A stretch of 64,000 nucleotides of DNA, taken from NCBI GenBank assembly GCA_021108185.1, contig JAIORJ010000088.1, positions 1-64,000 on the forward strand, given 5' to 3'. Origin of the DNA: Methanococcoides sp. (GTDB taxonomy: Archaea; Halobacteriota; Methanosarcinia; Methanosarcinales; Methanosarcinaceae). Within the stretch, counting starts at the first letter, position 1. Each line of letters starts with the position of its first letter. The translations under genes were made by a program, and so were the position numbers. A model generated the notes under the pieces. The model did not search any database and had not been told where the DNA came from. It was given only the letters and a program-made list of their open reading frames with translations. Below are positions 1 through 64,000 of this stretch, one piece after another.

Positions 1-494
1 CCAATATGTTACATGGGTGTGGGAGTTATATGGCATAGAGCGAGTTTGGGGACTTGTGGGGACGAGAATTCCACTAAAGGTGGCATTCTCTGATAAATGG
101 CTCCCATGCCCATGATCAAAGTAATCTTTTGCCTCTTTCATCCCCCAAGAATGCATAACAGATCCCTCCTCCATAGTATGATCCGTCCCAATCTCATAAC
201 CATCATGAATTAAGCGAAGCTCCCATTCGAGAAATGATTCTTTTGGGATTCTACCAAGTCCCGGATAGATCAGTTCGGAGGTATTCCACAGGCCACCTTC
301 ATATGGACCTGCACGGATGTATGACGAAAGATGACGGCACCGAATCCTTTGTGGTTGGTGTGTCGAGTGAGTTCCATCAGTTTACAAAACGATTTTCCAG
401 AGCCGGTGGTGTCTCCATATAGTACGATATCAGCAGTTGATTCCAGGAACTGGTGTTGCGGACCGGGTTGTGCTCTGATTTCAATCATTGACAT
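1..494 (-). pseudogene. Phage terminase large subunit, N-terminal remnant (frameshifted, cut by window edge)
   Basis: The start is intact: ATG at 494 with an AGAGGA-type ribosome site just upstream. The first ~62 codons read like a terminase ATPase, with a Walker A-like GDTTGSGKSF and then AVIFRHTSVQV. The frame then shifts near 307-312. The second frame continues with GPYEGGLWNTSELIYPGLGR and IPKESFLEW, the region following the first ATPase strand in phage terminases, and stays open to base 1. Similarity weakens towards the edge, and the last ~110 bases overlap repeat copy A in antisense. Dead prophage debris is the simplest reading. No other head or tail gene is visible. Confidence 0.6.
12..114 (+). 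repeat. Hairpin-forming repeat, copy A
   Basis: The outer stem pairs 12-25 with 101-114 (CATGGGTGTGGGAG with CTCCCATGCCCATG) using G-U pairs. The inner hairpin pairs GAGAAT (64-69) with ATTCTC (85-90) and CCAC (71-74) with GTGG (80-83) around a five-base loop. The intervening G-rich segment GCGAGTTTGGGGACTT is shared with copy C. Wobble pairs are valid only on the plus strand, so any folded RNA is read left to right. Upstream sequence lies outside the window. Confidence 0.6.
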
Positions 495-521
495 AATCCT
501 CTTCGACTATTCTATATGGAA

Positions 522-535
522 ATCTATTTATAGAT
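522..535. promoter_or_regulatory. 14-bp palindrome ATCTATTTATAGAT upstream of the terminase remnant
   Basis: Perfect inverted repeat ATCTAT-TT-ATAGAT, 28 bases upstream of the terminase ATG at 494 on the minus strand, where a TATA box would sit. The identical 14 bases recur at 16851-16864 ahead of the catalase gene. It may be a TATA element, an operator or both. Confidence 0.35.
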
Positions 536-705
536 GCATAATGTTTACGTGGATTAAGCGAGTTCTTTAAGGGCATTACCCCCCACCCCCCCACTTCTTT
601 TTTGCCCTTTTAGAACTCATCTAAAACTTCTTTTTCTTCATAACTTTATGTCCTTATCCCAATCATTGTCATGTTCCTCTTCAGTTGTTCATTGCAGATA
701 GGTAT

Positions 706-825
706 CTATGCAAAAAAATGACAGTTTCTATTATTGAGTTCTTCAAGGACAGTTGCCAATTCATGCTCCACTTCCGAATTCTTGTCCTTTTTGAACTCAC
801 TCATCATCTTCCTTTTCATGCCCAT
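706..825 (-). CDS. Possible 39-residue small protein
   Basis: An ATG at 825 preceded by AAGGTG opens a 39-codon frame ending in TAG. The peptide is charged (start MGMKRKMMSEF) with no recognisable motif. It lies in the otherwise empty stretch 541-863. The TAG stop, which no confident gene here uses, and the degenerate surroundings argue against a real gene. Confidence 0.15.
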   Translation of the reverse strand: MGMKRKMMSEFKKDKNSEVEHELATVLEELNNRNCHFFA

Positions 826-863
826 CACCTTACTCGCATCTGAATAATAGTTCCCTCTTTTTG

Positions 864-1050
864 TTCGAATAATAGTTAAGGAAATAAATATATCTTAAAA
901 TAATTAAACATCTTACCGCAATTGATTTTAACTTACAGGACAATACTTTGCTTGGGTGTGGGAGTCGTATGATATGAAGCGAGCTTGGGGCTTATGGGGG
1001 AGAGAGTTCACTTTAATGTGTATTCTCTGATTAAAGGCTCCTATACCCAT
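864..1050 (+). repeat. Hairpin-forming repeat, copy B, with AT-rich leader
   Basis: The outer stem GGGTGTGGGAG (954-964) pairs with CTCCTATACCC (1038-1048). The inner hairpin GAGAGT (1002-1007) pairs with ATTCTC (1022-1027), with CAC/GTG inside. Relative to copy A, the changed stem bases keep pairing. The ~85-base leader from TTCGAATAATAGTTA through CTTAAAATAATTAA is shared with copy C, which suggests a conserved promoter rather than simple drift. Confidence 0.6.
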
Positions 1051-1318
1051 TATTAAAATGATCATTGACCTTTTTCACCTGACATGGATACATAGTGCGG
1101 CTCTTGTGGGTCACTTCATACCCCTCAGGATCAATCTCAATACTATCACTGAGTTTTAATGTGTAAACAGTTGTCAGCCGTCGAGTACAAGTCAAATCAG
1201 GCTTATATCGAACATATAGAGGCCTATCAAGAGAATTATATTTAATTAATAAGGACTCTGTAGGGACTCTGTCTGAACCGCTATAAAATGAATAAAGGAA
1301 ATCTGATATATGAAACGC
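1031..1318 (-). pseudogene. Open coding-like remnant, unidentified
   Basis: This minus frame is open for 95 codons before TAA and reads like protein (RPLYVRYKPDLTCTRRL, later EIDPEGYEVTH and VKKVNDHFNNGYRSL). It lacks an upstream ATG and runs into the divergent gene at 1310. Its tail resembles the antisense frame beside copy A (GYEIGTDH, KEAKDYFDHGHGSHL). So the repeat may carry the 3' end of a decayed gene family as well as the hairpin. I do not recognise the family. Confidence 0.3.
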
Positions 1319-1567
1319 TCAACACTACTGGAAAAGCATATACATTCTAAATTAAGTGAAATTTTAGAACCACTTGGCTCGACCCGTTATTTTGTAGAGG
1401 TAAAACCAAGGGGGCATCAATTTAGCGCAAAGATCTGGGTTGAAGCGAATATCCTGAATGAAATTGCAGAGGATCCTGAAAAGCTCACATCTATCTCGGA
1501 TACCATTATAGAAGTTGAAAAGGAACTCAAAACAAAGATATTTGAAAGCCTGAAACCCCTTTTATGA
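1310..1567 (+). CDS. Hypothetical protein, 85 residues
   Basis: A small soluble protein with no motif I recognise. It begins MKRSTLLEKHIHSKLSE and ends in an amphipathic, glutamate-rich helix. AAAGGA stands about eight bases before the ATG, so it looks translated. The neighbours give no clue: repeat B and a coding remnant lie upstream and an unrelated membrane-anchored protein follows 265 bases later. The 1568-1832 gap shows nothing beyond AT-rich promoter-like sequence. Confidence 0.5.
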   Translation: MKRSTLLEKHIHSKLSEILEPLGSTRYFVEVKPRGHQFSAKIWVEANILNEIAEDPEKLTSISDTIIEVEKELKTKIFESLKPLL

Positions 1568-1832
1568 TATTTTTGCTCTTATGCAGCACTGAGGAGATTC
1601 AACACAGCAAGCTTGAGATAGACATTTAACGTATGGATTATCAGCATTTTCATTTTGTCAATTTCTGAGGTTTGAATTATTTAATTAGTAGTTTTGAGTA
1701 CTTTCTGGTTCGTACATTTGTCTCTCTGATACTGATTATAGTGGTCTTAGTGTCCTAATATAAAATGGAAAGTTGAAAAATCAAATATTGGAATATTTAT
1801 TATAGGATGCAACTAATGCATTACAAGATTAG

Positions 1833-2678
1833 ATGCAAATATTATTGATTTTTTATTTTATCGCATTGATTGGCCTTCTTGTATCTTTGTACTTATACAA
1901 AGGTAAATCTAACATTAGTTCTACGAATACAATTTTAATTTATCTGACAGTTCTGATGCTGTTCCTAGCATTAGTTACAGCCGTTATAACAGATGAAAAC
2001 AAAGAATTAATCAAGTATGATGTACCAAATTATCCAAATCAGGGTATAGATATAACTCCCACAAATACATACATTTATATCGATACATCATATGGCAATT
2101 ATCTAATTTATGATATTGATTATGTTATAAAATATTCTAAAAGATATCCTCCTGATACCTATGACATTTCGCTTTATGTGCCTACGGAAGTAATGGGCTT
2201 TAATTCCATAAATGCAGAAAATTCTGCAGAAGTTGTTTCATTCGTTGATTCCAAAAACCGGTCACTGGATATAACAAATGAATATCGTTTAAATCCATTT
2301 TTATTGAATATTATATATACATCTGGAATTGAAATTAATCCCGAATTGTTAGTAACAATTATTCCCTTACCGTCATTAAATAATAATTCAATTGAAAAAG
2401 ATGCTTTCTATGTAAATGTAAAAAATACACGCGCAATTGATATTAAGCAATTACGGTTACATTCAAATCTGACAAAATTAATTGATATTTATTTAGTTCA
2501 ATTAGAGAACGAGTCTTGGGTAAATCAACCAATTTTAATATCTGAAAATGGAGTTCCTGTAGGGGAAAAAATGGTTGATGATGCTGGTATAATAACTTGG
2601 ACTGTCACATCACTTGATTCAAATGAACAGAAAACATATTACTTCAAAAAAATGAATGAGTACACGTATAAGAAGTGA
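1833..2678 (+). CDS. Membrane-anchored hypothetical protein, 281 residues
   Basis: Two hydrophobic segments, about residues 3-21 and 34-53, anchor the N-terminus. The remaining ~225 residues are rich in Asn, Tyr, Ile and Ser and predicted outside the membrane. No enzymatic motif is visible. The gene is much more AT-rich than its neighbours, a possible sign of recent acquisition. The ribosome site before the ATG is weak. A strong hairpin and T-run overlap the TGA, so it probably forms a single-gene transcript. Confidence 0.6.
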   Translation: MQILLIFYFIALIGLLVSLYLYKGKSNISSTNTILIYLTVLMLFLALVTAVITDENKELIKYDVPNYPNQGIDITPTNTYIYIDTSYGNYLIYDIDYVIKYSKRYPPDTYDISLYVPTEVMGFNSINAENSAEVVSFVDSKNRSLDITNEYRLNPFLLNIIYTSGIEINPELLVTIIPLPSLNNNSIEKDAFYVNVKNTRAIDIKQLRLHSNLTKLIDIYLVQLENESWVNQPILISENGVPVGEKMVDDAGIITWTVTSLDSNEQKTYYFKKMNEYTYKK

Positions 2679-2711
2679 TGTGCATTAGCATCACCATTTT
2701 AATTCTTTTTG
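2675..2711 (+). terminator. Intrinsic terminator-like hairpin
   Basis: GTGATG (2675-2680) pairs with CATCAC (2689-2694) across an eight-base loop, followed by a T-rich tract. The stem includes the TGA of the upstream gene. The rest of 2712-2876 holds nothing I can support. Confidence 0.55.
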
Positions 2712-2876
2712 ATGCTACTCCTGACATACCTTCGAATGATAAGATAGGAGATTTGTCCATATTTTTTAGAATAAAAAGTGAAAAGGTTACGCTTTTGTAT
2801 TTTCGTTATCACTCTTGAATTATCACAGGCAGGGTTTGCACAGGTTTATGATATTATTTCGGGCATGGTTCACGAT

Positions 2877-2978
2877 TTAATTAATATATGCTTCTGGTAT
2901 CACACGGTCACCTACTTCTAAAGTGTCAGCAGTTGCTATGTCAGTTACATGTCCTTTGATGGTATACAAAAGCTATCC
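2877..2978 (-). pseudogene. Short C-terminal coding remnant downstream of arsM
   Basis: The minus frame ending TAA at 2877-2879 reads GHVTDIATADTLEVGDRVIP followed by EAYIN, which looks like a genuine protein C-terminus. It is preceded by an in-frame TAG a few bases after the arsM stop and has no start codon. It may be the residue of a third gene of the arsM operon. I cannot name the family. Confidence 0.25.
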
Positions 2979-2983
2979 GAAGA

Positions 2984-3823
2984 TCAGGACGGCTTAATTC
3001 CACGCACTTCAATACTAATTACCGATTCAGCCATCTCTTTTGCTTCTTCCATGGAAAGTTCCAGATCCTTCAGTATTGCAGTCATCTCATCAGGAGATAC
3101 CATTTCAACGATCAGTTCGAAAGGATAGTTTGTCTCTTCCATTATCTCAACATCCTCAAACCCTGAATTCCTGATCGTATCCAGATAATCTTTCTTCAGT
3201 ATCGCGCCTGAAATACAACCAATATAGGCCTCTGCTGATGTTTTTATCTTGGCGGGGATGGCTTTCAAAAGGACCATATCCGATATGATGAAACGGCCAC
3301 CGTTCTTAAGGATCCTGAATATCTCCCTGAATACTTTATCTTTTGAAGGAACAAGGTTGATGACACAGTTTGAGATCACAACATCAATGGAAGCATCAGC
3401 AACAGGTATCTCTTCGATGTCTCCCAGCTTGAATTCCACATTCGTATAGCCACCATTTGAGGCGTTCTCTCTGGCTTTCTCTATCATCTCCGGTGTCATA
3501 TCCACACCTATTACCCTTCCTTCCTTTCCCACTCTGGCAGCTGCAAGGAAACAATCAAAGCCTGCACCTGAACCCAGGTCAAGAACGGTCTCTCCCAATT
3601 TCAAAGAAGCTAATGCAGTGGGATTCCCACAGCCAAGACCGAGGTTTGCCCCTTCCGGTATCTCATCAAGTTCTTTCTCAGAATAGCCGATATTCTTGCT
3701 TATTTTCTCTGCCACTCCACTCAAACTGCAGCATGGACTTTTCGTTGAACAGCAGGATGATCCTTTTCTTGCTACTTCGGAGTAACCTTGTTTTACCATC
3801 TTCTTTATTTCGTTTTGATCCAT
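2984..3823 (-). CDS. arsM: Arsenite methyltransferase
   Basis: SAM-dependent methyltransferase that methylates trivalent arsenic in the cytoplasm. The SAM motif LDLGSGAGFD is at residues 81-90, with VIGVDMTPEMIEKA following. Three cysteines in the expected contexts are candidate As(III) ligands: C65 (GLGCGNP), C153 (SNCVINL) and C203 (YIGCISGA). An N-terminal CC...CC patch (24-32) is common in archaeal ArsM. I chose ATG at 3823, with GAGGG upstream, over a TTG two codons earlier. It starts two bases after the stop of the radical SAM gene, so the pair is an operon. Confidence 0.9.
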   Translation of the reverse strand: MDQNEIKKMVKQGYSEVARKGSSCCSTKSPCCSLSGVAEKISKNIGYSEKELDEIPEGANLGLGCGNPTALASLKLGETVLDLGSGAGFDCFLAAARVGKEGRVIGVDMTPEMIEKARENASNGGYTNVEFKLGDIEEIPVADASIDVVISNCVINLVPSKDKVFREIFRILKNGGRFIISDMVLLKAIPAKIKTSAEAYIGCISGAILKKDYLDTIRNSGFEDVEIMEETNYPFELIVEMVSPDEMTAILKDLELSMEEAKEMAESVISIEVRGIKPS

Positions 3824-3825
3824 AA

Positions 3826-5280
3826 TCAACCCTCGGTTCCATTTGTATGATCGCCATTCTTCCTGAATTCATTATGATAGAGGTTCCTAAACTCTTCGGT
3901 CGATCCTTTCCGGTAGAGGATGTTATACACGCAGAACGGTATCATCTGTCCGTTAGGAAGGATCTCTGTTATGCAGCATTTCTTTGCTCTTTCCAGATCT
4001 AAATTAAATTCGTCCATGAATGCATGAACTGAGATAAGGGTGACATTATCGATTATTTTGCCTGTATCTGAAACCATGCCCTGGAACAATGTACAATCAC
4101 ACTTTTGTTCACCATCGCCACAACACTTGTTTGTTTTGGACATGACCATATTGAGAGCATTGATAGATCTTTCGATCTTGGAAGTGACCTTAAGGTCTGC
4201 AATCGTGCGGTCAACAAGATAATCCCTACAGGCACTGGAATTCAGGAATTTAGTTAGAGAAATGTTCTTTCCCTTGTGATTGTAAACATAGGAGCAAACT
4301 GAACAGGTTGGATGAGGGCAGGGGATGCTAATGAAGTTCTTTTTGTTCAATAGACCTCCTGTCTGGTCCTCGATCTCATGTAACACTTCAGGAATTGTAA
4401 GGGCTGTCTCTGTCTTCTTTTCCAGTTCATACCTTCCTGTCAGTGTAGCTGGCTGGAAATTGACCATTTTTATGTTCGTTTTCCCCAGCGCATAATCTAT
4501 GATAGGGCCAATCTCGTGCTCATTTACCCCTTTTACAATGGTAGCTACCAGAGCAACAGTTAACCCCAGTTCTTCACAATTCTCAAGCGCCTTCAATTTT
4601 ATATCGATAAGTGGCCTTCCTCTAAGTGCTATATAGGTCCTGTCATCGAACCCGTCGAATTGAAAATATATTACTGGCTTACCGACTCCAGATACATCAT
4701 TTTGCACGGTAGATTCTACCTGTTTTGCAAAATCCATGTCAGCAAGTTTTAGACCGTTGGTGTTCAGGACCGGATAAAGGATATTTTTTTGACCCATATA
4801 TTCCAGAATTCCAAGGATGTTCGGATGTAATGTCGGCTCACCTCCACTTATCTGGAGTACCTCAGGTTCCTTCTCATGCTCAACGTAAAGGTCTATCATC
4901 TCCTTTACCTTTTCAAAAGGCAGTGTAAAAAGTCCTTTTGAATCTGCAAAACAAACCGGACAATTCAGATTACACATATCAGTTATTTCTATGATCCCTA
5001 CACATGTGTGTTGTTGATGATCCTCACACAATCCACAATCATGAGGGCAGCCCTTGGAAACGGGGGTTGGGTGCAAGGGCTTTGAACCGGGTTTGTTGTG
5101 GTTTACCGCTTCCAGATAATCATTAGCATCCGAATATACAGGGACTTCGAAAGAACCATGGTCCACACAATGCTTACGCAAGAAGACCATGTTCTCACGC
5201 AGTATTATCTGGCAATCTATAACTTCAAGACATTCAGGACACACGCTTTTTGATGTTCCTGCAATAAGTTCACCACTCAC
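3826..5280 (-). CDS. Radical SAM protein of the tetraether-synthase (Tes/MJ0619)-like family
   Basis: The radical SAM cluster motif CNLNCPVC places its cysteines at 103, 107 and 110; ISGGEPTLHP follows. An N-terminal CPEC zinc-ribbon-like patch, a CPHDCGLC segment and a C-terminal CC...PNGQMIPFC region hold extra cysteines typical of the MJ0619/Tes group, which joins lipid tails or carries out related C-C chemistry. At 484 residues it is near family length. Start is GTG at 5280 with no strong ribosome site. It is followed two bases later by arsM. Substrate is unknown; the pairing suggests arsenic- or lipid-related chemistry. Confidence 0.7.
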   Translation of the reverse strand: MSGELIAGTSKSVCPECLEVIDCQIILRENMVFLRKHCVDHGSFEVPVYSDANDYLEAVNHNKPGSKPLHPTPVSKGCPHDCGLCEDHQQHTCVGIIEITDMCNLNCPVCFADSKGLFTLPFEKVKEMIDLYVEHEKEPEVLQISGGEPTLHPNILGILEYMGQKNILYPVLNTNGLKLADMDFAKQVESTVQNDVSGVGKPVIYFQFDGFDDRTYIALRGRPLIDIKLKALENCEELGLTVALVATIVKGVNEHEIGPIIDYALGKTNIKMVNFQPATLTGRYELEKKTETALTIPEVLHEIEDQTGGLLNKKNFISIPCPHPTCSVCSYVYNHKGKNISLTKFLNSSACRDYLVDRTIADLKVTSKIERSINALNMVMSKTNKCCGDGEQKCDCTLFQGMVSDTGKIIDNVTLISVHAFMDEFNLDLERAKKCCITEILPNGQMIPFCVYNILYRKGSTEEFRNLYHNEFRKNGDHTNGTEG

Positions 5281-5500
5281 TAAGTCTTTTTGAGGCGATC
5301 TATTTACATCTGGAATCGTTTCAGGATCTTTTGTAATTGTAAATTCCCCCTCTTAACAACAAATATTGCCTTTCCCCCACAATATTACTATACGCTATTT
5401 TTTTCTTTAAAGTATATATAAGGTTAGACTTCATCCTGGAATTCAAAGCTGCATATTATTGAGGAGCAGAAAGAGCACAGTTCTTAACTAAATAGTAAAA

Positions 5501-5534
5501 GAGGAAGTGGTCGCCTTTTCACAACCACATCCTC
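5501..5534 (-). terminator. Terminator-like hairpin after the haem lipoprotein gene
   Basis: GAGGAAGTGGT (5501-5511) pairs with ACCACATCCTC (5524-5534) except for one mismatch. On the minus strand it is followed by a T-run (A's at 5497-5500). It sits 27 bases past the TGA at 5561. The region 5281-5500 otherwise contains only the promoter region of the radical SAM gene. Confidence 0.5.
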
Positions 5535-5560
5535 TCAACGATCCGTATCAGATGAAGAAC

Positions 5561-6790
5561 TCAGACGAACTTCATGTAATACATCCGGGAGGTCATGTGC
5601 TGATAACCATGCCGAGAGTTATCAAATATAGCAACCCCGAAGAAATGTTCTTCACTTGTATTGAACTGAACATCATCTTCGTTGGCATTGATGAGGTCCC
5701 TTCCCAGCTCAGCAGTCCATATGCCATCTTTCCATACAGCTCCAAATTGTATGTCAGCACGGCTACTGTCTGGAGTCCTGAGGACTCGTTCTGGAACTAT
5801 GGCACCCAAAGCCTCATAGTTAGGCCAGTAAGTGACTGCATCTTCATCGCTAACGCCTGTTTCTCCATCTCCGATGGTCTCACCTGCATCGATCTCTGCT
5901 TGAGTTAGGACCATGGCATCAGCAAAATCGAGAGGGTCCTTTTCCATGTATTTTGGACGTGACTTGTCTGCAATACGGTTATGTGAATATGCACTGGTAC
6001 CGTCATCACCATAGCGGCCACCATCTTCTCCATTGATGGTATCGTTTGCCCAAACATCAACGTACTTGTCATCAGCATACCCGATCATAGAGATAGTTCC
6101 AGCAACAACCTCATGGGAATCTGGATCCACCATAAGGTCTGAGCTTGTTGTCGATGTCAGCCCTGTTCCTCTTCCTGCCTTACTATGCCACATATCCGCT
6201 CTTCCGTCCTTTAACCATGAATCATCAATGATGCCATGGGTACTGACATGAGGATCAGTGTCCGTTGGATAATACATATGACATTTAGCCATACATCCCC
6301 CGGTATCAAAAGGTTCGCCCTCTATCTCCCCGATAGGCCAGAAGAAAGATATACGGTCCTCGGATTGCTCTGAATTCAGTTTCATCCATGTTCCATCAAT
6401 GAATGACCAGGAACCTCCACGGGTGAAACTCGCTGTTGGATCAGGCCAGGTCGCCAGGACAGTAAGACGAGTGTCATCATGAAGAGCTTTTAGTGTAACT
6501 GTTGTGTCGCTGTCATAGGCATGACATCCAGCACAGTCGGTAATACTTGCAGGGTCTTGTGTATCGTATGTCTCACCAAGCGGTACGTTCAGTTCCGGGG
6601 CATCAGCCCATAGATCATCCACTTCACCATCCACCACTGGCACATTAGTGACCGCGATAACATTCAGTTTACTTTGATCGAATAGCTGCTCTGGTCCGAC
6701 CTCCCCTTCGTCCTCAACACAGCCGGATGTTAGTATTATGAGCACCGACAGTATCACCATTAGTGCTTTACTTGCATTTCTTGATATCAT
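5561..6790 (-). CDS. Exported haem-binding lipoprotein, ethylbenzene-dehydrogenase-like (EB_dh) domain
   Basis: A lipobox LTSGC (Cys24) follows one hydrophobic segment, so the protein is exported and lipid-anchored. CAGCH at 86-90 is a canonical c-haem site. CMAKCH at 166-171 has three residues between the cysteines. The rest (DGEVDDLWADAPE, DDTRLTVLATWPDP) resembles the EB_dh family, whose known members bind haem in respiratory enzymes. ATG at 6790 is chosen because it follows a GGGGGG tract and gives a clean signal peptide. It has no partner oxidoreductase nearby. Function is probably electron transfer or redox sensing outside the membrane. Confidence 0.7.
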   Translation of the reverse strand: MISRNASKALMVILSVLIILTSGCVEDEGEVGPEQLFDQSKLNVIAVTNVPVVDGEVDDLWADAPELNVPLGETYDTQDPASITDCAGCHAYDSDTTVTLKALHDDTRLTVLATWPDPTASFTRGGSWSFIDGTWMKLNSEQSEDRISFFWPIGEIEGEPFDTGGCMAKCHMYYPTDTDPHVSTHGIIDDSWLKDGRADMWHSKAGRGTGLTSTTSSDLMVDPDSHEVVAGTISMIGYADDKYVDVWANDTINGEDGGRYGDDGTSAYSHNRIADKSRPKYMEKDPLDFADAMVLTQAEIDAGETIGDGETGVSDEDAVTYWPNYEALGAIVPERVLRTPDSSRADIQFGAVWKDGIWTAELGRDLINANEDDVQFNTSEEHFFGVAIFDNSRHGYQHMTSRMYYMKFV

Positions 6791-7107
6791 TATCTTTTCC
6801 CCCCCACTCTGTTGGTATCGATGTCTTATTCCCACAGACATTTAGTTACTCAACATTTAATTGTGGACTAATATCTTCTGTAATAAATAATTTATATTTA
6901 CCATTCAAAAATATATGAGTATGTCAGTTTAAACTTTGTGCTTTGATCATTTGGTTTTTTCCTTTATTTTGATCTCTGAAATCAATGGATCTGTTAAAGA
7001 ACACAATGAATATTCTGATGATATATCTAATTCGAATGTGATTATAATGAGTTGAAAAACAGATAGATATGTGGACCCCCCAATCGTCCCTTTATCTGTA
7101 TATCACA
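6791..7107. other. Intergenic region without a recognised gene
   Basis: Carries the upstream region of the haem lipoprotein gene, including AT-rich TAATAAATAATTTATATTTA near 6880-6899 that could be its TATA region. No reading frame, repeat or hairpin that I can support. Confidence 0.4.
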
Positions 7108-7464
7108 TCATTTTATATCTGATCGCACCCGGTCTTTAAGTTCCTGCCTTTTTGCGGCGTTCCATCCACTAACATTTGATATATATCCGGTTACCCTTGA
7201 GAGTTGGTGGACATTGTGATTCATACAATCCGGGCACATTGGTTGGTCGCATACGGGACACTGTGCAATGTTGGCAACGGTCTCATGAGCGCATTTCTTC
7301 CCATTAAGTGCTACCCATGCGTGAACCGGGCATGGATTATCTTCATTTGTTTTCATAGGTTGTCCATCATTGAACTCATTACACCATTCTTTGCACCTGT
7401 TAATGAATTCATTCTTTGGGAGTGCAAAAAGTTCTTCTGTTGATATTGTTTGTGAATTTGACAT
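7108..7464 (-). CDS. Small stand-alone protein resembling the glycyl-radical C-terminus of anaerobic ribonucleotide reductase (NrdD)
   Basis: The C-terminal part reads LSRVTGYISNVSGWN then AKRQELKDR, matching the NrdD segment with the glycyl-radical RVxGY and the WNxGK region. Before it, CPVC and CPDC form a likely zinc site like the one ahead of the radical glycine in NrdD. Only 118 residues are present against ~600-700 in NrdD, so the catalytic barrel is missing. By analogy with GrcA/YfiD for pyruvate formate-lyase it could be a spare radical domain, but this is inference. No nrdD or nrdG is in the window. GGAGAAATG precedes the ATG. Confidence 0.6.
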   Translation of the reverse strand: MSNSQTISTEELFALPKNEFINRCKEWCNEFNDGQPMKTNEDNPCPVHAWVALNGKKCAHETVANIAQCPVCDQPMCPDCMNHNVHQLSRVTGYISNVSGWNAAKRQELKDRVRSDIK

Positions 7465-7481
7465 GTTTCATTTCTCCTGTG

Positions 7482-7694
7482 TTATGATATATTCTTGAAA
7501 GTTGGTTTATTGATTGATAACGGTTTTTGACCCCATGATTGAATACTAATAGATCTAAACTGGTAACAGAGCTGATAATATATGCCGAAAATTTTCATCA
7601 GATTCTCAACCAACTGTTCAGGGGTCTGGTGGTTCCTGTGTTTCTGCACTCTTTTACTGTTTTCTTCGATCGGGTCCTTCAACAAACATCTCAT
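7482..7694 (-). other. Doubtful reading frame or gene remnant, 70 codons
   Basis: An ATG frame exists, but another frame of the same strand reads more protein-like just upstream (NIWELIDEMFVEGPDRR) before hitting a stop. This suggests a decayed, frameshifted gene. No domain is recognised. The rest of the gap 7465-7819 is AT-rich with no other signal. Confidence 0.15.
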
Positions 7695-7819
7695 CGATAA
7701 GTTCCCAGATATTGTGCGTATTTTCTAAAGCATAGCTTCTAAGCTGAGAATGTATCTTTTTTGTTATCAAGACCTTAGAGTAAATTTGTGGAATTTCCAA
7801 AAGATTTCGGTGGTCACAT

Positions 7820-8458
7820 TTATAGTGGATTCAGACTCAAATAAATTCCCCAGATCCCACTGGCGATCATACTCACTGAAATTGCACCCAGGAACAGGCC
7901 AAAAAGTCTGGTAAGTACCAGCATTCCATTATATCCTATTTTTTTGTGTATTCTTCTGGAAAAGAGAAATGTTACCAGGGTTATTGAATAAGTTAGTACC
8001 AATGCGAGCATAATGAGCGTTTTTTGCTGAACTAATCCAGCGGTCTCTGTAAGAACTATGACTGTTGTTATGGTAGCAGGACCTGTTATTATAGGCATTG
8101 CAATTGGGAATATCCAGATATCGTCACGTTTAGAAGATTCATCCATCTCTTTATCAGTAATGCTTTCTCTTGAGATCTTAGCCTGCATCATTTCAAAAGC
8201 TATCATTATAAGTAACAGACCACCAACAACTTTCATTGAATCAAGACTGATCCCAAGAACATCCAGGATAATGTTTCCCACAAACATGAAAAATACGGCA
8301 ATGACAAAAGCTAAAGCAACCGATTTCTTTGCAATTACATTCTTTTCATCCAGGGTCAGACTATTGGTGAGCGTTATAAATGTAATTGCTGCGGTAATTG
8401 GGCTCACAATGACGAACAATGTGATAAATGAAGAAATGAAATAACCCACAGGATCCAT
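7820..8458 (-). CDS. MarC family (UPF0056) integral membrane protein
   Basis: 212 residues with six hydrophobic segments and the MarC-family pattern: an N-terminal SPITAAITFITLT segment and the central FPIAMPIITGPATITTVIVL. The family was once linked to antibiotic resistance but its function is unsettled. Length is normal. Monocistronic, facing repeat copy C upstream and a remnant downstream. The identity of the family is clear; the substrate is not. Confidence 0.85.
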   Translation of the reverse strand: MDPVGYFISSFITLFVIVSPITAAITFITLTNSLTLDEKNVIAKKSVALAFVIAVFFMFVGNIILDVLGISLDSMKVVGGLLLIMIAFEMMQAKISRESITDKEMDESSKRDDIWIFPIAMPIITGPATITTVIVLTETAGLVQQKTLIMLALVLTYSITLVTFLFSRRIHKKIGYNGMLVLTRLFGLFLGAISVSMIASGIWGIYLSLNPL

Positions 8459-8631
8459 TGATTATTGTATGTTCACATTGCTTAAAAAATATACGGTTGT
8501 GATATTTTCTTGAGATGATTTTGGGTGTAAAATGGTACTTCCATTCAAATTTTTGAAATTTTAAAAAGGAAATGGGAGCATTTTCTCTTCAGCTATCCAC
8601 TGCTGTTTTCAAGCGATCATTTCATTTTAAT

Positions 8632-8820
8632 TTCGAATAATAGTTACAAGGAAAGAACTAACTTTTAAAATAATTAAGCATTTTATCGTAATCGTTTTTA
8701 ACCTATAAACCAATATAGTAAATGGGTATGGGAGTCTATAATACGAAGCGAGTTTGGGGACTTATGGGGGACGAGAATTACCAAAAAGGTGGTATTCTCT
8801 TATAATTGGCTCCTATGCCC
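8632..8820 (+). repeat. Hairpin-forming repeat, copy C, with AT-rich leader
   Basis: The leader from TTCGAATAATAGTTA to about 8710 matches copy B. The outer stem GGGTATGGGAG (8724-8734) pairs with CTCCTATGCCC (8810-8820). The inner hairpin GAGAAT (8773-8778) pairs with ATTCTC (8794-8799), with ACC/GGT around AAAAA. The G at stem position 5 in A and B is A here, still opposite U. Similarity to copy A continues to ~8910 in patches (CATAGTAT, AATTAAGC). This fills the gap 8459-8907, which has no gene. Confidence 0.6.
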
Positions 8821-8907
8821 TTATTGAAGTAATTTTTTATCTCTTTTATTTCTCTGTTATTAATCATAAGATTCTATTACATAGTATAATTCATACCATT
8901 TCATAAA

Positions 8908-10359
8908 TTAAGCTACAGTTGTATTCACTTTCTCCAGGGTATCGACATTAGGTGAATAATGAGTATTGTCTCCCATTCTTACTCTTTTTGAGATCTCTAT
9001 TTCCATCTGTCTCATAAATTCATCTACGGTATTACCCATAAGAATAATGGGGATGCCTACTTTTTCCATTTCATCGAGAACCATGGATACATCATCATTT
9101 GTACTGAACTTACGTGTTGGAGCTTTTAGATTTCTTGCAAACGGAGCAATAGTACGCCCGGCAATGAAAACCTCATCAATGTAGCCTTTCTCAAAAAGAT
9201 AATTGAGGTATTTCACAAAGGAGAATGATCTACCCCTGCGCTCGTCCCTTAGATATACAAATGGAAGTATCTTGTTCTTCCCGGCAAGTTGCTGGCGTAT
9301 CATCTCAGTGCTTTCAACATCGTTTACCTCAGCCGCATTGAAGAGCGTACAATCATCGAGTTCCATCCAGCTGGGTTGCATGGACCTAAGATATGCATCC
9401 AGCTCCTCAAAAGGAATGGGAATGCTACCAACTTCATCAAGGACATAGTTCAAAGAATGTATTGTTTCAGCACCTAGAAGACCAATGTGTTTATTTGGAA
9501 TTACTACATTCTTGACAGTAGCTCCACGTTTTTCGATCTCTGTTCTCATGTAATCCTGCAAAACCTCATTCTGCTCACAATTAATAACAACAGTGCCCTT
9601 TGGTATTGAACGGGCGAAGGCTCTTGCAATTTCACTTTTGTCTTTGCCAAGTGTGGAAAGATGATCCTGTCTCACATTAGTGATCACCACAATATGTGGT
9701 TTTACAAAGACCTCATTTACCATCCTTGTGGTATATTCAGTAATGGCCTGATTTTCAAAGATAGCGATGTCCTTTCTATCATCTGGCGTATAGGACTCGA
9801 TGACAGGTACAAACTCCTGATAACCACGCATGTTCTCATATAAGGTGACGTTTGGACCCATTCTTTCGATCGGTATTACAAATCCATTGATGATAAGATG
9901 GGGGCGGTTTCCTGTTACTTTAGCCAATGTATTGTATCCACGCCTTGTGAATATCTCCGAAAGACGATGAACAGTGGAAGACTTTCCGCGAATCCCAACC
10001 ACATCAATGCGTATATCGGTCATGTCCAGAAGGTCCCGGTGCTTACGACCTCTTTTAAAGATACACCCAAAACAGTTCAATGGACCATGTTTCTCTATCT
10101 TTAAAGTAAGCAGATCATCACTTTGATCAATTACAAAGATCTTGAGCGCACCAACCATGTCCCGAAGTAGTTCTTTGCGCTTATCTTTAGCTTCTCCGTA
10201 CACCTCGAAGTGTTTTGCACTGCATGCAAGGGTATTGCCACTACAAAATGTCAAATGCCAGTCCTCATAATCAGCATTGGCAATTTCCATTGAAGGAAGT
10301 TCATCAAGGTTTACATCTTGATATGCGCCTATTCCCGCAAGTAAGACTGCAATAAGCAT
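8908..10359 (-). CDS. Mur ligase family protein, CapB/PgsB-like
   Basis: ATP-dependent amide ligase fold. The P-loop VGIRGKSST is at residues 121-129, followed by the CapB-like stretch LAKVTGNRPHLIINGF and the central NVRQDHLSTLGKDKSE. Residues 1-115 form an extra N-terminal region with CFGC (96-99). CapB/PgsB makes poly-gamma-glutamate; Mur ligases add amino acids to wall precursors. No capA, capC or wall genes are beside it, so the substrate is unknown, perhaps a polyglutamate tail. The ATG at 10359 has a TATA-like TTTATATATT directly before it and no ribosome site. The transcript may be nearly leaderless. Confidence 0.7.
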   Translation of the reverse strand: MLIAVLLAGIGAYQDVNLDELPSMEIANADYEDWHLTFCSGNTLACSAKHFEVYGEAKDKRKELLRDMVGALKIFVIDQSDDLLTLKIEKHGPLNCFGCIFKRGRKHRDLLDMTDIRIDVVGIRGKSSTVHRLSEIFTRRGYNTLAKVTGNRPHLIINGFVIPIERMGPNVTLYENMRGYQEFVPVIESYTPDDRKDIAIFENQAITEYTTRMVNEVFVKPHIVVITNVRQDHLSTLGKDKSEIARAFARSIPKGTVVINCEQNEVLQDYMRTEIEKRGATVKNVVIPNKHIGLLGAETIHSLNYVLDEVGSIPIPFEELDAYLRSMQPSWMELDDCTLFNAAEVNDVESTEMIRQQLAGKNKILPFVYLRDERRGRSFSFVKYLNYLFEKGYIDEVFIAGRTIAPFARNLKAPTRKFSTNDDVSMVLDEMEKVGIPIILMGNTVDEFMRQMEIEISKRVRMGDNTHYSPNVDTLEKVNTTVA

Positions 10360-10782
10360 AATATATAAATGATTTTATTATATATGAATTATTTCATAAA
10401 TATTGAAAAGGCAAACTCATTCATGCATATCTTCTTGTTTTTTAAGATCAAGTGGAATTATCATAATTATTTGGCATCTAAAAATAGAATTCTATATTAA
10501 ATATTGGATATAAGAGCTTCCTGGAGGTTAGTATCTGTGGATTTAAGATCTTCAATTATTTTATCATCTTCTGTTTTATCATTGATTCAAGTTGTGTCAT
10601 TTTGTCTTCATTATCTGGCAATTTATAGCTTCCAGAGAGGTCTAATAAATACTCTTGAGTTTTACTTTTTCAAGAAAAATTTATATATGTCCTCCTATTT
10701 ATATTAAGTAAGAACTATTCGGTTCAGGGGGCAAGTATTTTTGTGTTACTGGTAAATTTACTATGTTGTAGGGGAAGAGGAT
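10360..10782. other. Intergenic region with divergent promoters
   Basis: Separates the divergent Mur ligase and kinase genes. AAATTTATATATG around 10677-10689 is a plausible TATA region for the kinase. Some sequence (10510-10660) looks like decayed coding DNA but no frame can be named. Confidence 0.3.
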
Positions 10783-12798
10783 ATGGAAACTGAAAATGAT
10801 CAATATTTACCAACCCTCATGGATTCCTTAATTGCTGGCATTGTGATCATTGATCAAGAAACTCATGAAATAATTGATGTAAATTCTACAGCTGCTGAGA
10901 TGATCGGTAGGCCAAGAGAACAAATTATTGGTAACACATGTCACAAATTCATCTGTCCTGCAGAAATGGGAAAATGTCCAATTAGTGACCTGAAGCTAAC
11001 TATCGATAGATCAGAACATGAACTGCTGATCGAAGGTGACAAAAAAATTCCAATTTTGAAAACTGCAACGTTGGTAAATAGAGATGATCGTCCGGTTATT
11101 GTCGAAAGTTTTTTTGATATCTCAAATATAAAGAATACAGAATCACGCCTTGTGAAGAAGCTTGAAATTGAAAAAGCAGTATCTTCTATTTCTTCTTTGT
11201 TTGTTTTTTCTGATGATATTGAGCATAATATCAATAAAGCTCTTGAGGATATCTCCAAAATATGTGAGAGCAGTCGAAGTTATATTTTTCTGTTCAATGA
11301 TGATGGAACTACGATGGATAATACGCATGAATATTGTAAAAAGGGTACTTCATGCCAAAAAGAAAACCTTCAGGATCTCCCCTTGGATATGTTCCCTTGG
11401 TGGATGAAAAAACTCAATAATGGCGAATCAATTTGCATTAGCGATGTCTCAGCTTTACCCGAAGAAGCATCGTCAGAGAAAGAGCTCCTTGAAATACAAG
11501 ATATTAGATCATTGCTAGTTTTTCCCCTTCATAAAAATAATAAGCTTGCTGGTTTCATCGGTTTGGACAATGTGGTGAATATTGGAGAGTGGGCAGAAGA
11601 GGACATTAGCCTTTTACGTATGGTAGCCAATATTATCGGAGCCAGTCTTGAGCACAATAAAGCAGAGAAGGCACTTAAGGCTAGCGAAAATAAGTACCAA
11701 ACGCTAGTCGAAAAAGGAAACGACGGGATAATCATTCTTCAAGATGGTCTAATAAAGTACGGGAACCAAACGATGGAGAGTATTACTGGCTTCTCTATCG
11801 AAGAAGAACTCGAAAACCCGTTCATTGATTTCATTTCACCTGAATACAAAGAACTTGTACAAGAAAGGTACATGAAGAGATTGAGGGGTGAAGAAGTCTC
11901 CACTAATTATGAGATTGAGATAATCTCAAAGGAAGGGGAAAAAATCCCTGTAGAGATAAGCCCATCTGCTATCGAATATGAAGGTAGATCAGCAGACATG
12001 GCAATCATAAGGGATGTTACTGAACGCAAGAAAGCAGAAAATGCAATGCTACAAGCAAAACTTGTGGCAGAAGCTGCCAACAGGACCAAATCTGAATTCC
12101 TTGCAAACATGAGCCATGAGCTGAGGACACCTTTAAATTCGATCATTGGTTTCTCGGATGTGATTAACAATGAAACTCACGGTTCTTTGAATGAGTCTCA
12201 GAAGAAATATATCTCTAATGTTCTTAGTAATGGAAAACATCTTTTGAATATTATCAATGACATTCTATCTACCTCAAAGATCGAATCTGGTAAGATGGAA
12301 CTTCATATAAGTGAATTCTTCGTATCCGACACTATTAATGAGGTCGAAGCATTGATGATGCCTATTGCATCAGAGAAAGATATTGACATAAGCTGTGACA
12401 TTGACATTGGAATGCCTGTCATAAAAGCAGACATGATCAAATTCAAGCAGATAGTTTACAACCTCGTGAACAATGCCATTAAGTTCACCGATCAAGGTGG
12501 GGCAGTGACAATCGAGGGTAAGATCTCAGATGACTTCCTGTATATTTCTATAAAAGACTGTGGCATTGGTATTTCACCAAAGGATCAGGATAAATTGTTC
12601 AATCCTTTTTTTCAAGTGGAATCTTCATTTAATAGAAGCTATGGGGGCACTGGTCTTGGCCTTTCGATTGTTAAGAAGTTTGTTGAAATGCATGGTGGCG
12701 AGATCTGGGTTGAAAGTGAAGTTGGAAATGGAAGTAAGTTCACTTTTTCCATTCCAACCGCTCCTCTGAATTCGAACCTTCAGGATATCAGTATATGA
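10783..12798 (+). CDS. Soluble PAS-GAF-PAS sensor histidine kinase
   Basis: 671 residues without membrane segments. Order: PAS with three cysteines (C53, C58, C65 in CHKFICP...GKCP; residues 1-115), GAF (about 130-290), PAS (300-418), a short coiled linker, HisKA with the phospho-acceptor His445 in [11 protein letters not shown], and HATPase with GGTGLGLSIVKKF. The cysteines suggest redox or metal sensing. No response regulator is adjacent, which is common in methanogens. An 80-base block around the HisKA start is identical to one in the kinase at 14000. Confidence 0.88.
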   Translation: METENDQYLPTLMDSLIAGIVIIDQETHEIIDVNSTAAEMIGRPREQIIGNTCHKFICPAEMGKCPISDLKLTIDRSEHELLIEGDKKIPILKTATLVNRDDRPVIVESFFDISNIKNTESRLVKKLEIEKAVSSISSLFVFSDDIEHNINKALEDISKICESSRSYIFLFNDDGTTMDNTHEYCKKGTSCQKENLQDLPLDMFPWWMKKLNNGESICISDVSALPEEASSEKELLEIQDIRSLLVFPLHKNNKLAGFIGLDNVVNIGEWAEEDISLLRMVANIIGASLEHNKAEKALKASENKYQTLVEKGNDGIIILQDGLIKYGNQTMESITGFSIEEELENPFIDFISPEYKELVQERYMKRLRGEEVSTNYEIEIISKEGEKIPVEISPSAIEYEGRSADMAIIRDVTERKKAENAMLQAKLVAEAANRTKSEFLANMSHELRTPLNSIIGFSDVINNETHGSLNESQKKYISNVLSNGKHLLNIINDILSTSKIESGKMELHISEFFVSDTINEVEALMMPIASEKDIDISCDIDIGMPVIKADMIKFKQIVYNLVNNAIKFTDQGGAVTIEGKISDDFLYISIKDCGIGISPKDQDKLFNPFFQVESSFNRSYGGTGLGLSIVKKFVEMHGGEIWVESEVGNGSKFTFSIPTAPLNSNLQDISI

Positions 12799-13017
12799 TT
12801 TGCTGAATAATCATTTTTACATTTTTGTTCCAGTACAGAAACACTTTCCGCTTCTACTCTTCGAAGAGATCCACAGTAGTTTCAACAAGCTCTGAATCTC
12901 AAAATCATGGGTCATATTGTTGCTGAACTAATTAAAAGTATTTTGCCATACAAAAAAGTAAGGATATAAATCCAAGCAGATCCAATACAATATAGTTATT
13001 CTCGGAGAATCAGATAT

Positions 13018-13866
13018 ATGATACCTGTCGAATTCCTTGTGGTTTTTTTTGGCCTCATGTCAGCTATGTGTTGGGGTGCCGGAGATTTCAGTGGAGGATT
13101 TGCATCAAAACGTGCAAATGTCTATAGTGTTGTTCTGATAACCCAAATAGTTGGTATTTTACTTCTTGCATTTTCAGCCCATTTAATGGCAGAAGAGATG
13201 CCACCTTTTGGTGGTATGGCCTGGGGAGCAGTTGCAGGAGTTTTCATAGGCATTGGACTTCTGGCCCTTTATCGTGGTCTTTCACAGGGCAATATGGGTT
13301 TTGTTGCACCCATTTCAGCAATAGTGGCAGCTTCAGTACCAGTCATCTACGGCACTTTTTACGAAGGATTGCCTGCTGTTCATCAAATGGTCGGTTTTGC
13401 TTTCGCACTTGTAGCAGTCTGGCTCATTGCTGGTGGAGGCGATGGGAACAGTAAAATTGAACGCACCGATCTCATACTTCCACTGATCGCTGGGATGGGG
13501 TTTGGATTATTTTTCATATCCATCGACAAAGTTAGTGATACGGCTATACTCTGGCCTCTTACTGCTGCAAGGATAGCAGCAGCTATAACATTGATCTTAT
13601 TTATAGCACTAAAAAAACAGGTATATATCCCACCCAAAAGTGTCCTTCCCATCATTGTCATTGCCGGAATCTTTGATACAGGAGGAAATACCTTTTTTGC
13701 TTTTGCATCTCAGGCAGGTCGACTCGACATAGCATCTATCACTTCTTCCCTCTACCCTGCAGGGACAGTGTTGCTTGCATGGTTTATACTCAAAGAAAAG
13801 CTTTCTTCAAAACAATGGTTAGGTTTGGCTGCTGCTTTGCTTGCGATTATATTTATTTCGGTTTGA
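13018..13866 (+). CDS. EamA/DMT family transporter
   Basis: About ten hydrophobic segments in 282 residues with an internal duplication characteristic of the drug/metabolite transporter superfamily (GDFSGGFASKRAN near the start, a second EamA half from ~residue 145). The substrate cannot be told from sequence; relatives export amino acids or metabolites. It stands alone between two kinase genes. Start ATG at 13018 follows CGGAGAATC. Confidence 0.8.
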   Translation: MIPVEFLVVFFGLMSAMCWGAGDFSGGFASKRANVYSVVLITQIVGILLLAFSAHLMAEEMPPFGGMAWGAVAGVFIGIGLLALYRGLSQGNMGFVAPISAIVAASVPVIYGTFYEGLPAVHQMVGFAFALVAVWLIAGGGDGNSKIERTDLILPLIAGMGFGLFFISIDKVSDTAILWPLTAARIAAAITLILFIALKKQVYIPPKSVLPIIVIAGIFDTGGNTFFAFASQAGRLDIASITSSLYPAGTVLLAWFILKEKLSSKQWLGLAAALLAIIFISV

Positions 13867-13999
13867 AAGTATATGCCACCTTCATTCCATATTTTCTTTG
13901 AAAATTACAAAATATATTCAATATTATGACGACTACTATATATAATATAAATTTATTTATTTTATATTGAAAATATGACCTGTTGAGAGATAATATAAA

Positions 14000-16744
14000 A
14001 TGAATGGAATAGAAGATGTTCTGAGTAATTTATCTGCCGAAGAATCTTATAATATTCCAGCTGAATCGTTTAAAGATCCTGGGGTCTTAAATTCTATTTT
14101 TGATAATCTTCCTCTGATTCTGATCCTTGTCAATAAGGAAGGTAGAGTTGAAAACATCAATCGAGCTACTTCCATTACATTAGGAAAGGAAAAAACGGAT
14201 AGTATTGGTCTTCTTGGTGGTGAATTGTTTGAATGCATGAATTCGTTGAAAGATGAAGGGTGTGGGAAAAACAAAGAATGCTCAGAATGTACTGTGCGAA
14301 ACTCTGTAATGTACACTTTTGAGACCGGTGAGAACATTTACAAAAAGGAAGGTGAATTGGAAATAATTACCAATGGCCGGTCTGTAACACTTCATCTTTT
14401 AATTTCAACGCTCCTGATAAAACAAAACAATGAACCAATGGTTTTGCTCACTGCTGATGATATTACAGAACAGAAGTTGTCTGAAAAGGCACTAAATGAA
14501 AGCGAGATCAAGTATAAAGAGTTGGCTGATTCCTTGCCCCAAACGGTTTTTGAAACTGATTTACAAGGAAATCTCATATTTGTCAACCGCTATGCATTTG
14601 ATATGTTCGGTTACACGCAGGAAGAATTTGCTAAAGGACCAAATGTTTTTCAGACACTGATTCCCGAGGATCTGGAGAGAGCTAAACTAAATTTAGAGAA
14701 GGTCGTGCGTGGAGAAGATCTAGGGTCTAACGAATACACAGCTCTGAGAAAAGATGGCAGTACATTTCCTATCAGCATATATTCAAGTAGAATTGTTCAT
14801 AATGATGAAACAATAGGTATTAGGGGGATACTTGTAGACATCAGTGAACGCAAGCAAGCAGAAGAAATTCTACGTAAGAGTGAGGCCAGTTTATCCAATG
14901 CACAGCGTATTTCCCATCTTGGCAATTGGGATTGGGATCTTGTCAAAAATAAGTTAAAATTGTCAGACGAGATCTATAACATCCTTGGACTGGCACCCCA
15001 GGAATTTGAGATTACTTTTGAGGTGTTTCTAAATTCCGTCCATCCTGATGATAGAATGTTTGTTCAGAACGCTATAAATAAGGCTGTATATGAAAATAAA
15101 CCATATAGTATTGACTACCGCATTCTTTTGCCCGATGGCTCAGAACGTATTGTTCATGAGCAAGGCGAGGTTACTTTTAACAAAGCTGGCCAGGCTATTT
15201 GGATGTGTGGGATAATGCAGGATATCACCGAGCGGAAACAGATAGAGACTGCTTTGCAAAAATCAGAACAGAAGTTCAGAACATTTTTTAATAATTCTAA
15301 TGATCCAACTCTAATATACGATTTAGAAGGCATCATCTTGGAAGTGAACGAAGTTGCTTGTGAATTCATGGGTTATAGCAAAGATGAAATGCTGAGTATG
15401 TCGATTATGGACCTGGATTCTCCTGAGTATGCATCAAATGTAACTGATAATATCAAGCAGTTACAAAAGGAAAAAAGTTCCATATTTGAAAGCGTAGCTA
15501 TTTGCAAAGATGGCACCCCTATCCCCATAGAACTAAGCAATCGAGTTATTGAGTATGATGGTAAACCAGCTGTCTTCTCCGCTTCTAGAAATCTCACAGA
15601 ACGCAAGAAGGCGGAGATGGAAATCCTGCGTTGGAAAGAACGTTACGAAGCCGCTGTAGAGGCAAGTGGGCATATTCTCTATGACTGGAATGTTGAGACG
15701 AACTATGTAACTTATGGCGGCGAACTAGAAAGGATGTTAGGCTATAGTCTGGAAGAGATGAAGGACGGTCTTAACAACTGGCTAGAGCTGATTCATCCAA
15801 AAGATAGGGAATACTTCAAGAAAACGATTAAGGACCTTATCACAACTAAGAAATCTGCTAATCTGGAATACCGAGTTTGCAGAAAGGATGGGAGCTATAT
15901 CATCGTTGAAGATGCTGGTCGCTTCATAAGAAACATACAGGGCGAACTCATTGGGATGGTGGGCTTTGTCAAGGACATCACCGAAAGTAGGGAAGCACAG
16001 GAAGCAATGCTACAAGCAAAACTTGTGGCAGAAGCTGCCAACAGGACCAAATCTGAATTCCTTGCAAACATGAGCCATGAGCTACGCACGCCTCTTAATT
16101 CCATCATCGGCTTCTCACAGTTGCTAAATAGCAATCCTTCCGGTAACCTGGACGAAAAGGAAAGTAAATATTCATACAATATTATGGACAGCGGGAAACA
16201 CTTACTGGATTTGATCAATGACATTCTTGAGATCTCGAAGATCGAAAGCGGGAAAATAGAACTTGAATGTGAAAAGTTTAGTTTATCTTCCTTCATTCGT
16301 AATATGGAATATATAATTAAACATCTGGCAGATGAAAAGAACATTGAGATCTGTAATCAGTTTAGTTCTGAAAATATCGAAGTGTATGCTGATAAATTAA
16401 GGATGAAACAAATATTGTATAATCTATTAAGCAATTCCTTGAAGTTCACACCTGAAAATGGTTGTATATAGATCAATGCTGTTAATTGTGACAATATGCT
16501 GGAGATGTCTGTGTCAGATAATGGTATTGGTATTCCCAAAAATAAACACGATGAAATATTTGATACCTTTAAACAGGTGGATTCTTCAATTGCCAGAAGT
16601 TATGGGGGCACTGGTCTTGGTCTTGCAATTGTTAAGAAATTTGTTGAAATGCATGGTGGTAAAATTTGGGTTGAAAGTGAAGTTGGAAGGGGAAGCACGT
16701 TCAAATTCACAATTCCAATTGATTCTGAAACCACTACCTTTTAA
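14000..16744 (+). CDS. Five-PAS sensor histidine kinase with in-frame UAG (probable pyrrolysine readthrough, or nonsense mutation)
   Basis: Five PAS domains (about residues 30-155, 170-290, 300-415, 425-540, 545-665), then HisKA with His693 in [11 protein letters not shown] and HATPase. The first PAS has a cysteine cluster ([11 protein letters not shown]). Codon 824 is TAG (16469-16471), between the ATPase N box and the G boxes. The same frame continues for 90 more sense codons to TAA at 16742-16744 and supplies VSDNGIGIP and [13 protein letters not shown]. No frameshift is needed. Termination at the UAG would give an 823-residue protein lacking most of the ATP lid. Readthrough would give 914 residues. 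Confidence 0.75.
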
Positions 16745-16850
16745 TTGTTTTAGTTCGAATTTGATTGCCTTTAGCAGACAGCATTTCTTTTTTGTAAAGG
16801 ACTGAATACCTAAGTCTATTCCTCAACACTCACATCTCTAAAAAATGTGA

Positions 16851-16864
16851 ATCTATTTATAGAT
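16851..16864. promoter_or_regulatory. 14-bp palindrome ATCTATTTATAGAT upstream of catalase
   Basis: Perfect palindrome 112 bases before the catalase ATG, identical to 522-535. CTATCTATAAATTGAGG closer to the gene (about 16948-16964) is a second, imperfect ATCTATAAA-type element. Could be TATA box or operator. Confidence 0.35.
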
Positions 16865-16975
16865 GAACAACAAAATATTCTTGGGGTTTGGTGGATATGA
16901 TCAAGAATTTAGCTTAGTTATTACTTGATCAGTTTCTTCAATATGCCCTATCTATAAATTGAGGAGTGAATTTTA

Positions 16976-18490
16976 ATGAGTGATGAGAAAACTTCCAGCT
17001 TAACTACTGCTTTTGGAATTCCGGTGGGGGACGATCAGAACAGCCTCACGGCCGGAGAACGTGGTCCAGTTCTCATACAGGACGTTCACCTTTTGGAGAA
17101 ACTTGGTCATTTTAACCGTGAACGCATCCCTGAGCGTGTTGTGCATGCCAAAGGTGCAGGTGCTGGCGGCTATTTTGAAGTGACTGCCGATGTGACCAAG
17201 TACACAAAAGCCAAGTTCCTTTCTGAAATCGGTAAGCGTACTGAAGTCTTTGCCCGCTTTTCCACCGTAGGTGGTGAAAAAGGTTCTGCCGATGCAGCAA
17301 GGGACCCACGTGGTTTTGCCATAAAGTTCTACACTGAAGATGGAAACCATGACCTTACCGGTAACAACACACCGGTGTTCTTCATTCGGGACCCTTTAAA
17401 GTTCCCTGATTTCATTCATACACAGAAGCGAAATCCTGCCACAAACTGCAAAGATCCAAACATGTTCTGGGACTTTCTATCTCTTACTCCGGAATCAATT
17501 CATCAGGTCACGATCCTCTTTTCAGACAGGGGTACACCTGCAACCTTCCGTAATATGAACGGATATTCAAGTCATACTTACAAGTGGTACAATGATGATG
17601 GTGAATACTTCTGGGTGCAGTATCATTTCAAGACTGACCAGGGTACAAAGACCCTTACCCGCGAGGAAGCAGAAAAATTAAGCGGAACAGATCCTGACCA
17701 TGCTACAAGGGACCTTTATGATGCTATTGAGAGAGGAGATTATCCTTCCTGGACCCTTGAGATGCAGATCATGACCCCGGAACAGGCCGAAGAATATCGT
17801 TTTGATATCCTTGATATAACCAAGGTCTGGCCACATGGTGACTTCCCGACCATCAAGATCGGTAAAATGGTACTTAACAGGAATCCTGCCAATTACTTTG
17901 CCGAAGTGGAGCAATCTGCATTCAGTCCCGGTAATTTGGTACCAGGTATTGACATTTCTCCGGACAAGATGTTGCAGGCCCGGGTTTTCTCTTATCACGA
18001 TAGCCATGTCCACCGTCTGGGCCCTAATTATCATCAGATCCCTGTGAATGCTCCTAAGAAGGCACCAGAAACCAGCTATCAGCGTGATGGATTCATGCGA
18101 ATTGATGCCAATGGAGGCGGCGGACCAAATTACTGGCCTAACAGCTTTGGTGGTCCTGCTCCAGACCCTGATGCTTTGAAACCAGCCTTCGAAGTATCCG
18201 GTAAAGCAGACCGTACGCCTTATGTTCATCCCAACGATGATTTTGTGCAGGCAGGTAACCTGTATCGTAACGTTATGGATGATCAGGCTCGTGAGAACCT
18301 TGTGGGTAATATTGTTTCCCATCTCTCTGGCGCACAAAAACGCATTCAACTCAGGCAGACCGCTATATTCTTCAAGGCTGATCCCGATTATGGAGGCCGT
18401 GTGGCTGAAGGGTTGGGTCTGGATGTAAAGGAAGTTGAGCGTCTTGCCAATATGACTCAAGAAGAACGTGTAAAAGCTACTGAAAAGTAA
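16976..18490 (+). CDS. katA: Monofunctional haem catalase
   Basis: Dismutates hydrogen peroxide in the cytoplasm. The distal His is in [13 protein letters not shown], the distal Asn in [10 protein letters not shown], and the proximal haem-ligand Tyr in [17 protein letters not shown]. At 504 residues it is a small-subunit catalase of normal length with no truncation. GAGGAGTGA lies before the ATG. A hairpin follows the stop, so it is transcribed alone. With the superoxide reductase at 25910 it gives oxygen defence to an anaerobe. Confidence 0.96.
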
Positions 18491-18515
18491 AACCTTATTT
18501 AATGAAATTTCAATG

Positions 18516-18555
18516 TTCCACCGTAGAATTATAATAATCTGATCTTACGGTGGAA
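18516..18555 (+). terminator. Catalase terminator-like hairpin
   Basis: TTCCACCGTA (18516-18525) pairs perfectly with TACGGTGGAA (18546-18555) over a 20-base loop. TTTATATCATTTTTTC follows. It lies 25 bases past the catalase stop. Confidence 0.55.
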
Positions 18556-18659
18556 TTTATATCATTTTTTCATAGTTTATATCTAAATTTATAATAGCTA
18601 TTGATCAGATGTGTACATTTTTAGATCTGTAAATTTGTTCGTGACGCTCCTTGCTCGGC

Positions 18660-20804
18660 TTAAATATCAGCCTTTTTCAGAGTTATCCAGAAAACACTAC
18701 CCTGACCCTCTGGATTGTCACTTACTCCCACATCACCCTCATGTAGCTCCATGATCCTTTTCACTATCGCAAGGCCAATGCCTGTGCCCTTAATGTTGCC
18801 TTTGTTAACACGTTTGAACCTGTCAAATACCAGGGGCTTATCTTCATCTGCAATTCCTTCGCCTGAGTCGGTTATGCTTATTTTCCAGAATTCTCCTTGA
18901 TCAGCAACATCGACTACTACCTTTGTTCTTTTCGGGCTGTATTTTACAGCATTTGAAAGAATATTTGCAAATACATCTTCTACCATGGGGTCAGCTTTCA
19001 CAAAATAAGGCCCGTGAAGATCGAGTTCAATTGACATTTCTTTTTCATCGGCCTGTTTTTGAATATACATGGCAGATGATCTTAACATAAATTCAAGGTC
19101 AAAATCCCTCAAAGTAATTTCATCTGACTCTTCCAGCATTGAGAATTTTGATGCTTCCTCTATCATTAGGATCAATTTTGAGGTGACATTTTTCAAATGC
19201 TCTATTTTAGTGACTTTATCAGGATCTTTTTCTGTTTCCAGTAACACACCAACATATCCATTTATGAAGCTTATAGGATTCATCAGATCGTGACGCATAA
19301 TATCAGTAAAAATGGTCTTAAGTTCATTCGAACGCTCAAGTTCTGCTGCATATTTTTTCAGCATATCCTCATCTTCTTTCCTCTTAGTGATATCACGGAT
19401 CACTCCACCAAAATAACGACCATGTTTTGAATTCCAGCTTGATATTGAAAGTTCAACTGGGATCTCAGAACCATCCTTTTTCAAACCCTCTATCTGGACA
19501 GTTAGGCCAGTTATATCTGATCCATCGAATTTATTTTTATGAGCTTCCCTATATCTTTCCGGGATCAATGTCAAAAGATGAGCACCTATTGTTTCATCTC
19601 TATCATAACCGAATATTGATTCAGCTCTTTTATTCCAGTAAACGATCTTTCCTTTGGAATTTACGATCATAACTGCATCATGTGCAGATTCGATGACGGC
19701 TCTGAAGCGATCACTGCTTTCTTTTACTATAAACTCGTTTTCAAATATGTCTTGAGCAGTTCTCTTCAACATAAAAAAGTAAAAAGAACACAATAATACG
19801 AAGAGCAAAATTGACCTTACAATTAACGTTTTCAAATTTTCAACGAACAGGTTTTTTTCTGCTGTTATATCCTGTCTGATCAGCATGAAACCGACTTCAT
19901 CGCCTGAAGCATCATTTAATGTAATTGATGATGTATGCCATATAGTTTCATTATCTTCTATTTCAAGAGAATTACCTTTCGTTATAGATTTTTCTAATTT
20001 GATGGGCTGTTCAAAAGCAGTCGATAAAGGAACTGTGCCATAAATAATAACTTTTGAAGAATATCGGTCCCACTCTGCTTCACGGTCTAATCGAAGAATG
20101 CCATTTTCCCAGTTATCCCTATCAAGAGAATCCTTGTAGATAAAAACGGTCAACTCAGCACCCGTATTTTCTGAGATCGAGTTGAGAATATCCTCTATTT
20201 CTTTTCCAAGTTCTATGTAGCCGATCAATGTTCCATTGGAATATACAGGTTTTACAGCACGCAGAGTGAAAAATCCCAGTGAACCAAGTTCCACTCCAGT
20301 AACAACATTCCCTGTTCTTTCAGCTTCGAGTATGGTGAATCTTTCAATGGTCCCCCCTCTCTGATCAGGTCTATGGACCCTCAACACATTTACCCTATTA
20401 CGATCCTGATAATAAAAGTGGGTTATATTATGGGTCTGAGATAGTCTCTCGTACAAATTCTGGGAATTTAATAAAAGCGTATCAGTGTCTTGCTTTTCCA
20501 AGGCATCGATCAAAGGTTCATTTGCAGCGATAAAATTCAATTCAGTAACCATTTTTGAAGATTGTTTCTCCAATGTTATCTCATACTCATTCTGAACGAG
20601 ATCTATTGTTCTCTGAATCCCCTCTTCCATTTGTTGATCCTGCTGCCACCATAGTAAAACTGAAAAGGAAGCGATCAATATCAATGCTGTAAGAAGCAAT
20701 GGGATCAATAATTTCCATATAATTGGACTCGAAGATGGGACTTTGTCTAATGGTGATCTTTTCTTAGCACTTCCATTGAGTCCATTTCTATCACTTAAGA
20801 CCAT
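18660..20804 (-). CDS. Membrane sensor histidine kinase with extracytoplasmic Cache-like sensor and PAS
   Basis: TM1 at about residues 28-52 and TM2 at about 333-352 enclose a ~280-residue outside domain resembling a double Cache sensor ([20 protein letters not shown]). Then PAS (~365-480), HisKA with His505 in the HDLMNP-type box [11 protein letters not shown], and HATPase with [16 protein letters not shown]. It ends in TAA. No regulator gene is adjacent. Unlike the two soluble kinases it should sense an external ligand; the ligand is not inferable. Confidence 0.88.
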
Positions 20805-21220
20805 ATTTTCCCATATACCCTATTTGAAAACCAACTTAATATCAGTTGTGTAATATATTATATAAATTATATGTATGACTGAAAAAAATCAAATGAGAAA
20901 TTATTCAAGGCAAATGACCTTTGTATTCTGTTCCATATAGTGTAAAAAAAGATAGACAGCTTTTGTATTTTGTAAAGCTTAAGGACTGTTTTTTCCGATT
21001 GAAGCTAATAAACTGAAGGTTTCGATATAGATTATCAATTAAAAAATAAAGCATGCAATATTTGTGTGCTCAATTTATTTTGGAATTTCTAAAGAGTCAG
21101 AATTTCGGTTCTGTAGAGATCCTTTACAATAAAAAATGTACAAACATGCTCGTAGAAAACGATAAATTCGGATATTTTTATGCTATGTATAAAATTAATA
21201 AAAAAGAAATGAGAGAGAAG
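20805..21220. other. Intergenic region with an IS-end-like sequence
   Basis: No gene. At 21108-21124 GGTTCTGTAGAGATCCT matches the dispersed CTCTGTAGAAATCCT motif seen at 33398, 34791 and 57343, probably an insertion-sequence scar. AT-rich sequence just upstream of 20804 should hold the kinase promoter. Confidence 0.3.
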
Positions 21221-22096
21221 TTATAACTCTTCTCCCAGCCATTCATTTACCTTTTCAGGATTGTTCTCTATCCATTTTGCTGCTGCATCCTCAGGAGCCA
21301 TTCCATTCTCCATATCACTCATCACTGACTGTATGTCTTCATGGGTCCAGTGGAATCTTGTGAGTACATCATATACCTCTGGCATATCTTCTTCAAGGCC
21401 TATGCGGGCAAGGGTCTCTACATTATCTGCCTGGCCAAAGGCTCCTTCTGGATCATCAAGGTACTTCAAGTCCCAGCGATCAAATGACCAATGTGGTGAC
21501 CAGAGTGTAACAACGATGGGTTCTTCATCATCAATAGCTTTGAGAAGCTGTGCGGTCATGCCTGCGGTACTGCTTGAGATCAGCTTGTAATCCAGATCAT
21601 AGGCTTCGATTGCATTTTCGGTATTCTGCATGATACCTGATCCAGGGTCGATACCGATGATCTCTCCATTAAACATTTCCTTGTTGTCGTTGAGTTCTGC
21701 TATGGAATCTATCTCTACATATGCTGGTACAACAAGTCCCAGAGGTGTGCTCTCAAGGTTTTTTCTAACACTAACCAACTGGTCTCCATACTGGTTCCAG
21801 TAGTTCTCCTGTGTCACAGGTAACCATGCGGATGTTGTGAAATCGAAATCTCCCTGTGCGACTCCCAGATAAAGGGCACCTGCATCCACTGCAATGATCT
21901 CAACATCATAGCCCTTTTTCTCAAGAACCTGCTCAATCACATTTGTGCTTGCTATTTCGCCGTCCCATAGAACATATCCTACAGTTACTTCCTTTGATTC
22001 TGTGTCAGTTCCGTCTTCCTGCTGGACACAGCCTGCACCAACAAGACTTATTGCAATTAGCAATACCAGTAATAATGATTTTATTTTTCCGTTCAA
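21221..22096 (-). CDS. opuAC: Glycine betaine ABC transporter, substrate-binding lipoprotein (OpuAC type)
   Basis: Signal peptide with lipobox VGAGC (Cys23). The mature part has the OpuAC pattern (VAQGDFDFTTSAWLPVT, a long central segment with TLWSPHWSFDRWDLKYL rich in Trp for a cation-pi cage). Binds betaine or a similar methylamine outside the membrane. Start is TTG at 22096 with GTGATA before it. It is the third gene of an operon after the ATPase and permease, with a 78-base gap and a GGGGCAATATGCGG stretch between. Confidence 0.88.
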   Translation of the reverse strand: MNGKIKSLLLVLLIAISLVGAGCVQQEDGTDTESKEVTVGYVLWDGEIASTNVIEQVLEKKGYDVEIIAVDAGALYLGVAQGDFDFTTSAWLPVTQENYWNQYGDQLVSVRKNLESTPLGLVVPAYVEIDSIAELNDNKEMFNGEIIGIDPGSGIMQNTENAIEAYDLDYKLISSSTAGMTAQLLKAIDDEEPIVVTLWSPHWSFDRWDLKYLDDPEGAFGQADNVETLARIGLEEDMPEVYDVLTRFHWTHEDIQSVMSDMENGMAPEDAAAKWIENNPEKVNEWLGEEL

Positions 22097-22174
22097 TATA
22101 TCACAAACACTATTTTTTTTATTTATGGGGCAATATGCGGTGGTTCCGCAATAAAAGTAAAAAGATAAGGCACC

Positions 22175-23005
22175 TCATTTTGGTGTGAGATGCTGCGTGA
22201 ACCGGTCGAGTATGATCGCTATGATCACAATTCCAAGTCCTGCTTCAAATCCCTGGCCTATATCTACCCTCTGAATTCCGATGAGTACCTGATATCCCAG
22301 ACCTCTTGCACCGATCATGGCAGCTATTACTACCATTGAAAGGGAAAGCATTATGCACTGATTTACACCGGCCATTATGCTTGGCAGAGCAGTTGGCAGT
22401 TCCACCTTGGTCAGTTTCTGCCAGGGTGTTGATCCAAATGCATCTGCGACCTCGGCAAGTTCTTTTGGCACCTGCTGAATTCCCAGGGTGGTAAGTCTGA
22501 TCGCAGGGGGCATTGCAAAAACGATCGTTGCAACAAGTCCCGGAACATTACCAAGCCCGAAGAATATGACTGCAGGGATAAGATAAACGAACGATGGCAT
22601 TGTCTGCATCAGGTCAAGTAGAGGCTTGATGACGTGGTATGCAAATTCATTCTTTGCTGAAACTATTCCCAATGGTATTGCGATAATTAATGCAAGGGAT
22701 GCCGATGTGATTACAAGGGAAATAGTCTCCATGGATAGTACCCATAGTCCCATGTTCTCTATCAGGAGCAGGCCAACTGTACTTCCTATCGCAAGTTTTA
22801 GGTCCTTCTTGCCGATGAAATATGCAGCGATACCAATTATCAATGCAAATACAATGGGAGGGAACAAGAGCAGGGTATCATTAAGGCCGGATATCATGTA
22901 ATCGGTTGCATCACTGAATAGGTCCAGCAATACTCCAAAATTACCTTCGATCCAGTTGACCAGAACTTCTATAGCCTCACCCACCGGTATTTTAGTTATA
23001 GCCAT
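22175..23005 (-). CDS. opuAB: Glycine betaine ABC transporter, permease (OpuAB type)
   Basis: 276 residues with about seven membrane spans and the ABC-permease EAA region (ELAEVADAFGSTPWQKLTKVELP). Forms the channel of the betaine importer with the ATPase encoded four bases upstream. The start ATG at 23005 follows GGAGGTG, which overlaps the TGA of the ATPase gene, so translation is probably coupled. Confidence 0.92.
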   Translation of the reverse strand: MAITKIPVGEAIEVLVNWIEGNFGVLLDLFSDATDYMISGLNDTLLLFPPIVFALIIGIAAYFIGKKDLKLAIGSTVGLLLIENMGLWVLSMETISLVITSASLALIIAIPLGIVSAKNEFAYHVIKPLLDLMQTMPSFVYLIPAVIFFGLGNVPGLVATIVFAMPPAIRLTTLGIQQVPKELAEVADAFGSTPWQKLTKVELPTALPSIMAGVNQCIMLSLSMVVIAAMIGARGLGYQVLIGIQRVDIGQGFEAGLGIVIIAIILDRFTQHLTPK

Positions 23006-23008
23006 TGG

Positions 23009-24217
23009 TCACACCTCCTCGATCGCAAGTGCACCAAGTACACTTCCTCTTACAATTATTCCAATAAGTTTTCCATCATCTCTTGCAACTGCAAGAGGGG
23101 AACTGTTCTCTATTATCGGTATAAGTTCATTTAAAGGTGTATCAGGATGAATGGTCGTGACATCATCGGACATAATATCTCTAAGTCCCTTTCCTTCTTT
23201 TGAGCCTTTTAATGCATCATCCACCTTAATGATACCTTCAACATGCTTTTCCCTGTTCACAACAAAAATAGAGGATATACCATGTTCCCTCATCAATTGC
23301 AATGCAACTTTCGGACCTGAGTTTATCGAGACTACAGGTTCGGCACGTTTCATTACCGCTTCTGCAGTAAATATCTTGGTCCGGTCAACACCTGCCACGA
23401 ACCTTGAGACATAATCATCAGCAGGTTCTGTGAGGATATCTTCAGCAGTGCCGATCTGGGCGATCTTACCATCATTCATTATCATGATACGGTCACCAAG
23501 TTTCAGAGCTTCATCAAGATCATGAGATACGAAAACGATAGTTTTCTGCATCTTGTCTTCCAGTGCAAGCAATTCGTCCTGCATCTCGCTTCTTATAAGG
23601 GGGTCAAGAGCGCTGAAAGCTTCATCCATCAGCAGGACGTCTGGATCGGTTGCAAGGGCCCTTGCAAGTCCGACCCTCTGCTGCATTCCTCCGCTGAGCT
23701 GGGATGTTTTGCTATCTTCATAACCTTTGAGACCCACTGTCTCGATAGCTTCCTTTCCCTTAGCATCTCTCTCTTCTTTTGACATACCCTGTATCTCGAG
23801 ACCGTATGCAACATTATCAAGAACAGTTCTGTGGGGAATAAGTGCGAAATTCTGGAAAACCATTCCCATTTTATTCCTGCGCATCTCTCGCAGTTCTTCC
23901 GAACTTGCTGTGGCAACATCATCTCCATCGAGGAGAATATGTCCATCCGTGGGATCGATCAGGCGGTTAATACATCTCAAAAGAGTGGATTTTCCTGAGC
24001 CGGAAAGGCCCATTATCACAAAAATCTCGCCTTCATATATATCAAAACTGACGTTGTAAAGTCCAACGTTCTGTCCCGTCCTTTCAAAAATTTCACTTTT
24101 TGAGGATCCGGTTTCAATGAGAGAAAGTGCTTTCTTGGGTTTTTTCCCAAAAATTTTAGTTAGGTTTCGTACTTCAATTTTTTTTTCCGACTTAATATTA
24201 AAATCTCCAGTTAACAT
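23009..24217 (-). CDS. opuAA: Glycine betaine ABC transporter, ATPase with CBS pair (OpuAA type)
   Basis: Walker A GLSGSGKSTL, signature LSGGMQQRVGLARAL, Walker B VLLMDEAFSALDP. Residues ~280-400 form two CBS domains, which in OpuA sense ionic strength and gate transport. First gene of the operon. It has a long N-terminal segment before the ABC core (FGKKPKKALSLIETGSSKSE) usual for this family. No clear ribosome site precedes the ATG at 24217; a small hairpin CCCAACGCTGGG lies just upstream. Confidence 0.93.
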   Translation of the reverse strand: MLTGDFNIKSEKKIEVRNLTKIFGKKPKKALSLIETGSSKSEIFERTGQNVGLYNVSFDIYEGEIFVIMGLSGSGKSTLLRCINRLIDPTDGHILLDGDDVATASSEELREMRRNKMGMVFQNFALIPHRTVLDNVAYGLEIQGMSKEERDAKGKEAIETVGLKGYEDSKTSQLSGGMQQRVGLARALATDPDVLLMDEAFSALDPLIRSEMQDELLALEDKMQKTIVFVSHDLDEALKLGDRIMIMNDGKIAQIGTAEDILTEPADDYVSRFVAGVDRTKIFTAEAVMKRAEPVVSINSGPKVALQLMREHGISSIFVVNREKHVEGIIKVDDALKGSKEGKGLRDIMSDDVTTIHPDTPLNELIPIIENSSPLAVARDDGKLIGIIVRGSVLGALAIEEV

Positions 24218-24677
24218 TGGATACTAGCCCAACGCTGGGTAAAACAGATTTTAGGTTTAAATTAGAGTAGCTCTAATCAGTGAAACCATGTGTTATAATA
24301 TTTGTGGCTTATATTTGATTGGATATTTTTAATCGAATCTGACATATAGTGAACAAATACATTTATGATTCGTGATAAATAGAGGTCTAATTATTTCCTC
24401 TGAAATTCAATTTCATGTTGTAGCAAACGATCCCTTTTTCACAATGACATGTTCGAACCATAACTATATCATAAAATCATGAATCCCATTATCTGTTCAT
24501 CGTCTGCTGCTGCAAGAATTCAATAATTATATAAATATTTAATAACAAAAAGTCCCTTGTATATGTTTGTACCAGATACACAACTTGATGGACGAAGACA
24601 TGTGGTCATTATCTACAATTAATGATAATAAAGCGAGATTCACTCCGTTCTATATGGCAAATGGATAAAGGGATGAA
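24218..24677. other. Intergenic region between divergent transcripts
   Basis: Contains the promoter of the betaine operon (AT-rich, 24260-24350) and that of the gene at 24678 (AATATTTAATAAC near 24533-24545). No gene or repeat that I can support. Confidence 0.35.
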
Positions 24678-25061
24678 ATGAAATATTCAAAGACTATCCA
24701 GAAAGGGCTGGACTATATTGCAACAATATGTGCAACTGAACTATCTCCTCTTGAGATCAGAACATTGTTGTCCAAAACCGTGACAAAGAACTATGATGTA
24801 GTGCACGATATAATGGAAGCCGCCAGAACGGAAGGAATTGTTGAGAAGAGGGATGGTACTTATCATTTCTGTCGTGAAGCACACGCACTGGAATTCTACA
24901 AACCTAAAATAGTTTTCAAAAAAGAAAGCAGTAAATGTCGATGTTGTGGCAGGGCTATGAATGAATGCTGGTATATCGAACTAAAGTCTGGAATTATTGG
25001 TCCGTACGGTTCTACATGTGTCAGAAAGTTGTACCTTGAACATCTATTTGAAGAAGAATGA
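24678..25061 (+). CDS. Small protein with predicted winged-helix and zinc-ribbon parts
   Basis: Residues 1-75 look helical and winged-helix-like (EIRTLLSKTVTKNYDVVHDI, EGIVEKRDGTYHF). Residues ~90-115 carry CRCCGRAMNECW and CVRKLY, a four-cysteine zinc site. It could bind DNA or act in a protein complex; I do not recognise a named family. AGGGATGAA lies before the ATG. Transcribed alone. Confidence 0.55.
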   Translation: MKYSKTIQKGLDYIATICATELSPLEIRTLLSKTVTKNYDVVHDIMEAARTEGIVEKRDGTYHFCREAHALEFYKPKIVFKKESSKCRCCGRAMNECWYIELKSGIIGPYGSTCVRKLYLEHLFEEE

Positions 25062-25355
25062 TCTTCAATTCATTTTTAAGTGACTCAAACTAAATTCCAT
25101 AATCATCTTTTTTTGTGAATGCTTGGATCAGCATTAATATTTCAAGATCTTAAGAAATTAAAATGTTTATCACAGTGTCTCTATTATTAATATCCGAATT
25201 ATTGCAACTACAATTGGATCTTCCTTTGTATCTTCTAAGGTCAATTTGACTTTCCTATACACAATGGATGTTCATTACTGGATCAGATTCGAAGTTCATC
25301 AAACTTTAAGTAGAAATAGCGACATATTGCTAATTATTAGTAAGTGGGGAATTAA

Positions 25356-25691
25356 GTGGATACATATACGATCGTAGAGGTCATCTTAAGATCAATTGCT
25401 AACTTATTCACGATAGTAGGAACGATCTTAATAACGTATGGTGGCTTGAGATCAACGTATAAGCTGATCATGTTTGAGATATTTAAAAAACCATACGAAT
25501 ATAATGAGATCCGAAGAGATCTAACTAATAGAGTAATATTCGGGCTCGAGTTTTACATAGCAGCCGACATTCTTGAGACGGTGTTAGCTCCCACAACTGA
25601 AGAACTTATACTTTTGGGTGCAGTCGTAGGCATCAGGACTGTTTTGGGATATTTTTTGGGTAAAGAAGCAAAAGAGTACCCTTTAGATTGA
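25356..25691 (+). CDS. DUF1622 family membrane protein
   Basis: 111 residues with three hydrophobic segments (about 8-30, 55-75, 82-100) and the DUF1622 pattern (LRSIANLFTIVGTILITYGG, FGLEFYIAADILETVLAPT). Function unknown. Start is GTG at 25356 with GTGGGGAATTAA upstream. It stands alone between the zinc-ribbon protein and the superoxide reductase, with ~290 and ~220 base gaps. Confidence 0.78.
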   Translation: MDTYTIVEVILRSIANLFTIVGTILITYGGLRSTYKLIMFEIFKKPYEYNEIRRDLTNRVIFGLEFYIAADILETVLAPTTEELILLGAVVGIRTVLGYFLGKEAKEYPLD

Positions 25692-25909
25692 ATCAACAGA
25701 ATGTTTTCAAAAAATGACTTGACATTCTGAATCCTTCGGAATGTTCAAATTAATACATCCTTTCCCTGGAAAACTATTTTCCCAACTACTTTTCAAACGC
25801 ATCTGTCAATTCTTCTCATTTTTTATTCTTTGATCTGATCATCTACCAACAATAGCATATACCTAAGCTGTTTATAAAAAAATGGGTATTATAGTTAAAA
25901 GGTGATAAC

Positions 25910-26281
25910 ATGAGTTTTAAAAATATTTTAAAAGGGGAATACACGGAAGCTGAGAATGTGATGCTTGAAAAGCATGTTCCAACTATCGAGGTCCTAAGTG
26001 GTCATGGTGGAGATGGGAATGACTTAGTTCGGGTTATCGTGGGCAAAGAGGTTGCGCATCCAAATACAATTGAACACCACATCGCATGGATAGAACTCTA
26101 TGGTGTGAAACATACAGGAGAGTCAGTAAACCTTGGCAAGATGGTCCTGAGTCCAGGTAACACTAGACCGGACGTTAGCTTCAAGATCGAATACATCGAG
26201 GAATTTAAGTCATTCTGTGCTCTTGAATACTGTAATGTTCATGGTGTATGGGAAGGTAGCCTGGATATAACTGATCTCTGA
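25910..26281 (+). CDS. Class II superoxide reductase (neelaredoxin type)
   Basis: Reduces superoxide to peroxide without making oxygen. Iron ligands fit the one-iron class: H22 (EKHVP, with catalytic K21), H50 and H56 (HPNTIEHH), C108 and H111 (CNVHG). The N-terminal desulforedoxin domain is absent. 123 residues is normal for this class. GGTGATAAC before the ATG is a good ribosome site. Peroxide made here could be removed by the catalase at 16976. Confidence 0.93.
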   Translation: MSFKNILKGEYTEAENVMLEKHVPTIEVLSGHGGDGNDLVRVIVGKEVAHPNTIEHHIAWIELYGVKHTGESVNLGKMVLSPGNTRPDVSFKIEYIEEFKSFCALEYCNVHGVWEGSLDITDL

Positions 26282-26466
26282 TCGATGTCACTTTGATAGC
26301 AAAATTGATTTTGTTGAGTTTTCGAGATTATTCTCGATAAAGACAAGATCATTTTTATCTATTTTATTTGATTTTTCATCTTTTTTTTAGATAAAGTCGA
26401 AAACCTTTTTTATAAGTTATTTTATTTATTACTTCCGCAATAATATCGCTGGGGAGTAAAAAAAGA

Positions 26467-27039
26467 ATGCTACACTTAGAAATACGCAGACATTTTCTAC
26501 TAATATTTCTCATTCTTTGCTTTACTGCTCTGATATATAGTAATCTCCCTCTTGATAGTGACCCAATGATCATCTCCGTACAACAGGAAAACCAAACAAT
26601 CGAGGATATCCTGTTTGATGAAATATCCCTGGCACTTGATGGTTCTGAAGTCCGCATAACCGGAGTGAGCTACTATGAAGATATCAATTCTATAGTTATC
26701 GGATTTGAAAAAAAGTGGCTTTGTACTAATCCTGACCTGAAAACTTCAATAGTTGATTCTGTTTTCACAGCTACTTCAGTGATTATCACACATCCGGAGG
26801 AATTAGCCGGTAAAAAGATCGTTTTCACTGGAAGTGCAATAAAGCGGAATGGAATGGGGGATCAGAACATGGTGAAGATCTTCCAGACCGAAATAGCATT
26901 TGATGATGCTCTATATGTTGATTGGGATGAGTTCAACGGTCCTGGGAGACAAAAGGAGCTTAAGAATGCCAGTTTTGAATATGTATGGTGGCACTCTGAT
27001 CTTTCAACTGGAACACAAGGTATGCCTGTATCTTTATGA
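26467..27039 (+). CDS. Membrane-anchored or exported hypothetical protein, 190 residues
   Basis: A hydrophobic stretch at residues 7-25 (HFLLIFLILCFTALIYSNL) suggests an N-terminal anchor or signal. The rest is a soluble domain (VRITGVSYYEDINSIVIGFE) without a known motif. GGGGAG upstream of the ATG supports translation. Surrounding genes give no functional hint. Confidence 0.55.
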   Translation: MLHLEIRRHFLLIFLILCFTALIYSNLPLDSDPMIISVQQENQTIEDILFDEISLALDGSEVRITGVSYYEDINSIVIGFEKKWLCTNPDLKTSIVDSVFTATSVIITHPEELAGKKIVFTGSAIKRNGMGDQNMVKIFQTEIAFDDALYVDWDEFNGPGRQKELKNASFEYVWWHSDLSTGTQGMPVSL

Positions 27040-27190
27040 TACTTGAGATTGATCCCTAAAATAGGATCTGCTTCAATATCTTATTTTATCATGCATCAAT
27101 GGTGATTACATCTGCCAAACACTTACCCGGATGTTCTCTGTGAAGATCCTTTAACCATAAACCAGTATAAGATCCACAGAAGTGTTGATC

Positions 27191-27409
27191 TTATTGCTGA
27201 TCAGCAAGCCTGTTCGCTCCAATGAATTTGAAGAGCATGGCTCCAAATAAAGTGGTTATGATGAGAAAAAAAATTCTTTCTGCGATTGAAAGTGGTGCAA
27301 AGTTCGTTAAGAGAACACCAGTTACTAAAGTGTTATGAATTTCTGCGAATATGCCCAAAGTAAAGTAAGATAATATTATAGTTCCAAATATAGAATATTC
27401 TACTTTCAT
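27191..27409 (-). CDS. Small membrane protein, 72 residues
   Basis: Two hydrophobic segments (about 5-22 and 38-62) with MKVEYSIFGTIILSYF at the start. I chose ATG at 27409 because GGGGGGAA precedes it at normal spacing; an ATG five codons earlier overlaps that site. No family recognised. Convergent with the gene ending at 27039. Confidence 0.5.
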   Translation of the reverse strand: MKVEYSIFGTIILSYFTLGIFAEIHNTLVTGVLLTNFAPLSIAERIFFLIITTLFGAMLFKFIGANRLADQQ

Positions 27410-27825
27410 GTGTGTTCCCCCCATTATTAACTTGACAACTACATGTTTATTATCAAATTGATAACTTCACCATGTAACTCAACAGTCCATAAAATTTGTC
27501 TAATACGTTATAAACATTTCGATTTTATATTGTCCGACCTTTTCCTGAAATTTAGATCAGTTGAAAGATTAATAGCCTTTGATCTTGAAAGATAAATTAT
27601 ATATCTTATAGAACGCAATTTCACGCCGTTAACAACTATTCAAAACCTTTATGTTGAATGTGTTTTAAGTCTTAACTGTAATTAATATCGATAGACGTAA
27701 GTATTAGACATGTATTTTGATTTGCAATGCGGTCTACATTTATTATCTGTTAACAATCTACGAAGTCTGGAAACTCTTGTACTTCAATATGAAAAAGAGA
27801 TCTCTTCAAAACGATCGGAGGAAAT
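27410..27825. other. Intergenic region upstream of the suf genes
   Basis: No gene. AAATTATATATCTTATAG at 27594-27611 is a plausible TATA region for sufC, leaving a leader of roughly 190 bases. I saw no recognisable riboswitch or operator. Confidence 0.35.
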
Positions 27826-28575
27826 ATGCTCGAGATAAAAGATCTTACAGTAGAGATTGGCGGAAGGAAAATCCTTAACAAGGTCAATCTCAAAGTGGAA
27901 CAGGGCAGCACTACTGTCCTTTTCGGCCCTAATGGTGCCGGCAAATCTGCTCTTCTCATGACGCTTATGGGATTTAGCGGTTATGATATTGTGGGTGGGC
28001 AGATATTGTTCAAGGGAGAAGATATCACCCATCTTTCAGTGAATGAAAGGGCTGAGCGTGGTCTTGGGATCATGACACAGAGACCACCCAACCTTACCGG
28101 TGTTAAACTTAAGGATCTGGTCAAGGTCATAAGTAATGACCACAGCCTTGACACCGAAGCCGCTTCTAAGAAGCTTGATATGGATCGCTTCATGGACAGG
28201 GATGTAAATGTCGGTTTTTCCGGCGGTGAGATCAAAAGGTCTGAACTATTACAGCTTTCCGCACAGAACCCATGCCTTTACCTGCTCGATGAACCGGAAT
28301 CCGGTGTGGATCTTGTGAGTATTGAAGAGATAGGAACGACCATCGATGAGCTGCTCTCAAGCAGATCAAAGTGTTCCGTCGACCATCACAAGAGAGGAAA
28401 TTCCGCACTTATTATAACACACACAGGCCAGGTTCTCGATTACGTTGAACCGGATGTGGGATACATACTCTGCAATGGTACTGTAATGTGCAGAGGTAAC
28501 CCACGTGAAATGCTCAAGGAAATAAAAGCACAGGGATATCAGGAGTGTATAGAATGCAAAGTGGCACGTCTCTAA
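27826..28575 (+). CDS. sufC: Fe-S cluster assembly ATPase SufC (SmsC-like)
   Basis: ABC ATPase of the SUF scaffold. Walker A FGPNGAGKSA at residues 33-42, signature FSGGEIKRSELLQ, Walker B CLYLLDEPESGVD, switch His in IITHTGQVLDYV. 249 residues, normal. GGAGGAAAT precedes the ATG. Overlaps sufB by 22 bases. Only C and B are present, the minimal two-gene SUF set common in methanogens; no sufS, sufD or sufE is near. Confidence 0.92.
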   Translation: MLEIKDLTVEIGGRKILNKVNLKVEQGSTTVLFGPNGAGKSALLMTLMGFSGYDIVGGQILFKGEDITHLSVNERAERGLGIMTQRPPNLTGVKLKDLVKVISNDHSLDTEAASKKLDMDRFMDRDVNVGFSGGEIKRSELLQLSAQNPCLYLLDEPESGVDLVSIEEIGTTIDELLSSRSKCSVDHHKRGNSALIITHTGQVLDYVEPDVGYILCNGTVMCRGNPREMLKEIKAQGYQECIECKVARL

Positions 28576-29777
28576 AGGAAAGGGCTGAGAAGGCCATTGA
28601 AAAGTCTGCGATGTATGGAGAGGATTTCGACCTTAACGAATTCGAGGTTGCTACAAGGGAAGTTCCACAAACAGAGGATCTTGAGGACCTTGATGATGAG
28701 TTCAAGCAAACGCTCCTGAATGTTGGTGTGTTGACGGATGATAAGGAACGCTCAGGCAGTTTCTTGATGCTCGATAACGCAGTTTCCCACTCTTCACTTA
28801 AGGATCCCAACATTGAGTTGATGTCACTTCATGAAGCCCTGGAAAAACATGATTGGCTCAAGGATTATTCCTGGAAGCTTGTCGCAGTGGATGCTGACAA
28901 GTACACCGCAAAGAGCTATCTTGAAAATGCTAACGGTTATTTTATCCGTGCACCTGCCGGACAAAAAAGTTCCATGCCTGTGCAGACCTGTCTTATGATG
29001 GGCCATAAGGACGTTGCACAGACCGTTCATAACATCCTTATCGTGGAAGAGGATGCAAAGCTGGATGTCATTACAGGATGTACCACCAAAAAGGGTGTTG
29101 AAAGGGCAATGCATCTTGGTATCTCAGAAATATATGTCAAGAAGGGCGGTGTTTTGAACTTTACCATGATACACAACTGGGCAGGTGATGTCGGTGTCAG
29201 ACCAAGGACAGTTATCCATCTGGAAGAAGGGGCATCGTTCGTTAATAATTATATCCTGCTAAAGCCCGTAAGGTCCATTCAGTCCTATCCGACTGCTATA
29301 CTTGATGGTGAAGGGGCTTTTGCAAGGTTCCATACAATAGCTGTTGCTCATCCTGGGTCAGAGCTTGACCTTGGCAGCAGGGTTCTGTTCAATGCACCCA
29401 ATACAAAGGCCGAACTGATCTCAAGGACCATCACAACAGGTGGTAAGGTCATCGCAAGAGGCGAAATGGTAGCGAATGAACCGCATTGTAAGGGTCACCT
29501 CGAATGTCATGGTCTTGTCCTTAAGGATGGAGGTACGCAGCTTGCCATTCCGGTCCTTGAAGCGAACGTGGCAGATGTGGAACTTACTCACGAAGCTGCT
29601 GTTGGAAGGATCGCCAGAGAACAGGTCGAATACCTGATGGCACGCGGTCTTTCAGAAGAAGATGCAGTGGGAATGATCGTGCGTGGTTTCCTCGATGTCG
29701 GTATTACAGGTCTTCCTGAAGAGCTTGCAAAAGATATCGATGATACTATTGCACAGATCGGAAAGGATGCTGTTTAA
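28554..29777 (+). CDS. sufB: Fe-S cluster assembly scaffold SufB/SufD family (SmsB-like)
   Basis: 407 residues with a long beta-helix core (LNFTMIHNWAGDVGVRPRT, GKVIARGEMVANEPHCKGHL). Works with SufC as the cluster scaffold. Candidate cluster ligands lie in the C-terminal half (C320s, CKGHLECHG). ATG at 28554 with GGAG eight bases before is preferred over GTG at 28545. A terminator hairpin overlaps the stop. Confidence 0.9.
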   Translation: MQSGTSLKERAEKAIEKSAMYGEDFDLNEFEVATREVPQTEDLEDLDDEFKQTLLNVGVLTDDKERSGSFLMLDNAVSHSSLKDPNIELMSLHEALEKHDWLKDYSWKLVAVDADKYTAKSYLENANGYFIRAPAGQKSSMPVQTCLMMGHKDVAQTVHNILIVEEDAKLDVITGCTTKKGVERAMHLGISEIYVKKGGVLNFTMIHNWAGDVGVRPRTVIHLEEGASFVNNYILLKPVRSIQSYPTAILDGEGAFARFHTIAVAHPGSELDLGSRVLFNAPNTKAELISRTITTGGKVIARGEMVANEPHCKGHLECHGLVLKDGGTQLAIPVLEANVADVELTHEAAVGRIAREQVEYLMARGLSEEDAVGMIVRGFLDVGITGLPEELAKDIDDTIAQIGKDAV

Positions 29778-29801
29778 TAAGCATCCTGTTCCTTTTTATT
29801 T
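29765..29801 (+). terminator. suf operon terminator-like hairpin
   Basis: GGATGC (29765-29770) pairs with GCATCC (29781-29786), then CTTTTTATTT. The stem begins inside the sufB coding end. Confidence 0.6.
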
Positions 29802-29987
29802 AGATCTTGCCCCTTATAAGGGTCGTTCGTTCCTTTTTTTAAATCTTTGAAATTGTCGTTGAAACGAATTCAATTCTTTTTATTATTTTTAAGTAATTTA
29901 TCAATTTTTGGTTGGTGGATGGTGAAAACAGTTGCTGGCAACCAAATGTATAAATATTCTAAAGTTCACTTTGTGAAGGGGTAAAAC

Positions 29988-30899
29988 ATGAATTGGAAAA
30001 TTCTATTTGCAACATTTGTTGCTTTAGCTGTTATCCTTAGTGGATGTACAGAACCTGCTTCTGATGATACAGAAGTGGAGAAGGGAGAAGTGGTCATAGG
30101 TTCAAAGCTGTTCCAGGAATCATACATTCTGGCTCACATGGCCGGTATAATGCTCGAAGAAGCAGGATATGAGGTAGATGTGAAGGAAGGCCTTGGAGGC
30201 ACTTTCGTAAACTATGAGGGTCTGAAACAGGGCAGTGTGGATGTATATGTTGAATACACTGGTACTGCATACAGCCAGATACTTGAAGAGCCTGCTCTTG
30301 AAGTGTGGGATCCTGAAGTCGTTTACCAGAAGGCTGAAGAAGGTCTGAAGGAAGATGGAGTACTGGTCATAAGCGATCTTGGTTTTGAAGATGCCTATGC
30401 GCTTGCAGTGAAAAAGCAGTGGGCTGAAGAGAACAATGTTGTTGTTATCAGTGATCTTGAGACTCATGCATCAGATCTGATAATCGGTACAGACCCTGAG
30501 TTCGCACTTCGTGAAGATGGTCTTCCACGTATAAGTACCATCTATGGATTTGAGTTCAAAGAGGTTAAGCCAACAGTTGCTACACTCATGTATGAGGCTA
30601 TAAAGCTCGATGAGGTCGATGTCATCTCAGCCTATACTACAGATACAAGGAACGAGCTATTCGATCTTACGATCCTGGAAGACGACATGAACGCATTACC
30701 ACCATACGATGCGATCGTTGTAATGTCTGCTGAATTTGCAGCAGCAAATCCTGATGCTGTAGTAGCTCTTGAGAAACTGGAGGGTCAGATAGACACAGAT
30801 ACTATGAGAGGTCTTAACTACCAGTTCGATGTCGAAAAGCGTGAACCTGGGGACATTGCCAGGGACTTTTTAATAGAGACTGGATTGATAGAGGGGTAA
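29988..30899 (+). CDS. Osmoprotectant ABC transporter, substrate-binding lipoprotein (OpuCC/OsmX type)
   Basis: Lipobox VILSGC puts the lipidated cysteine at residue 20. The mature protein follows the OpuCC pattern (VVIGSKLFQESYILAHM, GLGGTFVNYEGLKQGSVDVY, YTGTAYSQIL). Binds betaine, choline or related compounds outside the membrane. First gene of a four-gene operon, 79 bases before the ATPase. GAAGGGGTAAA precedes the ATG. Confidence 0.9.
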   Translation: MNWKILFATFVALAVILSGCTEPASDDTEVEKGEVVIGSKLFQESYILAHMAGIMLEEAGYEVDVKEGLGGTFVNYEGLKQGSVDVYVEYTGTAYSQILEEPALEVWDPEVVYQKAEEGLKEDGVLVISDLGFEDAYALAVKKQWAEENNVVVISDLETHASDLIIGTDPEFALREDGLPRISTIYGFEFKEVKPTVATLMYEAIKLDEVDVISAYTTDTRNELFDLTILEDDMNALPPYDAIVVMSAEFAAANPDAVVALEKLEGQIDTDTMRGLNYQFDVEKREPGDIARDFLIETGLIEG

Positions 30900-30978
30900 T
30901 TCCCTTTCGATCCATTTGATTTTCGTTCATCTTTATTTTTTTATAGCTGCAAAACAGCTCTTTAAAGTGAGATCTATT

Positions 30979-32109
30979 ATGCCATCCAAAAGGTTATTCG
31001 ACAGGATCGATTCGATACAGCTTCGCGGTGTGACGAAGAAATATGATGACAGGTTTGCTATCAACGATGTTTCCATTGATATTGAAGGTGGGGAGCTGGT
31101 CATTTTCATAGGACCCAGTGGGTCCGGGAAGACTACAACGCTCCGTATGATCAATCGTTTGATAGAACCTGATTCAGGGACCATTCTCATCAATGATCAG
31201 GATATCATGGAACTTGAACCGGTCGCTCTTCGCAGGAACATCGGTTATGTCATACAGAATATCGGTCTTTTCCCTCACATGAACATTGCCGAGAACATTG
31301 GTCTCGTGGCCAAACTGGAAAGCTGGGATGAGAAAAAGATCAAAGACAGAGTAGAATATCTCCTTGATTTTGTTTCCCTTCCGTCTGAGATGTTCATGGA
31401 TAGGTATCCTCATCAACTAAGCGGTGGACAGCAGCAAAGAGTTGGCCTTGCAAGGGCGCTCATGATGGACCCTCCTCTTTTGCTCATGGACGAACCCTTC
31501 GGTGCACTTGATCCGATCTTAAGAAAACAACTTCAGGAAGAGTTCTATCAGATAAGAGAAAAACTGGGCAAGACCATAATATTTGTAACACATGATATCG
31601 AAGAAGCTTTCAAGCTCGGTGACAGGATCGCGATAATGGACGATGCGAAACTTGTTCAGATAGGTACAGCTGAAGAATTGATCTTCCATCCTGCGAACGA
31701 GATGGTGGCAAGCATTGTGGATACCAGTAAGAAGTTCAAGCACCTTGATACATTGAAAATAAAGGACCTTATATCCCCTCTTGAGTGCATGTATGTCCAC
31801 GATGGATCACTTGATGTTGAGAGTGCTATCAGTTCCATGATAGAGAAGAACATAGAGATCGCTGTCGTTTCTAATGGTTCGGGTCCACTTGGTATTGTAA
31901 AGCTTATAGATCTACTGCGTATGGATGATAAAGAAAGCAAAATTATAGATCATGTTGTTGAAATTCCTTCATTTTCCAGAAATGAACTGCTTTCATCCTC
32001 ACTGAAAATAATGCAAAAGGATGGACATTCTATGGCCTTTGTCATGACCGATGGAAAACTAAGCGGGTTCCTGTTTCCAAATGATGCTTTCAGTCAGGTA
32101 ATTGGATAA
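30979..32109 (+). CDS. Osmoprotectant ABC transporter, ATPase (OpuCA type)
   Basis: Walker A GPSGSGKTTT, signature LSGGQQQRVGLARAL, Walker B LLLMDEPFGALDP. The C-terminal ~100 residues (from LKIKDLISPLECMYV) look like a CBS pair. I chose ATG at 30979; an upstream in-frame start would add a hydrophobic leader unlike the family. It overlaps the first permease gene by eight bases. Confidence 0.9.
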   Translation: MPSKRLFDRIDSIQLRGVTKKYDDRFAINDVSIDIEGGELVIFIGPSGSGKTTTLRMINRLIEPDSGTILINDQDIMELEPVALRRNIGYVIQNIGLFPHMNIAENIGLVAKLESWDEKKIKDRVEYLLDFVSLPSEMFMDRYPHQLSGGQQQRVGLARALMMDPPLLLMDEPFGALDPILRKQLQEEFYQIREKLGKTIIFVTHDIEEAFKLGDRIAIMDDAKLVQIGTAEELIFHPANEMVASIVDTSKKFKHLDTLKIKDLISPLECMYVHDGSLDVESAISSMIEKNIEIAVVSNGSGPLGIVKLIDLLRMDDKESKIIDHVVEIPSFSRNELLSSSLKIMQKDGHSMAFVMTDGKLSGFLFPNDAFSQVIG

Positions 32110-32770
32110 GGAGCATAAAGGGGTTGATTCTCTGTTATTGTCTGATCTTGTTGAAGTCTGGGAAACGAACTCATTGACATTGCGTACGATCGAGCATCTG
32201 ACGATGTTCAGCATTGCCATAGTTCTGGCTTCCATCATAGGTGTATCTCTTGGTTTATTCCTTTTCTCCAGACCAAGGATAGCACATCCCATGCTCAATC
32301 TTTTAAATCTTGTAGAGACCATACCCGATATTCCATTATTGGTACTGCTATTGCCTATATTCGGTCTTGGAAGAGATCCTACCATTGTGGCATCAGTACT
32401 CTATTCCCTTTTACCTATTACACGAAATACCTATACCGGTCTTAAAGAAGTGGATCTTAAATACGTTGATATTGCACGTGCAATGGGTCTGTCCGAAAAG
32501 GATATACTGTTAAAGGTCAGGATACCTCTTTCTTTACCTATGATCGTCGGAGGTTTGCGTATAGCTCTTGTTTTTACCATGGGCGTTGTAACACTTGGCG
32601 GCCTGATTGCTGCAGGTGGACTCGGAGCAGCTCTTATTGCCGGAATACAGCTCTATAAGATAAACACGATCCTGGTAGCCGGTCTCTGGACAGGTTTGCT
32701 CGCTGTTATCTTTGACGGGCTTGCCGGAATTGTTGAGAAACGCCTTCAGAGGAGGTATGGTATATGGTAA
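32102..32770 (+). CDS. Osmoprotectant ABC transporter, permease 1 (OpuCB/CD type)
   Basis: Five to six membrane spans and the permease loop DIARAMGLSEKDILLKVRIP. Start is probably TTG at 32102, overlapping the ATPase gene by eight bases; no in-frame ATG would keep the N-terminus, so this start is less certain. It ends seven bases inside the next permease gene. Confidence 0.85.
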   Translation: MDKEHKGVDSLLLSDLVEVWETNSLTLRTIEHLTMFSIAIVLASIIGVSLGLFLFSRPRIAHPMLNLLNLVETIPDIPLLVLLLPIFGLGRDPTIVASVLYSLLPITRNTYTGLKEVDLKYVDIARAMGLSEKDILLKVRIPLSLPMIVGGLRIALVFTMGVVTLGGLIAAGGLGAALIAGIQLYKINTILVAGLWTGLLAVIFDGLAGIVEKRLQRRYGIW

Positions 32771-33375
32771 CTCTTGAGACGATACTCAGCCATACTGCTG
32801 ACCACCTGGTATTGGTGGTCATGACACTGATCATAAGCATTTGCATATCCATGCCCCTTGCATTTGGTTCACTTTACAACAAGCGTTTCGGTTATGTGGT
32901 GATCAAGTTTGCAAATCTTGCACAGGCGGTTCCAAGTTTTGCAGTTGTTGCTATCGTTGTCCCTCTTATGGGAATTGGTTTCTATCCTGCCGTGGTGGCG
33001 ATATTGCTTCGTGCATTGCTTCCAATAATCAAGAACACTTATATTGGGCTTTCAACGGTCGATCCGTCAATGCTTGATTATGCTGATGGTATTGGGCTGA
33101 ACGAGTGGCAGATACTTCGCTATGTTCGCCTGCCTAATGCTTATCCCGCTATTTTTGCAGGTATCAAGTTCGCTTTCATACTCATCAACAGCATTGCTAT
33201 TCTCACAGCGTATATAGGAAGTGGTGGTCTTGGTGAACTAATATTCCAGGGACTTGTTGCATTCAATAATGAGAAGATCCTCGCAGGTGCTATTCCGGCT
33301 ATTCTGATTGCGATAGCATTTGATATTATATTTACTAGGATCGAAAAGAAGCTTACACCTCATTACAGAAAATGA
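32764..33375 (+). CDS. Osmoprotectant ABC transporter, permease 2 (OpuCB/CD type)
   Basis: 203 residues, six hydrophobic segments, permease loop DYADGIGLNEWQILRYVRLP. Pairs with permease 1 as a heterodimeric channel. AGGAGGT lies nine bases before the ATG, inside the preceding gene. Last gene of the operon. Confidence 0.88.
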   Translation: MVTLETILSHTADHLVLVVMTLIISICISMPLAFGSLYNKRFGYVVIKFANLAQAVPSFAVVAIVVPLMGIGFYPAVVAILLRALLPIIKNTYIGLSTVDPSMLDYADGIGLNEWQILRYVRLPNAYPAIFAGIKFAFILINSIAILTAYIGSGGLGELIFQGLVAFNNEKILAGAIPAILIAIAFDIIFTRIEKKLTPHYRK

Positions 33376-33397
33376 GCTTTTAAGATTATCCTTTAGT

Positions 33398-33624
33398 GGC
33401 TCTGTAGAAATCCTAATAACCATTAAAATATAAGCCACAGAAAAGCAGATGAACGTCGATTTTAAGATCCTATCTACATTACCTGCTAAACATTTGTTTA
33501 GCAAGCACTCAATTCCGAAGGATCTGACTGTATCTGTTCCATCTGTGGTTTCTAATTGATTTCCAGATCTGATATCTACAAAGCCGATTTTATAACTAAT
33601 TATAAAACATCTGAATATTAACAT
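33398..33624 (-). mobile_element. Insertion-sequence remnant: terminal repeat plus transposase C-terminal scrap
   Basis: GGCTCTGTAGAAATCCTAA (33398-33416) looks like an IS terminal repeat; its inverse occurs at 34791. On the minus strand the frame entering it reads FGIECLLNKCLAGNVDRILK then FICFSVAYILMVIRISTEP, which resembles the end of a DDE transposase, with the last codons inside the repeat. No catalytic part remains. The rest of 33625-33891 shows nothing. Confidence 0.4.
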
Positions 33625-33891
33625 TATAGAGTCTATACTTGCTATCGATTTTAAATGAAAACTGCATAAGGATTATGATAGTACAGCAAACACTTTTGAG
33701 AGAATGACGCTGTAAGATATGCCTGTGAAATACAGAGTTGATGAGTATCTATTCCTCACTGATAATCTCTGCTATCAGATTCCACCATCATCGACCTCAA
33801 CAACAGCAAGGAACCTGTTCGGCATATGAGTGTACATTTGGTGTTTATTTGGATGCGGAGAACTTCTGTAGGAGTTTTGTGGTCATGAGAA

Positions 33892-34521
33892 TTAGTTGTT
33901 ATTTGAGGAGATTCGCTGGTTGTATCTAATCTGCGAATCAAGATCTCCAGCAAGATTTCCAGCAATCTTCCTGGCAAGGTGATTCTGATAATGTTTGTAG
34001 GTGAAAAGACCTTTCATCTCATTGTGTAAGCCAATGTTCCCCTGTATAAGCAACTGAGAGTCATTTGTATCATCTACTGATAATTCCACTGCTTTCGTAT
34101 TACCAGAACCTTTTAAATCCAGATACTTTGTCTCACCTGATGAAGAAAAACCAAACAGGATATCTGCATCAGACTTTGAATATACTGGAGTATACGAGAA
34201 TGTACTGACAGTACTGTTTACAAAAAGAAATGGCGAGCTGTAGTCATCTTTTAATTCATCTGTGACTGTCACTGAAAAACCTTCATTTTCCAGAGCAGTG
34301 ATCAACTCTCTTTCTACGACAGAATCAAAACTGTCCTCATGATGGACATACAGGATTATATCACCATTTGAAAAATTCCCAATATCACCAGTTATATTAG
34401 TACTAATGTCAGCGTATACATGACTAGCACTAGAACCTAATCCAAAATACAGAAATGCAAATGAAAAGAAGATTGAAAAAATTATTAAGAATATTGTTAT
34501 CTGCTTTTTGCTGAACTCCAT
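33892..34521 (-). CDS. Exported or membrane-anchored hypothetical protein, 209 residues
   Basis: One hydrophobic segment at residues 8-28 (ITIFLIIFSIFFSFAFLYFG), then a Ser/Asp-rich extracytoplasmic domain (GDIILYVHHEDSFDSVVERE). No known motif. It lies between inverted copies of the CTCTGTAGAAATCCT motif, so it could be a passenger of an old element, though it is not a transposase. Confidence 0.5.
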   Translation of the reverse strand: MEFSKKQITIFLIIFSIFFSFAFLYFGLGSSASHVYADISTNITGDIGNFSNGDIILYVHHEDSFDSVVERELITALENEGFSVTVTDELKDDYSSPFLFVNSTVSTFSYTPVYSKSDADILFGFSSSGETKYLDLKGSGNTKAVELSVDDTNDSQLLIQGNIGLHNEMKGLFTYKHYQNHLARKIAGNLAGDLDSQIRYNQRISSNNN

Positions 34522-34790
34522 TTTTTAACATCCATGCTAAAAATATGTTGGAAGATACTTAAACTCTCTGTTTGATATAATCATGACAACAACAATTCCA
34601 TTTCAGAATATTAGTTGCGTTTTTGAAAAAAGATGCAAGTTGAAATTATATGTTGATGAGAGATGTTCAAATTTAGGTTTTGTAGAAAACATGCCAAAAT
34701 CGCTATCAATAGGTGGACATAAGAAATAAGCATCAATATCTGCCAGTACATTTTAAATTATTGTTCACTTAATTTCTTGTCCGAATATCG

Positions 34791-34808
34791 AGGATTTCTA
34801 CAGAGACC
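34791..34808 (-). repeat. IS terminal-repeat-like sequence, inverted relative to 33398
   Basis: AGGATTTCTACAGAGACC, the reverse complement of GGTCTCTGTAGAAATCCT, matches 33398-33414 except for one inserted base. I see no target-site duplication. Confidence 0.35.
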
Positions 34809-34860
34809 CTGTCCTGAGATTTTAAGTATAATCAAGTGTTGTTACGGATGGTTTTCATTA

Positions 34861-37686
34861 ATGGATATGTCAGGAATCATCAAGATTATCAGTTCTTCAC
34901 GTGGCTATGAAGGTCAGATAGTTCACGTAGAGAATATTTTGCCACGGGATGCGGAATTCGGTTCGGTAGAACTTAAACCTTTGATACAATATGCTCTTGC
35001 TGAGAAGGGGATCAAAGAACTTTATACTCATCAGGCTGATGCTATTAAGGAGGTGCTGGACGGTAAGGATGTCGTGCTTTCCACCAGTACTGCCAGCGGG
35101 AAATCGTTGTGTTATATGCTTCCTATCTTTGAGACATTGATGGAGGATCCTAATGCCACTGCTCTTTATATTTCTCCTTTGAACGCTCTTGTGAACGACC
35201 AGCTTGAGAGCTTTGAGAAGTTCAGGGATTCCATGGGGCTTGACCTCAATATTAACAAGTTCATCGGAACAATGCCCCCTGAGGAGAAATCTGCAGTGAA
35301 GTATGGGAATCCGCGTATCCTTTTTACAAATCCTGAAATGGTGCATTTGAGCTTTTTGCAGTGGAAGCAGCAGTGGAAGAAGTTCCTCTCGAACCTCAAA
35401 TATATAGTTCTTGATGAGAGCCATACGTATAGCGGTGTTACAGGGATCAATATGGCCAACCTTTTGAGGAGGCTCAACCGTATTTGTGACCATTATGGTT
35501 CAAGTCCGCAGTATATCTGCTGTACTGCGACCATTGGAAATCCAATGGAACATACTTCGGCCTTGATAGGCAAGGATGTTACTTTGATAGATAATGATGG
35601 TTCCGGCAGGGGAGCTCAAAAGTTCATGTTCTGGAACCCGCCTCTTTATTCCCGATCAAAGAACTTCACTGTTCGAAAAGCGAGTTTTGGTGATACTGTC
35701 AATATCTTCACTACCTTCGTCCAGAACGATCTCCAGACCATTGTTTTTACAAGAGCGAGACAGAAGGTCGAAAAGATGTTCGTGGAGGCAAGGAACCAAC
35801 TCGAAGGCAGGGGTGTCCAAAAGACCATAAGCTCTTACAGAGGCGGCTATTATGGCAATGAGCGTGAGGCCATCGAGAAGGGATTGTCAAGAGGCGAGAT
35901 CGCAGGTGTCATTTCGACAACAGCCCTTGAACTTGGAATTGATATAGGGGGCTTGGATGCCTGTATTATCGATGGATTTCCGGGCACTTTGATGAGTGCG
36001 AGACAGCAGGCAGGCCGTGCGGGTAGGGGCAGCAGTGAGAGTATTGTTGTTCTGGTCGCAGATTCTAATGCCCTTGATCAGTATTATATGAGGAATCCGG
36101 GAGATTTCTTCGTTAAGGAGTGCGAGCGGGCTGTTATCAATGTCTCGAATAGGAACATTCAGGCCGACCATTTGCTCTGTGCAGCAAAGGAGTTGCCTTT
36201 AAGGGATGAGGATGAGCGTTATTTCGGTGAGGAGTTCAAACGAATAGTCGCTGCTCTTGAGGAAGAAGGTTTACTTGAGGGCGGTTTTGAGAAGCGTTCG
36301 CTGGATGGCGGGACGCATATGCGTGTCCATATCAGAGGCACTGAGGGCAATGGCTATACTATCTTCGAGAAAGGCTCCCGCAAGCCCCTTGAGAAGGATA
36401 TCGACAGGATGCGTGCTTATCGGGAAGGCTTTAAAGGTGCTATTTACTTCAATAAGGGTACTCCATATTGTGTGACGAAACTGGACCATGAGAAGCGTAT
36501 AATTCAGGTCGAGAAGGCGAGGGATGCATATCATACCAGGGCTCAGGTAACGTCTGATATTGCTGTTCGGGATGTCATAGATAGCAAGCCACTTTCTACC
36601 TTTGATGGTGTCAGTGTTGGTTTCGGCTATGTGGAGGTCATCCAGCAGGTAACGGGATACAGGAAGCTCCAGCTTCGTTCTGAAAACGAGCTTGGGAGAT
36701 TCGATCTTGATATGCCGGAGTTCAGTCTTGAGACCGAAGCTCTCTGGCTCGAACTGCCTGATGGGCTTGTTGGTCTTGTGGAGGAACATGACAGGGATTT
36801 CAATGGTGGTATCCATGCCATCGAGCATGCTCTGATCGCGATGTATCCATTACATTTGCTTGCTGACCGCAATGATGTGGGCGGTGTTTCAACTCCCGAA
36901 CATGGGGATATCGGCAATAGAAGCGGTATTTTCATCTATGATGGCCATGCCGGTGGTGTGGGTTATGCTGAAGCCGGTTATGCAAAGATCGAGGAGATGC
37001 TCGAGGTCACATTGAAGGCCATAGAGGGATGTCCGTGCAAGGGTGGCTGTCCTTCGTGTATCCAGTCCCCCAAATGCGGCAATAATAATGAACCCCTGGA
37101 CAAGGATGCAGCAATCATGATCCTCAGGAAGATGCTTGGCAAACCTGCGTATATCCCTCAGAGGGTACATCTGTCCGAGGTTGCAAAACAGAGAAGCAGT
37201 GCTGTCCCGGGCCGTGGAATTTCCAGACCTGTCAAAGTCGGTGATAGTCCTGCTGAAGCTTTGAACAGGGCAAAGAGGAAGCTCAAGAAGCAGGGTTCAG
37301 GAAGCTCTGCCGAGTGGGTAAAACTGGGAATTGCTGCCGGCAGGGATGAGAAGGATCATAAGAAAGCCTGTTATTGCTTTGATAAGGCTTTACAGCTGGA
37401 GCCGGACAATGTCACTGCTCTGTTCAATAAGGGCATCACCCATCTTCAGATGAAGATGTATCCTCTGGCATTAGAGTGCTTTAATCGAATGCTGAACATC
37501 GGTTACAGGGACAATGCCAAGGTGTGGAAGTGCAAAGGGGATTGTTTACGCATGCTCGATAACCGTGCAGGTGCCATTGAATGCTATAATGAGGCCTTGA
37601 GATTAAAGCCTGATGATGTTAAGATCAAGCAGGCAAGGGATAGTTTGAGGGCAATGGATAGGGCTTTGTATCCAGATGATATGTGA
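34861..37686 (+). CDS. DEAD/DEAH helicase of the MrfA/YprA type with C-terminal TPR domain
   Basis: Helicase core: STSTASGKSL near residue 75, LDESHTY near 185, and motif VI-like QQAGRAGRGS. The DUF1998-type metal site GCPCKGGCPSC plus SPKCGN lies near 724-740. MrfA excises mitomycin adducts in Bacillus; this relative probably unwinds damaged DNA. Residues ~815-935 add about three TPR repeats (ACYCFDKALQLEPDNVTALF), beyond the usual family end. I chose ATG at 34861; an upstream TTG at 34777 overlaps the IS scar and gives no homology. Confidence 0.85.
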   Translation: MDMSGIIKIISSSRGYEGQIVHVENILPRDAEFGSVELKPLIQYALAEKGIKELYTHQADAIKEVLDGKDVVLSTSTASGKSLCYMLPIFETLMEDPNATALYISPLNALVNDQLESFEKFRDSMGLDLNINKFIGTMPPEEKSAVKYGNPRILFTNPEMVHLSFLQWKQQWKKFLSNLKYIVLDESHTYSGVTGINMANLLRRLNRICDHYGSSPQYICCTATIGNPMEHTSALIGKDVTLIDNDGSGRGAQKFMFWNPPLYSRSKNFTVRKASFGDTVNIFTTFVQNDLQTIVFTRARQKVEKMFVEARNQLEGRGVQKTISSYRGGYYGNEREAIEKGLSRGEIAGVISTTALELGIDIGGLDACIIDGFPGTLMSARQQAGRAGRGSSESIVVLVADSNALDQYYMRNPGDFFVKECERAVINVSNRNIQADHLLCAAKELPLRDEDERYFGEEFKRIVAALEEEGLLEGGFEKRSLDGGTHMRVHIRGTEGNGYTIFEKGSRKPLEKDIDRMRAYREGFKGAIYFNKGTPYCVTKLDHEKRIIQVEKARDAYHTRAQVTSDIAVRDVIDSKPLSTFDGVSVGFGYVEVIQQVTGYRKLQLRSENELGRFDLDMPEFSLETEALWLELPDGLVGLVEEHDRDFNGGIHAIEHALIAMYPLHLLADRNDVGGVSTPEHGDIGNRSGIFIYDGHAGGVGYAEAGYAKIEEMLEVTLKAIEGCPCKGGCPSCIQSPKCGNNNEPLDKDAAIMILRKMLGKPAYIPQRVHLSEVAKQRSSAVPGRGISRPVKVGDSPAEALNRAKRKLKKQGSGSSAEWVKLGIAAGRDEKDHKKACYCFDKALQLEPDNVTALFNKGITHLQMKMYPLALECFNRMLNIGYRDNAKVWKCKGDCLRMLDNRAGAIECYNEALRLKPDDVKIKQARDSLRAMDRALYPDDM

Positions 37687-37715
37687 GATATATATCTCAC
37701 ATCATCTATTTTTTT
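37681..37715 (+). terminator. Perfect-palindrome terminator after the helicase
   Basis: A 22-base perfect palindrome spans 37681-37702 (half-site ATGTGAGATAT) and includes the TGA at 37684. CATCTATTTTTTTCG follows. The remainder up to 38001 is AT-rich with the promoter of the defence cassette and no gene. Confidence 0.65.
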
Positions 37716-38001
37716 CGATTTTAAATCAAAATAGATATTTATAAGTAGTATTATTTTTATCAAGTGGTCAAAAAGCTTTAATTTTAAAATTTCATCATTT
37801 ATTATTTCGTTACTAGAAGGCATGAATTATGACTGATATTGAACAGCAATTTTTGGCTAATTTGGTAATTTATAAGATATGGAAAACCAAATTCCCACTT
37901 ACCTCAAAAAGTAGAATAATAAGATATAGAGTTGATTAAATTTTGACTCATATCTAAAAATATAGTATGTTAGATTGCTGGGAAAATAGATGGTGAGAAA
38001 C

Positions 38002-41000
38002 ATGGAAATACTGAACAATATAACTGACCTATGGGGAGATGATCTGAAAAGGACGCTCAAACCCGGTACAAAGCTGAAGATTGCTGCCTCCTGTTTCTCC
38101 ATTTATGCTTATGAAGCTTTAAAAACAGAGTTGGAAAGGATCGACTCTCTTGAGTTCGTTTTTACGGCTCCGGCCTTTGTAGCAAATGAGGTTACAGACA
38201 AAGTCTCTCGGGAGCGTAGAGAATTTCATATTCCTAAACAGCAACGTGAACAAAATCTATATGGAAGTGAGTTTGAAATTCAGCTCAAAAACAAACTTAC
38301 CCAACGGGCAATAGCTAAAGAGTGTGCCGACTGGATACGAAGAAAAGCAACATTTTGCTCGAATTCAACAAAAGCTCCGATGCAGCAATTTGCCTGTCTG
38401 AATGTAGATGATGAAGATACAACTTACATGCCCTTACACGGTTTTACTGCAGTTGACCTTGGGTACAGCCAGGGGGATGCTGTTTCTAATTTCATTAATA
38501 AGTTTGATGATGCTGTTTCCACTAAAACTTGGCTGAATCTTTTTGATATGATCTGGGAGGACGATTCCAAGCTACAGGATGTGACGGACAGCATCTGTAC
38601 ACATATTGAATCTGTTTATAAGGAAAATTCACCGGAAAAGATCTATTTCCTTATGCTTTACAACATATTCAATGAATTCCTTGAAGATCTAAACGAAGAC
38701 GTACTTCCAAATGATCTGACCGGCTACAAGAACACTGTTGTATGGAATAAGCTCTTCAATTTTCAGCAAGATGCCGCTACAGGCATTATCAACAAACTGG
38801 AAAGCTACAATGGATGTATTTTAGCTGACAGCGTGGGCCTTGGCAAAACATTTACTGCACTAGCAGTCATAAAATATTATGAACTTAGAAATCGTTCTGT
38901 GCTTGTGCTTTGCCCAAAGAAGCTTGAGGATAACTGGCAAACTTATCGAAGTAATTACAAAACAAATATACTGGCACAGGATCGTCTGAATTATGATGTT
39001 CTTTTTCATACAGATCTTTCACGCCGAACAGGCACATCTTCCGGCTTGGATCTGAATAAGATCAATTGGGGCAACTACGACCTCGTAGTCATAGATGAGT
39101 CTCATAACTTCCGTAACAACGATACCTACAAGGATAAAGAGACCCGATACCAGAAACTGATGAACTCAGTGGTCCGTGACGGTGTTAAAACGAAAGTGTT
39201 GATGCTTTCCGCTACGCCGGTAAACAATCAGTTCAATGACCTTCGCAATCAACTTGCTCTTGCGTATGAAGGAGAATCAAAGAATCTGAGCCAAAAGCTG
39301 AGAACTGATAAAAGTATTGAAGAGATATTCCGTCAAGCCCAAACTGTTTTCAATCAATGGTCGAAATTGCCTCCTGAAGAGCGAACAGCCAGAAAAATTC
39401 TGGATGCTCTTGAATTTGATTTTTTCGAACTGCTGGACAGTGTTACTATAGCCCGCTCCAGAAAGCATATTGAGACATTCTACGATACAACCGACATTGG
39501 GAATTTTCCGATAAGACGAAAACCCCTGTCATTTCGTTGCCCCTTAACAGAGCATTCCGATGTAATGAGCTTTAATGAGATTTATGCACAACTTTCTCTG
39601 CTGAAACTTTCTGTTTATGCACCTATCAACTACATCCTTTCAAGTAGACTGAAAAAATATGAAGAACTTTATGATACCTCTGTTGAAGGTGGAAAGGGTA
39701 AACTTCGTCAAGCTGATCGTGAAAAAAGCCTTCAGTCACTGATGACAACTAATCTATTGAAGCGCCTTGAAAGTTCGGTTGAGTCTTTCAGGCTGACGCT
39801 TGGAGTCCTGCAAGAAAAGCACAAGGATATGCTCGCCAAAATAGAGCAATTCAAGCAATCAGGTTCGGATCTTTCGATTCATGATCTGGCTGATTCTCTT
39901 GAAGACCTTGAAGATGAAGATGATGACCTTACAGGATTGAGTGACTTCATGATCGGAGGAAAGGTTCAGGTAAGTCTGACAGACATGGATCTGCCATCAT
40001 GGGAACATGATCTGAACAATGACTTGGTTGTGATAACGGAACTCCTTTCTGAAATGAATAAAGTCACCCCCCAGGATGACTCAAAGCTGCAGCACATTAA
40101 AAGACACATTCAGGAGAAAATTCAAAACCCAATAAATCCGGGCAATAAAAAGGTAGTCATTTTCACCGCCTTTGCAGATACAGCTAATTATCTTTATACG
40201 AACTTGTCAGAAGAATTGCTCAAAATGGATGTGCACACCGGACGTGTTACAGGTAAAGATAAACCAAAGACTACCCTTAAAAAAGGATATGATTTTCAGT
40301 CTATTTTAACAATGTTCTCTCCGGTCTCAAAAGAAAAAACCCTAATACTCCCTGATGAGCCAGGAGAAATAGATGTACTGATTGGCACGGACTGTATTTC
40401 AGAAGGACAGAACCTTCAGGACTGTGATTACCTTATCAACTATGATATTCACTGGAATCCTGTACGTATTATCCAGCGCTTTGGACGTGTAGACCGTATT
40501 GGTTCTCAAAATGAATCAATCCAATTGGTGAATTATTGGCCTGATATCTCCCTAGATGAATATATCAATCTGAAAGAGCGTGTTGAGAACCGAATGATCA
40601 TTGCTGATGTTACCGCTACAGGTGATGATAATGTGCTTTCTGCACAGGCCAATGATGTTTCCTATCGAAAGGAGCAGCTCCGCCGCTTGCAGGATGAGGT
40701 CATAGAACTGGAAGACCTGAAAACGGGAGTAAACATAACAGATCTGGGACTGAATGATTTCCGCATGGATTTGCTGAATTATATTAAAGCGAATGGAGAT
40801 CTAGGTCACCTACCAAGTGGACTTCATGCAGTTGTACCATCAAACCCAGATATTGGCATGGTCCCGGGTGTTATCTTCACCCTCCGTAACCGTAATTCAG
40901 GAATCAATGTAAGCCAACATAACCGCTTACACCCATACTATCTTGTCTACATCAATAATGATGGAGAAGTAATCACCGATCACACGCAAGTAAAGCCATT

Positions 41001-41274
41001 GCTGGACCTGGCAAGGAGCAGCTGCAAAGGTTTGGACACTCCGAGCTACGATGTTTGCAAACGGTTTAATTCCGATACCAATGACGGTCGGGAAATGGAC
41101 CATTATTCCAATTTGTTAGGACAGGCGATTCAATCAATGATCGAGGTAAAGGAAGACAACGATATTGACAGTCTATTCTCTGGAACTAACACCACAGCCT
41201 TAGTTGACACGATTAAAAGGTTAGATGATTTTGAGCTCATTTCCTTCCTTATAGTTCAAGAGGAACAGGTATGA
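38002..41274 (+). CDS. SNF2-type helicase with N-terminal PLD-like region (defence cassette gene 1)
   Basis: The N-terminal 150 residues (LKIAASCFSIYAYEALKTEL) resemble the PLD-like part of defence SNF2 helicases. Core motifs: DSVGLGKTFTALAVI near residue 277, VVIDESHNFRN near 364, LMLSATPVNN, and the C-terminal QRFGRVDRIGSQ. About 1,090 residues. ATG at 38002 has GTGAG just before it; an in-frame ATG at 37990 is the alternative. It overlaps the DUF4391 gene by ATGA, so the two are coupled. Probably moves along or remodels invading DNA. Confidence 0.85.
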   Translation: MEILNNITDLWGDDLKRTLKPGTKLKIAASCFSIYAYEALKTELERIDSLEFVFTAPAFVANEVTDKVSRERREFHIPKQQREQNLYGSEFEIQLKNKLTQRAIAKECADWIRRKATFCSNSTKAPMQQFACLNVDDEDTTYMPLHGFTAVDLGYSQGDAVSNFINKFDDAVSTKTWLNLFDMIWEDDSKLQDVTDSICTHIESVYKENSPEKIYFLMLYNIFNEFLEDLNEDVLPNDLTGYKNTVVWNKLFNFQQDAATGIINKLESYNGCILADSVGLGKTFTALAVIKYYELRNRSVLVLCPKKLEDNWQTYRSNYKTNILAQDRLNYDVLFHTDLSRRTGTSSGLDLNKINWGNYDLVVIDESHNFRNNDTYKDKETRYQKLMNSVVRDGVKTKVLMLSATPVNNQFNDLRNQLALAYEGESKNLSQKLRTDKSIEEIFRQAQTVFNQWSKLPPEERTARKILDALEFDFFELLDSVTIARSRKHIETFYDTTDIGNFPIRRKPLSFRCPLTEHSDVMSFNEIYAQLSLLKLSVYAPINYILSSRLKKYEELYDTSVEGGKGKLRQADREKSLQSLMTTNLLKRLESSVESFRLTLGVLQEKHKDMLAKIEQFKQSGSDLSIHDLADSLEDLEDEDDDLTGLSDFMIGGKVQVSLTDMDLPSWEHDLNNDLVVITELLSEMNKVTPQDDSKLQHIKRHIQEKIQNPINPGNKKVVIFTAFADTANYLYTNLSEELLKMDVHTGRVTGKDKPKTTLKKGYDFQSILTMFSPVSKEKTLILPDEPGEIDVLIGTDCISEGQNLQDCDYLINYDIHWNPVRIIQRFGRVDRIGSQNESIQLVNYWPDISLDEYINLKERVENRMIIADVTATGDDNVLSAQANDVSYRKEQLRRLQDEVIELEDLKTGVNITDLGLNDFRMDLLNYIKANGDLGHLPSGLHAVVPSNPDIGMVPGVIFTLRNRNSGINVSQHNRLHPYYLVYINNDGEVITDHTQVKPLLDLARSSCKGLDTPSYDVCKRFNSDTNDGREMDHYSNLLGQAIQSMIEVKEDNDIDSLFSGTNTTALVDTIKRLDDFELISFLIVQEEQV

Positions 41275-41933
41275 GTATTTTGTATGACTTCCCAAAAAGA
41301 GCTGTCTTTGGACGGATGCTTTCCAAAACCAAGATTTATGAACATGCCACTCCAAATTCCAAAGTAAAGGAATTGTTTACCCGGGAAGTAGAGAAGATGA
41401 CCTGGGCTTATAAGTTATCCCCAACAACACTTAACCTTCCAGTTAGTGAAGGAGTGCATGAGATACAGGTCATTACAATCATTCTCAAAACAGGGACATT
41501 GGCTGAAGAAGTCTTGCAGACCATAGACAAAGCCATCCCCTCCCCTATTTTGTTCCACCTCAGCTATAAGGATAAGAGCAGATATGTAGCAGCATATAAG
41601 CGCCCAAGTGAAGCTGATAAGAACAAATGGGTTATCAGTAGTTACTTTAAAACCGAGTGGATCGCTGACAGCTCTGACAAAGTGAAATTACCGGCAGTAC
41701 TGAATATGGGTGCACTCTACCAGGCTTTTCTCAAAGCTATTATCCCAATTCCTTTCAGGAAGAATGAAACTTTGGATGAACTTGTTACAAGGATAGATAA
41801 TTTGTATATTAAAGAAAGAAATGCAGCAAAAATAGAATCTCGCATGAAAAAAGAAAAGCAGTTTAATCGCAGGGTTGAGATGAACGGTTCACTCAATGAA
41901 CTAAAACAGGAAATTGAAGAACTTAAGCGCTAA
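41271..41933 (+). CDS. DUF4391 family protein (defence cassette gene 2)
   Basis: 220 residues. MSILYDFPKRAVFGRMLSK at the start, and the middle FHLSYKDKSRYVAAYKRP with KWVISSYFKTEW are the DUF4391 pattern. A coiled, charged C-terminus (ELKQEIEELKR) suggests a partner. Function is unknown; the family occurs with SNF2 helicases beside methylases. Overlaps the helicase gene by four bases and lies 32 bases before mod. Confidence 0.75.
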   Translation: MSILYDFPKRAVFGRMLSKTKIYEHATPNSKVKELFTREVEKMTWAYKLSPTTLNLPVSEGVHEIQVITIILKTGTLAEEVLQTIDKAIPSPILFHLSYKDKSRYVAAYKRPSEADKNKWVISSYFKTEWIADSSDKVKLPAVLNMGALYQAFLKAIIPIPFRKNETLDELVTRIDNLYIKERNAAKIESRMKKEKQFNRRVEMNGSLNELKQEIEELKR

Positions 41934-41965
41934 GCATTGCAAGTGGAACATAGAGGAATTAAACA

Positions 41966-43851
41966 ATGGATAAATTAAAAATGCACAGTCCTAATTATAC
42001 TGAAGAAAATATCGCAAAGCTGGCGGAACTGTTTCCGAATTGTGTCACGGAATCAAACGATAAAGATGGCAATCTGAAAAAGTCCATTGATTTTGATCTT
42101 CTAAGACAGGAACTTTCTACGCACATAGTAGATGGACCAAAGGAACGCTATACTCTCAACTGGCCAGGCAAAAGAGAAGCTCTGCTAACTGCCAATGCTC
42201 CCATCGCCAACACACTTCGTCCATGTAGGGAAGAGAGTGTGGACTTCGACACCACCGAGAACCTCTTTATTGAAGGTGATAACCTCGATGCCCTGAAATT
42301 GTTGCAAGAGAACTATCTAGGCAAAGTGAAGATGATCTATATAGATCCGCCGTATAACACGGGCAACGATTTTATTTATGACGATGATTTTGCAGAGGAT
42401 ACTGAGGATTATCTTAAAAATTCAGGTCAAAAGGATAGCATAGGTAATCGTCTGGTAGCTAACTCGTCCTCTAATGGAAGGTTTCATTCTGATTGGCTGA
42501 GCATGATGTATTCAAGATTGAAACTAGCGAGGAATTTACTGAAAGATGACGGATTGATTTTCATAAGCATTGATGATAGTGAACAATCAAATCTAAAAAA
42601 AATATGTGATGAAGTATTTGGAGAGAGTAATTTCTTTTGTCATTTTATTTGGCAAAAACGAAGTGGTTCTATGGATTCTGTTGATGGAGTTAGTGCTGAC
42701 CATGAATATATCCTTGTATATGGAAAAATTAAAAAACGCCTAATAGGTGTTGAACGGACATATGATAAATATACAAACCCAGATAATGATCCAAGAGGAC
42801 CTTGGATTAGTGATAATTTGAGTGCAGGGAAAGCTGGTGGAGATGTTTATTACCCAATAACAGATCCAGAAACAGGCAATGAATTCTACCCTCCAAAAAA
42901 TAGATATTGGCCTTATAATCCAGCTACAATGCAAAAAAAGATTAACGAGGGCCGCGTTCTTTTTCCTAAAGGAAAAGATGGGCGACCAATGTTGAAAAGA
43001 TTCCAGAATGAGGCTAAATCACAATTTTTACCTGTTTCGACTATAATGAGAAATCATACTGAGAAGAAGCTCCCCAACAATGCAATTACAAGTGCAATGA
43101 ATACAAAGGGATCTTCTGAAGTCCAGTCTCTGTTTGATAGTAAGGTTTTTTCTTTTCCAAAATCGACGGTGTTAATTTCTTCTTTGCTGAATCAAGTTGT
43201 TGATGATAACGATATTATCCTCGACTTTTTCGCTGGTTCTGCCACCACAGCTCATGCCGTCATGCAGTTGAATGCTGAGGACAATGGCAAACGCAAATTC
43301 ATTATGGTGCAGCTTCCAGAGGAATGTGATGAAAAATCGGAGGCCTTCAAAGCCGGCTACATAACCATAGCTGAAATCAGCAAAGAACGCATTCGACGTG
43401 CCGGAAAGAAGATAATACCACATCCACCTCAAACCTTGACATCGGATTCCGTGTTCTCAAAGTTGACAGTAGCAATATGGCAGACGTCTATTACACACCT
43501 GATAAAACAAAACAGACTGAACTTTTCAATAATACCGACAATATAAAGGATGACCGAACACCTGAGGATCTGCTCTTTCAGGTGCTGCTGGACTGGGGTG
43601 TCGACCTTACACTTCCGATTGCAAAGGAAAACATTGCGGACCTAGATACTTTTTTTGTTGATGGCAATGCCCTAGCTGCCTGCTTTGTGAAAGATGGTCA
43701 GATTACTGAAGATTTCTGTAAAGAGTTAGCAAAGCGTGAACCTCTGCGGGTGGTATTCCGCGATTCAGGATTCGGTGATGATAGTGTTAAGATCAATGTT
43801 GAGCAGATATTCAAGCTCATGAGTCCGCACACAGATGTAAAGACAATTTAA
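41966..43851 (+). pseudogene. mod: Type III restriction-modification methylase Mod, with one-base frameshift
   Basis: N6-adenine methylase of the beta class: DPPYNTG at residues 127-133 and the SAM motif DFFAGSATTAHAVM near 420. The first frame runs to 43546. The family continuation (DIGFRVLKVDSSNMADVYY, then the target-recognition C-terminus) is in another frame from 43438 to 43851. Restoring one base near 43436-43438 (TTGAC to TTGGAC) gives 628 residues. It could be a sequencing error, a real inactivation or a frameshift site. No simple-sequence tract is present to suggest phase variation. GAGGA precedes the ATG. Confidence 0.85.
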
Positions 43852-43862
43852 GGGGGCCTTTG

Positions 43863-46800
43863 ATGAAACTCAAATTTAAAAAGCAGGCTTACCAGACTCA
43901 TGCAGTGGAAGCAGTGGTGGATTGTTTTAAGGGGCAACCAAATACTGCGGGGATCAGCTATCGTATTGATCCAGGTGTTAGAATAAAAAATGCAGACGGA
44001 TCATACCAGCAAACTATTATTGATATAGGCTTGGTAGATGAAGAATCTGGATTTAAAAATCATGATCTTGTCTTAAGTGATCAGCAAGTTCTTGAAAATA
44101 TACAGGAAATTCAACGTTTACAAAACCTTCCACGATCGAGCAGTCTCGTTAAGACCAAAGTTTCGCCTCTAAATCTTGATGTTGAGATGGAAACCGGGAC
44201 TGGTAAAACCTACTGTTATATCAAAACCATTTTTGAGATGAACAAGCAATTTGGGTGGTCAAAGTTCATCGTTGTAGTTCCGAGTATCGCTATCCGTGAA
44301 GGTATTTACAAGTCACTTGAGATTACGGCGGAACATTTTCAGGAAAGCTATAACAAGAAGGCTAAGTTCTTTATTTACAACTCCAAGCAACTACACAACC
44401 TTGAGAGTTTTTCCTCGGATGCAGGGATAAACATCATGGTCATCAATGTTCAGGCATTTAACGCACGGGGTAAAGATAATCGCCGTATTTATGAAGAGCT
44501 TGATGATTTCCAGAGCCGTCGTCCAATTGATGTGATCAAAGCCAATCGGCCAGTACTTATTCTTGACGAACCGCAGAAGATGGAAGGTGCAAAGACACTG
44601 GATTCACTCAAAGAATTCAAACCCCTTTTCATTCTTCGATACTCAGCAACACACAAAACTCAACATAACAAAGTACACCGACTGGATGCTTTGGATGCTT
44701 ATAATCAGAAACTTGTGAAGAAAATATCAGTAAGAGGTATTTCCGTTAAAGGGCTATCCGGCACCAATGCCTATCTCTATCTGGAATCGATCGAGATATC
44801 AAAACAGTCACCTTTAGCCAGATTAGAACTGGAAGTTAAACAGAACACTGGAATCAAAAGGATAATCCGTAAACTGGGCAAGGGTGACAATCTTTACGAT
44901 CTATCAGGTGAGTTGGATCAATACAAAGGGTTTGTGATCTCTGAGATTGATGCAGTGACTGATACTATTGAGTTTACTAACGGTCACCAATTACAAGCTG
45001 GAGAAGCTACAGGTGATGTTAACACAGCTTCTTTGAGACGAATCCAGATACGTGAAGCTATCAAAGCACATTTTGAAAAAGAACAAGTGCTTTTCCACCA
45101 GGGCATAAAGGTATTGAGCCTCTTCTTTATCGATGAAGTTGCAAAATACCGTATGTATACAGATGCTGGGGAAGAAGGTGGAGAATATGCTCAGATATTT
45201 GAGGAAGAGTATCAAAGTGCTCTTAATGAGCTGAAAGAGGATTTGTCTATTCACAAAGATTACAGAAAATACTTAGACAACATACCAGTTAACCTCACTC
45301 ACAATGGATACTTTTCTATTGACAAGAAAAGTAAGCGTATGATTGATTCAGCTACTGGAAAAAAGTCATCAGAGACAGATGATGTCGATGCATACGATTT
45401 AATTCTAAAAGACAAGGAAAGGCTTCTTTCTTTTGAAGAAGAAACTCGATTTATATTCTCTCATTCCGCACTCCGTGAAGGATGGGATAACCCTAATGTG
45501 TTTGTCATCTGTACATTAAAACACAGTGATAACACGATATCACGAAGACAAGAGGTTGGACGTGGACTTCGTATTGCTGTCAACCAACATGGTGATCGAC
45601 AGGATGAACCTGCAACTGTTCATCAGACCAATGTGCTGACAGTTATTGCCAGTGAAAGTTACAAAGATTTTGTAGGCGCTTTACAACGGGATATCAGTGA
45701 ATCTCTCTCAGAAAGACCTCGTGTAGCAGATGAATCATATTTCACTGGAAAGACTCTGCCAATTGATGGTGGTAATGTTGAAGTGACACCTCAAATGGCC
45801 AAGAAGATCTATAAGTACCTTCTAAAAAATGACTACACCGATGACAATGACAACATTGCTCAGGGATATCACGAAGCTGTCAAAAATGAGATGCTTGCCC
45901 CATTACCGGAAGACTTACAGCCTTACAAAGAGCAGGTTTTTCAACTAATTGATAGCGTATATAGCGATGCCAACTTACCACAAATTGAAAATGACCGTGG
46001 TACTAAAACAAATGCTCTGAACGCCAACTTTGATAAAAAAGAATTCAAAGAACTTTGGAACAGAATCAACAAGAAAGCAGTTTACAGTGTACATTTTGAC
46101 AGTTCCGAATTGGTTGAGAAATGTGTGCAGACTTTGAACACTGACCTGCATGTGGCCCCTCTTCAGTACACTGTTCAACGTGGAGAGCAGACTGAGGGAA
46201 TAAGCTATGAGAAAATGAAAAACAATGATGGATTTGTGATTCGTGAAACATCAACTGGACAAAACGTCAACTCGATCCACTCTGCTGTTAAATATGATCT
46301 GATTGGTAAAATTGCAGAAAATGTCCAATTGACCAGAAAGACTATGGCAGATATTTTGAGCAAGATTGAGAATACCATTTTTGAACAATTTAAGATCAAT
46401 CCTGAAAACTTCATTGCTGAAGCAACACGTCTGATAAGTGAACAGAAAGCAACAGTCATAATCGAACATTTAAGTTATGATTCAATTACTGAAACTCACA
46501 ATACCAATATTTTCACAGATGGTCAAAGTAAACAAGACTTCAGCAAAGCTGGTGATCCCCTCAAACGACATATCTATGATTATGTGATAACAGACTCCAA
46601 AACAGAACGTACCTTTGTCAATGAACTAGATACTAGTTCCGAAGTGGTTGTATATGCAAAGCTTCCAAAAGGATTCTCTATCCCAACACCTGTTGGTAAT
46701 TACAACCCAGACTGGGCAATTTCATTCAAAGAAGGTACAGTAAAGCACATCTACTTTGTAGCGGAGACAAAAGGTTCTATGTCTTCAATGCAGCTACGAG

Positions 46801-46931
46801 AAATTGAGAAAATTAAGATCGAATGTGCTAGAAAATTCTTCGATGAGATCAACCACAAAATCGCTCCGCAAAACGTGAAGTACGATGTCGTGACCGATTA
46901 TAACAAACTTATGGAAATTGTCAGCCACTAA
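43863..46931 (+). CDS. res: Type III restriction enzyme Res subunit
   Basis: Helicase-nuclease of type III R-M. Walker [10 protein letters not shown] at residues 109-117, DEPQ box LILDEPQKM, motif III YSATHK, motif [13 protein letters not shown]. The C-terminal nuclease PD...ExK is visible as NPDWAISF and FVAETKGS. 1,022 residues, full length. ATG at 43863 after GGGGGCC is preferred over TTG at 43860. Last gene of the cassette, 11 bases after mod. If Mod is dead, an active Res would have no methylation partner. Confidence 0.92.
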
Positions 46932-47072
46932 AGAATGGAAGCTCAGATGAACACAATAAGGTAGAATCTCTAAAATTGGTCAATTTTCAAATATCCCCAA
47001 ACCCAATCACAATATATTAATAGTCTCCACCTCATATTTTTTCTATATTCATTCTACGTGGGGGAATGATAT

Positions 47073-47636
47073 TTGAAAAAACCAATTCTATTATTTTTGA
47101 TCGGTATCGGTATCGCTATAGTGATATCAGGATGTGTGAGCCTGATTGGGGATTCATATAATTCGCCACCTCAGGAAGAGTTCTGGCATGGTCCGGAACA
47201 AATGTATCCTGACCAGTACGAACGCTCCTTGCCTTCAAATGTCGCTTCACAATTCGATTCGAATGGTGAGATGATATATTATACAGGGTATAATGAGGAG
47301 GGACAACTGATCCCGACAATCGGTGGTCCACACTGGCTATATGTCCATGGTGGCAGTTGTGCAAGCTGTCATGGGGTAAGTGGCAGAGGTGGTGTTCCGA
47401 TAATGATGGGGGCAGATATCTCTTCGGATATAAGGTACAGCACTTTAACTGCTGAAGCTGAAGAGGGGGTTGCAAGTGGGCATGATGAACATCCGGCCTA
47501 CACTGATGAAACGATAAAAACAGCCATAAGGTATGGTATCGAACCTGATGGAGAAGAGCTGGATTATACAATGCCAAGATGGGATATGTCAGATAATGAT
47601 CTCGAAGACCTCATCGATTATCTAAAGACACTTTAA
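47073..47636 (+). CDS. Monohaem cytochrome c lipoprotein
   Basis: Lipobox VISGC (Cys21), then CASCH at residues 96-100 in a class I-like fold (GGSCASCHGVSGRGG). The sixth ligand is probably the Met of YTMPRWD near the end. Exported and lipid-anchored, about 160 mature residues. Start is TTG at 47073 with GGGGGA eight bases before; an ATG at 47066 is in another frame. No partner gene is adjacent. Likely an extracytoplasmic electron carrier. Confidence 0.82.
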   Translation: MKKPILLFLIGIGIAIVISGCVSLIGDSYNSPPQEEFWHGPEQMYPDQYERSLPSNVASQFDSNGEMIYYTGYNEEGQLIPTIGGPHWLYVHGGSCASCHGVSGRGGVPIMMGADISSDIRYSTLTAEAEEGVASGHDEHPAYTDETIKTAIRYGIEPDGEELDYTMPRWDMSDNDLEDLIDYLKTL

Positions 47637-47643
47637 TTATTGC

Positions 47644-47679
47644 CGGTCTTGCATTTTTGCAAGGCTGCATACCTTTTTT
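47644..47679 (+). terminator. Terminator-like hairpin after the cytochrome gene
   Basis: CGGTCTTGC (47644-47652) pairs with GCAAGGCTG (47659-47667) using G-U pairs valid on the plus strand, followed by CCTTTTTTA. Confidence 0.5.
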
Positions 47680-47741
47680 ATTAAAACGATTTATGAATAT
47701 ATACGATCTTCAAAGACCGTTAGGATTTTAAAAAGAGAATG

Positions 47742-47771
47742 AAAAAAGAGATGATCTTTTCAGAGCATCTC
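47742..47771 (-). terminator. Terminator-like hairpin of DUF169 gene 1
   Basis: On the minus strand GAGATG (47771-47766) pairs with CATCTC (47753-47748) and a run of six T follows. The hairpin overlaps the gene end at 47760. Confidence 0.55.
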
Positions 47772-48440
47772 ATTAACTGCTTCTAGAAGGTCGTGGGCTC
47801 TTTCCACAGGGATTCCTATGATCATCTCGTCTTCTGCGATGTTTGCGAACTTTCTGCTGCCACCACATCCAAGGGTAACGCTAATCTTTCCTTCTTTGTA
47901 TGGTCTTACAACACCATCGGCACAAACACTCTGGATTCCTGCAAAGCTTGTTTCTACTCTGCCACCATGCTTGTATATAAGTGCCTGTGAAAGCTGCATT
48001 ACCTGCTTTGGTGTAGTAATGATGACTATCACATCAGGAGAGAATGTTGCACTCTCAAGAGGGCCGTAAACAGCAGCCTTTATGGAATTAGGCTCTAATC
48101 TAGTAACACTTTCCATTGTGCGTCTTGCTGCATTGATCGTGTCGAAACGTTTAAGGTTGTAGTAGCTCTCGCCTGTAGCTAACTTCCTTGGCATTTCATT
48201 AAGTCCCATCATTGCGGAACCGCCTTTACATGCCTGCTCATCTGCGGTTGCATAGAACTCCCTGCCGGTCTTTCTGACCATGTCTACCATCTGACAGTGT
48301 CTTGTAGTCTCATCAAGCTTCTCAATGCCTTCAGGAATATCGCGTCCTTCCGGAATAAGAGAGACTGCAACAGGCTTTGTCTTAAGGTTGAGTTTTTCTG
48401 TGAGTATCTTACCGAATTCATTTAGCTCTTTGAGATCCAT
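47760..48440 (-). CDS. DUF169 protein 1
   Basis: 226 residues. Family marks: KPVAVSLIPEGRDIPEG near the start, TRHCQMVDMVRKTG, ACKGGSAMMGL, and the C-terminal GCGGSRKFANIAEDEMIIG. DUF169 (COG2043) is common in methanogens and anaerobes; function unknown, with conserved cysteines suggesting metal binding. GGAGTGA precedes the ATG. A paralogue of the gene at 48709 but transcribed separately. Confidence 0.82.
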   Translation of the reverse strand: MDLKELNEFGKILTEKLNLKTKPVAVSLIPEGRDIPEGIEKLDETTRHCQMVDMVRKTGREFYATADEQACKGGSAMMGLNEMPRKLATGESYYNLKRFDTINAARRTMESVTRLEPNSIKAAVYGPLESATFSPDVIVIITTPKQVMQLSQALIYKHGGRVETSFAGIQSVCADGVVRPYKEGKISVTLGCGGSRKFANIAEDEMIIGIPVERAHDLLEAVNEML

Positions 48441-48502
48441 ATTGATTCACTCCATATTTGTCATACATTTATGATCTGATCTGAACTGTATCTGTATCTG
48501 TC

Positions 48503-48515
48503 TACTGGTACAGTA
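48503..48515. promoter_or_regulatory. Inverted repeat upstream of DUF169 gene 1
   Basis: TACTG-GTA-CAGTA, a perfect 5-bp inverted repeat 63 bases upstream of the start at 48440. Position fits an operator; no regulator is known. Confidence 0.25.
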
Positions 48516-48660
48516 GGTTTATTACGGTTATGGTATAAATGTACACAACTGCTTATATTTAAGTATTTCTATGTATGGTTAACACTGTTCACTGCTACCA
48601 GTTGTGCTTATTGTGGTTAAAAATAAGAACAATAACAGAGAATATTAAGGTATTTGATCT

Positions 48661-48690
48661 CCCTGTAGAGAAAATACGCATTCTACAGGG
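48661..48690. terminator. Inverted repeat downstream of DUF169 gene 2
   Basis: CCCTGTAGA (48661-48669) pairs perfectly with TCTACAGGG (48682-48690). It lies 19 bases past the gene end on the minus strand, but only a weak T-run follows. Confidence 0.4.
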
Positions 48691-48708
48691 CATCATTATG
48701 CTTGATTA

Positions 48709-49410
48709 TTATGATCTCATCCAGTCATTCCAGGCTCCTGCCTTCATTTTCAGGATATTAGTAATGTCCTCAAGCTGTTCTTCCGGAATGCCGATGACCA
48801 TTTCATCGTCCTTGAGCCCTGCATTCTTGGCAGCGCCATCACAACCAATAGAGATGTTAACCTCTCCGGTGGTGTATGGTGAACCGGTAGCATCGGCACA
48901 TGTGGACTGGATACCTGCAAAGTTTGCAGTCATACGACCACCACGTCTATAGATCACAGAATGTGCGATCCTTCTGGCTACAAGGGTGTTTCCGATAACG
49001 ATAATAACATCAGGTTTTGTTGGTGTGTTGTCCAGGGGGGCAACAATTGTTGCAACGGTTGATCCGGGTTCAGGTCTTGGCATGTTGTCTACAACACGTT
49101 TGGCAACACTCAGGGATATTTCCTTTCCAAGTTTATCGAAATACAACTCTCCACTTTTGATCTTGTCAGGATAGTCTTGTAATCCTATAGCTGCAGCACC
49201 ACCTTTGCAAGCATGCTCATCCGTGGTAGCAAAAGTGACCGTATCATTGAACCTGGCATCCTGAAGCATCTGGCAGTATCTTCTTGGGATCTCTATTTTT
49301 TGTAAGTCTTCAGGAATATCCATTTCCCTTTTTAATAATGATATTGCTACTGGTTTCCCTTTAAGATCAAGTGTCTCAATAAGCTTCTCACTCATTTTTG
49401 TATAATCCAT
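48709..49410 (-). CDS. DUF169 protein 2
   Basis: 233 residues, same marks as protein 1 (KPVAISLLKREMDIPED, RRYCQMLQDARF, ACKGGAAAIGL, GCDGAAKNAGLKDDEMVIG). ATG at 49410 is chosen because GAGGTAATAAC precedes it. It is divergent from the NifX-like gene, sharing a 178-base control region with a palindrome at 49509. This hints at joint regulation with the metal-handling operon. Confidence 0.82.
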   Translation of the reverse strand: MDYTKMSEKLIETLDLKGKPVAISLLKREMDIPEDLQKIEIPRRYCQMLQDARFNDTVTFATTDEHACKGGAAAIGLQDYPDKIKSGELYFDKLGKEISLSVAKRVVDNMPRPEPGSTVATIVAPLDNTPTKPDVIIVIGNTLVARRIAHSVIYRRGGRMTANFAGIQSTCADATGSPYTTGEVNISIGCDGAAKNAGLKDDEMVIGIPEEQLEDITNILKMKAGAWNDWMRS

Positions 49411-49508
49411 GTTATTACCTCTGGAATTTGTACCTGTGTCGGGGATAAAAGTTAATTTATCCCTGTTCATTAAATATTCTATAATCTCTCATATGTGACT
49501 AAATATAT

Positions 49509-49527
49509 AAGTATTCCGGGGATACTT
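49509..49527. promoter_or_regulatory. Inverted repeat between DUF169 gene 2 and the NifX-like gene
   Basis: AAGTAT (49509-49514) and ATACTT (49522-49527) flank TCCGGGG. It lies between divergent starts with TATA-like sequence on both sides (TTTATATATATTC at 49527-49539), so it could control both. Confidence 0.3.
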
Positions 49528-49588
49528 TATATATATTCTCCCATATGAGTGTTATATAATAACAAATAACTATGAATGAGGAAATTAT

Positions 49589-50044
49589 ATGAAGATATGT
49601 GTAACAGCCACAGATAAAAATATTGATGCAGCACTGGATCCACGTTTTGGAAGATGCCCGTACTTTGTTCTCATAGATTCGGAAACTATGGAATTCAAAG
49701 CCTTTGACAACACGGCAGCTTCAGCACCAGGCGGAGCAGGCATACAGGCTGCCCAGAACATTTCTGACAAGGGGATCGATGTTCTCCTTACAGGTAGCGT
49801 TGGTCCTAATGCTTTCCCGATCCTTACCGCAGCCGGAATCAAGGTAATGGCAGGAGCCAGTGGCTCAGTCAAAGATGCGATCCATCAGTACAAAGAAGGT
49901 GAGTTGAATGAAACTGGTGCTCCGACAGCACAAGCACATGCTTCTATGGCTGCACCCGGACGAGGCATGGGTGGACGTGGCGGGTCCGGCAGAGGCATGG
50001 GAGGCGGCGGTGGAGCCGGCAGGGGTGGAGGAATGAATCGTTAA
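49589..50044 (+). CDS. NifX/NifB-like (dinitrogenase Fe-Mo cofactor family) protein with Gly/Arg-rich tail
   Basis: Residues 1-105 are a compact NifX-type domain (MKICVTATDKNIDAALDPRFG, GGAGIQAAQNISDKGIDVLL). These bind Fe-S or Fe-Mo precursors in known cases. From ~118 the sequence becomes almost pure Gly, Arg, Met and Ala (GRGMGGRGGSGRGMGGGGG), a low-complexity tail often found in archaeal members. No nif structural gene is nearby, so a general Fe-S role is likelier. First gene of a four-gene operon. Confidence 0.85.
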   Translation: MKICVTATDKNIDAALDPRFGRCPYFVLIDSETMEFKAFDNTAASAPGGAGIQAAQNISDKGIDVLLTGSVGPNAFPILTAAGIKVMAGASGSVKDAIHQYKEGELNETGAPTAQAHASMAAPGRGMGGRGGSGRGMGGGGGAGRGGGMNR

Positions 50045-50121
50045 GTTCAGAACAATGAGGTGATCCCATAAGGAATCCTTTTTTCTTTTTTGTTGTCTAT
50101 TAATTATTGGGGGAGTATAAG

Positions 50122-51357
50122 GTGGCTGTAAAAGAAAAACTTCGGTTAGGTGCTAAGGCTTCAAAGAACTCTACCATTGCACTGGTTTTTCTTGCAGCAA
50201 TAAAAGGTATAGTGGGCTTCTATTCAGGAAGCTCTTCCCTGATCGCAGATGCAATTCACACATCAATGGATATCTTTACATCTCTTGCAGTATGGGTCGG
50301 GCTGAGGCTAAGCCTGAAAAGTAGCGGGGAGCACTTTCATTATGGTTATTACAAAGCAGAGAACCTGGTGGCTCTTTTTGTCTCAGTTCTCATTTTATTA
50401 TCCGGAGTTGAACTTGTCCGTGGAGCCCTGGAAACTATAAAATATCCTGTTGAGCTGGAACATCAGGGACTGGCGCTTGGAGCAGCTGTGTTCTCTGTAA
50501 TTACTATCTATGCCCTTTCACAATATAAGTTCAAAATAGGAAAGCAGATAGGTTCACAGGCACTGATCGCGGATGCCAGGCATTCGTATACGGACGTATT
50601 CAGTTCCATTGTCGTTGTTGTTGCGATCATCGGTTCAATGTTTGGTATGCCTTGGCTTGACAGCGCAGGAGTTCTTGTTATATCATTGATAATCTTCAAG
50701 CTCGGTATCACCACAGCAAAGGAATCGGCGCTGACCCTGATGGATGCATGGCTGGACAGGGATTCTATCGAGCGCATCCGGCATACTGTGGACCATATCC
50801 CTGGTATTAACAAGGTTGATGAGATCAGGCTTAGAAGGTCCGGTCTTGTGGTCTTTGGGGAGATGCAGGTAGAAAGTGCAGGAGAATGCGACCTGAAAAG
50901 AGTAGAAATGCTTTCCGTTGAGATAGAAGAGGCAGTTAAAAGTGAGATCACAAATCTTGAACATCTTTCAGTTGATATCAAACCCGGAAAACCATCCGTT
51001 CTCAAAGTCGCAATCCCTGTAATGATGCCGGAGGGATTACAGTCGAAGCTATCCAGACACATCGGAAAAGCTTCCTATTATATTTTCATCGAGCTGGAAG
51101 ACAACAAAATAATGAACTGGCATATTGGTGAGAACCCTGCTGCTGATCTGGATCGAAAAAGAGGTGTAAAGACAGCGGAGTATCTGGAAGAACAGGGTGT
51201 TAATATTGTTATAGTAAAGGACATCGGGGGAGGTCCATTCCACAAATTCCATGACAGCTTTATCAAACTATTAGAGATGCCGGATGATGTAGAAGATGTT
51301 GAAACACTTATTGGAAAGATCCCTGAACTGAGAGTGATCAGCTCTCCTACAGAGTAA
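50122..51357 (+). CDS. Cation diffusion facilitator with C-terminal NifX-like domain
   Basis: Six membrane spans with the CDF metal-site helix SLIADAIHTSMDIFTSL and a second ALIADARHSYTDVFSS. After the cytoplasmic CDF domain (to ~residue 300) the last 110 residues (KVAIPVMMPEGLQSKLSRH ... DIGGGPFHKFHD) resemble a NifX-type cofactor domain. This fuses export of a metal, probably Fe, Zn or Mn, with a cofactor-binding module. GTG at 50122 after GGGGGAG is preferred over TTG at 50107. Confidence 0.82.
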   Translation: MAVKEKLRLGAKASKNSTIALVFLAAIKGIVGFYSGSSSLIADAIHTSMDIFTSLAVWVGLRLSLKSSGEHFHYGYYKAENLVALFVSVLILLSGVELVRGALETIKYPVELEHQGLALGAAVFSVITIYALSQYKFKIGKQIGSQALIADARHSYTDVFSSIVVVVAIIGSMFGMPWLDSAGVLVISLIIFKLGITTAKESALTLMDAWLDRDSIERIRHTVDHIPGINKVDEIRLRRSGLVVFGEMQVESAGECDLKRVEMLSVEIEEAVKSEITNLEHLSVDIKPGKPSVLKVAIPVMMPEGLQSKLSRHIGKASYYIFIELEDNKIMNWHIGENPAADLDRKRGVKTAEYLEEQGVNIVIVKDIGGGPFHKFHDSFIKLLEMPDDVEDVETLIGKIPELRVISSPTE

Positions 51358-51384
51358 TGTCATTTAAGGATTGGAGACCCATAC

Positions 51385-52239
51385 ATGAAAATTTCTATAG
51401 CAAGTGGAAAAGGTGGAACAGGCAAGACCACAGTAGCAGTTAATCTTGCACTCTCTCTAAAGGATGCGCAGCTTTTCGACTGTGACGTGGAAGAACCTAA
51501 TTGCAACCTGTTCCTTGGGTATGATCTTGAGAAAGTCGAGGATGTGAATGTTCTAAACCCGGTAATTGATAAGGATAAGTGTGACTTTTGTGGTAAATGT
51601 TCTGAGTTTTGCCAGTTCAATGCCCTTGCAGTTTTACCTGAAGATGTAATGATCTTCCCCAAACTCTGTCATGGCTGTGGTGGATGCAGTATTGTATGTC
51701 CGAATGAAGCTATCAGCGAGGTGGGCAGAAAAGTGGGAGTTATCGAAGGTTCGGTGAATGAAGGCCTCGTATTCTATCAAGGCATGTTGAATATAGGGGA
51801 ACTCATGACATCACTTGTGATCAAGGTCTTGCAGGATCATATTGATACGAACGGAATTGCCATCATCGATGCACCTCCGGGTACTGCCTGCTCGTTCATT
51901 GCCTCAGTGAAGAATGTCGATTACTGTATTCTTGTGACCGAATCGACACCTTTTGGGTTCCATGACCTGAAGCTTGCTGTTGATGTGATAAGGACTCTGG
52001 GAATACAGTTCGGTGTGGTGGTAAATCTGTGCGATATCGGTGACAACAGGGTGGAAGAATACTGTATTGAAGAGGGAATCCCGGTCTTGATGAAGATCCC
52101 TTACGATAGGGAGATTGCAAGGTTGTATTCGCAGGGAATTCCCTTTGTCAATGAAATGCCCGAGTGGAAAGAACGATTTGTCAAACTTTTCAGGGATGTT
52201 ACTTCTCTGTATGAAATGGGGAACTGCTCTGAACAATGA
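51385..52239 (+). CDS. MinD-superfamily ATPase with inserted ferredoxin domain, copy 1
   Basis: Deviant Walker A GKGGTGKTTVAVNLA at the N-terminus, then an inserted two-[4Fe-4S] ferredoxin (CDFCGKCSEFC, CHGCGGCSIVCP; residues ~65-110), and the ATPase IIDAPPGTACSF. 284 residues. Relatives (COG1149) are thought to assemble or move Fe-S clusters. GGAG precedes the ATG; 27 bases after the CDF gene. A diverged duplicate follows. Confidence 0.88.
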   Translation: MKISIASGKGGTGKTTVAVNLALSLKDAQLFDCDVEEPNCNLFLGYDLEKVEDVNVLNPVIDKDKCDFCGKCSEFCQFNALAVLPEDVMIFPKLCHGCGGCSIVCPNEAISEVGRKVGVIEGSVNEGLVFYQGMLNIGELMTSLVIKVLQDHIDTNGIAIIDAPPGTACSFIASVKNVDYCILVTESTPFGFHDLKLAVDVIRTLGIQFGVVVNLCDIGDNRVEEYCIEEGIPVLMKIPYDREIARLYSQGIPFVNEMPEWKERFVKLFRDVTSLYEMGNCSEQ

Positions 52240-52282
52240 TCAAAGGAAGTGATATGGTGATAAAGATCCTCGGAGAATTTAC

Positions 52283-53155
52283 ATGAAACAGCTCACTCTA
52301 ATAAGCGGAAAAGGTGGCACAGGAAAGACTACTATCGCAGCAGCGTTTGCTTCGCTTGCAGAAAACGCTGTGATAGCTGATTGTGATGTGGATGCAGCCG
52401 ATATGCACCTGATATTGAACCCGGAGATAATTGAAACAATAGACTTCTATGGTCTGAAGGAAGCTTATATTGATAGCTCCCTATGCATTCAATGTGGACT
52501 GTGCAAAGAGAATTGCAGGTTCGATGCAATTACTGATGATATCAAAGTCGATAGCTTCGAATGTGAGGGCTGTGGAGTATGTGCTCATATCTGTCCCGAA
52601 GGAGCTATAACTATGGTTGAAAGAAAAGCAGGAGAAGCTTATCTTTCTGAAACCAGATTCGGACCAATGGCACATGCAAAACTCAGTGTAGGAGAGGAAG
52701 CAAGTGGTAAACTGGTAGCTTTTGTCAGGGATAATTCCAGAGACCTTGCTGAAAGATATGGAAAAGACCTTATCATCATTGATGGTCCTCCTGGCACAGG
52801 GTGCTCTTTGATAGCTTCCATTACCGGTGTTGACATGGTTGCGGTCGTAACCGAACCCAGTGTATCAGGAATTCATGATCTTGAACGGGTTCTGGGCGTA
52901 GCCGCCCACTTTAATATCCCGGCTGTGGTCTGTATAAACAAGTACGATATAAATGAAGAGAACACCCGTATTATTGAAGATTATTGCAGGGATAACGGGA
53001 TCGATGTTGTAGGAAAGCTTCCTTTTAGCAGAATTCCGACCGAGGCAATGATGCAGGAAAAAACGGTGATGGAATATTCAGGTAATGAATTGTCAGGTGA
53101 GTTCTCAGAAAAACTAAAAGATATGTGGAGAAAAGTTATGAGAAGCCTGAACTGA
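52283..53155 (+). CDS. MinD-superfamily ATPase with inserted ferredoxin domain, copy 2
   Basis: GKGGTGKTTIAAAFA, ferredoxin insert CIQCGLCKENC and CEGCGVCAHICP, and IIDGPPGTGCSL. 290 residues. The two copies differ widely, so they are an old duplication likely acting as a heterodimer. GGAGAATTTAC before the ATG. Ends convergent with nadA. Confidence 0.88.
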   Translation: MKQLTLISGKGGTGKTTIAAAFASLAENAVIADCDVDAADMHLILNPEIIETIDFYGLKEAYIDSSLCIQCGLCKENCRFDAITDDIKVDSFECEGCGVCAHICPEGAITMVERKAGEAYLSETRFGPMAHAKLSVGEEASGKLVAFVRDNSRDLAERYGKDLIIIDGPPGTGCSLIASITGVDMVAVVTEPSVSGIHDLERVLGVAAHFNIPAVVCINKYDINEENTRIIEDYCRDNGIDVVGKLPFSRIPTEAMMQEKTVMEYSGNELSGEFSEKLKDMWRKVMRSLN

Positions 53156-53176
53156 AACAAGGTTCATGCTTCAGGC
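53145..53176. terminator. Inverted repeat between convergent MinD and nadA genes
   Basis: GCCTGAA (53145-53151) pairs with TTCAGGC (53170-53176). It spans the end of the MinD gene; no T-run, so weak. Confidence 0.25.
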
Positions 53177-53193
53177 CATGCTTTCATATAATG

Positions 53194-54114
53194 TTACATA
53201 GTGCGTTTTACAGCAAGCATCCTGTCAAGTGCTTTCTTTGCCTTAAGCCTTATATCTTCAGGCACAGTGATAACATACTGCATTTTCTCAAGGGCATCGA
53301 GGACGGATTCAAGGGTTGTTATCTTCATGTTCGTACAGATAGTGAACTCGGAAACATAGTAGAACTTCTTTTCCGGATTCTCCTTTCTCAGTCTGTGAAG
53401 GAGTCCGTTCTCTGTACCGATGATGAATTCCTTTGCATCGGACTTCTTTGCATAGTTCAATATACCGGTTGTGCTCAAGACCTCATCGGCAAGGTCCAGC
53501 ACTTCTGTGCGACATTCGGGATGTGCCAGGAACAGTGCATCGGGATGTTCGTCTTTTGCTTTAATTACGTCATGGGCACGCATCTGGTGATGTGTAGGGC
53601 AGAAACCTTCCCATGAGTAGATCTTCTTATCCGTGAAACCTGCAACATAGTTTCCGAGGTTCTTGTCCGGAACAAAGATCACCTCATCTTCTTCAAGGGA
53701 GTTCACCACATCGATGGCATTAGCCGAGGTGCAGCAAATGTCGCTCTGTGCTTTTATCAGTGCAGATGAGTTCACATAGCACACAACAGCAGCATCAGGG
53801 TGCTTCTTCTTTTCGTCATCAAGGGATATGACATCCACCATTTCAGCCATGGGGCAGCCTGCTTCCTTTTCAGGAAGAAGCACTGTCTTTTCCGGACTTA
53901 GAATGGCTGCACTCTCCGCCATGAAATCAACACCACAAAATACGATGACATCCGCATCCGAATTGACCACTTGCTGGCTCAATCCCAGGGAATCGCCTGT
54001 AAAATCCGCAATATCCTGTACTTCGGGACGTTGATAGTTATGAGCAAGAATAACTGCATTAAGTTCCGTTTTTAATTTATTGATCCTTTCAATGATCTCT
54101 TTCATGTCCTGCAT
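53194..54114 (-). CDS. nadA: Quinolinate synthase A
   Basis: Condenses iminoaspartate with dihydroxyacetone phosphate to quinolinate in NAD synthesis, using a [4Fe-4S] cluster. Motifs: [54 protein letters not shown]. 306 residues, normal. GGTGAGAAT precedes the ATG at 54114. The partner genes nadB/X and nadC are not beside it. Confidence 0.95.
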
Positions 54115-54229
54115 ATTCTCACCATGTAAATATCGCTTATTGAGCTATATCAATCTTACCTAATTTTTATAAATTATATTTAATGTTATCGTCGTAGTCT
54201 ATTTAAATCAAATAAGCGCTACTACTTTA

Positions 54230-54246
54230 TGTTAACGCTGTTAACA
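54230..54246. promoter_or_regulatory. Palindrome between nadA and the HMA gene
   Basis: T-GTTAAC-GCT-GTTAAC-A, a 17-base inverted repeat, 116 bases upstream of nadA and 103 bases before the first copper-chaperone-like gene. Could be an operator for either. Confidence 0.3.
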
Positions 54247-54348
54247 GGCGATTGTAAATATTTGTTGCTTTAAGTAATTAACGGCAGCGCAAAATATTGC
54301 ATAAGTATAAATTAATGTAAAACCCTCTTAATTTTGGGAGTGAAATAA

Positions 54349-54552
54349 ATGGTAGAGACAAAACTAAAAGTTGGCGGCATGTCATGTGGGCATTGCAAGA
54401 TGCATGTTGAAAAAGCAATATCCGGCGTTGCAGGAGTTTCATACGTGGATGTCGATCTCGACAAAGGTGAAGCTGAAGTCTCCTATGATGAAACTGTAAC
54501 GGATATCGATGCTATTAAAAAAGCTGTGAACGAATCCGGATACAAGGCATAA
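54349..54552 (+). CDS. Heavy-metal-associated (HMA) domain protein, CopZ-like
   Basis: 67-residue ferredoxin-like HMA domain. GGMSCGHCKMHVEKAI supplies the metal cysteines C13 and C16. Likely a copper(I) chaperone for the CopA-type ATPase at 54842. Own terminator follows, so expressed separately. GGGAGTGAA precedes the ATG. Confidence 0.88.
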   Translation: MVETKLKVGGMSCGHCKMHVEKAISGVAGVSYVDVDLDKGEAEVSYDETVTDIDAIKKAVNESGYKA

Positions 54553-54564
54553 AGCCTTGTTTTT
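54543..54564 (+). terminator. Terminator hairpin after the first HMA gene
   Basis: CAAGGC (54543-54548) pairs with GCCTTG (54554-54559), then TTTTT. Overlaps the gene end. Confidence 0.55.
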
Positions 54565-54635
54565 ATTATTTTTTTATGCTGCACGATAAGCAGTATTTTT
54601 AGACAGAAATATCCTATTAACAATGGTGCAACAAC

Positions 54636-54845
54636 ATGGAAGCTAAGATAGATGTTCTTGGAATGACGTGTATGCATTGTCACGAGAGGGTTACAAAAGC
54701 CATCTCCTCGCTTAAAGGCGTGGAAAGTGTCGATGTAAGTCTTGAAGAGAACAATGCTACTGTTAGCTTTGATACTGAAAAGGTCACCCTTGATGAGATC
54801 CGGCAGGCTGTTACAGGTGCTGGTTATGAGGTTGTGAAAGTATGA
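54636..54845 (+). CDS. HMA domain protein 2, CopZ-like
   Basis: 69 residues with [15 protein letters not shown] (C12, C15; an extra His in the loop). Overlaps copA by four bases, so it is made with it and is the closer chaperone. The two HMA proteins share only the fold pattern. Confidence 0.88.
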
Positions 54846-57289
54846 TAAAGATAACATTAGAGATCGAAGGAATAACCTGTGCTTCGTGCTCAAAACGGGT
54901 TGAAGATGCCTTAAGGAAAACAGAAGGCGTTGCATCTGTAAATGTCAATCTGCCTGCCGAAAAAGCGTTTGTGGAATATGACCCGGATATCACGAATGTG
55001 GATACCCTGATAAAAGCCGTTGATGATACAGGATATAGTGCGACTCCTGCAGGTCAGAAAACGAAGACCATCACTGCAAATATCGGTGAAATGACCTGTG
55101 CAACATGTGCACTAACTGTTGAAAAATCACTTTCTTCGATTCCCGGGGTTCATAAAGCAAATGTCAATTTTGCTGCATCCAAAGCCACAATTTCTTACGA
55201 GCCCTCTGCTACATCCATCGACGATATGAAAGCGGCTGTTGATGATTCAGGCTATACGATGAGCCTTGAAGAAGAAGAGGAGGTTGACCGTGAACAGCTC
55301 ACGCTCAATAAGGCAGCACGCAAGATGTGGATCGCAGGGTCTTCCGCTAGCATAATCATGGTCCTTATGACGACTCATATGTTCTTTGTGTCAATTCCAT
55401 ATTATTTCATCATCACTCTAATACTGGCCATTCCATCTGTTTTTATAGCAGGGGCTGATACCCACAGGACAACCTGGAAAGCTCTGAAACACAGAACGGT
55501 CAACATGGATACGCTCATAACCATGGGTTCCCTGATCCCTTATTTTCTCAGCATGCTTGGTTTCTGGTTCAAGGTGACCACATTTGTAGAAATGGCAGCT
55601 ACGATCATGGCACTGCACCTTGTTGGGAGATATCTGGAAACAAAGGCAAAAGGCAGAGCATCCCAGGCGATCAAGAAACTGATTGCCCTGGAAGCCAAGA
55701 ATGCCCGTATCATTGAGAATGGGGTTGAAAAAGAGATCCCAGTCAGAGAACTTAATATAAATGACATAATGATCATAAAACCCGGTGAGAAAATACCGAC
55801 CGATGGTGTTGTGGTTTCCGGCAGCAGTACTGTGGATGAGTCCATGGCAACAGGCGAATCAATGCCAGTTGAAAGAAAAGAAGGAGATGAGGTTATCGGC
55901 TCCACCATTAACCAGAATGGCGTCCTGCGTGTAAGCGTCACAAAGCTCGGTAAGGATACTTTCTTGTCCCAGGTCATAACCATGGTAGAGCAGGCACAGG
56001 GATCAAAGGTTCCGATCCAGGAGTTCGCTGACAAGGTGACCGGGTACTTCGTACCGACTGTGATCATCATCGCCATAGGTGCCTTTGTCTCATGGATACT
56101 ATTTTCCAGTTTTCATATCTCGATAGTTGAGTATTTCAATTTCCCATGGAGTAATACAGATGTTCCTCTTTACACCCTTGGACTCCTTGCCACAACAGCA
56201 GTACTCGTTATCTCCTGCCCCTGTGCCCTTGGTCTGGCAACCCCCACAGCCCTGATGGTTGGGAGTGGAAGGGGAGCACAGCGAGGTATTCTCATTCGCA
56301 GTGGTGAAGCAATACAGACTATGAAAGATGTAAAGATCATTGCCTTTGATAAGACAGGTACAATTACAAAAGGCCAACCTCAGGTAACTGATGTCCTGGT
56401 TTCTGATGCCTCGTCATCAGAGGAAGTATTGTCCTATACAGCAAGCCTGGAATCAGTTTCAGAGCACCCTCTGGCATCTGCCATAATCAAGAAAGCAGAA
56501 GAGAGCGGGGCGAGTACTCATGAAGTTAAGGATTTTGAATCTGTAACAGGTAAAGGTGTGAAGGGCCTTATTAATGATCATGAGATCATCGTGGGAAACC
56601 GCAAGATCTTCTCCATGTTCAGTGTGGATTATCAGGAATTTGAGGAGAAAATGGGTGGCCTTGAAGCTGCTGCCAAGACAGTTGTATTGGTGGCAATGGA
56701 TGGGAAAGTGATCGGAGCCATTGCAATTGCAGATACTATCAAGGAAGATTCTATTCAGGCGATCCGGGAGATTGAAAGAATGGGCATAAAGACCGCAATG
56801 ATCACCGGTGACAACAGGAAGACAGCAGAAGCAGTGGCTAAGATGGTTGGAATCAGTTATGTGATATCCGATGTCCTTCCTGGGGGGAAAGTGGATGAGA
56901 TCAAAAAGTTGCAATCCGAATACGATATAGTTGCAATGGTGGGGGACGGGATAAATGATGCTCCGGCACTCAAACAAGCAAATGTCGGCATTGCCATAGG
57001 TACGGGTACTGATATAGCAATTGAATCTTCTGATATCACACTGGTGAGGGGAGATATCAAGTCAGTTATTTCTGCTATCAAATTATCAAAGGCAACTTTC
57101 CGTAAGATCAAAGAGAATTATTTCTGGGCTTGGGTCTATAATGCGGTAGCTATCCCTGCAGCTTTCTTTGGATTACTTCATCCCATGATAGGAGCTGGTG
57201 CAATGGCACTGAGTTCACTGACTGTTGTACTTAATTCATTGAGACTCAGACACACAAACATTGATCCGGATCCTGATCCCGAAAAGTGA
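54842..57289 (+). CDS. copA: Copper-exporting P-type ATPase
   Basis: P1B ATPase, 815 residues. Two N-terminal HMA domains (C13/C16 and C86/C89), membrane CPC motif [12 protein letters not shown] near 458, phosphorylated Asp503 in [24 protein letters not shown] and [11 protein letters not shown]. Intact. CPC plus HMA suggests Cu(I). ATGA overlap with the preceding chaperone gene. Confidence 0.95.
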
Positions 57290-57340
57290 CCCTTGTAGGA
57301 GATTACAGATGCTTCTTTGACTTGAAGATATATCAATAAA

Positions 57341-57358
57341 AGAGCTCTGTAGAACTCC
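57341..57358 (+). repeat. IS-end-like sequence at the truncation point of an ATPase fragment
   Basis: AGAGCTCTGTAGAACTCC resembles GGCTCTGTAGAAATCC at 33398. It lies just before the broken 5' end of the next ATPase fragment, as if an insertion mediated the deletion. Confidence 0.3.
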
Positions 57359-57372
57359 TTATATTAAAACCA

Positions 57373-57642
57373 GTATCAACAGAAATGCTAGTTTTCAGGA
57401 ACGATCTCCTTGATGTTGTGGCCTCACTGAAGTTAAGCCGGCTTACCATGAGGAAGATCAAACAGAACCTGTTCTGGGCTTTCGGCTACAACAGTCTTGG
57501 TATCCCAATAGCTGCAGGAATTCTGTACCCGGTGTTCCATCAGGTTCTTGTCACTCCTGCAATGGCAGCGGCGTTCATGGCAATGAGCTCGGTCTCGGTT
57601 GTGACGAACTCCCTGCTGATGAAGAGAAGCAGAATAAAATAA
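57373..57642 (+). pseudogene. C-terminal fragment of a second P-type ATPase
   Basis: Reads TEMLVFRNDLLDVVASLKLS, then TMRKIKQNLFWAFGYNSLG and the last two membrane helices. This is the end of a P1B ATPase whose first ~700 residues are missing. It differs from the CopA end, so it is a remnant of another pump rather than a tandem copy. It could still be translated from ATG 57385 but would have no activity. Confidence 0.75.
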
Positions 57643-57652
57643 TTGTTATATT

Positions 57653-57683
57653 GGCATGTTTCAAGCATGCCGCTCCTTTTTTT
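57653..57683 (+). terminator. Terminator after the ATPase fragment
   Basis: GGCATG (57653-57658) pairs with CATGCC (57666-57671), then CTCCTTTTTTTA. Confidence 0.6.
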
Positions 57684-57800
57684 ATTTATTTGATAACTAC
57701 GGATGAATTCGAAGTTTAGACAATTCTTTAATAAGTGTAACTCCTATTGGAACATGTCGAAAGACGTTCACCATCATCAAATCATAAAAGGAGAATCGAT

Positions 57801-59192
57801 ATGAAAAAATATTTCGCATTTATGTCAATTGGTCTGCTGTTGCTCAGCATGACGGCAATATCAGTTGCCATTGCTGCCCCTGAGAATACAGCAGCAGAAC
57901 CAGTATTGATTGCTGAACCCATGTTAATAGCTGAGCCCGTGCTAATATCCGAACCCACACTGATAGCTGAAAAGATCGCTGCAGATGGATATTATCAGGA
58001 CATGCTATATCCTGAAATTGAAGGAGAGATCGTTCCTCTAATCGTTGACCCGGGATATTCCTATCTTAGAATAAAGCCAGGAGAGTCAGATGAAATGACT
58101 GTGGTGCTTTTCAATCACGGCAAAGAACCACTAACAATTGAGCCTTATGTTGCACCGAAGATATTCAGTGACAACATGCTTGACGAGGACTGGGTTAGCA
58201 TCTCACCTGCAAAGGCTGAACTGAAGAGTGGGGAAAAGCAGGAGTTCACTATCAAGGTCTCAGTTCCTAAAGATGCTGCACTTGACAATTATGATGCAAA
58301 TGTTTTCTTCAGCGATCTCGAAGGAGATGTCGCAGCCCTGTATCCTGGTTACAATGGTGCACTTGAACTTTCAGTGAACGTCTGGTTGCCACCAAATGTC
58401 CAGATATTCAATTCATACATCAATGACCGTGTGGAAGCAGGTTCTGAGTATGAATATGTGATCAAGCTCAAGAACGTTGCTGACAAGGCAATTTCCATCA
58501 ACCCTGAATTCGAGGTAAGTGAGGATGATTGGTATGGATACAGTGCACAGGTCTCTCTTGATGAGAAGGACGTGACCATCACAGCACCTTCTGTCATCAA
58601 GGCAGGGGAGAAGGCCACCGTAACAGTAAAGGTCAGAATTCCAGCTGATGCGGAAGGGAATCTCAATGGCAGGATCAACCTGAACATCGATGACAGGACC
58701 ATGAATGAATGGAGCCAGAAGGTCAGCATGAACTTCGATGTCTGGCAACAGCCGGAAGAACCGTTCACAACAAGCTTTGTTGCAAGGACAGATGATCCGG
58801 TCACCCTCAAGATAATCTCAAGGGACTATAATTATGGTGGCAGCAGCACATCTTCCACAGCACCCTCCTTTGATGTTGTGTTGAAGAACGCTGATGGTCA
58901 GGTCAAGTCGGTCCTTATCAGTACAGCCCACAGTAGCACTGTCAGTCTTTCACAGCAATCTCCTGTCTATTATGGAATTGCAATGGATGAGGCAAGAGAT
59001 GGAGCTATGAGCGAGATGCCTGTTTCAAGCGATAGCGCAGACGAGGAGCAATTCAATGTTTACCAGCAGGGTTCAACAACATATACGGAAGTCTATCTTG
59101 CTGAGGGTGCTGTTGGAGAATGGACACTTGAGATAATGCCTCACAACACCGAGAATTTTGAATATTCTGTCAACATCGGTCCTGTTGATTGA
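57801..59192 (+). CDS. Secreted beta-rich protein with a hexapeptide repeat
   Basis: A signal peptide (residues 1-28) is followed by four hexapeptide repeats EPVLIA/EPMLIA/EPVLIS/EPTLIA. The rest has two or three Ig-like beta domains (SGEKQEFTIKVSVPKDAALD, KAGEKATVTVKVRIPADAEG). 463 residues, no C-terminal membrane anchor. Likely surface or periplasmic; function unknown. ATG at 57801 with AAAGGAG before it is the clear start. AT content is like its neighbours. Confidence 0.65.
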   Translation: MKKYFAFMSIGLLLLSMTAISVAIAAPENTAAEPVLIAEPMLIAEPVLISEPTLIAEKIAADGYYQDMLYPEIEGEIVPLIVDPGYSYLRIKPGESDEMTVVLFNHGKEPLTIEPYVAPKIFSDNMLDEDWVSISPAKAELKSGEKQEFTIKVSVPKDAALDNYDANVFFSDLEGDVAALYPGYNGALELSVNVWLPPNVQIFNSYINDRVEAGSEYEYVIKLKNVADKAISINPEFEVSEDDWYGYSAQVSLDEKDVTITAPSVIKAGEKATVTVKVRIPADAEGNLNGRINLNIDDRTMNEWSQKVSMNFDVWQQPEEPFTTSFVARTDDPVTLKIISRDYNYGGSSTSSTAPSFDVVLKNADGQVKSVLISTAHSSTVSLSQQSPVYYGIAMDEARDGAMSEMPVSSDSADEEQFNVYQQGSTTYTEVYLAEGAVGEWTLEIMPHNTENFEYSVNIGPVD

Positions 59193-59206
59193 ATCTATTT
59201 TTCATT

Positions 59207-59243
59207 GTGTCATGTGCTAACATGGCACTCAATACCTTTTTTT
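59207..59243 (+). terminator. Terminator after the secreted protein gene
   Basis: GTGTCATG (59207-59214) pairs with CATGGCAC (59221-59228) with one U-G pair valid only on the plus strand, then CCTTTTTTTA. Confidence 0.6.
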
Positions 59244-59367
59244 ACTTCTTCTTTTAACATCACAGCAGATAATGATATAATATATCAATGCTGAAAGTTC
59301 AGTGCCTATATTAAAAGAATTGTCGTCTTGCAAGCATTTTTTGTAACGGCTCTAACAAGTTGATAAC

Positions 59368-59922
59368 ATGCAGGAAAAAATAATCGAAATCGCATCACGT
59401 CTATCCGAATTGCGCGAATTGTCCGACATAGGTCTTGAGGCCATGGCAGAGAAGCTCGGTATCTCTGTGGATACTTATAAACAGTATGATTCCGGGGAAT
59501 CTGATATTCCTGCAAGCATGCTGCTTGAGATATCACAGATACTCAATGTGGACCTGGGACTTCTTCTGACAGGAGAGGAACCTCGCATGCATATCTTTTC
59601 GGTCAACCGAAAAGGTAAAGGTACTGAAGTAGAAAGAAGGGCGGATTACAATTACCAGAACCTTGCCTCGAACTTTGCTCATAAAAAAGCAGAACCCTTC
59701 ATCGTCAGTGTGGATCCGCGTTCAGATGCTAATCCTCCTTCCATGAACTCCCATCTTGGACAGGAATTCGATTATGTGATAAGCGGCAAGCTCAAGGTCT
59801 GGATACATGACAATGAGATAATTCTTGAGGAAGGCGATTCCATTTATTTCGATTCCAGCTTCGTTCATGCAATGGAAGCGGTTGGAGATGAGCCGGCAAA
59901 GTTCCTTGCAATGGTTCTCTGA
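59368..59922 (+). CDS. HTH-cupin transcription regulator
   Basis: Residues ~8-65 are an XRE-type helix-turn-helix ([20 protein letters not shown]). Residues ~110-184 are a cupin ([36 protein letters not shown]) that could bind a small ligand. It precedes the acyl-CoA synthetase by 51 bases, so it probably regulates the acyl-CoA/VOR block. Confidence 0.85.
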
Positions 59923-59973
59923 TAGTTTTGCTACCTGAACCTTATTTATTTTTAATAGAAAACGGGTGTAAAT

Positions 59974-61647
59974 ATGTCATCTTTATTGGAAGAATATGTC
60001 TCACGTACAGATTTCGGATCGTATGAGGATTTTAAGGAAAATTTTAAGATCAACATTCCTGAAAATTTCAATTTCGCATACGATGTCGTTGACAGATATG
60101 CAATGGAGCAGCCTGATAAAAGAGCACTTGTCTGGTGTGATGATGAAGGCAATGAACTGGTCTATACCTTCAAGGACCTGAAACACTATAGTGACAAAGC
60201 TGCCAATCTCTTCAAAAAATACGGTATCGAAAAAGGCGATGTTGTTATGCTGACCCTTAAAGGCCGATATGAGTTCTGGATATGTATCCTTGCCCTGCAT
60301 AAGCTCGGTGCGATCACCCTCCCGGCAACGCACATGCTGACCACCAAGGATGTCACCTACCGTATCGAACTTTCCAATATAAAGATGGTAGTCAGTGCGG
60401 ATGATGAAGGGTTGATGGGATATATCGATGAAGGTTACAAAGGCTATGAGGATATTCTGCTCCACAAAGCATCCCTGAATGGAGGACGTGAAGGATGGCT
60501 GAATTTCACAAAGGAACTTGAAGAAGCTTCTACCGATTTCACACGCCCGGAAGGAGAAGCTGCTACAAAGAACGAGGACATTGCGTTGCTTTATTTCTCA
60601 TCCGGTACCACAGGACTGCCTAAAATGGTACAGCATGATTTTGCATATCCTCTCGGACATATCATCACTGCGAAGTATTGGCAAAACGTCCGCGATGATG
60701 GTCTACACCTTACAGTTGCTGATTCCGGCTGGGCAAAGTGTGTATGGGGTAAGCTCTACGGGCAGTGGTTAAGCGGAACTGCGGTCTTTGTTTACGACTA
60801 TGAGCGCTTTGATGCTAAGAACATGCTTAACTTCGCAAGCAAGTATGGGGTAACGACCTTCTGTGCACCTCCGACCATCTATCGTTTCCTGATCAAGGAA
60901 GACCTTTCACAATATGATTTCAGCAGTCTCGAATATTGTGTTGTGGCGGGAGAGCCTCTTAATCCTGAAGTTTATGAGAGGTTCCTGGAGTTCACCGGCC
61001 TTAAGCTCATGGAAGGCTTCGGTCAGACCGAGAGCATTGTAAGCATTGCTACTTATCCGTGGATGGAGCCTAAACCCGGTTCAATGGGTAAGCCTTCACC
61101 TGAATACGATATCGAGCTTTTGAACCTTGATGGTGAGGTCTGTGATTTCGGAGAAGAGGGTGAGATCGTCATCAATACCTCAAAAGGAAAGCCAGTAGGT
61201 TTGTTCGCTGGATATCGTTCTGATGAGAAGAAGACGAACGAGGTATGGCATGATGGTTATTACCATACCGGAGATATGGCCTGGAAGGACGAGGATGGTT
61301 ATTTCTGGTTCGTTGGCAGGTCTGATGATATCATCAAGAGCTCCGGTTACAAGATCGGACCTTTCGAGGTAGAGAGCGCTTTGATAGAACATTCTGCTGT
61401 ACTTGAATGTGCAATAACGGGTGTGCCTGATGACACAAGAGGGCAGATAGTCAAAGCTACGATAGTTCTTGCAAAAGGCTATGAAGCAAGTGAGGAATTG
61501 AAGAAGGAACTTCAGGACCACGTCAAGAAAGCTACTGCACCTTACAAGTATCCACGTGCTGTGGACTTTGTTGATGAGCTTCCCAAGACCATCAGCGGAA
61601 AGATCAGGCGTGTTGAGATACGCGATCACGATGAAGGAAAGAACTGA
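59974..61647 (+). CDS. AMP-forming acyl-CoA synthetase, medium/branched-chain type
   Basis: Adenylate-forming enzyme, 557 residues. [15 protein letters not shown] (P-loop), [22 protein letters not shown], and the catalytic lysine in [10 protein letters not shown]. The close relative in Methanosarcina acetivorans prefers 2-methylbutyrate and other branched acids (known). With the VOR-type genes downstream, it probably activates branched acids for amino-acid synthesis (inference). GGGTGTAAAT precedes the ATG. Confidence 0.88.
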
Positions 61648-61662
61648 TAAATATCATAGAAC

Positions 61663-61690
61663 GTTTCAGGAGCATAATAGTTCCTGAAAC
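61663..61690 (+). terminator. Hairpin after the acyl-CoA synthetase
   Basis: GTTTCAGGA (61663-61671) pairs perfectly with TCCTGAAAC (61682-61690). The T-run is weak, so it may be an attenuating hairpin rather than a full stop before the ferredoxin gene. Confidence 0.45.
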
Positions 61691-61766
61691 ATATTTAACT
61701 GCTCGAATGATCCAATGGCTAAAACCTTTTATTTGGAGTTTATCTATTTAACCACAGGTTGATATC

Positions 61767-62009
61767 ATGTCTGAAAATAGTGAAAATATGAAACCTTATC
61801 CACAGCTTAACCATCTTGAATGTAAAGGCTGTGAAAGATGCATTCCCGCATGTCCAAAAAGTGTTCTCTTCATGAGCGAGCACATCAATGAACGCGGTTA
61901 TCGCTATGTTGAATACAAGGGTGAAGGCTGTACAGGATGTGGAAATTGCTACTACACCTGTCCTGAGACACTGGCTATTGCAGTGCACATCCCTATAAAG
62001 GAAAAATAA
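61767..62009 (+). CDS. 2-oxoacid:ferredoxin oxidoreductase, delta (ferredoxin) subunit
   Basis: 80 residues with two [4Fe-4S] sites ([14 protein letters not shown] and [13 protein letters not shown]). It carries electrons for the alpha and beta subunits encoded next. AGGTTGATATC precedes the ATG. 22 bases before the alpha gene. Confidence 0.88.
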
Positions 62010-62031
62010 GCCCGGAAAGTGAGGTAAAATT

Positions 62032-63093
62032 ATGGCTACACAATTGATCAAAGGTAACTCAGCTGTCATTATTGGCGCTTTATATGCCGGATGCGACTGT
62101 TATTTCGGTTATCCGATAACTCCGGCAAGTGAGATCCTCCATGAAGCTTCCCAGACATTCCCGAAGCTTGGAAGGAAATTCGTACAGGCGGAATCAGAGG
62201 AAGCCGCTATTAATATGGTCTATGGGGCGGCATCTGCCGGCCATAGGGTTATGACCGCATCATCAGGTCCTGGTATGAGCTTGAAACAGGAAGGTATTTC
62301 ATATCTTGCAGGAGCTGAACTGCCCAGTGTCATCGTTGACATTATGAGAGCAGGTCCGGGTCTTGGTAATATCGGTCCTGAACAGGGCGATTATGCTCAG
62401 GTTGTAAAAGGCGGAGGGCATGGAAACTATCATAATATCGTGCTTGCACCTAATTCAGTTCAGGAAATGTGTGACCATACGATCAAGGCTTTCGAGCTGG
62501 CAAGTAAATATCGCAATCCTGTTGTCGTTCTTGCCGATGGTGTGCTCGGACAGATGATAGAGCCCCTTCATTTCCCTGACGAAGCTATAACACCTGTCAT
62601 AGATGAGTCCTGGGCTGTATGTGGCACGAAGGAGACAAAGGAGAACCTTGTCTCGTCTATCTTCTTGGATTTCGACAAACTTGAGGATTTCAACTATCAG
62701 CTTCAGGAGAAGTATGAAACGATCAAGGAGAATGAGACCGTTCATGAAGAGTACATGACCGAGGATGCTTCTATCGTTCTTGTTGCATATGGTATCAGTA
62801 GCAGGATATGCCACTCAGCTGTAGAGGTTGCAAGACGAGAAGGTTTCAAGGTAGGATTGTTCCGTCCTATTACATTGTTCCCATTCCCTGAAAAGGAGCT
62901 TAAAGGTATTGCTGATTCATATGACTGCACTTTCATCGCAGTCGAAATGAGCAACGGTCAGATGATGGAAGATGTAAAACTTGCTATCGAGTGTAGCAGA
63001 CCTGTTGAACTGGTCAATCGCTTGGGTGGAAATTTAATAACACTGGATCAGGTCATGGAAAAGATCAGAGAAGTTGCTTCAAGGGAGGCATAA
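62032..63093 (+). CDS. 2-oxoacid:ferredoxin oxidoreductase, alpha subunit (VOR/KOR type)
   Basis: 353 residues. [29 protein letters not shown] begins the pyruvate-ferredoxin-like domain; [15 protein letters not shown] and [16 protein letters not shown] follow. The family fits 2-oxoisovalerate or 2-oxoglutarate oxidoreductases; I favour branched-chain (VOR) because of the acyl-CoA synthetase, but cannot exclude KOR. GTGAGGT before the ATG; two bases separate it from the beta gene. Confidence 0.85.
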
Positions 63094-63095
63094 AA

Positions 63096-64000
63096 ATGGC
63101 AGAGAAGATCATTGGAAAACCAGCAGCAATTTATGACGAGTTCTCAAGAAAGGGAGGAGCTGCACCAACTGCAACCCACTATTGTCCGGGATGTGGACAT
63201 GGTATCATTCACAAGCTCATCGGTGAGGCTATGGACGACCTTGGAATTCAGGACAGGTCTGTCATGATAAGCCCTGTTGGGTGTGCTGTATTTGCTTATT
63301 ACTACTTTGATTGCGGAAACCTTCAGGTAGCACATGGACGTGCACCTGCTGTGGGCACAGGTATGTCAAGGGCACAGGACAATGCTGTGGTTATCTCATA
63401 TCAGGGCGATGGTGACCTTGCTTCAATTGGTCTTAATGAGACCATGCAGGCTGCGAACCGTGGTGAGAAGATGGCAGTATTCTTCGTGAACAACACTGTT
63501 TTCGGAATGACCGGCGGTCAGATGGCACCAACCACACTTATCGGTGAGAAGACCGTCACGTGTCCGGATGGAAGGGACCCAAGGTTTGCCGGATATCCGC
63601 TTCACATGTGTGAGATCCTTGATAACCTGAAAGCACCGGTGTTCATCGAGCGTGTATCCATTTCCGATATATCACATATCAGGAAGGCAAGGAAAGCTAT
63701 TAGAAGAGCTCTTGAGGTCCAGAGGGACGGTAAGGGATATGCATTTGTTGAAGTGCTTTCCACATGTCCTACAAACCTCAAGCAGAATGCACAGCAGAGC
63801 ACCGATTTCGTGAACAACATGATGGAGAAGGAATTCCCACTCCAGAACTTCAGGGACAGGTTCGATGAGGCCGAGCCATTGTGGAGGGATGAAAGCGATT
63901 TCTCCAAGTCTGCCATTGATAAGCTTTACAGCCTTGAGGATAATGCTTCACCCGAGGCAGTACCGGACAAGGATTTCAGGATCGCTTTAGTTAAGATAGC
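63096..64000 (+). CDS. 2-oxoacid:ferredoxin oxidoreductase, TPP-binding beta subunit (cut by window end)
   Basis: Open to the last base, 301 codons visible. Cluster and TPP marks: [42 protein letters not shown] and [13 protein letters not shown]. After about residue 245 the sequence extends beyond a simple beta subunit ([12 protein letters not shown] at the end), which suggests fusion to a gamma domain continuing outside the window. GGGAGG precedes the ATG at 63096. Confidence 0.87.

Follow-up and report, generated by a model that had tools for sequence, protein, structure and literature searches.

Candidate small RNA genes in Methanococcoides and their predicted pairing with a conserved C-rich RNA

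The window analyzed here, a stretch of 64,000 nucleotides from Methanococcoides sp., carries three diverged copies (A, B and C; Table 1) of an element designated type I. These copies are almost certainly real structured RNA genes. Each is predicted to encode a plus-strand RNA of ~100–115 nt, in which a 13-bp closing stem surrounds two hairpins, with transcription deduced from promoter-like and structural features. The best-conserved part of type I mirrors a second RNA, designated RNA III, so type I is probably a decoy for RNA III. On the sequence evidence, we place the probability that type I is a trans-encoded antisense or sponge RNA against RNA III at roughly 0.6.

The original prediction described three diverged copies of a hairpin element, an AT-rich leader shared by B and C, and a series of base changes compatible with pairing, all of which were found again in this analysis. 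The copies lie in direct orientation, with pairwise identities of 75–79%. The changes named were likewise present: G-U/A-U at pair 5, the one-sided exchanges G-C/G-U and U-G/U-A, and GAGAAT to GAGAGT. A BLAST search of the whole genome with copy A returned only A, B and C and one weak 23-nt match on contig C7. Base 1 of the window is also base 1 of its contig (C2), and copy A sits at this contig edge, with its upstream region out of view. The leader of B and C is real, and in both copies the heptamer TTTTAAC precedes the first G of the stem by 28 nt. In an alignment of 17 sequences, the flanks were observed to diverge and a C..A....TTTAAC block and an AACcAATATA leader to be conserved; orthologues of copy A in other species do carry the leader. 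Judged by known archaeal promoter spacing, TTTTAAC fits a BRE/TATA-like box with a putative transcription start at the stem base. T-rich stretches lie 3' of the type I stem.

Table 1. Positions of the type I copies and their parts in the window, of a neighboring provirus remnant, and of the RNA III loci of the same genome (G000).
Feature	Position	Strand	Remarks
Type I RNA copy A	1..115	+	putative transcribed part 15 to ~115; promoter off contig
Copy A outer stem, 5' arm	15..27	+	partner 99-111
Copy A outer stem, 3' arm	99..111	+	partner 15-27
Copy A segment GAGCGAGTTTGGGGA	38..52	+	perfect 15-nt reverse complement of RNA III (G000:C7)
Copy A second segment GTGGGG	56..61	+	also complementary to RNA III C-tract
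Provirus terminase large subunit remnant, N-terminal part	270..494	-	in the A–B interval, outside the RNA; PHROG 979, E 1.5e-12
Copy B TATA-like box TTTTAAC	926..932	+	kept in 17-sequence alignment
Type I RNA copy B	940..1053	+	putative transcript from about 954
Copy B outer stem, 5' arm	954..966	+	partner 1036-1048
Copy B segment AGCGAGCTTGGGG	978..990	+	RNA III complement except at one position
Copy B outer stem, 3' arm	1036..1048	+	partner 954-966
Copy C TATA-like box TTTTAAC	8696..8702	+	
Type I RNA copy C	8710..8822	+	putative transcript from about 8724
Copy C outer stem, 5' arm	8724..8736	+	partner 8808-8820
Copy C segment AGCGAGTTTGGGGA	8747..8760	+	14 nt, exact reverse complement of RNA III
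Copy C outer stem, 3' arm	8808..8820	+	partner 8724-8736
RNA III main locus	G000:C7:63073-63169	-	L188; also L185-L214
Further RNA III copies, ~660 nt apart	G000:C12:24583-24672 and 25249-25337	-	L223, L230; stem AUGAGCGGG/CCCGCUCAU

The fold and its strand are supported by several measures. Against dinucleotide shuffles, the plus-strand fold z scores were -3.8, -2.9 and -2.5 for A, B and C, respectively, and the minus-strand scores were weaker (-2.7, -1.6 and -0.5). When the outer and inner stems were scored across 21 type I copies from nine genomes, the stem cells read on the plus strand comprised 300 Watson-Crick pairs, 73 G·U and 5 A·C. Since the minus strand would swap the last two counts, this asymmetry indicates a plus-strand RNA, unlike a DNA inverted repeat, and agrees with the proposal that pairing is kept on the plus strand only. 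The outer stem was 97.4% paired across these copies, in keeping with its conservation despite base changes. The whole named structure was 87.3% paired, versus 37–59% after sliding by 1–3 columns. Significant covariation was not obtained: the type I score was matched by 87 of 500 column shuffles, i.e., it is not above chance. Outer-stem changes are of wobble type and affect one side, and two-sided changes occur at five inner-helix pairs. With the arms of type I pooled with those of a second class, type II, 96.3% were paired, more than in any of 1000 arm shuffles; the alignment across the classes is positional, and the classes are related groups. The view that type I is a structured small RNA, read from the plus strand under its own promoter, is upheld by the strand asymmetry, the box at fixed spacing and the unrelated gene neighborhoods. 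It also matches no named family, in line with the original prediction, which could not assign it to one: the Rfam 15 covariance models gave no match in the window at gathering score, relaxed thresholds gave sub-threshold chance matches elsewhere in the window (E up to 10), and a tRNA/tmRNA search returned none.

Relatives were searched for type I at the DNA level in 200 genomes and with a covariance model (R1). This model gave 22 strong matches (≤ 3e-18) in 9 of the 11 Methanococcoides genomes and none in 101 other genomes of the family, with stricter filters applied for large sets. Type I was likewise found in none of four genomes of genus g4, presumed to be Methanolobus, and three of genus g3, nor in two Methanococcoides genomes (G007 and G010) in which RNA III is present. 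A pattern scan of contigs recovered type I from Methanococcoides, including M. vulcani, M. seepicolus and M. alaskense; single isolated pattern matches in bacteria were taken as chance. Genomes with type I have one to five strong copies, and the distance between them is often tens of kilobases or less. In G005, type I occupies C1:528419-528555, 532176-532307 and 552925-553060, and RNA III C1:1859559-1859657. Their gene neighborhoods vary across species, with one syntenic place common to four genomes. No shared neighbor gene of the kind expected for a riboswitch, guide-RNA or retron-type partner was found.

The weak 23-nt match of copy A falls on the C7 locus later called RNA III, whose sequence all 11 Methanococcoides genomes retain, as do many further genomes from the same family and order. 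RNA III consists of a 10-bp stem closing a C-rich loop with UAACCCCCCACUCCCCAAA, and the loop sequence ACCCCCCACUCCCC is nearly invariant across families. The RNA is assigned to the minus strand of the 23-nt match because all 190 of 190 stem cells pair on that strand (18 G·U, 0 A·C) and because a TATA-like box lies at a near-fixed ~29–31 nt (counted by eye) before the stem in species with otherwise unlike flanks. In most of the family, RNA III is flanked by dnaG on one side and a flavoprotein gene on the other, both named from their translations; in other families its location differs. With a covariance model (R2), RNA III was detected in 175 of the order's 186 genomes; among the 118 of good quality, 117 had it. 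Across the phylum, matches to the same model were confined to one class: within the order, 74 of 75 sampled genomes had RNA III, a sister family contributed 19 of 20, and about 298 other genomes sampled gave none, by counts from a listing that shows part of the genomes without a match. Rfam 15 holds no relevant family matching the RNA III loci. RNA III may already be present in M. mazei transcriptome tables. R2 identified three loci in the genome of the window, one on C7 and two on C12. These matches include no type I copy, and type I is complementary to RNA III rather than its same-strand homologue. Sets like the C12 pair were also seen in other species of the genus, and up to 19 RNA III matches in one genome of another family (G158). 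Relatives with two tandem ACCCCCCACUCCCC-like C-rich motifs per loop were seen at L225 (G039:C1:770436-770547) and L226 (G013:C1:505390-505491).

The sponge reading builds on complementarity between the two RNAs. The type I sequence AGCGAGUUUGGGGA is the exact reverse complement of UCCCCAAACUCGCU in RNA III, and the 13 columns in which type I varies least, AGCGAGUUUGGGG in copy A, are antisense to RNA III. The conservation of the complementary segment (0.971 versus a type I mean of 0.82) is that of the top 13-column window, and the opposite strand of the type I hairpin drifts (0.62–0.90). The perfect complementary run is 15 nt in copy A and 14 nt in copy C, and these lengths were reached by 0 of 3000 dinucleotide shuffles of RNA III and 0 of 3827 window tiles. 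Copy B, with one mismatch, has a longest perfect run of 8 nt, which is not significant in the full-length run test. The two RNA III copies on C12 match type I over 7 nt only, indicating that the complement is specific to the C7 form. The pattern GCGAGYTTGGGG occurs at 30 places in the 11 genus genomes, all of them by coordinates type I copies or RNA III antisense, compared with five scattered matches for the reversed pattern. A second complementary piece, R-UGGGG (GUGGGG or AUGGGG), is retained in 20 of 21 copies at varying distance. Taken alone, the 23-nt match is not significant genome-wide (E 0.6), so the case rests on where the match falls; as a rough estimate, the odds of a chance 14-nt match landing on both a conserved sRNA and the best-conserved type I segment are well under one in a thousand. 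Two properties looked for in sponge RNAs, a long complementary match to a conserved sRNA encoded in the same genome and selective retention of the complementary segment, were both observed for type I.

Computed energetics are consistent with such a contact. After payment of the opening costs, the net pairing energies at 37°C were -8.2, -2.7 and -10.4 kcal/mol for A, B and C, respectively; pairing was computed to be stronger at 4–20°C, and that of B is marginal at 37°C. In the computed ensembles, three of the four G's of the copy A loop GGGG and the C-tract of RNA III were each more than 90% unpaired. Weighing against the contact, opening the RNA III stem was calculated to cost about 12 kcal/mol. 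In the proposed mechanism, the type I hairpin would present a UUUGGGG loop beside a GUGGGG linker, and loop, linker and the stem strand GCGAG would complement the C-rich loop of RNA III and the 3' strand of its stem (CCCCACUCCCCAAACUCGCU). A GGGG:CCCC loop-loop contact would start the pairing, which would then extend into GCGAG:CUCGC, open the RNA III hairpin and hide its C-tract. Type I would thereby remove RNA III from its own targets. RNA III itself may target mRNAs at G-rich sites, ribosome binding sites among them. Described methanogen sRNAs often mask ribosome binding sites (PMC5867862, PMC6560208), and the C-rich loop may by extension do likewise to G-rich leaders. Any control exerted by type I would be non-essential, given the two genus genomes that have RNA III but not type I.

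Could the G-rich loops of type I instead be direct binding sites for a protein or for mRNAs? In that case, the match to RNA III would reflect common origin, with type I derived partly from the opposite strand of an RNA III gene, or a shared target motif, with no mutual action. This explanation, which we regard as rather doubtful, draws on the fact that the structure and strand evidence for type I needs no partner RNA, on the common use of conserved G-rich loops as protein sites, and on the tolerated mismatch in copy B. Against it, no stretch of type I is better conserved than the complementary segment, which has no other place of occurrence in the 11 genomes, and a second complementary piece is retained at variable distance. 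Moreover, RNA III is predicted to be transcribed from the opposite strand, so a shared protein motif of the same sequence would be absent from it. The shared segment could indeed stem from common origin rather than from a selected contact, but the two RNAs would be complementary all the same.

Weak matches to R1 revealed the type II class, which shares the type I leader (AACnAATATATnATRTGGGAG) and is closed by a longer stem. Type II stands beside type I in tandem arrays with ~200-nt spacing in two genomes (G002 and G004), folds well, and was confined to this genus in a search with model R3; the genome of the window has no true type II, its R3 match being copy C. Arrayed or single type II loci were observed at L043:7362-7966, L041:7080-7203 (-), L037:8595-8923 (-), L087:6356, L088:7481 (-) and L092:6712 (-), and a conserved CCAGAAAAACG near the 3' side of type II. 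Among the weak repeats inspected, no complementary partner for type II was found, these being inside protein genes or broken type II copies. Two viral matches to type II patterns have neither stem nor leader and were taken as chance. Isolated 3' halves of type II genes were seen at L043:8303-8347 and L154 (G009:C77), one of them near provirus tail genes, and look as if, in the manner of tRNA genes, these RNA genes were used for integration. Decayed provirus genes identified with PHROGs (terminase large subunit and integrase) adjoin type I in the window (Table 1) and at L036:8694-9281 (-) and 12789-13052 (-).

These neighbors bear on whether a mobile element or provirus carries the copies, at its ends or as passengers, in which case the stem would be a terminal inverted repeat or an attachment site and would have no function as RNA. 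Such an origin would fit the terminase remnant in the A–B interval, fragments of terminase and integrase genes near the G009 copies, a tail gene near the G004 array and the broken type II halves beside provirus genes, yet we consider it very unlikely. The arms diverge by G·U in one orientation (73 versus 5), whereas a MITE-like element would show equal complementarity on both strands; the internal sequence is conserved, as is the promoter box upstream of it; mobile genes are absent beside most copies, and some copies are syntenic in four species; and the type I pattern occurs in no viral contig and element C in no phage record. The possibility raised with the original prediction, that the copies would turn out to be ends of a mobile element, was therefore not borne out, although provirus remnants adjoin some of them. 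A provirus origin of the RNA genes is made possible by this A–B terminase remnant and by the phage-type gene fragments at the G009 copies, although several copies have no such neighbors. Very tentatively, type I may comprise provirus-derived decoys that captured RNA III antisense sequence and were then kept and duplicated by Methanococcoides, the arrays of type I and type II forming a growing set of decoys against different RNAs; this scenario is speculative and on balance improbable.

It is also conceivable, though highly improbable in our judgment, that RNA III is a protein-bound structural RNA and that type I affects how RNA III is assembled or turned over, not its access to targets. The nearly invariant loop would suit such a role, as mRNA targets would be expected to vary, and so would the many RNA III copies of some genomes, such as the 19 in G158. 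However, RNA III has no known protein partner, and a C-rich single-stranded loop is also suited to pairing with G-rich sites. That type I copies, being intergenic, structured and promoter-proximal, are cis-acting leaders (riboswitch-like or attenuator) of neighboring genes is scarcely credible, since the downstream genes vary by copy and species and several copies face the 3' ends of genes.

What would a sponge function of type I mean? If this reading is right, type I and RNA III form an sRNA-against-sRNA pair in archaea; among the titles returned from the open-access literature on sRNA sponges, all concern bacteria and none an archaeal case. If the provirus-decoy scenario is true, type I would further be an archaeal counterpart of phage-encoded anti-sRNAs. 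The reach of RNA III and its almost invariant C-rich loop point to a core function in methane-producing and related archaea, which is testable in genetically workable Methanosarcina, and pairing with type I would offer a natural handle on the active site of RNA III.

Several known systems resemble parts of this picture. In Methanolobus psychrophilus, nine cold-induced conserved sRNAs with a 'cold box' have been described (PMC5378194); compared by description, they resemble type I as a conserved set in a psychrophilic relative sharing a promoter-side motif, whereas type I had no match in the four g4 genomes tested. The M. mazei sRNA41 and sRNA154, both from Methanosarcinaceae, are said to mask ribosome binding sites, and the C-rich RNA III could act in that way, again as compared by description only (PMC5867862). 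The M. mazei sRNA162 and sRNA171 are, like type I, structured intergenic methanogen sRNAs from the same family that have been duplicated with their promoters, but they are 191 nt long, reported in Methanosarcina only, and target mRNAs, and they are not claimed to match type I or RNA III (PMC3510493). The nearest functional likeness is AgvB, a bacteriophage-encoded anti-sRNA against GcvB in E. coli, which is experimentally shown and Hfq-linked (PMC4104026). Type I differs from AgvB in being archaeal and multi-copy, in its long closing stem and in that its pairing is predicted, and no sequence relation is claimed. What the type I model shares with AgvB is a small RNA that pairs with a conserved host sRNA and relieves the targets of that sRNA, as well as a phage connection, AgvB being phage-encoded and some type I copies sitting in provirus remnants.
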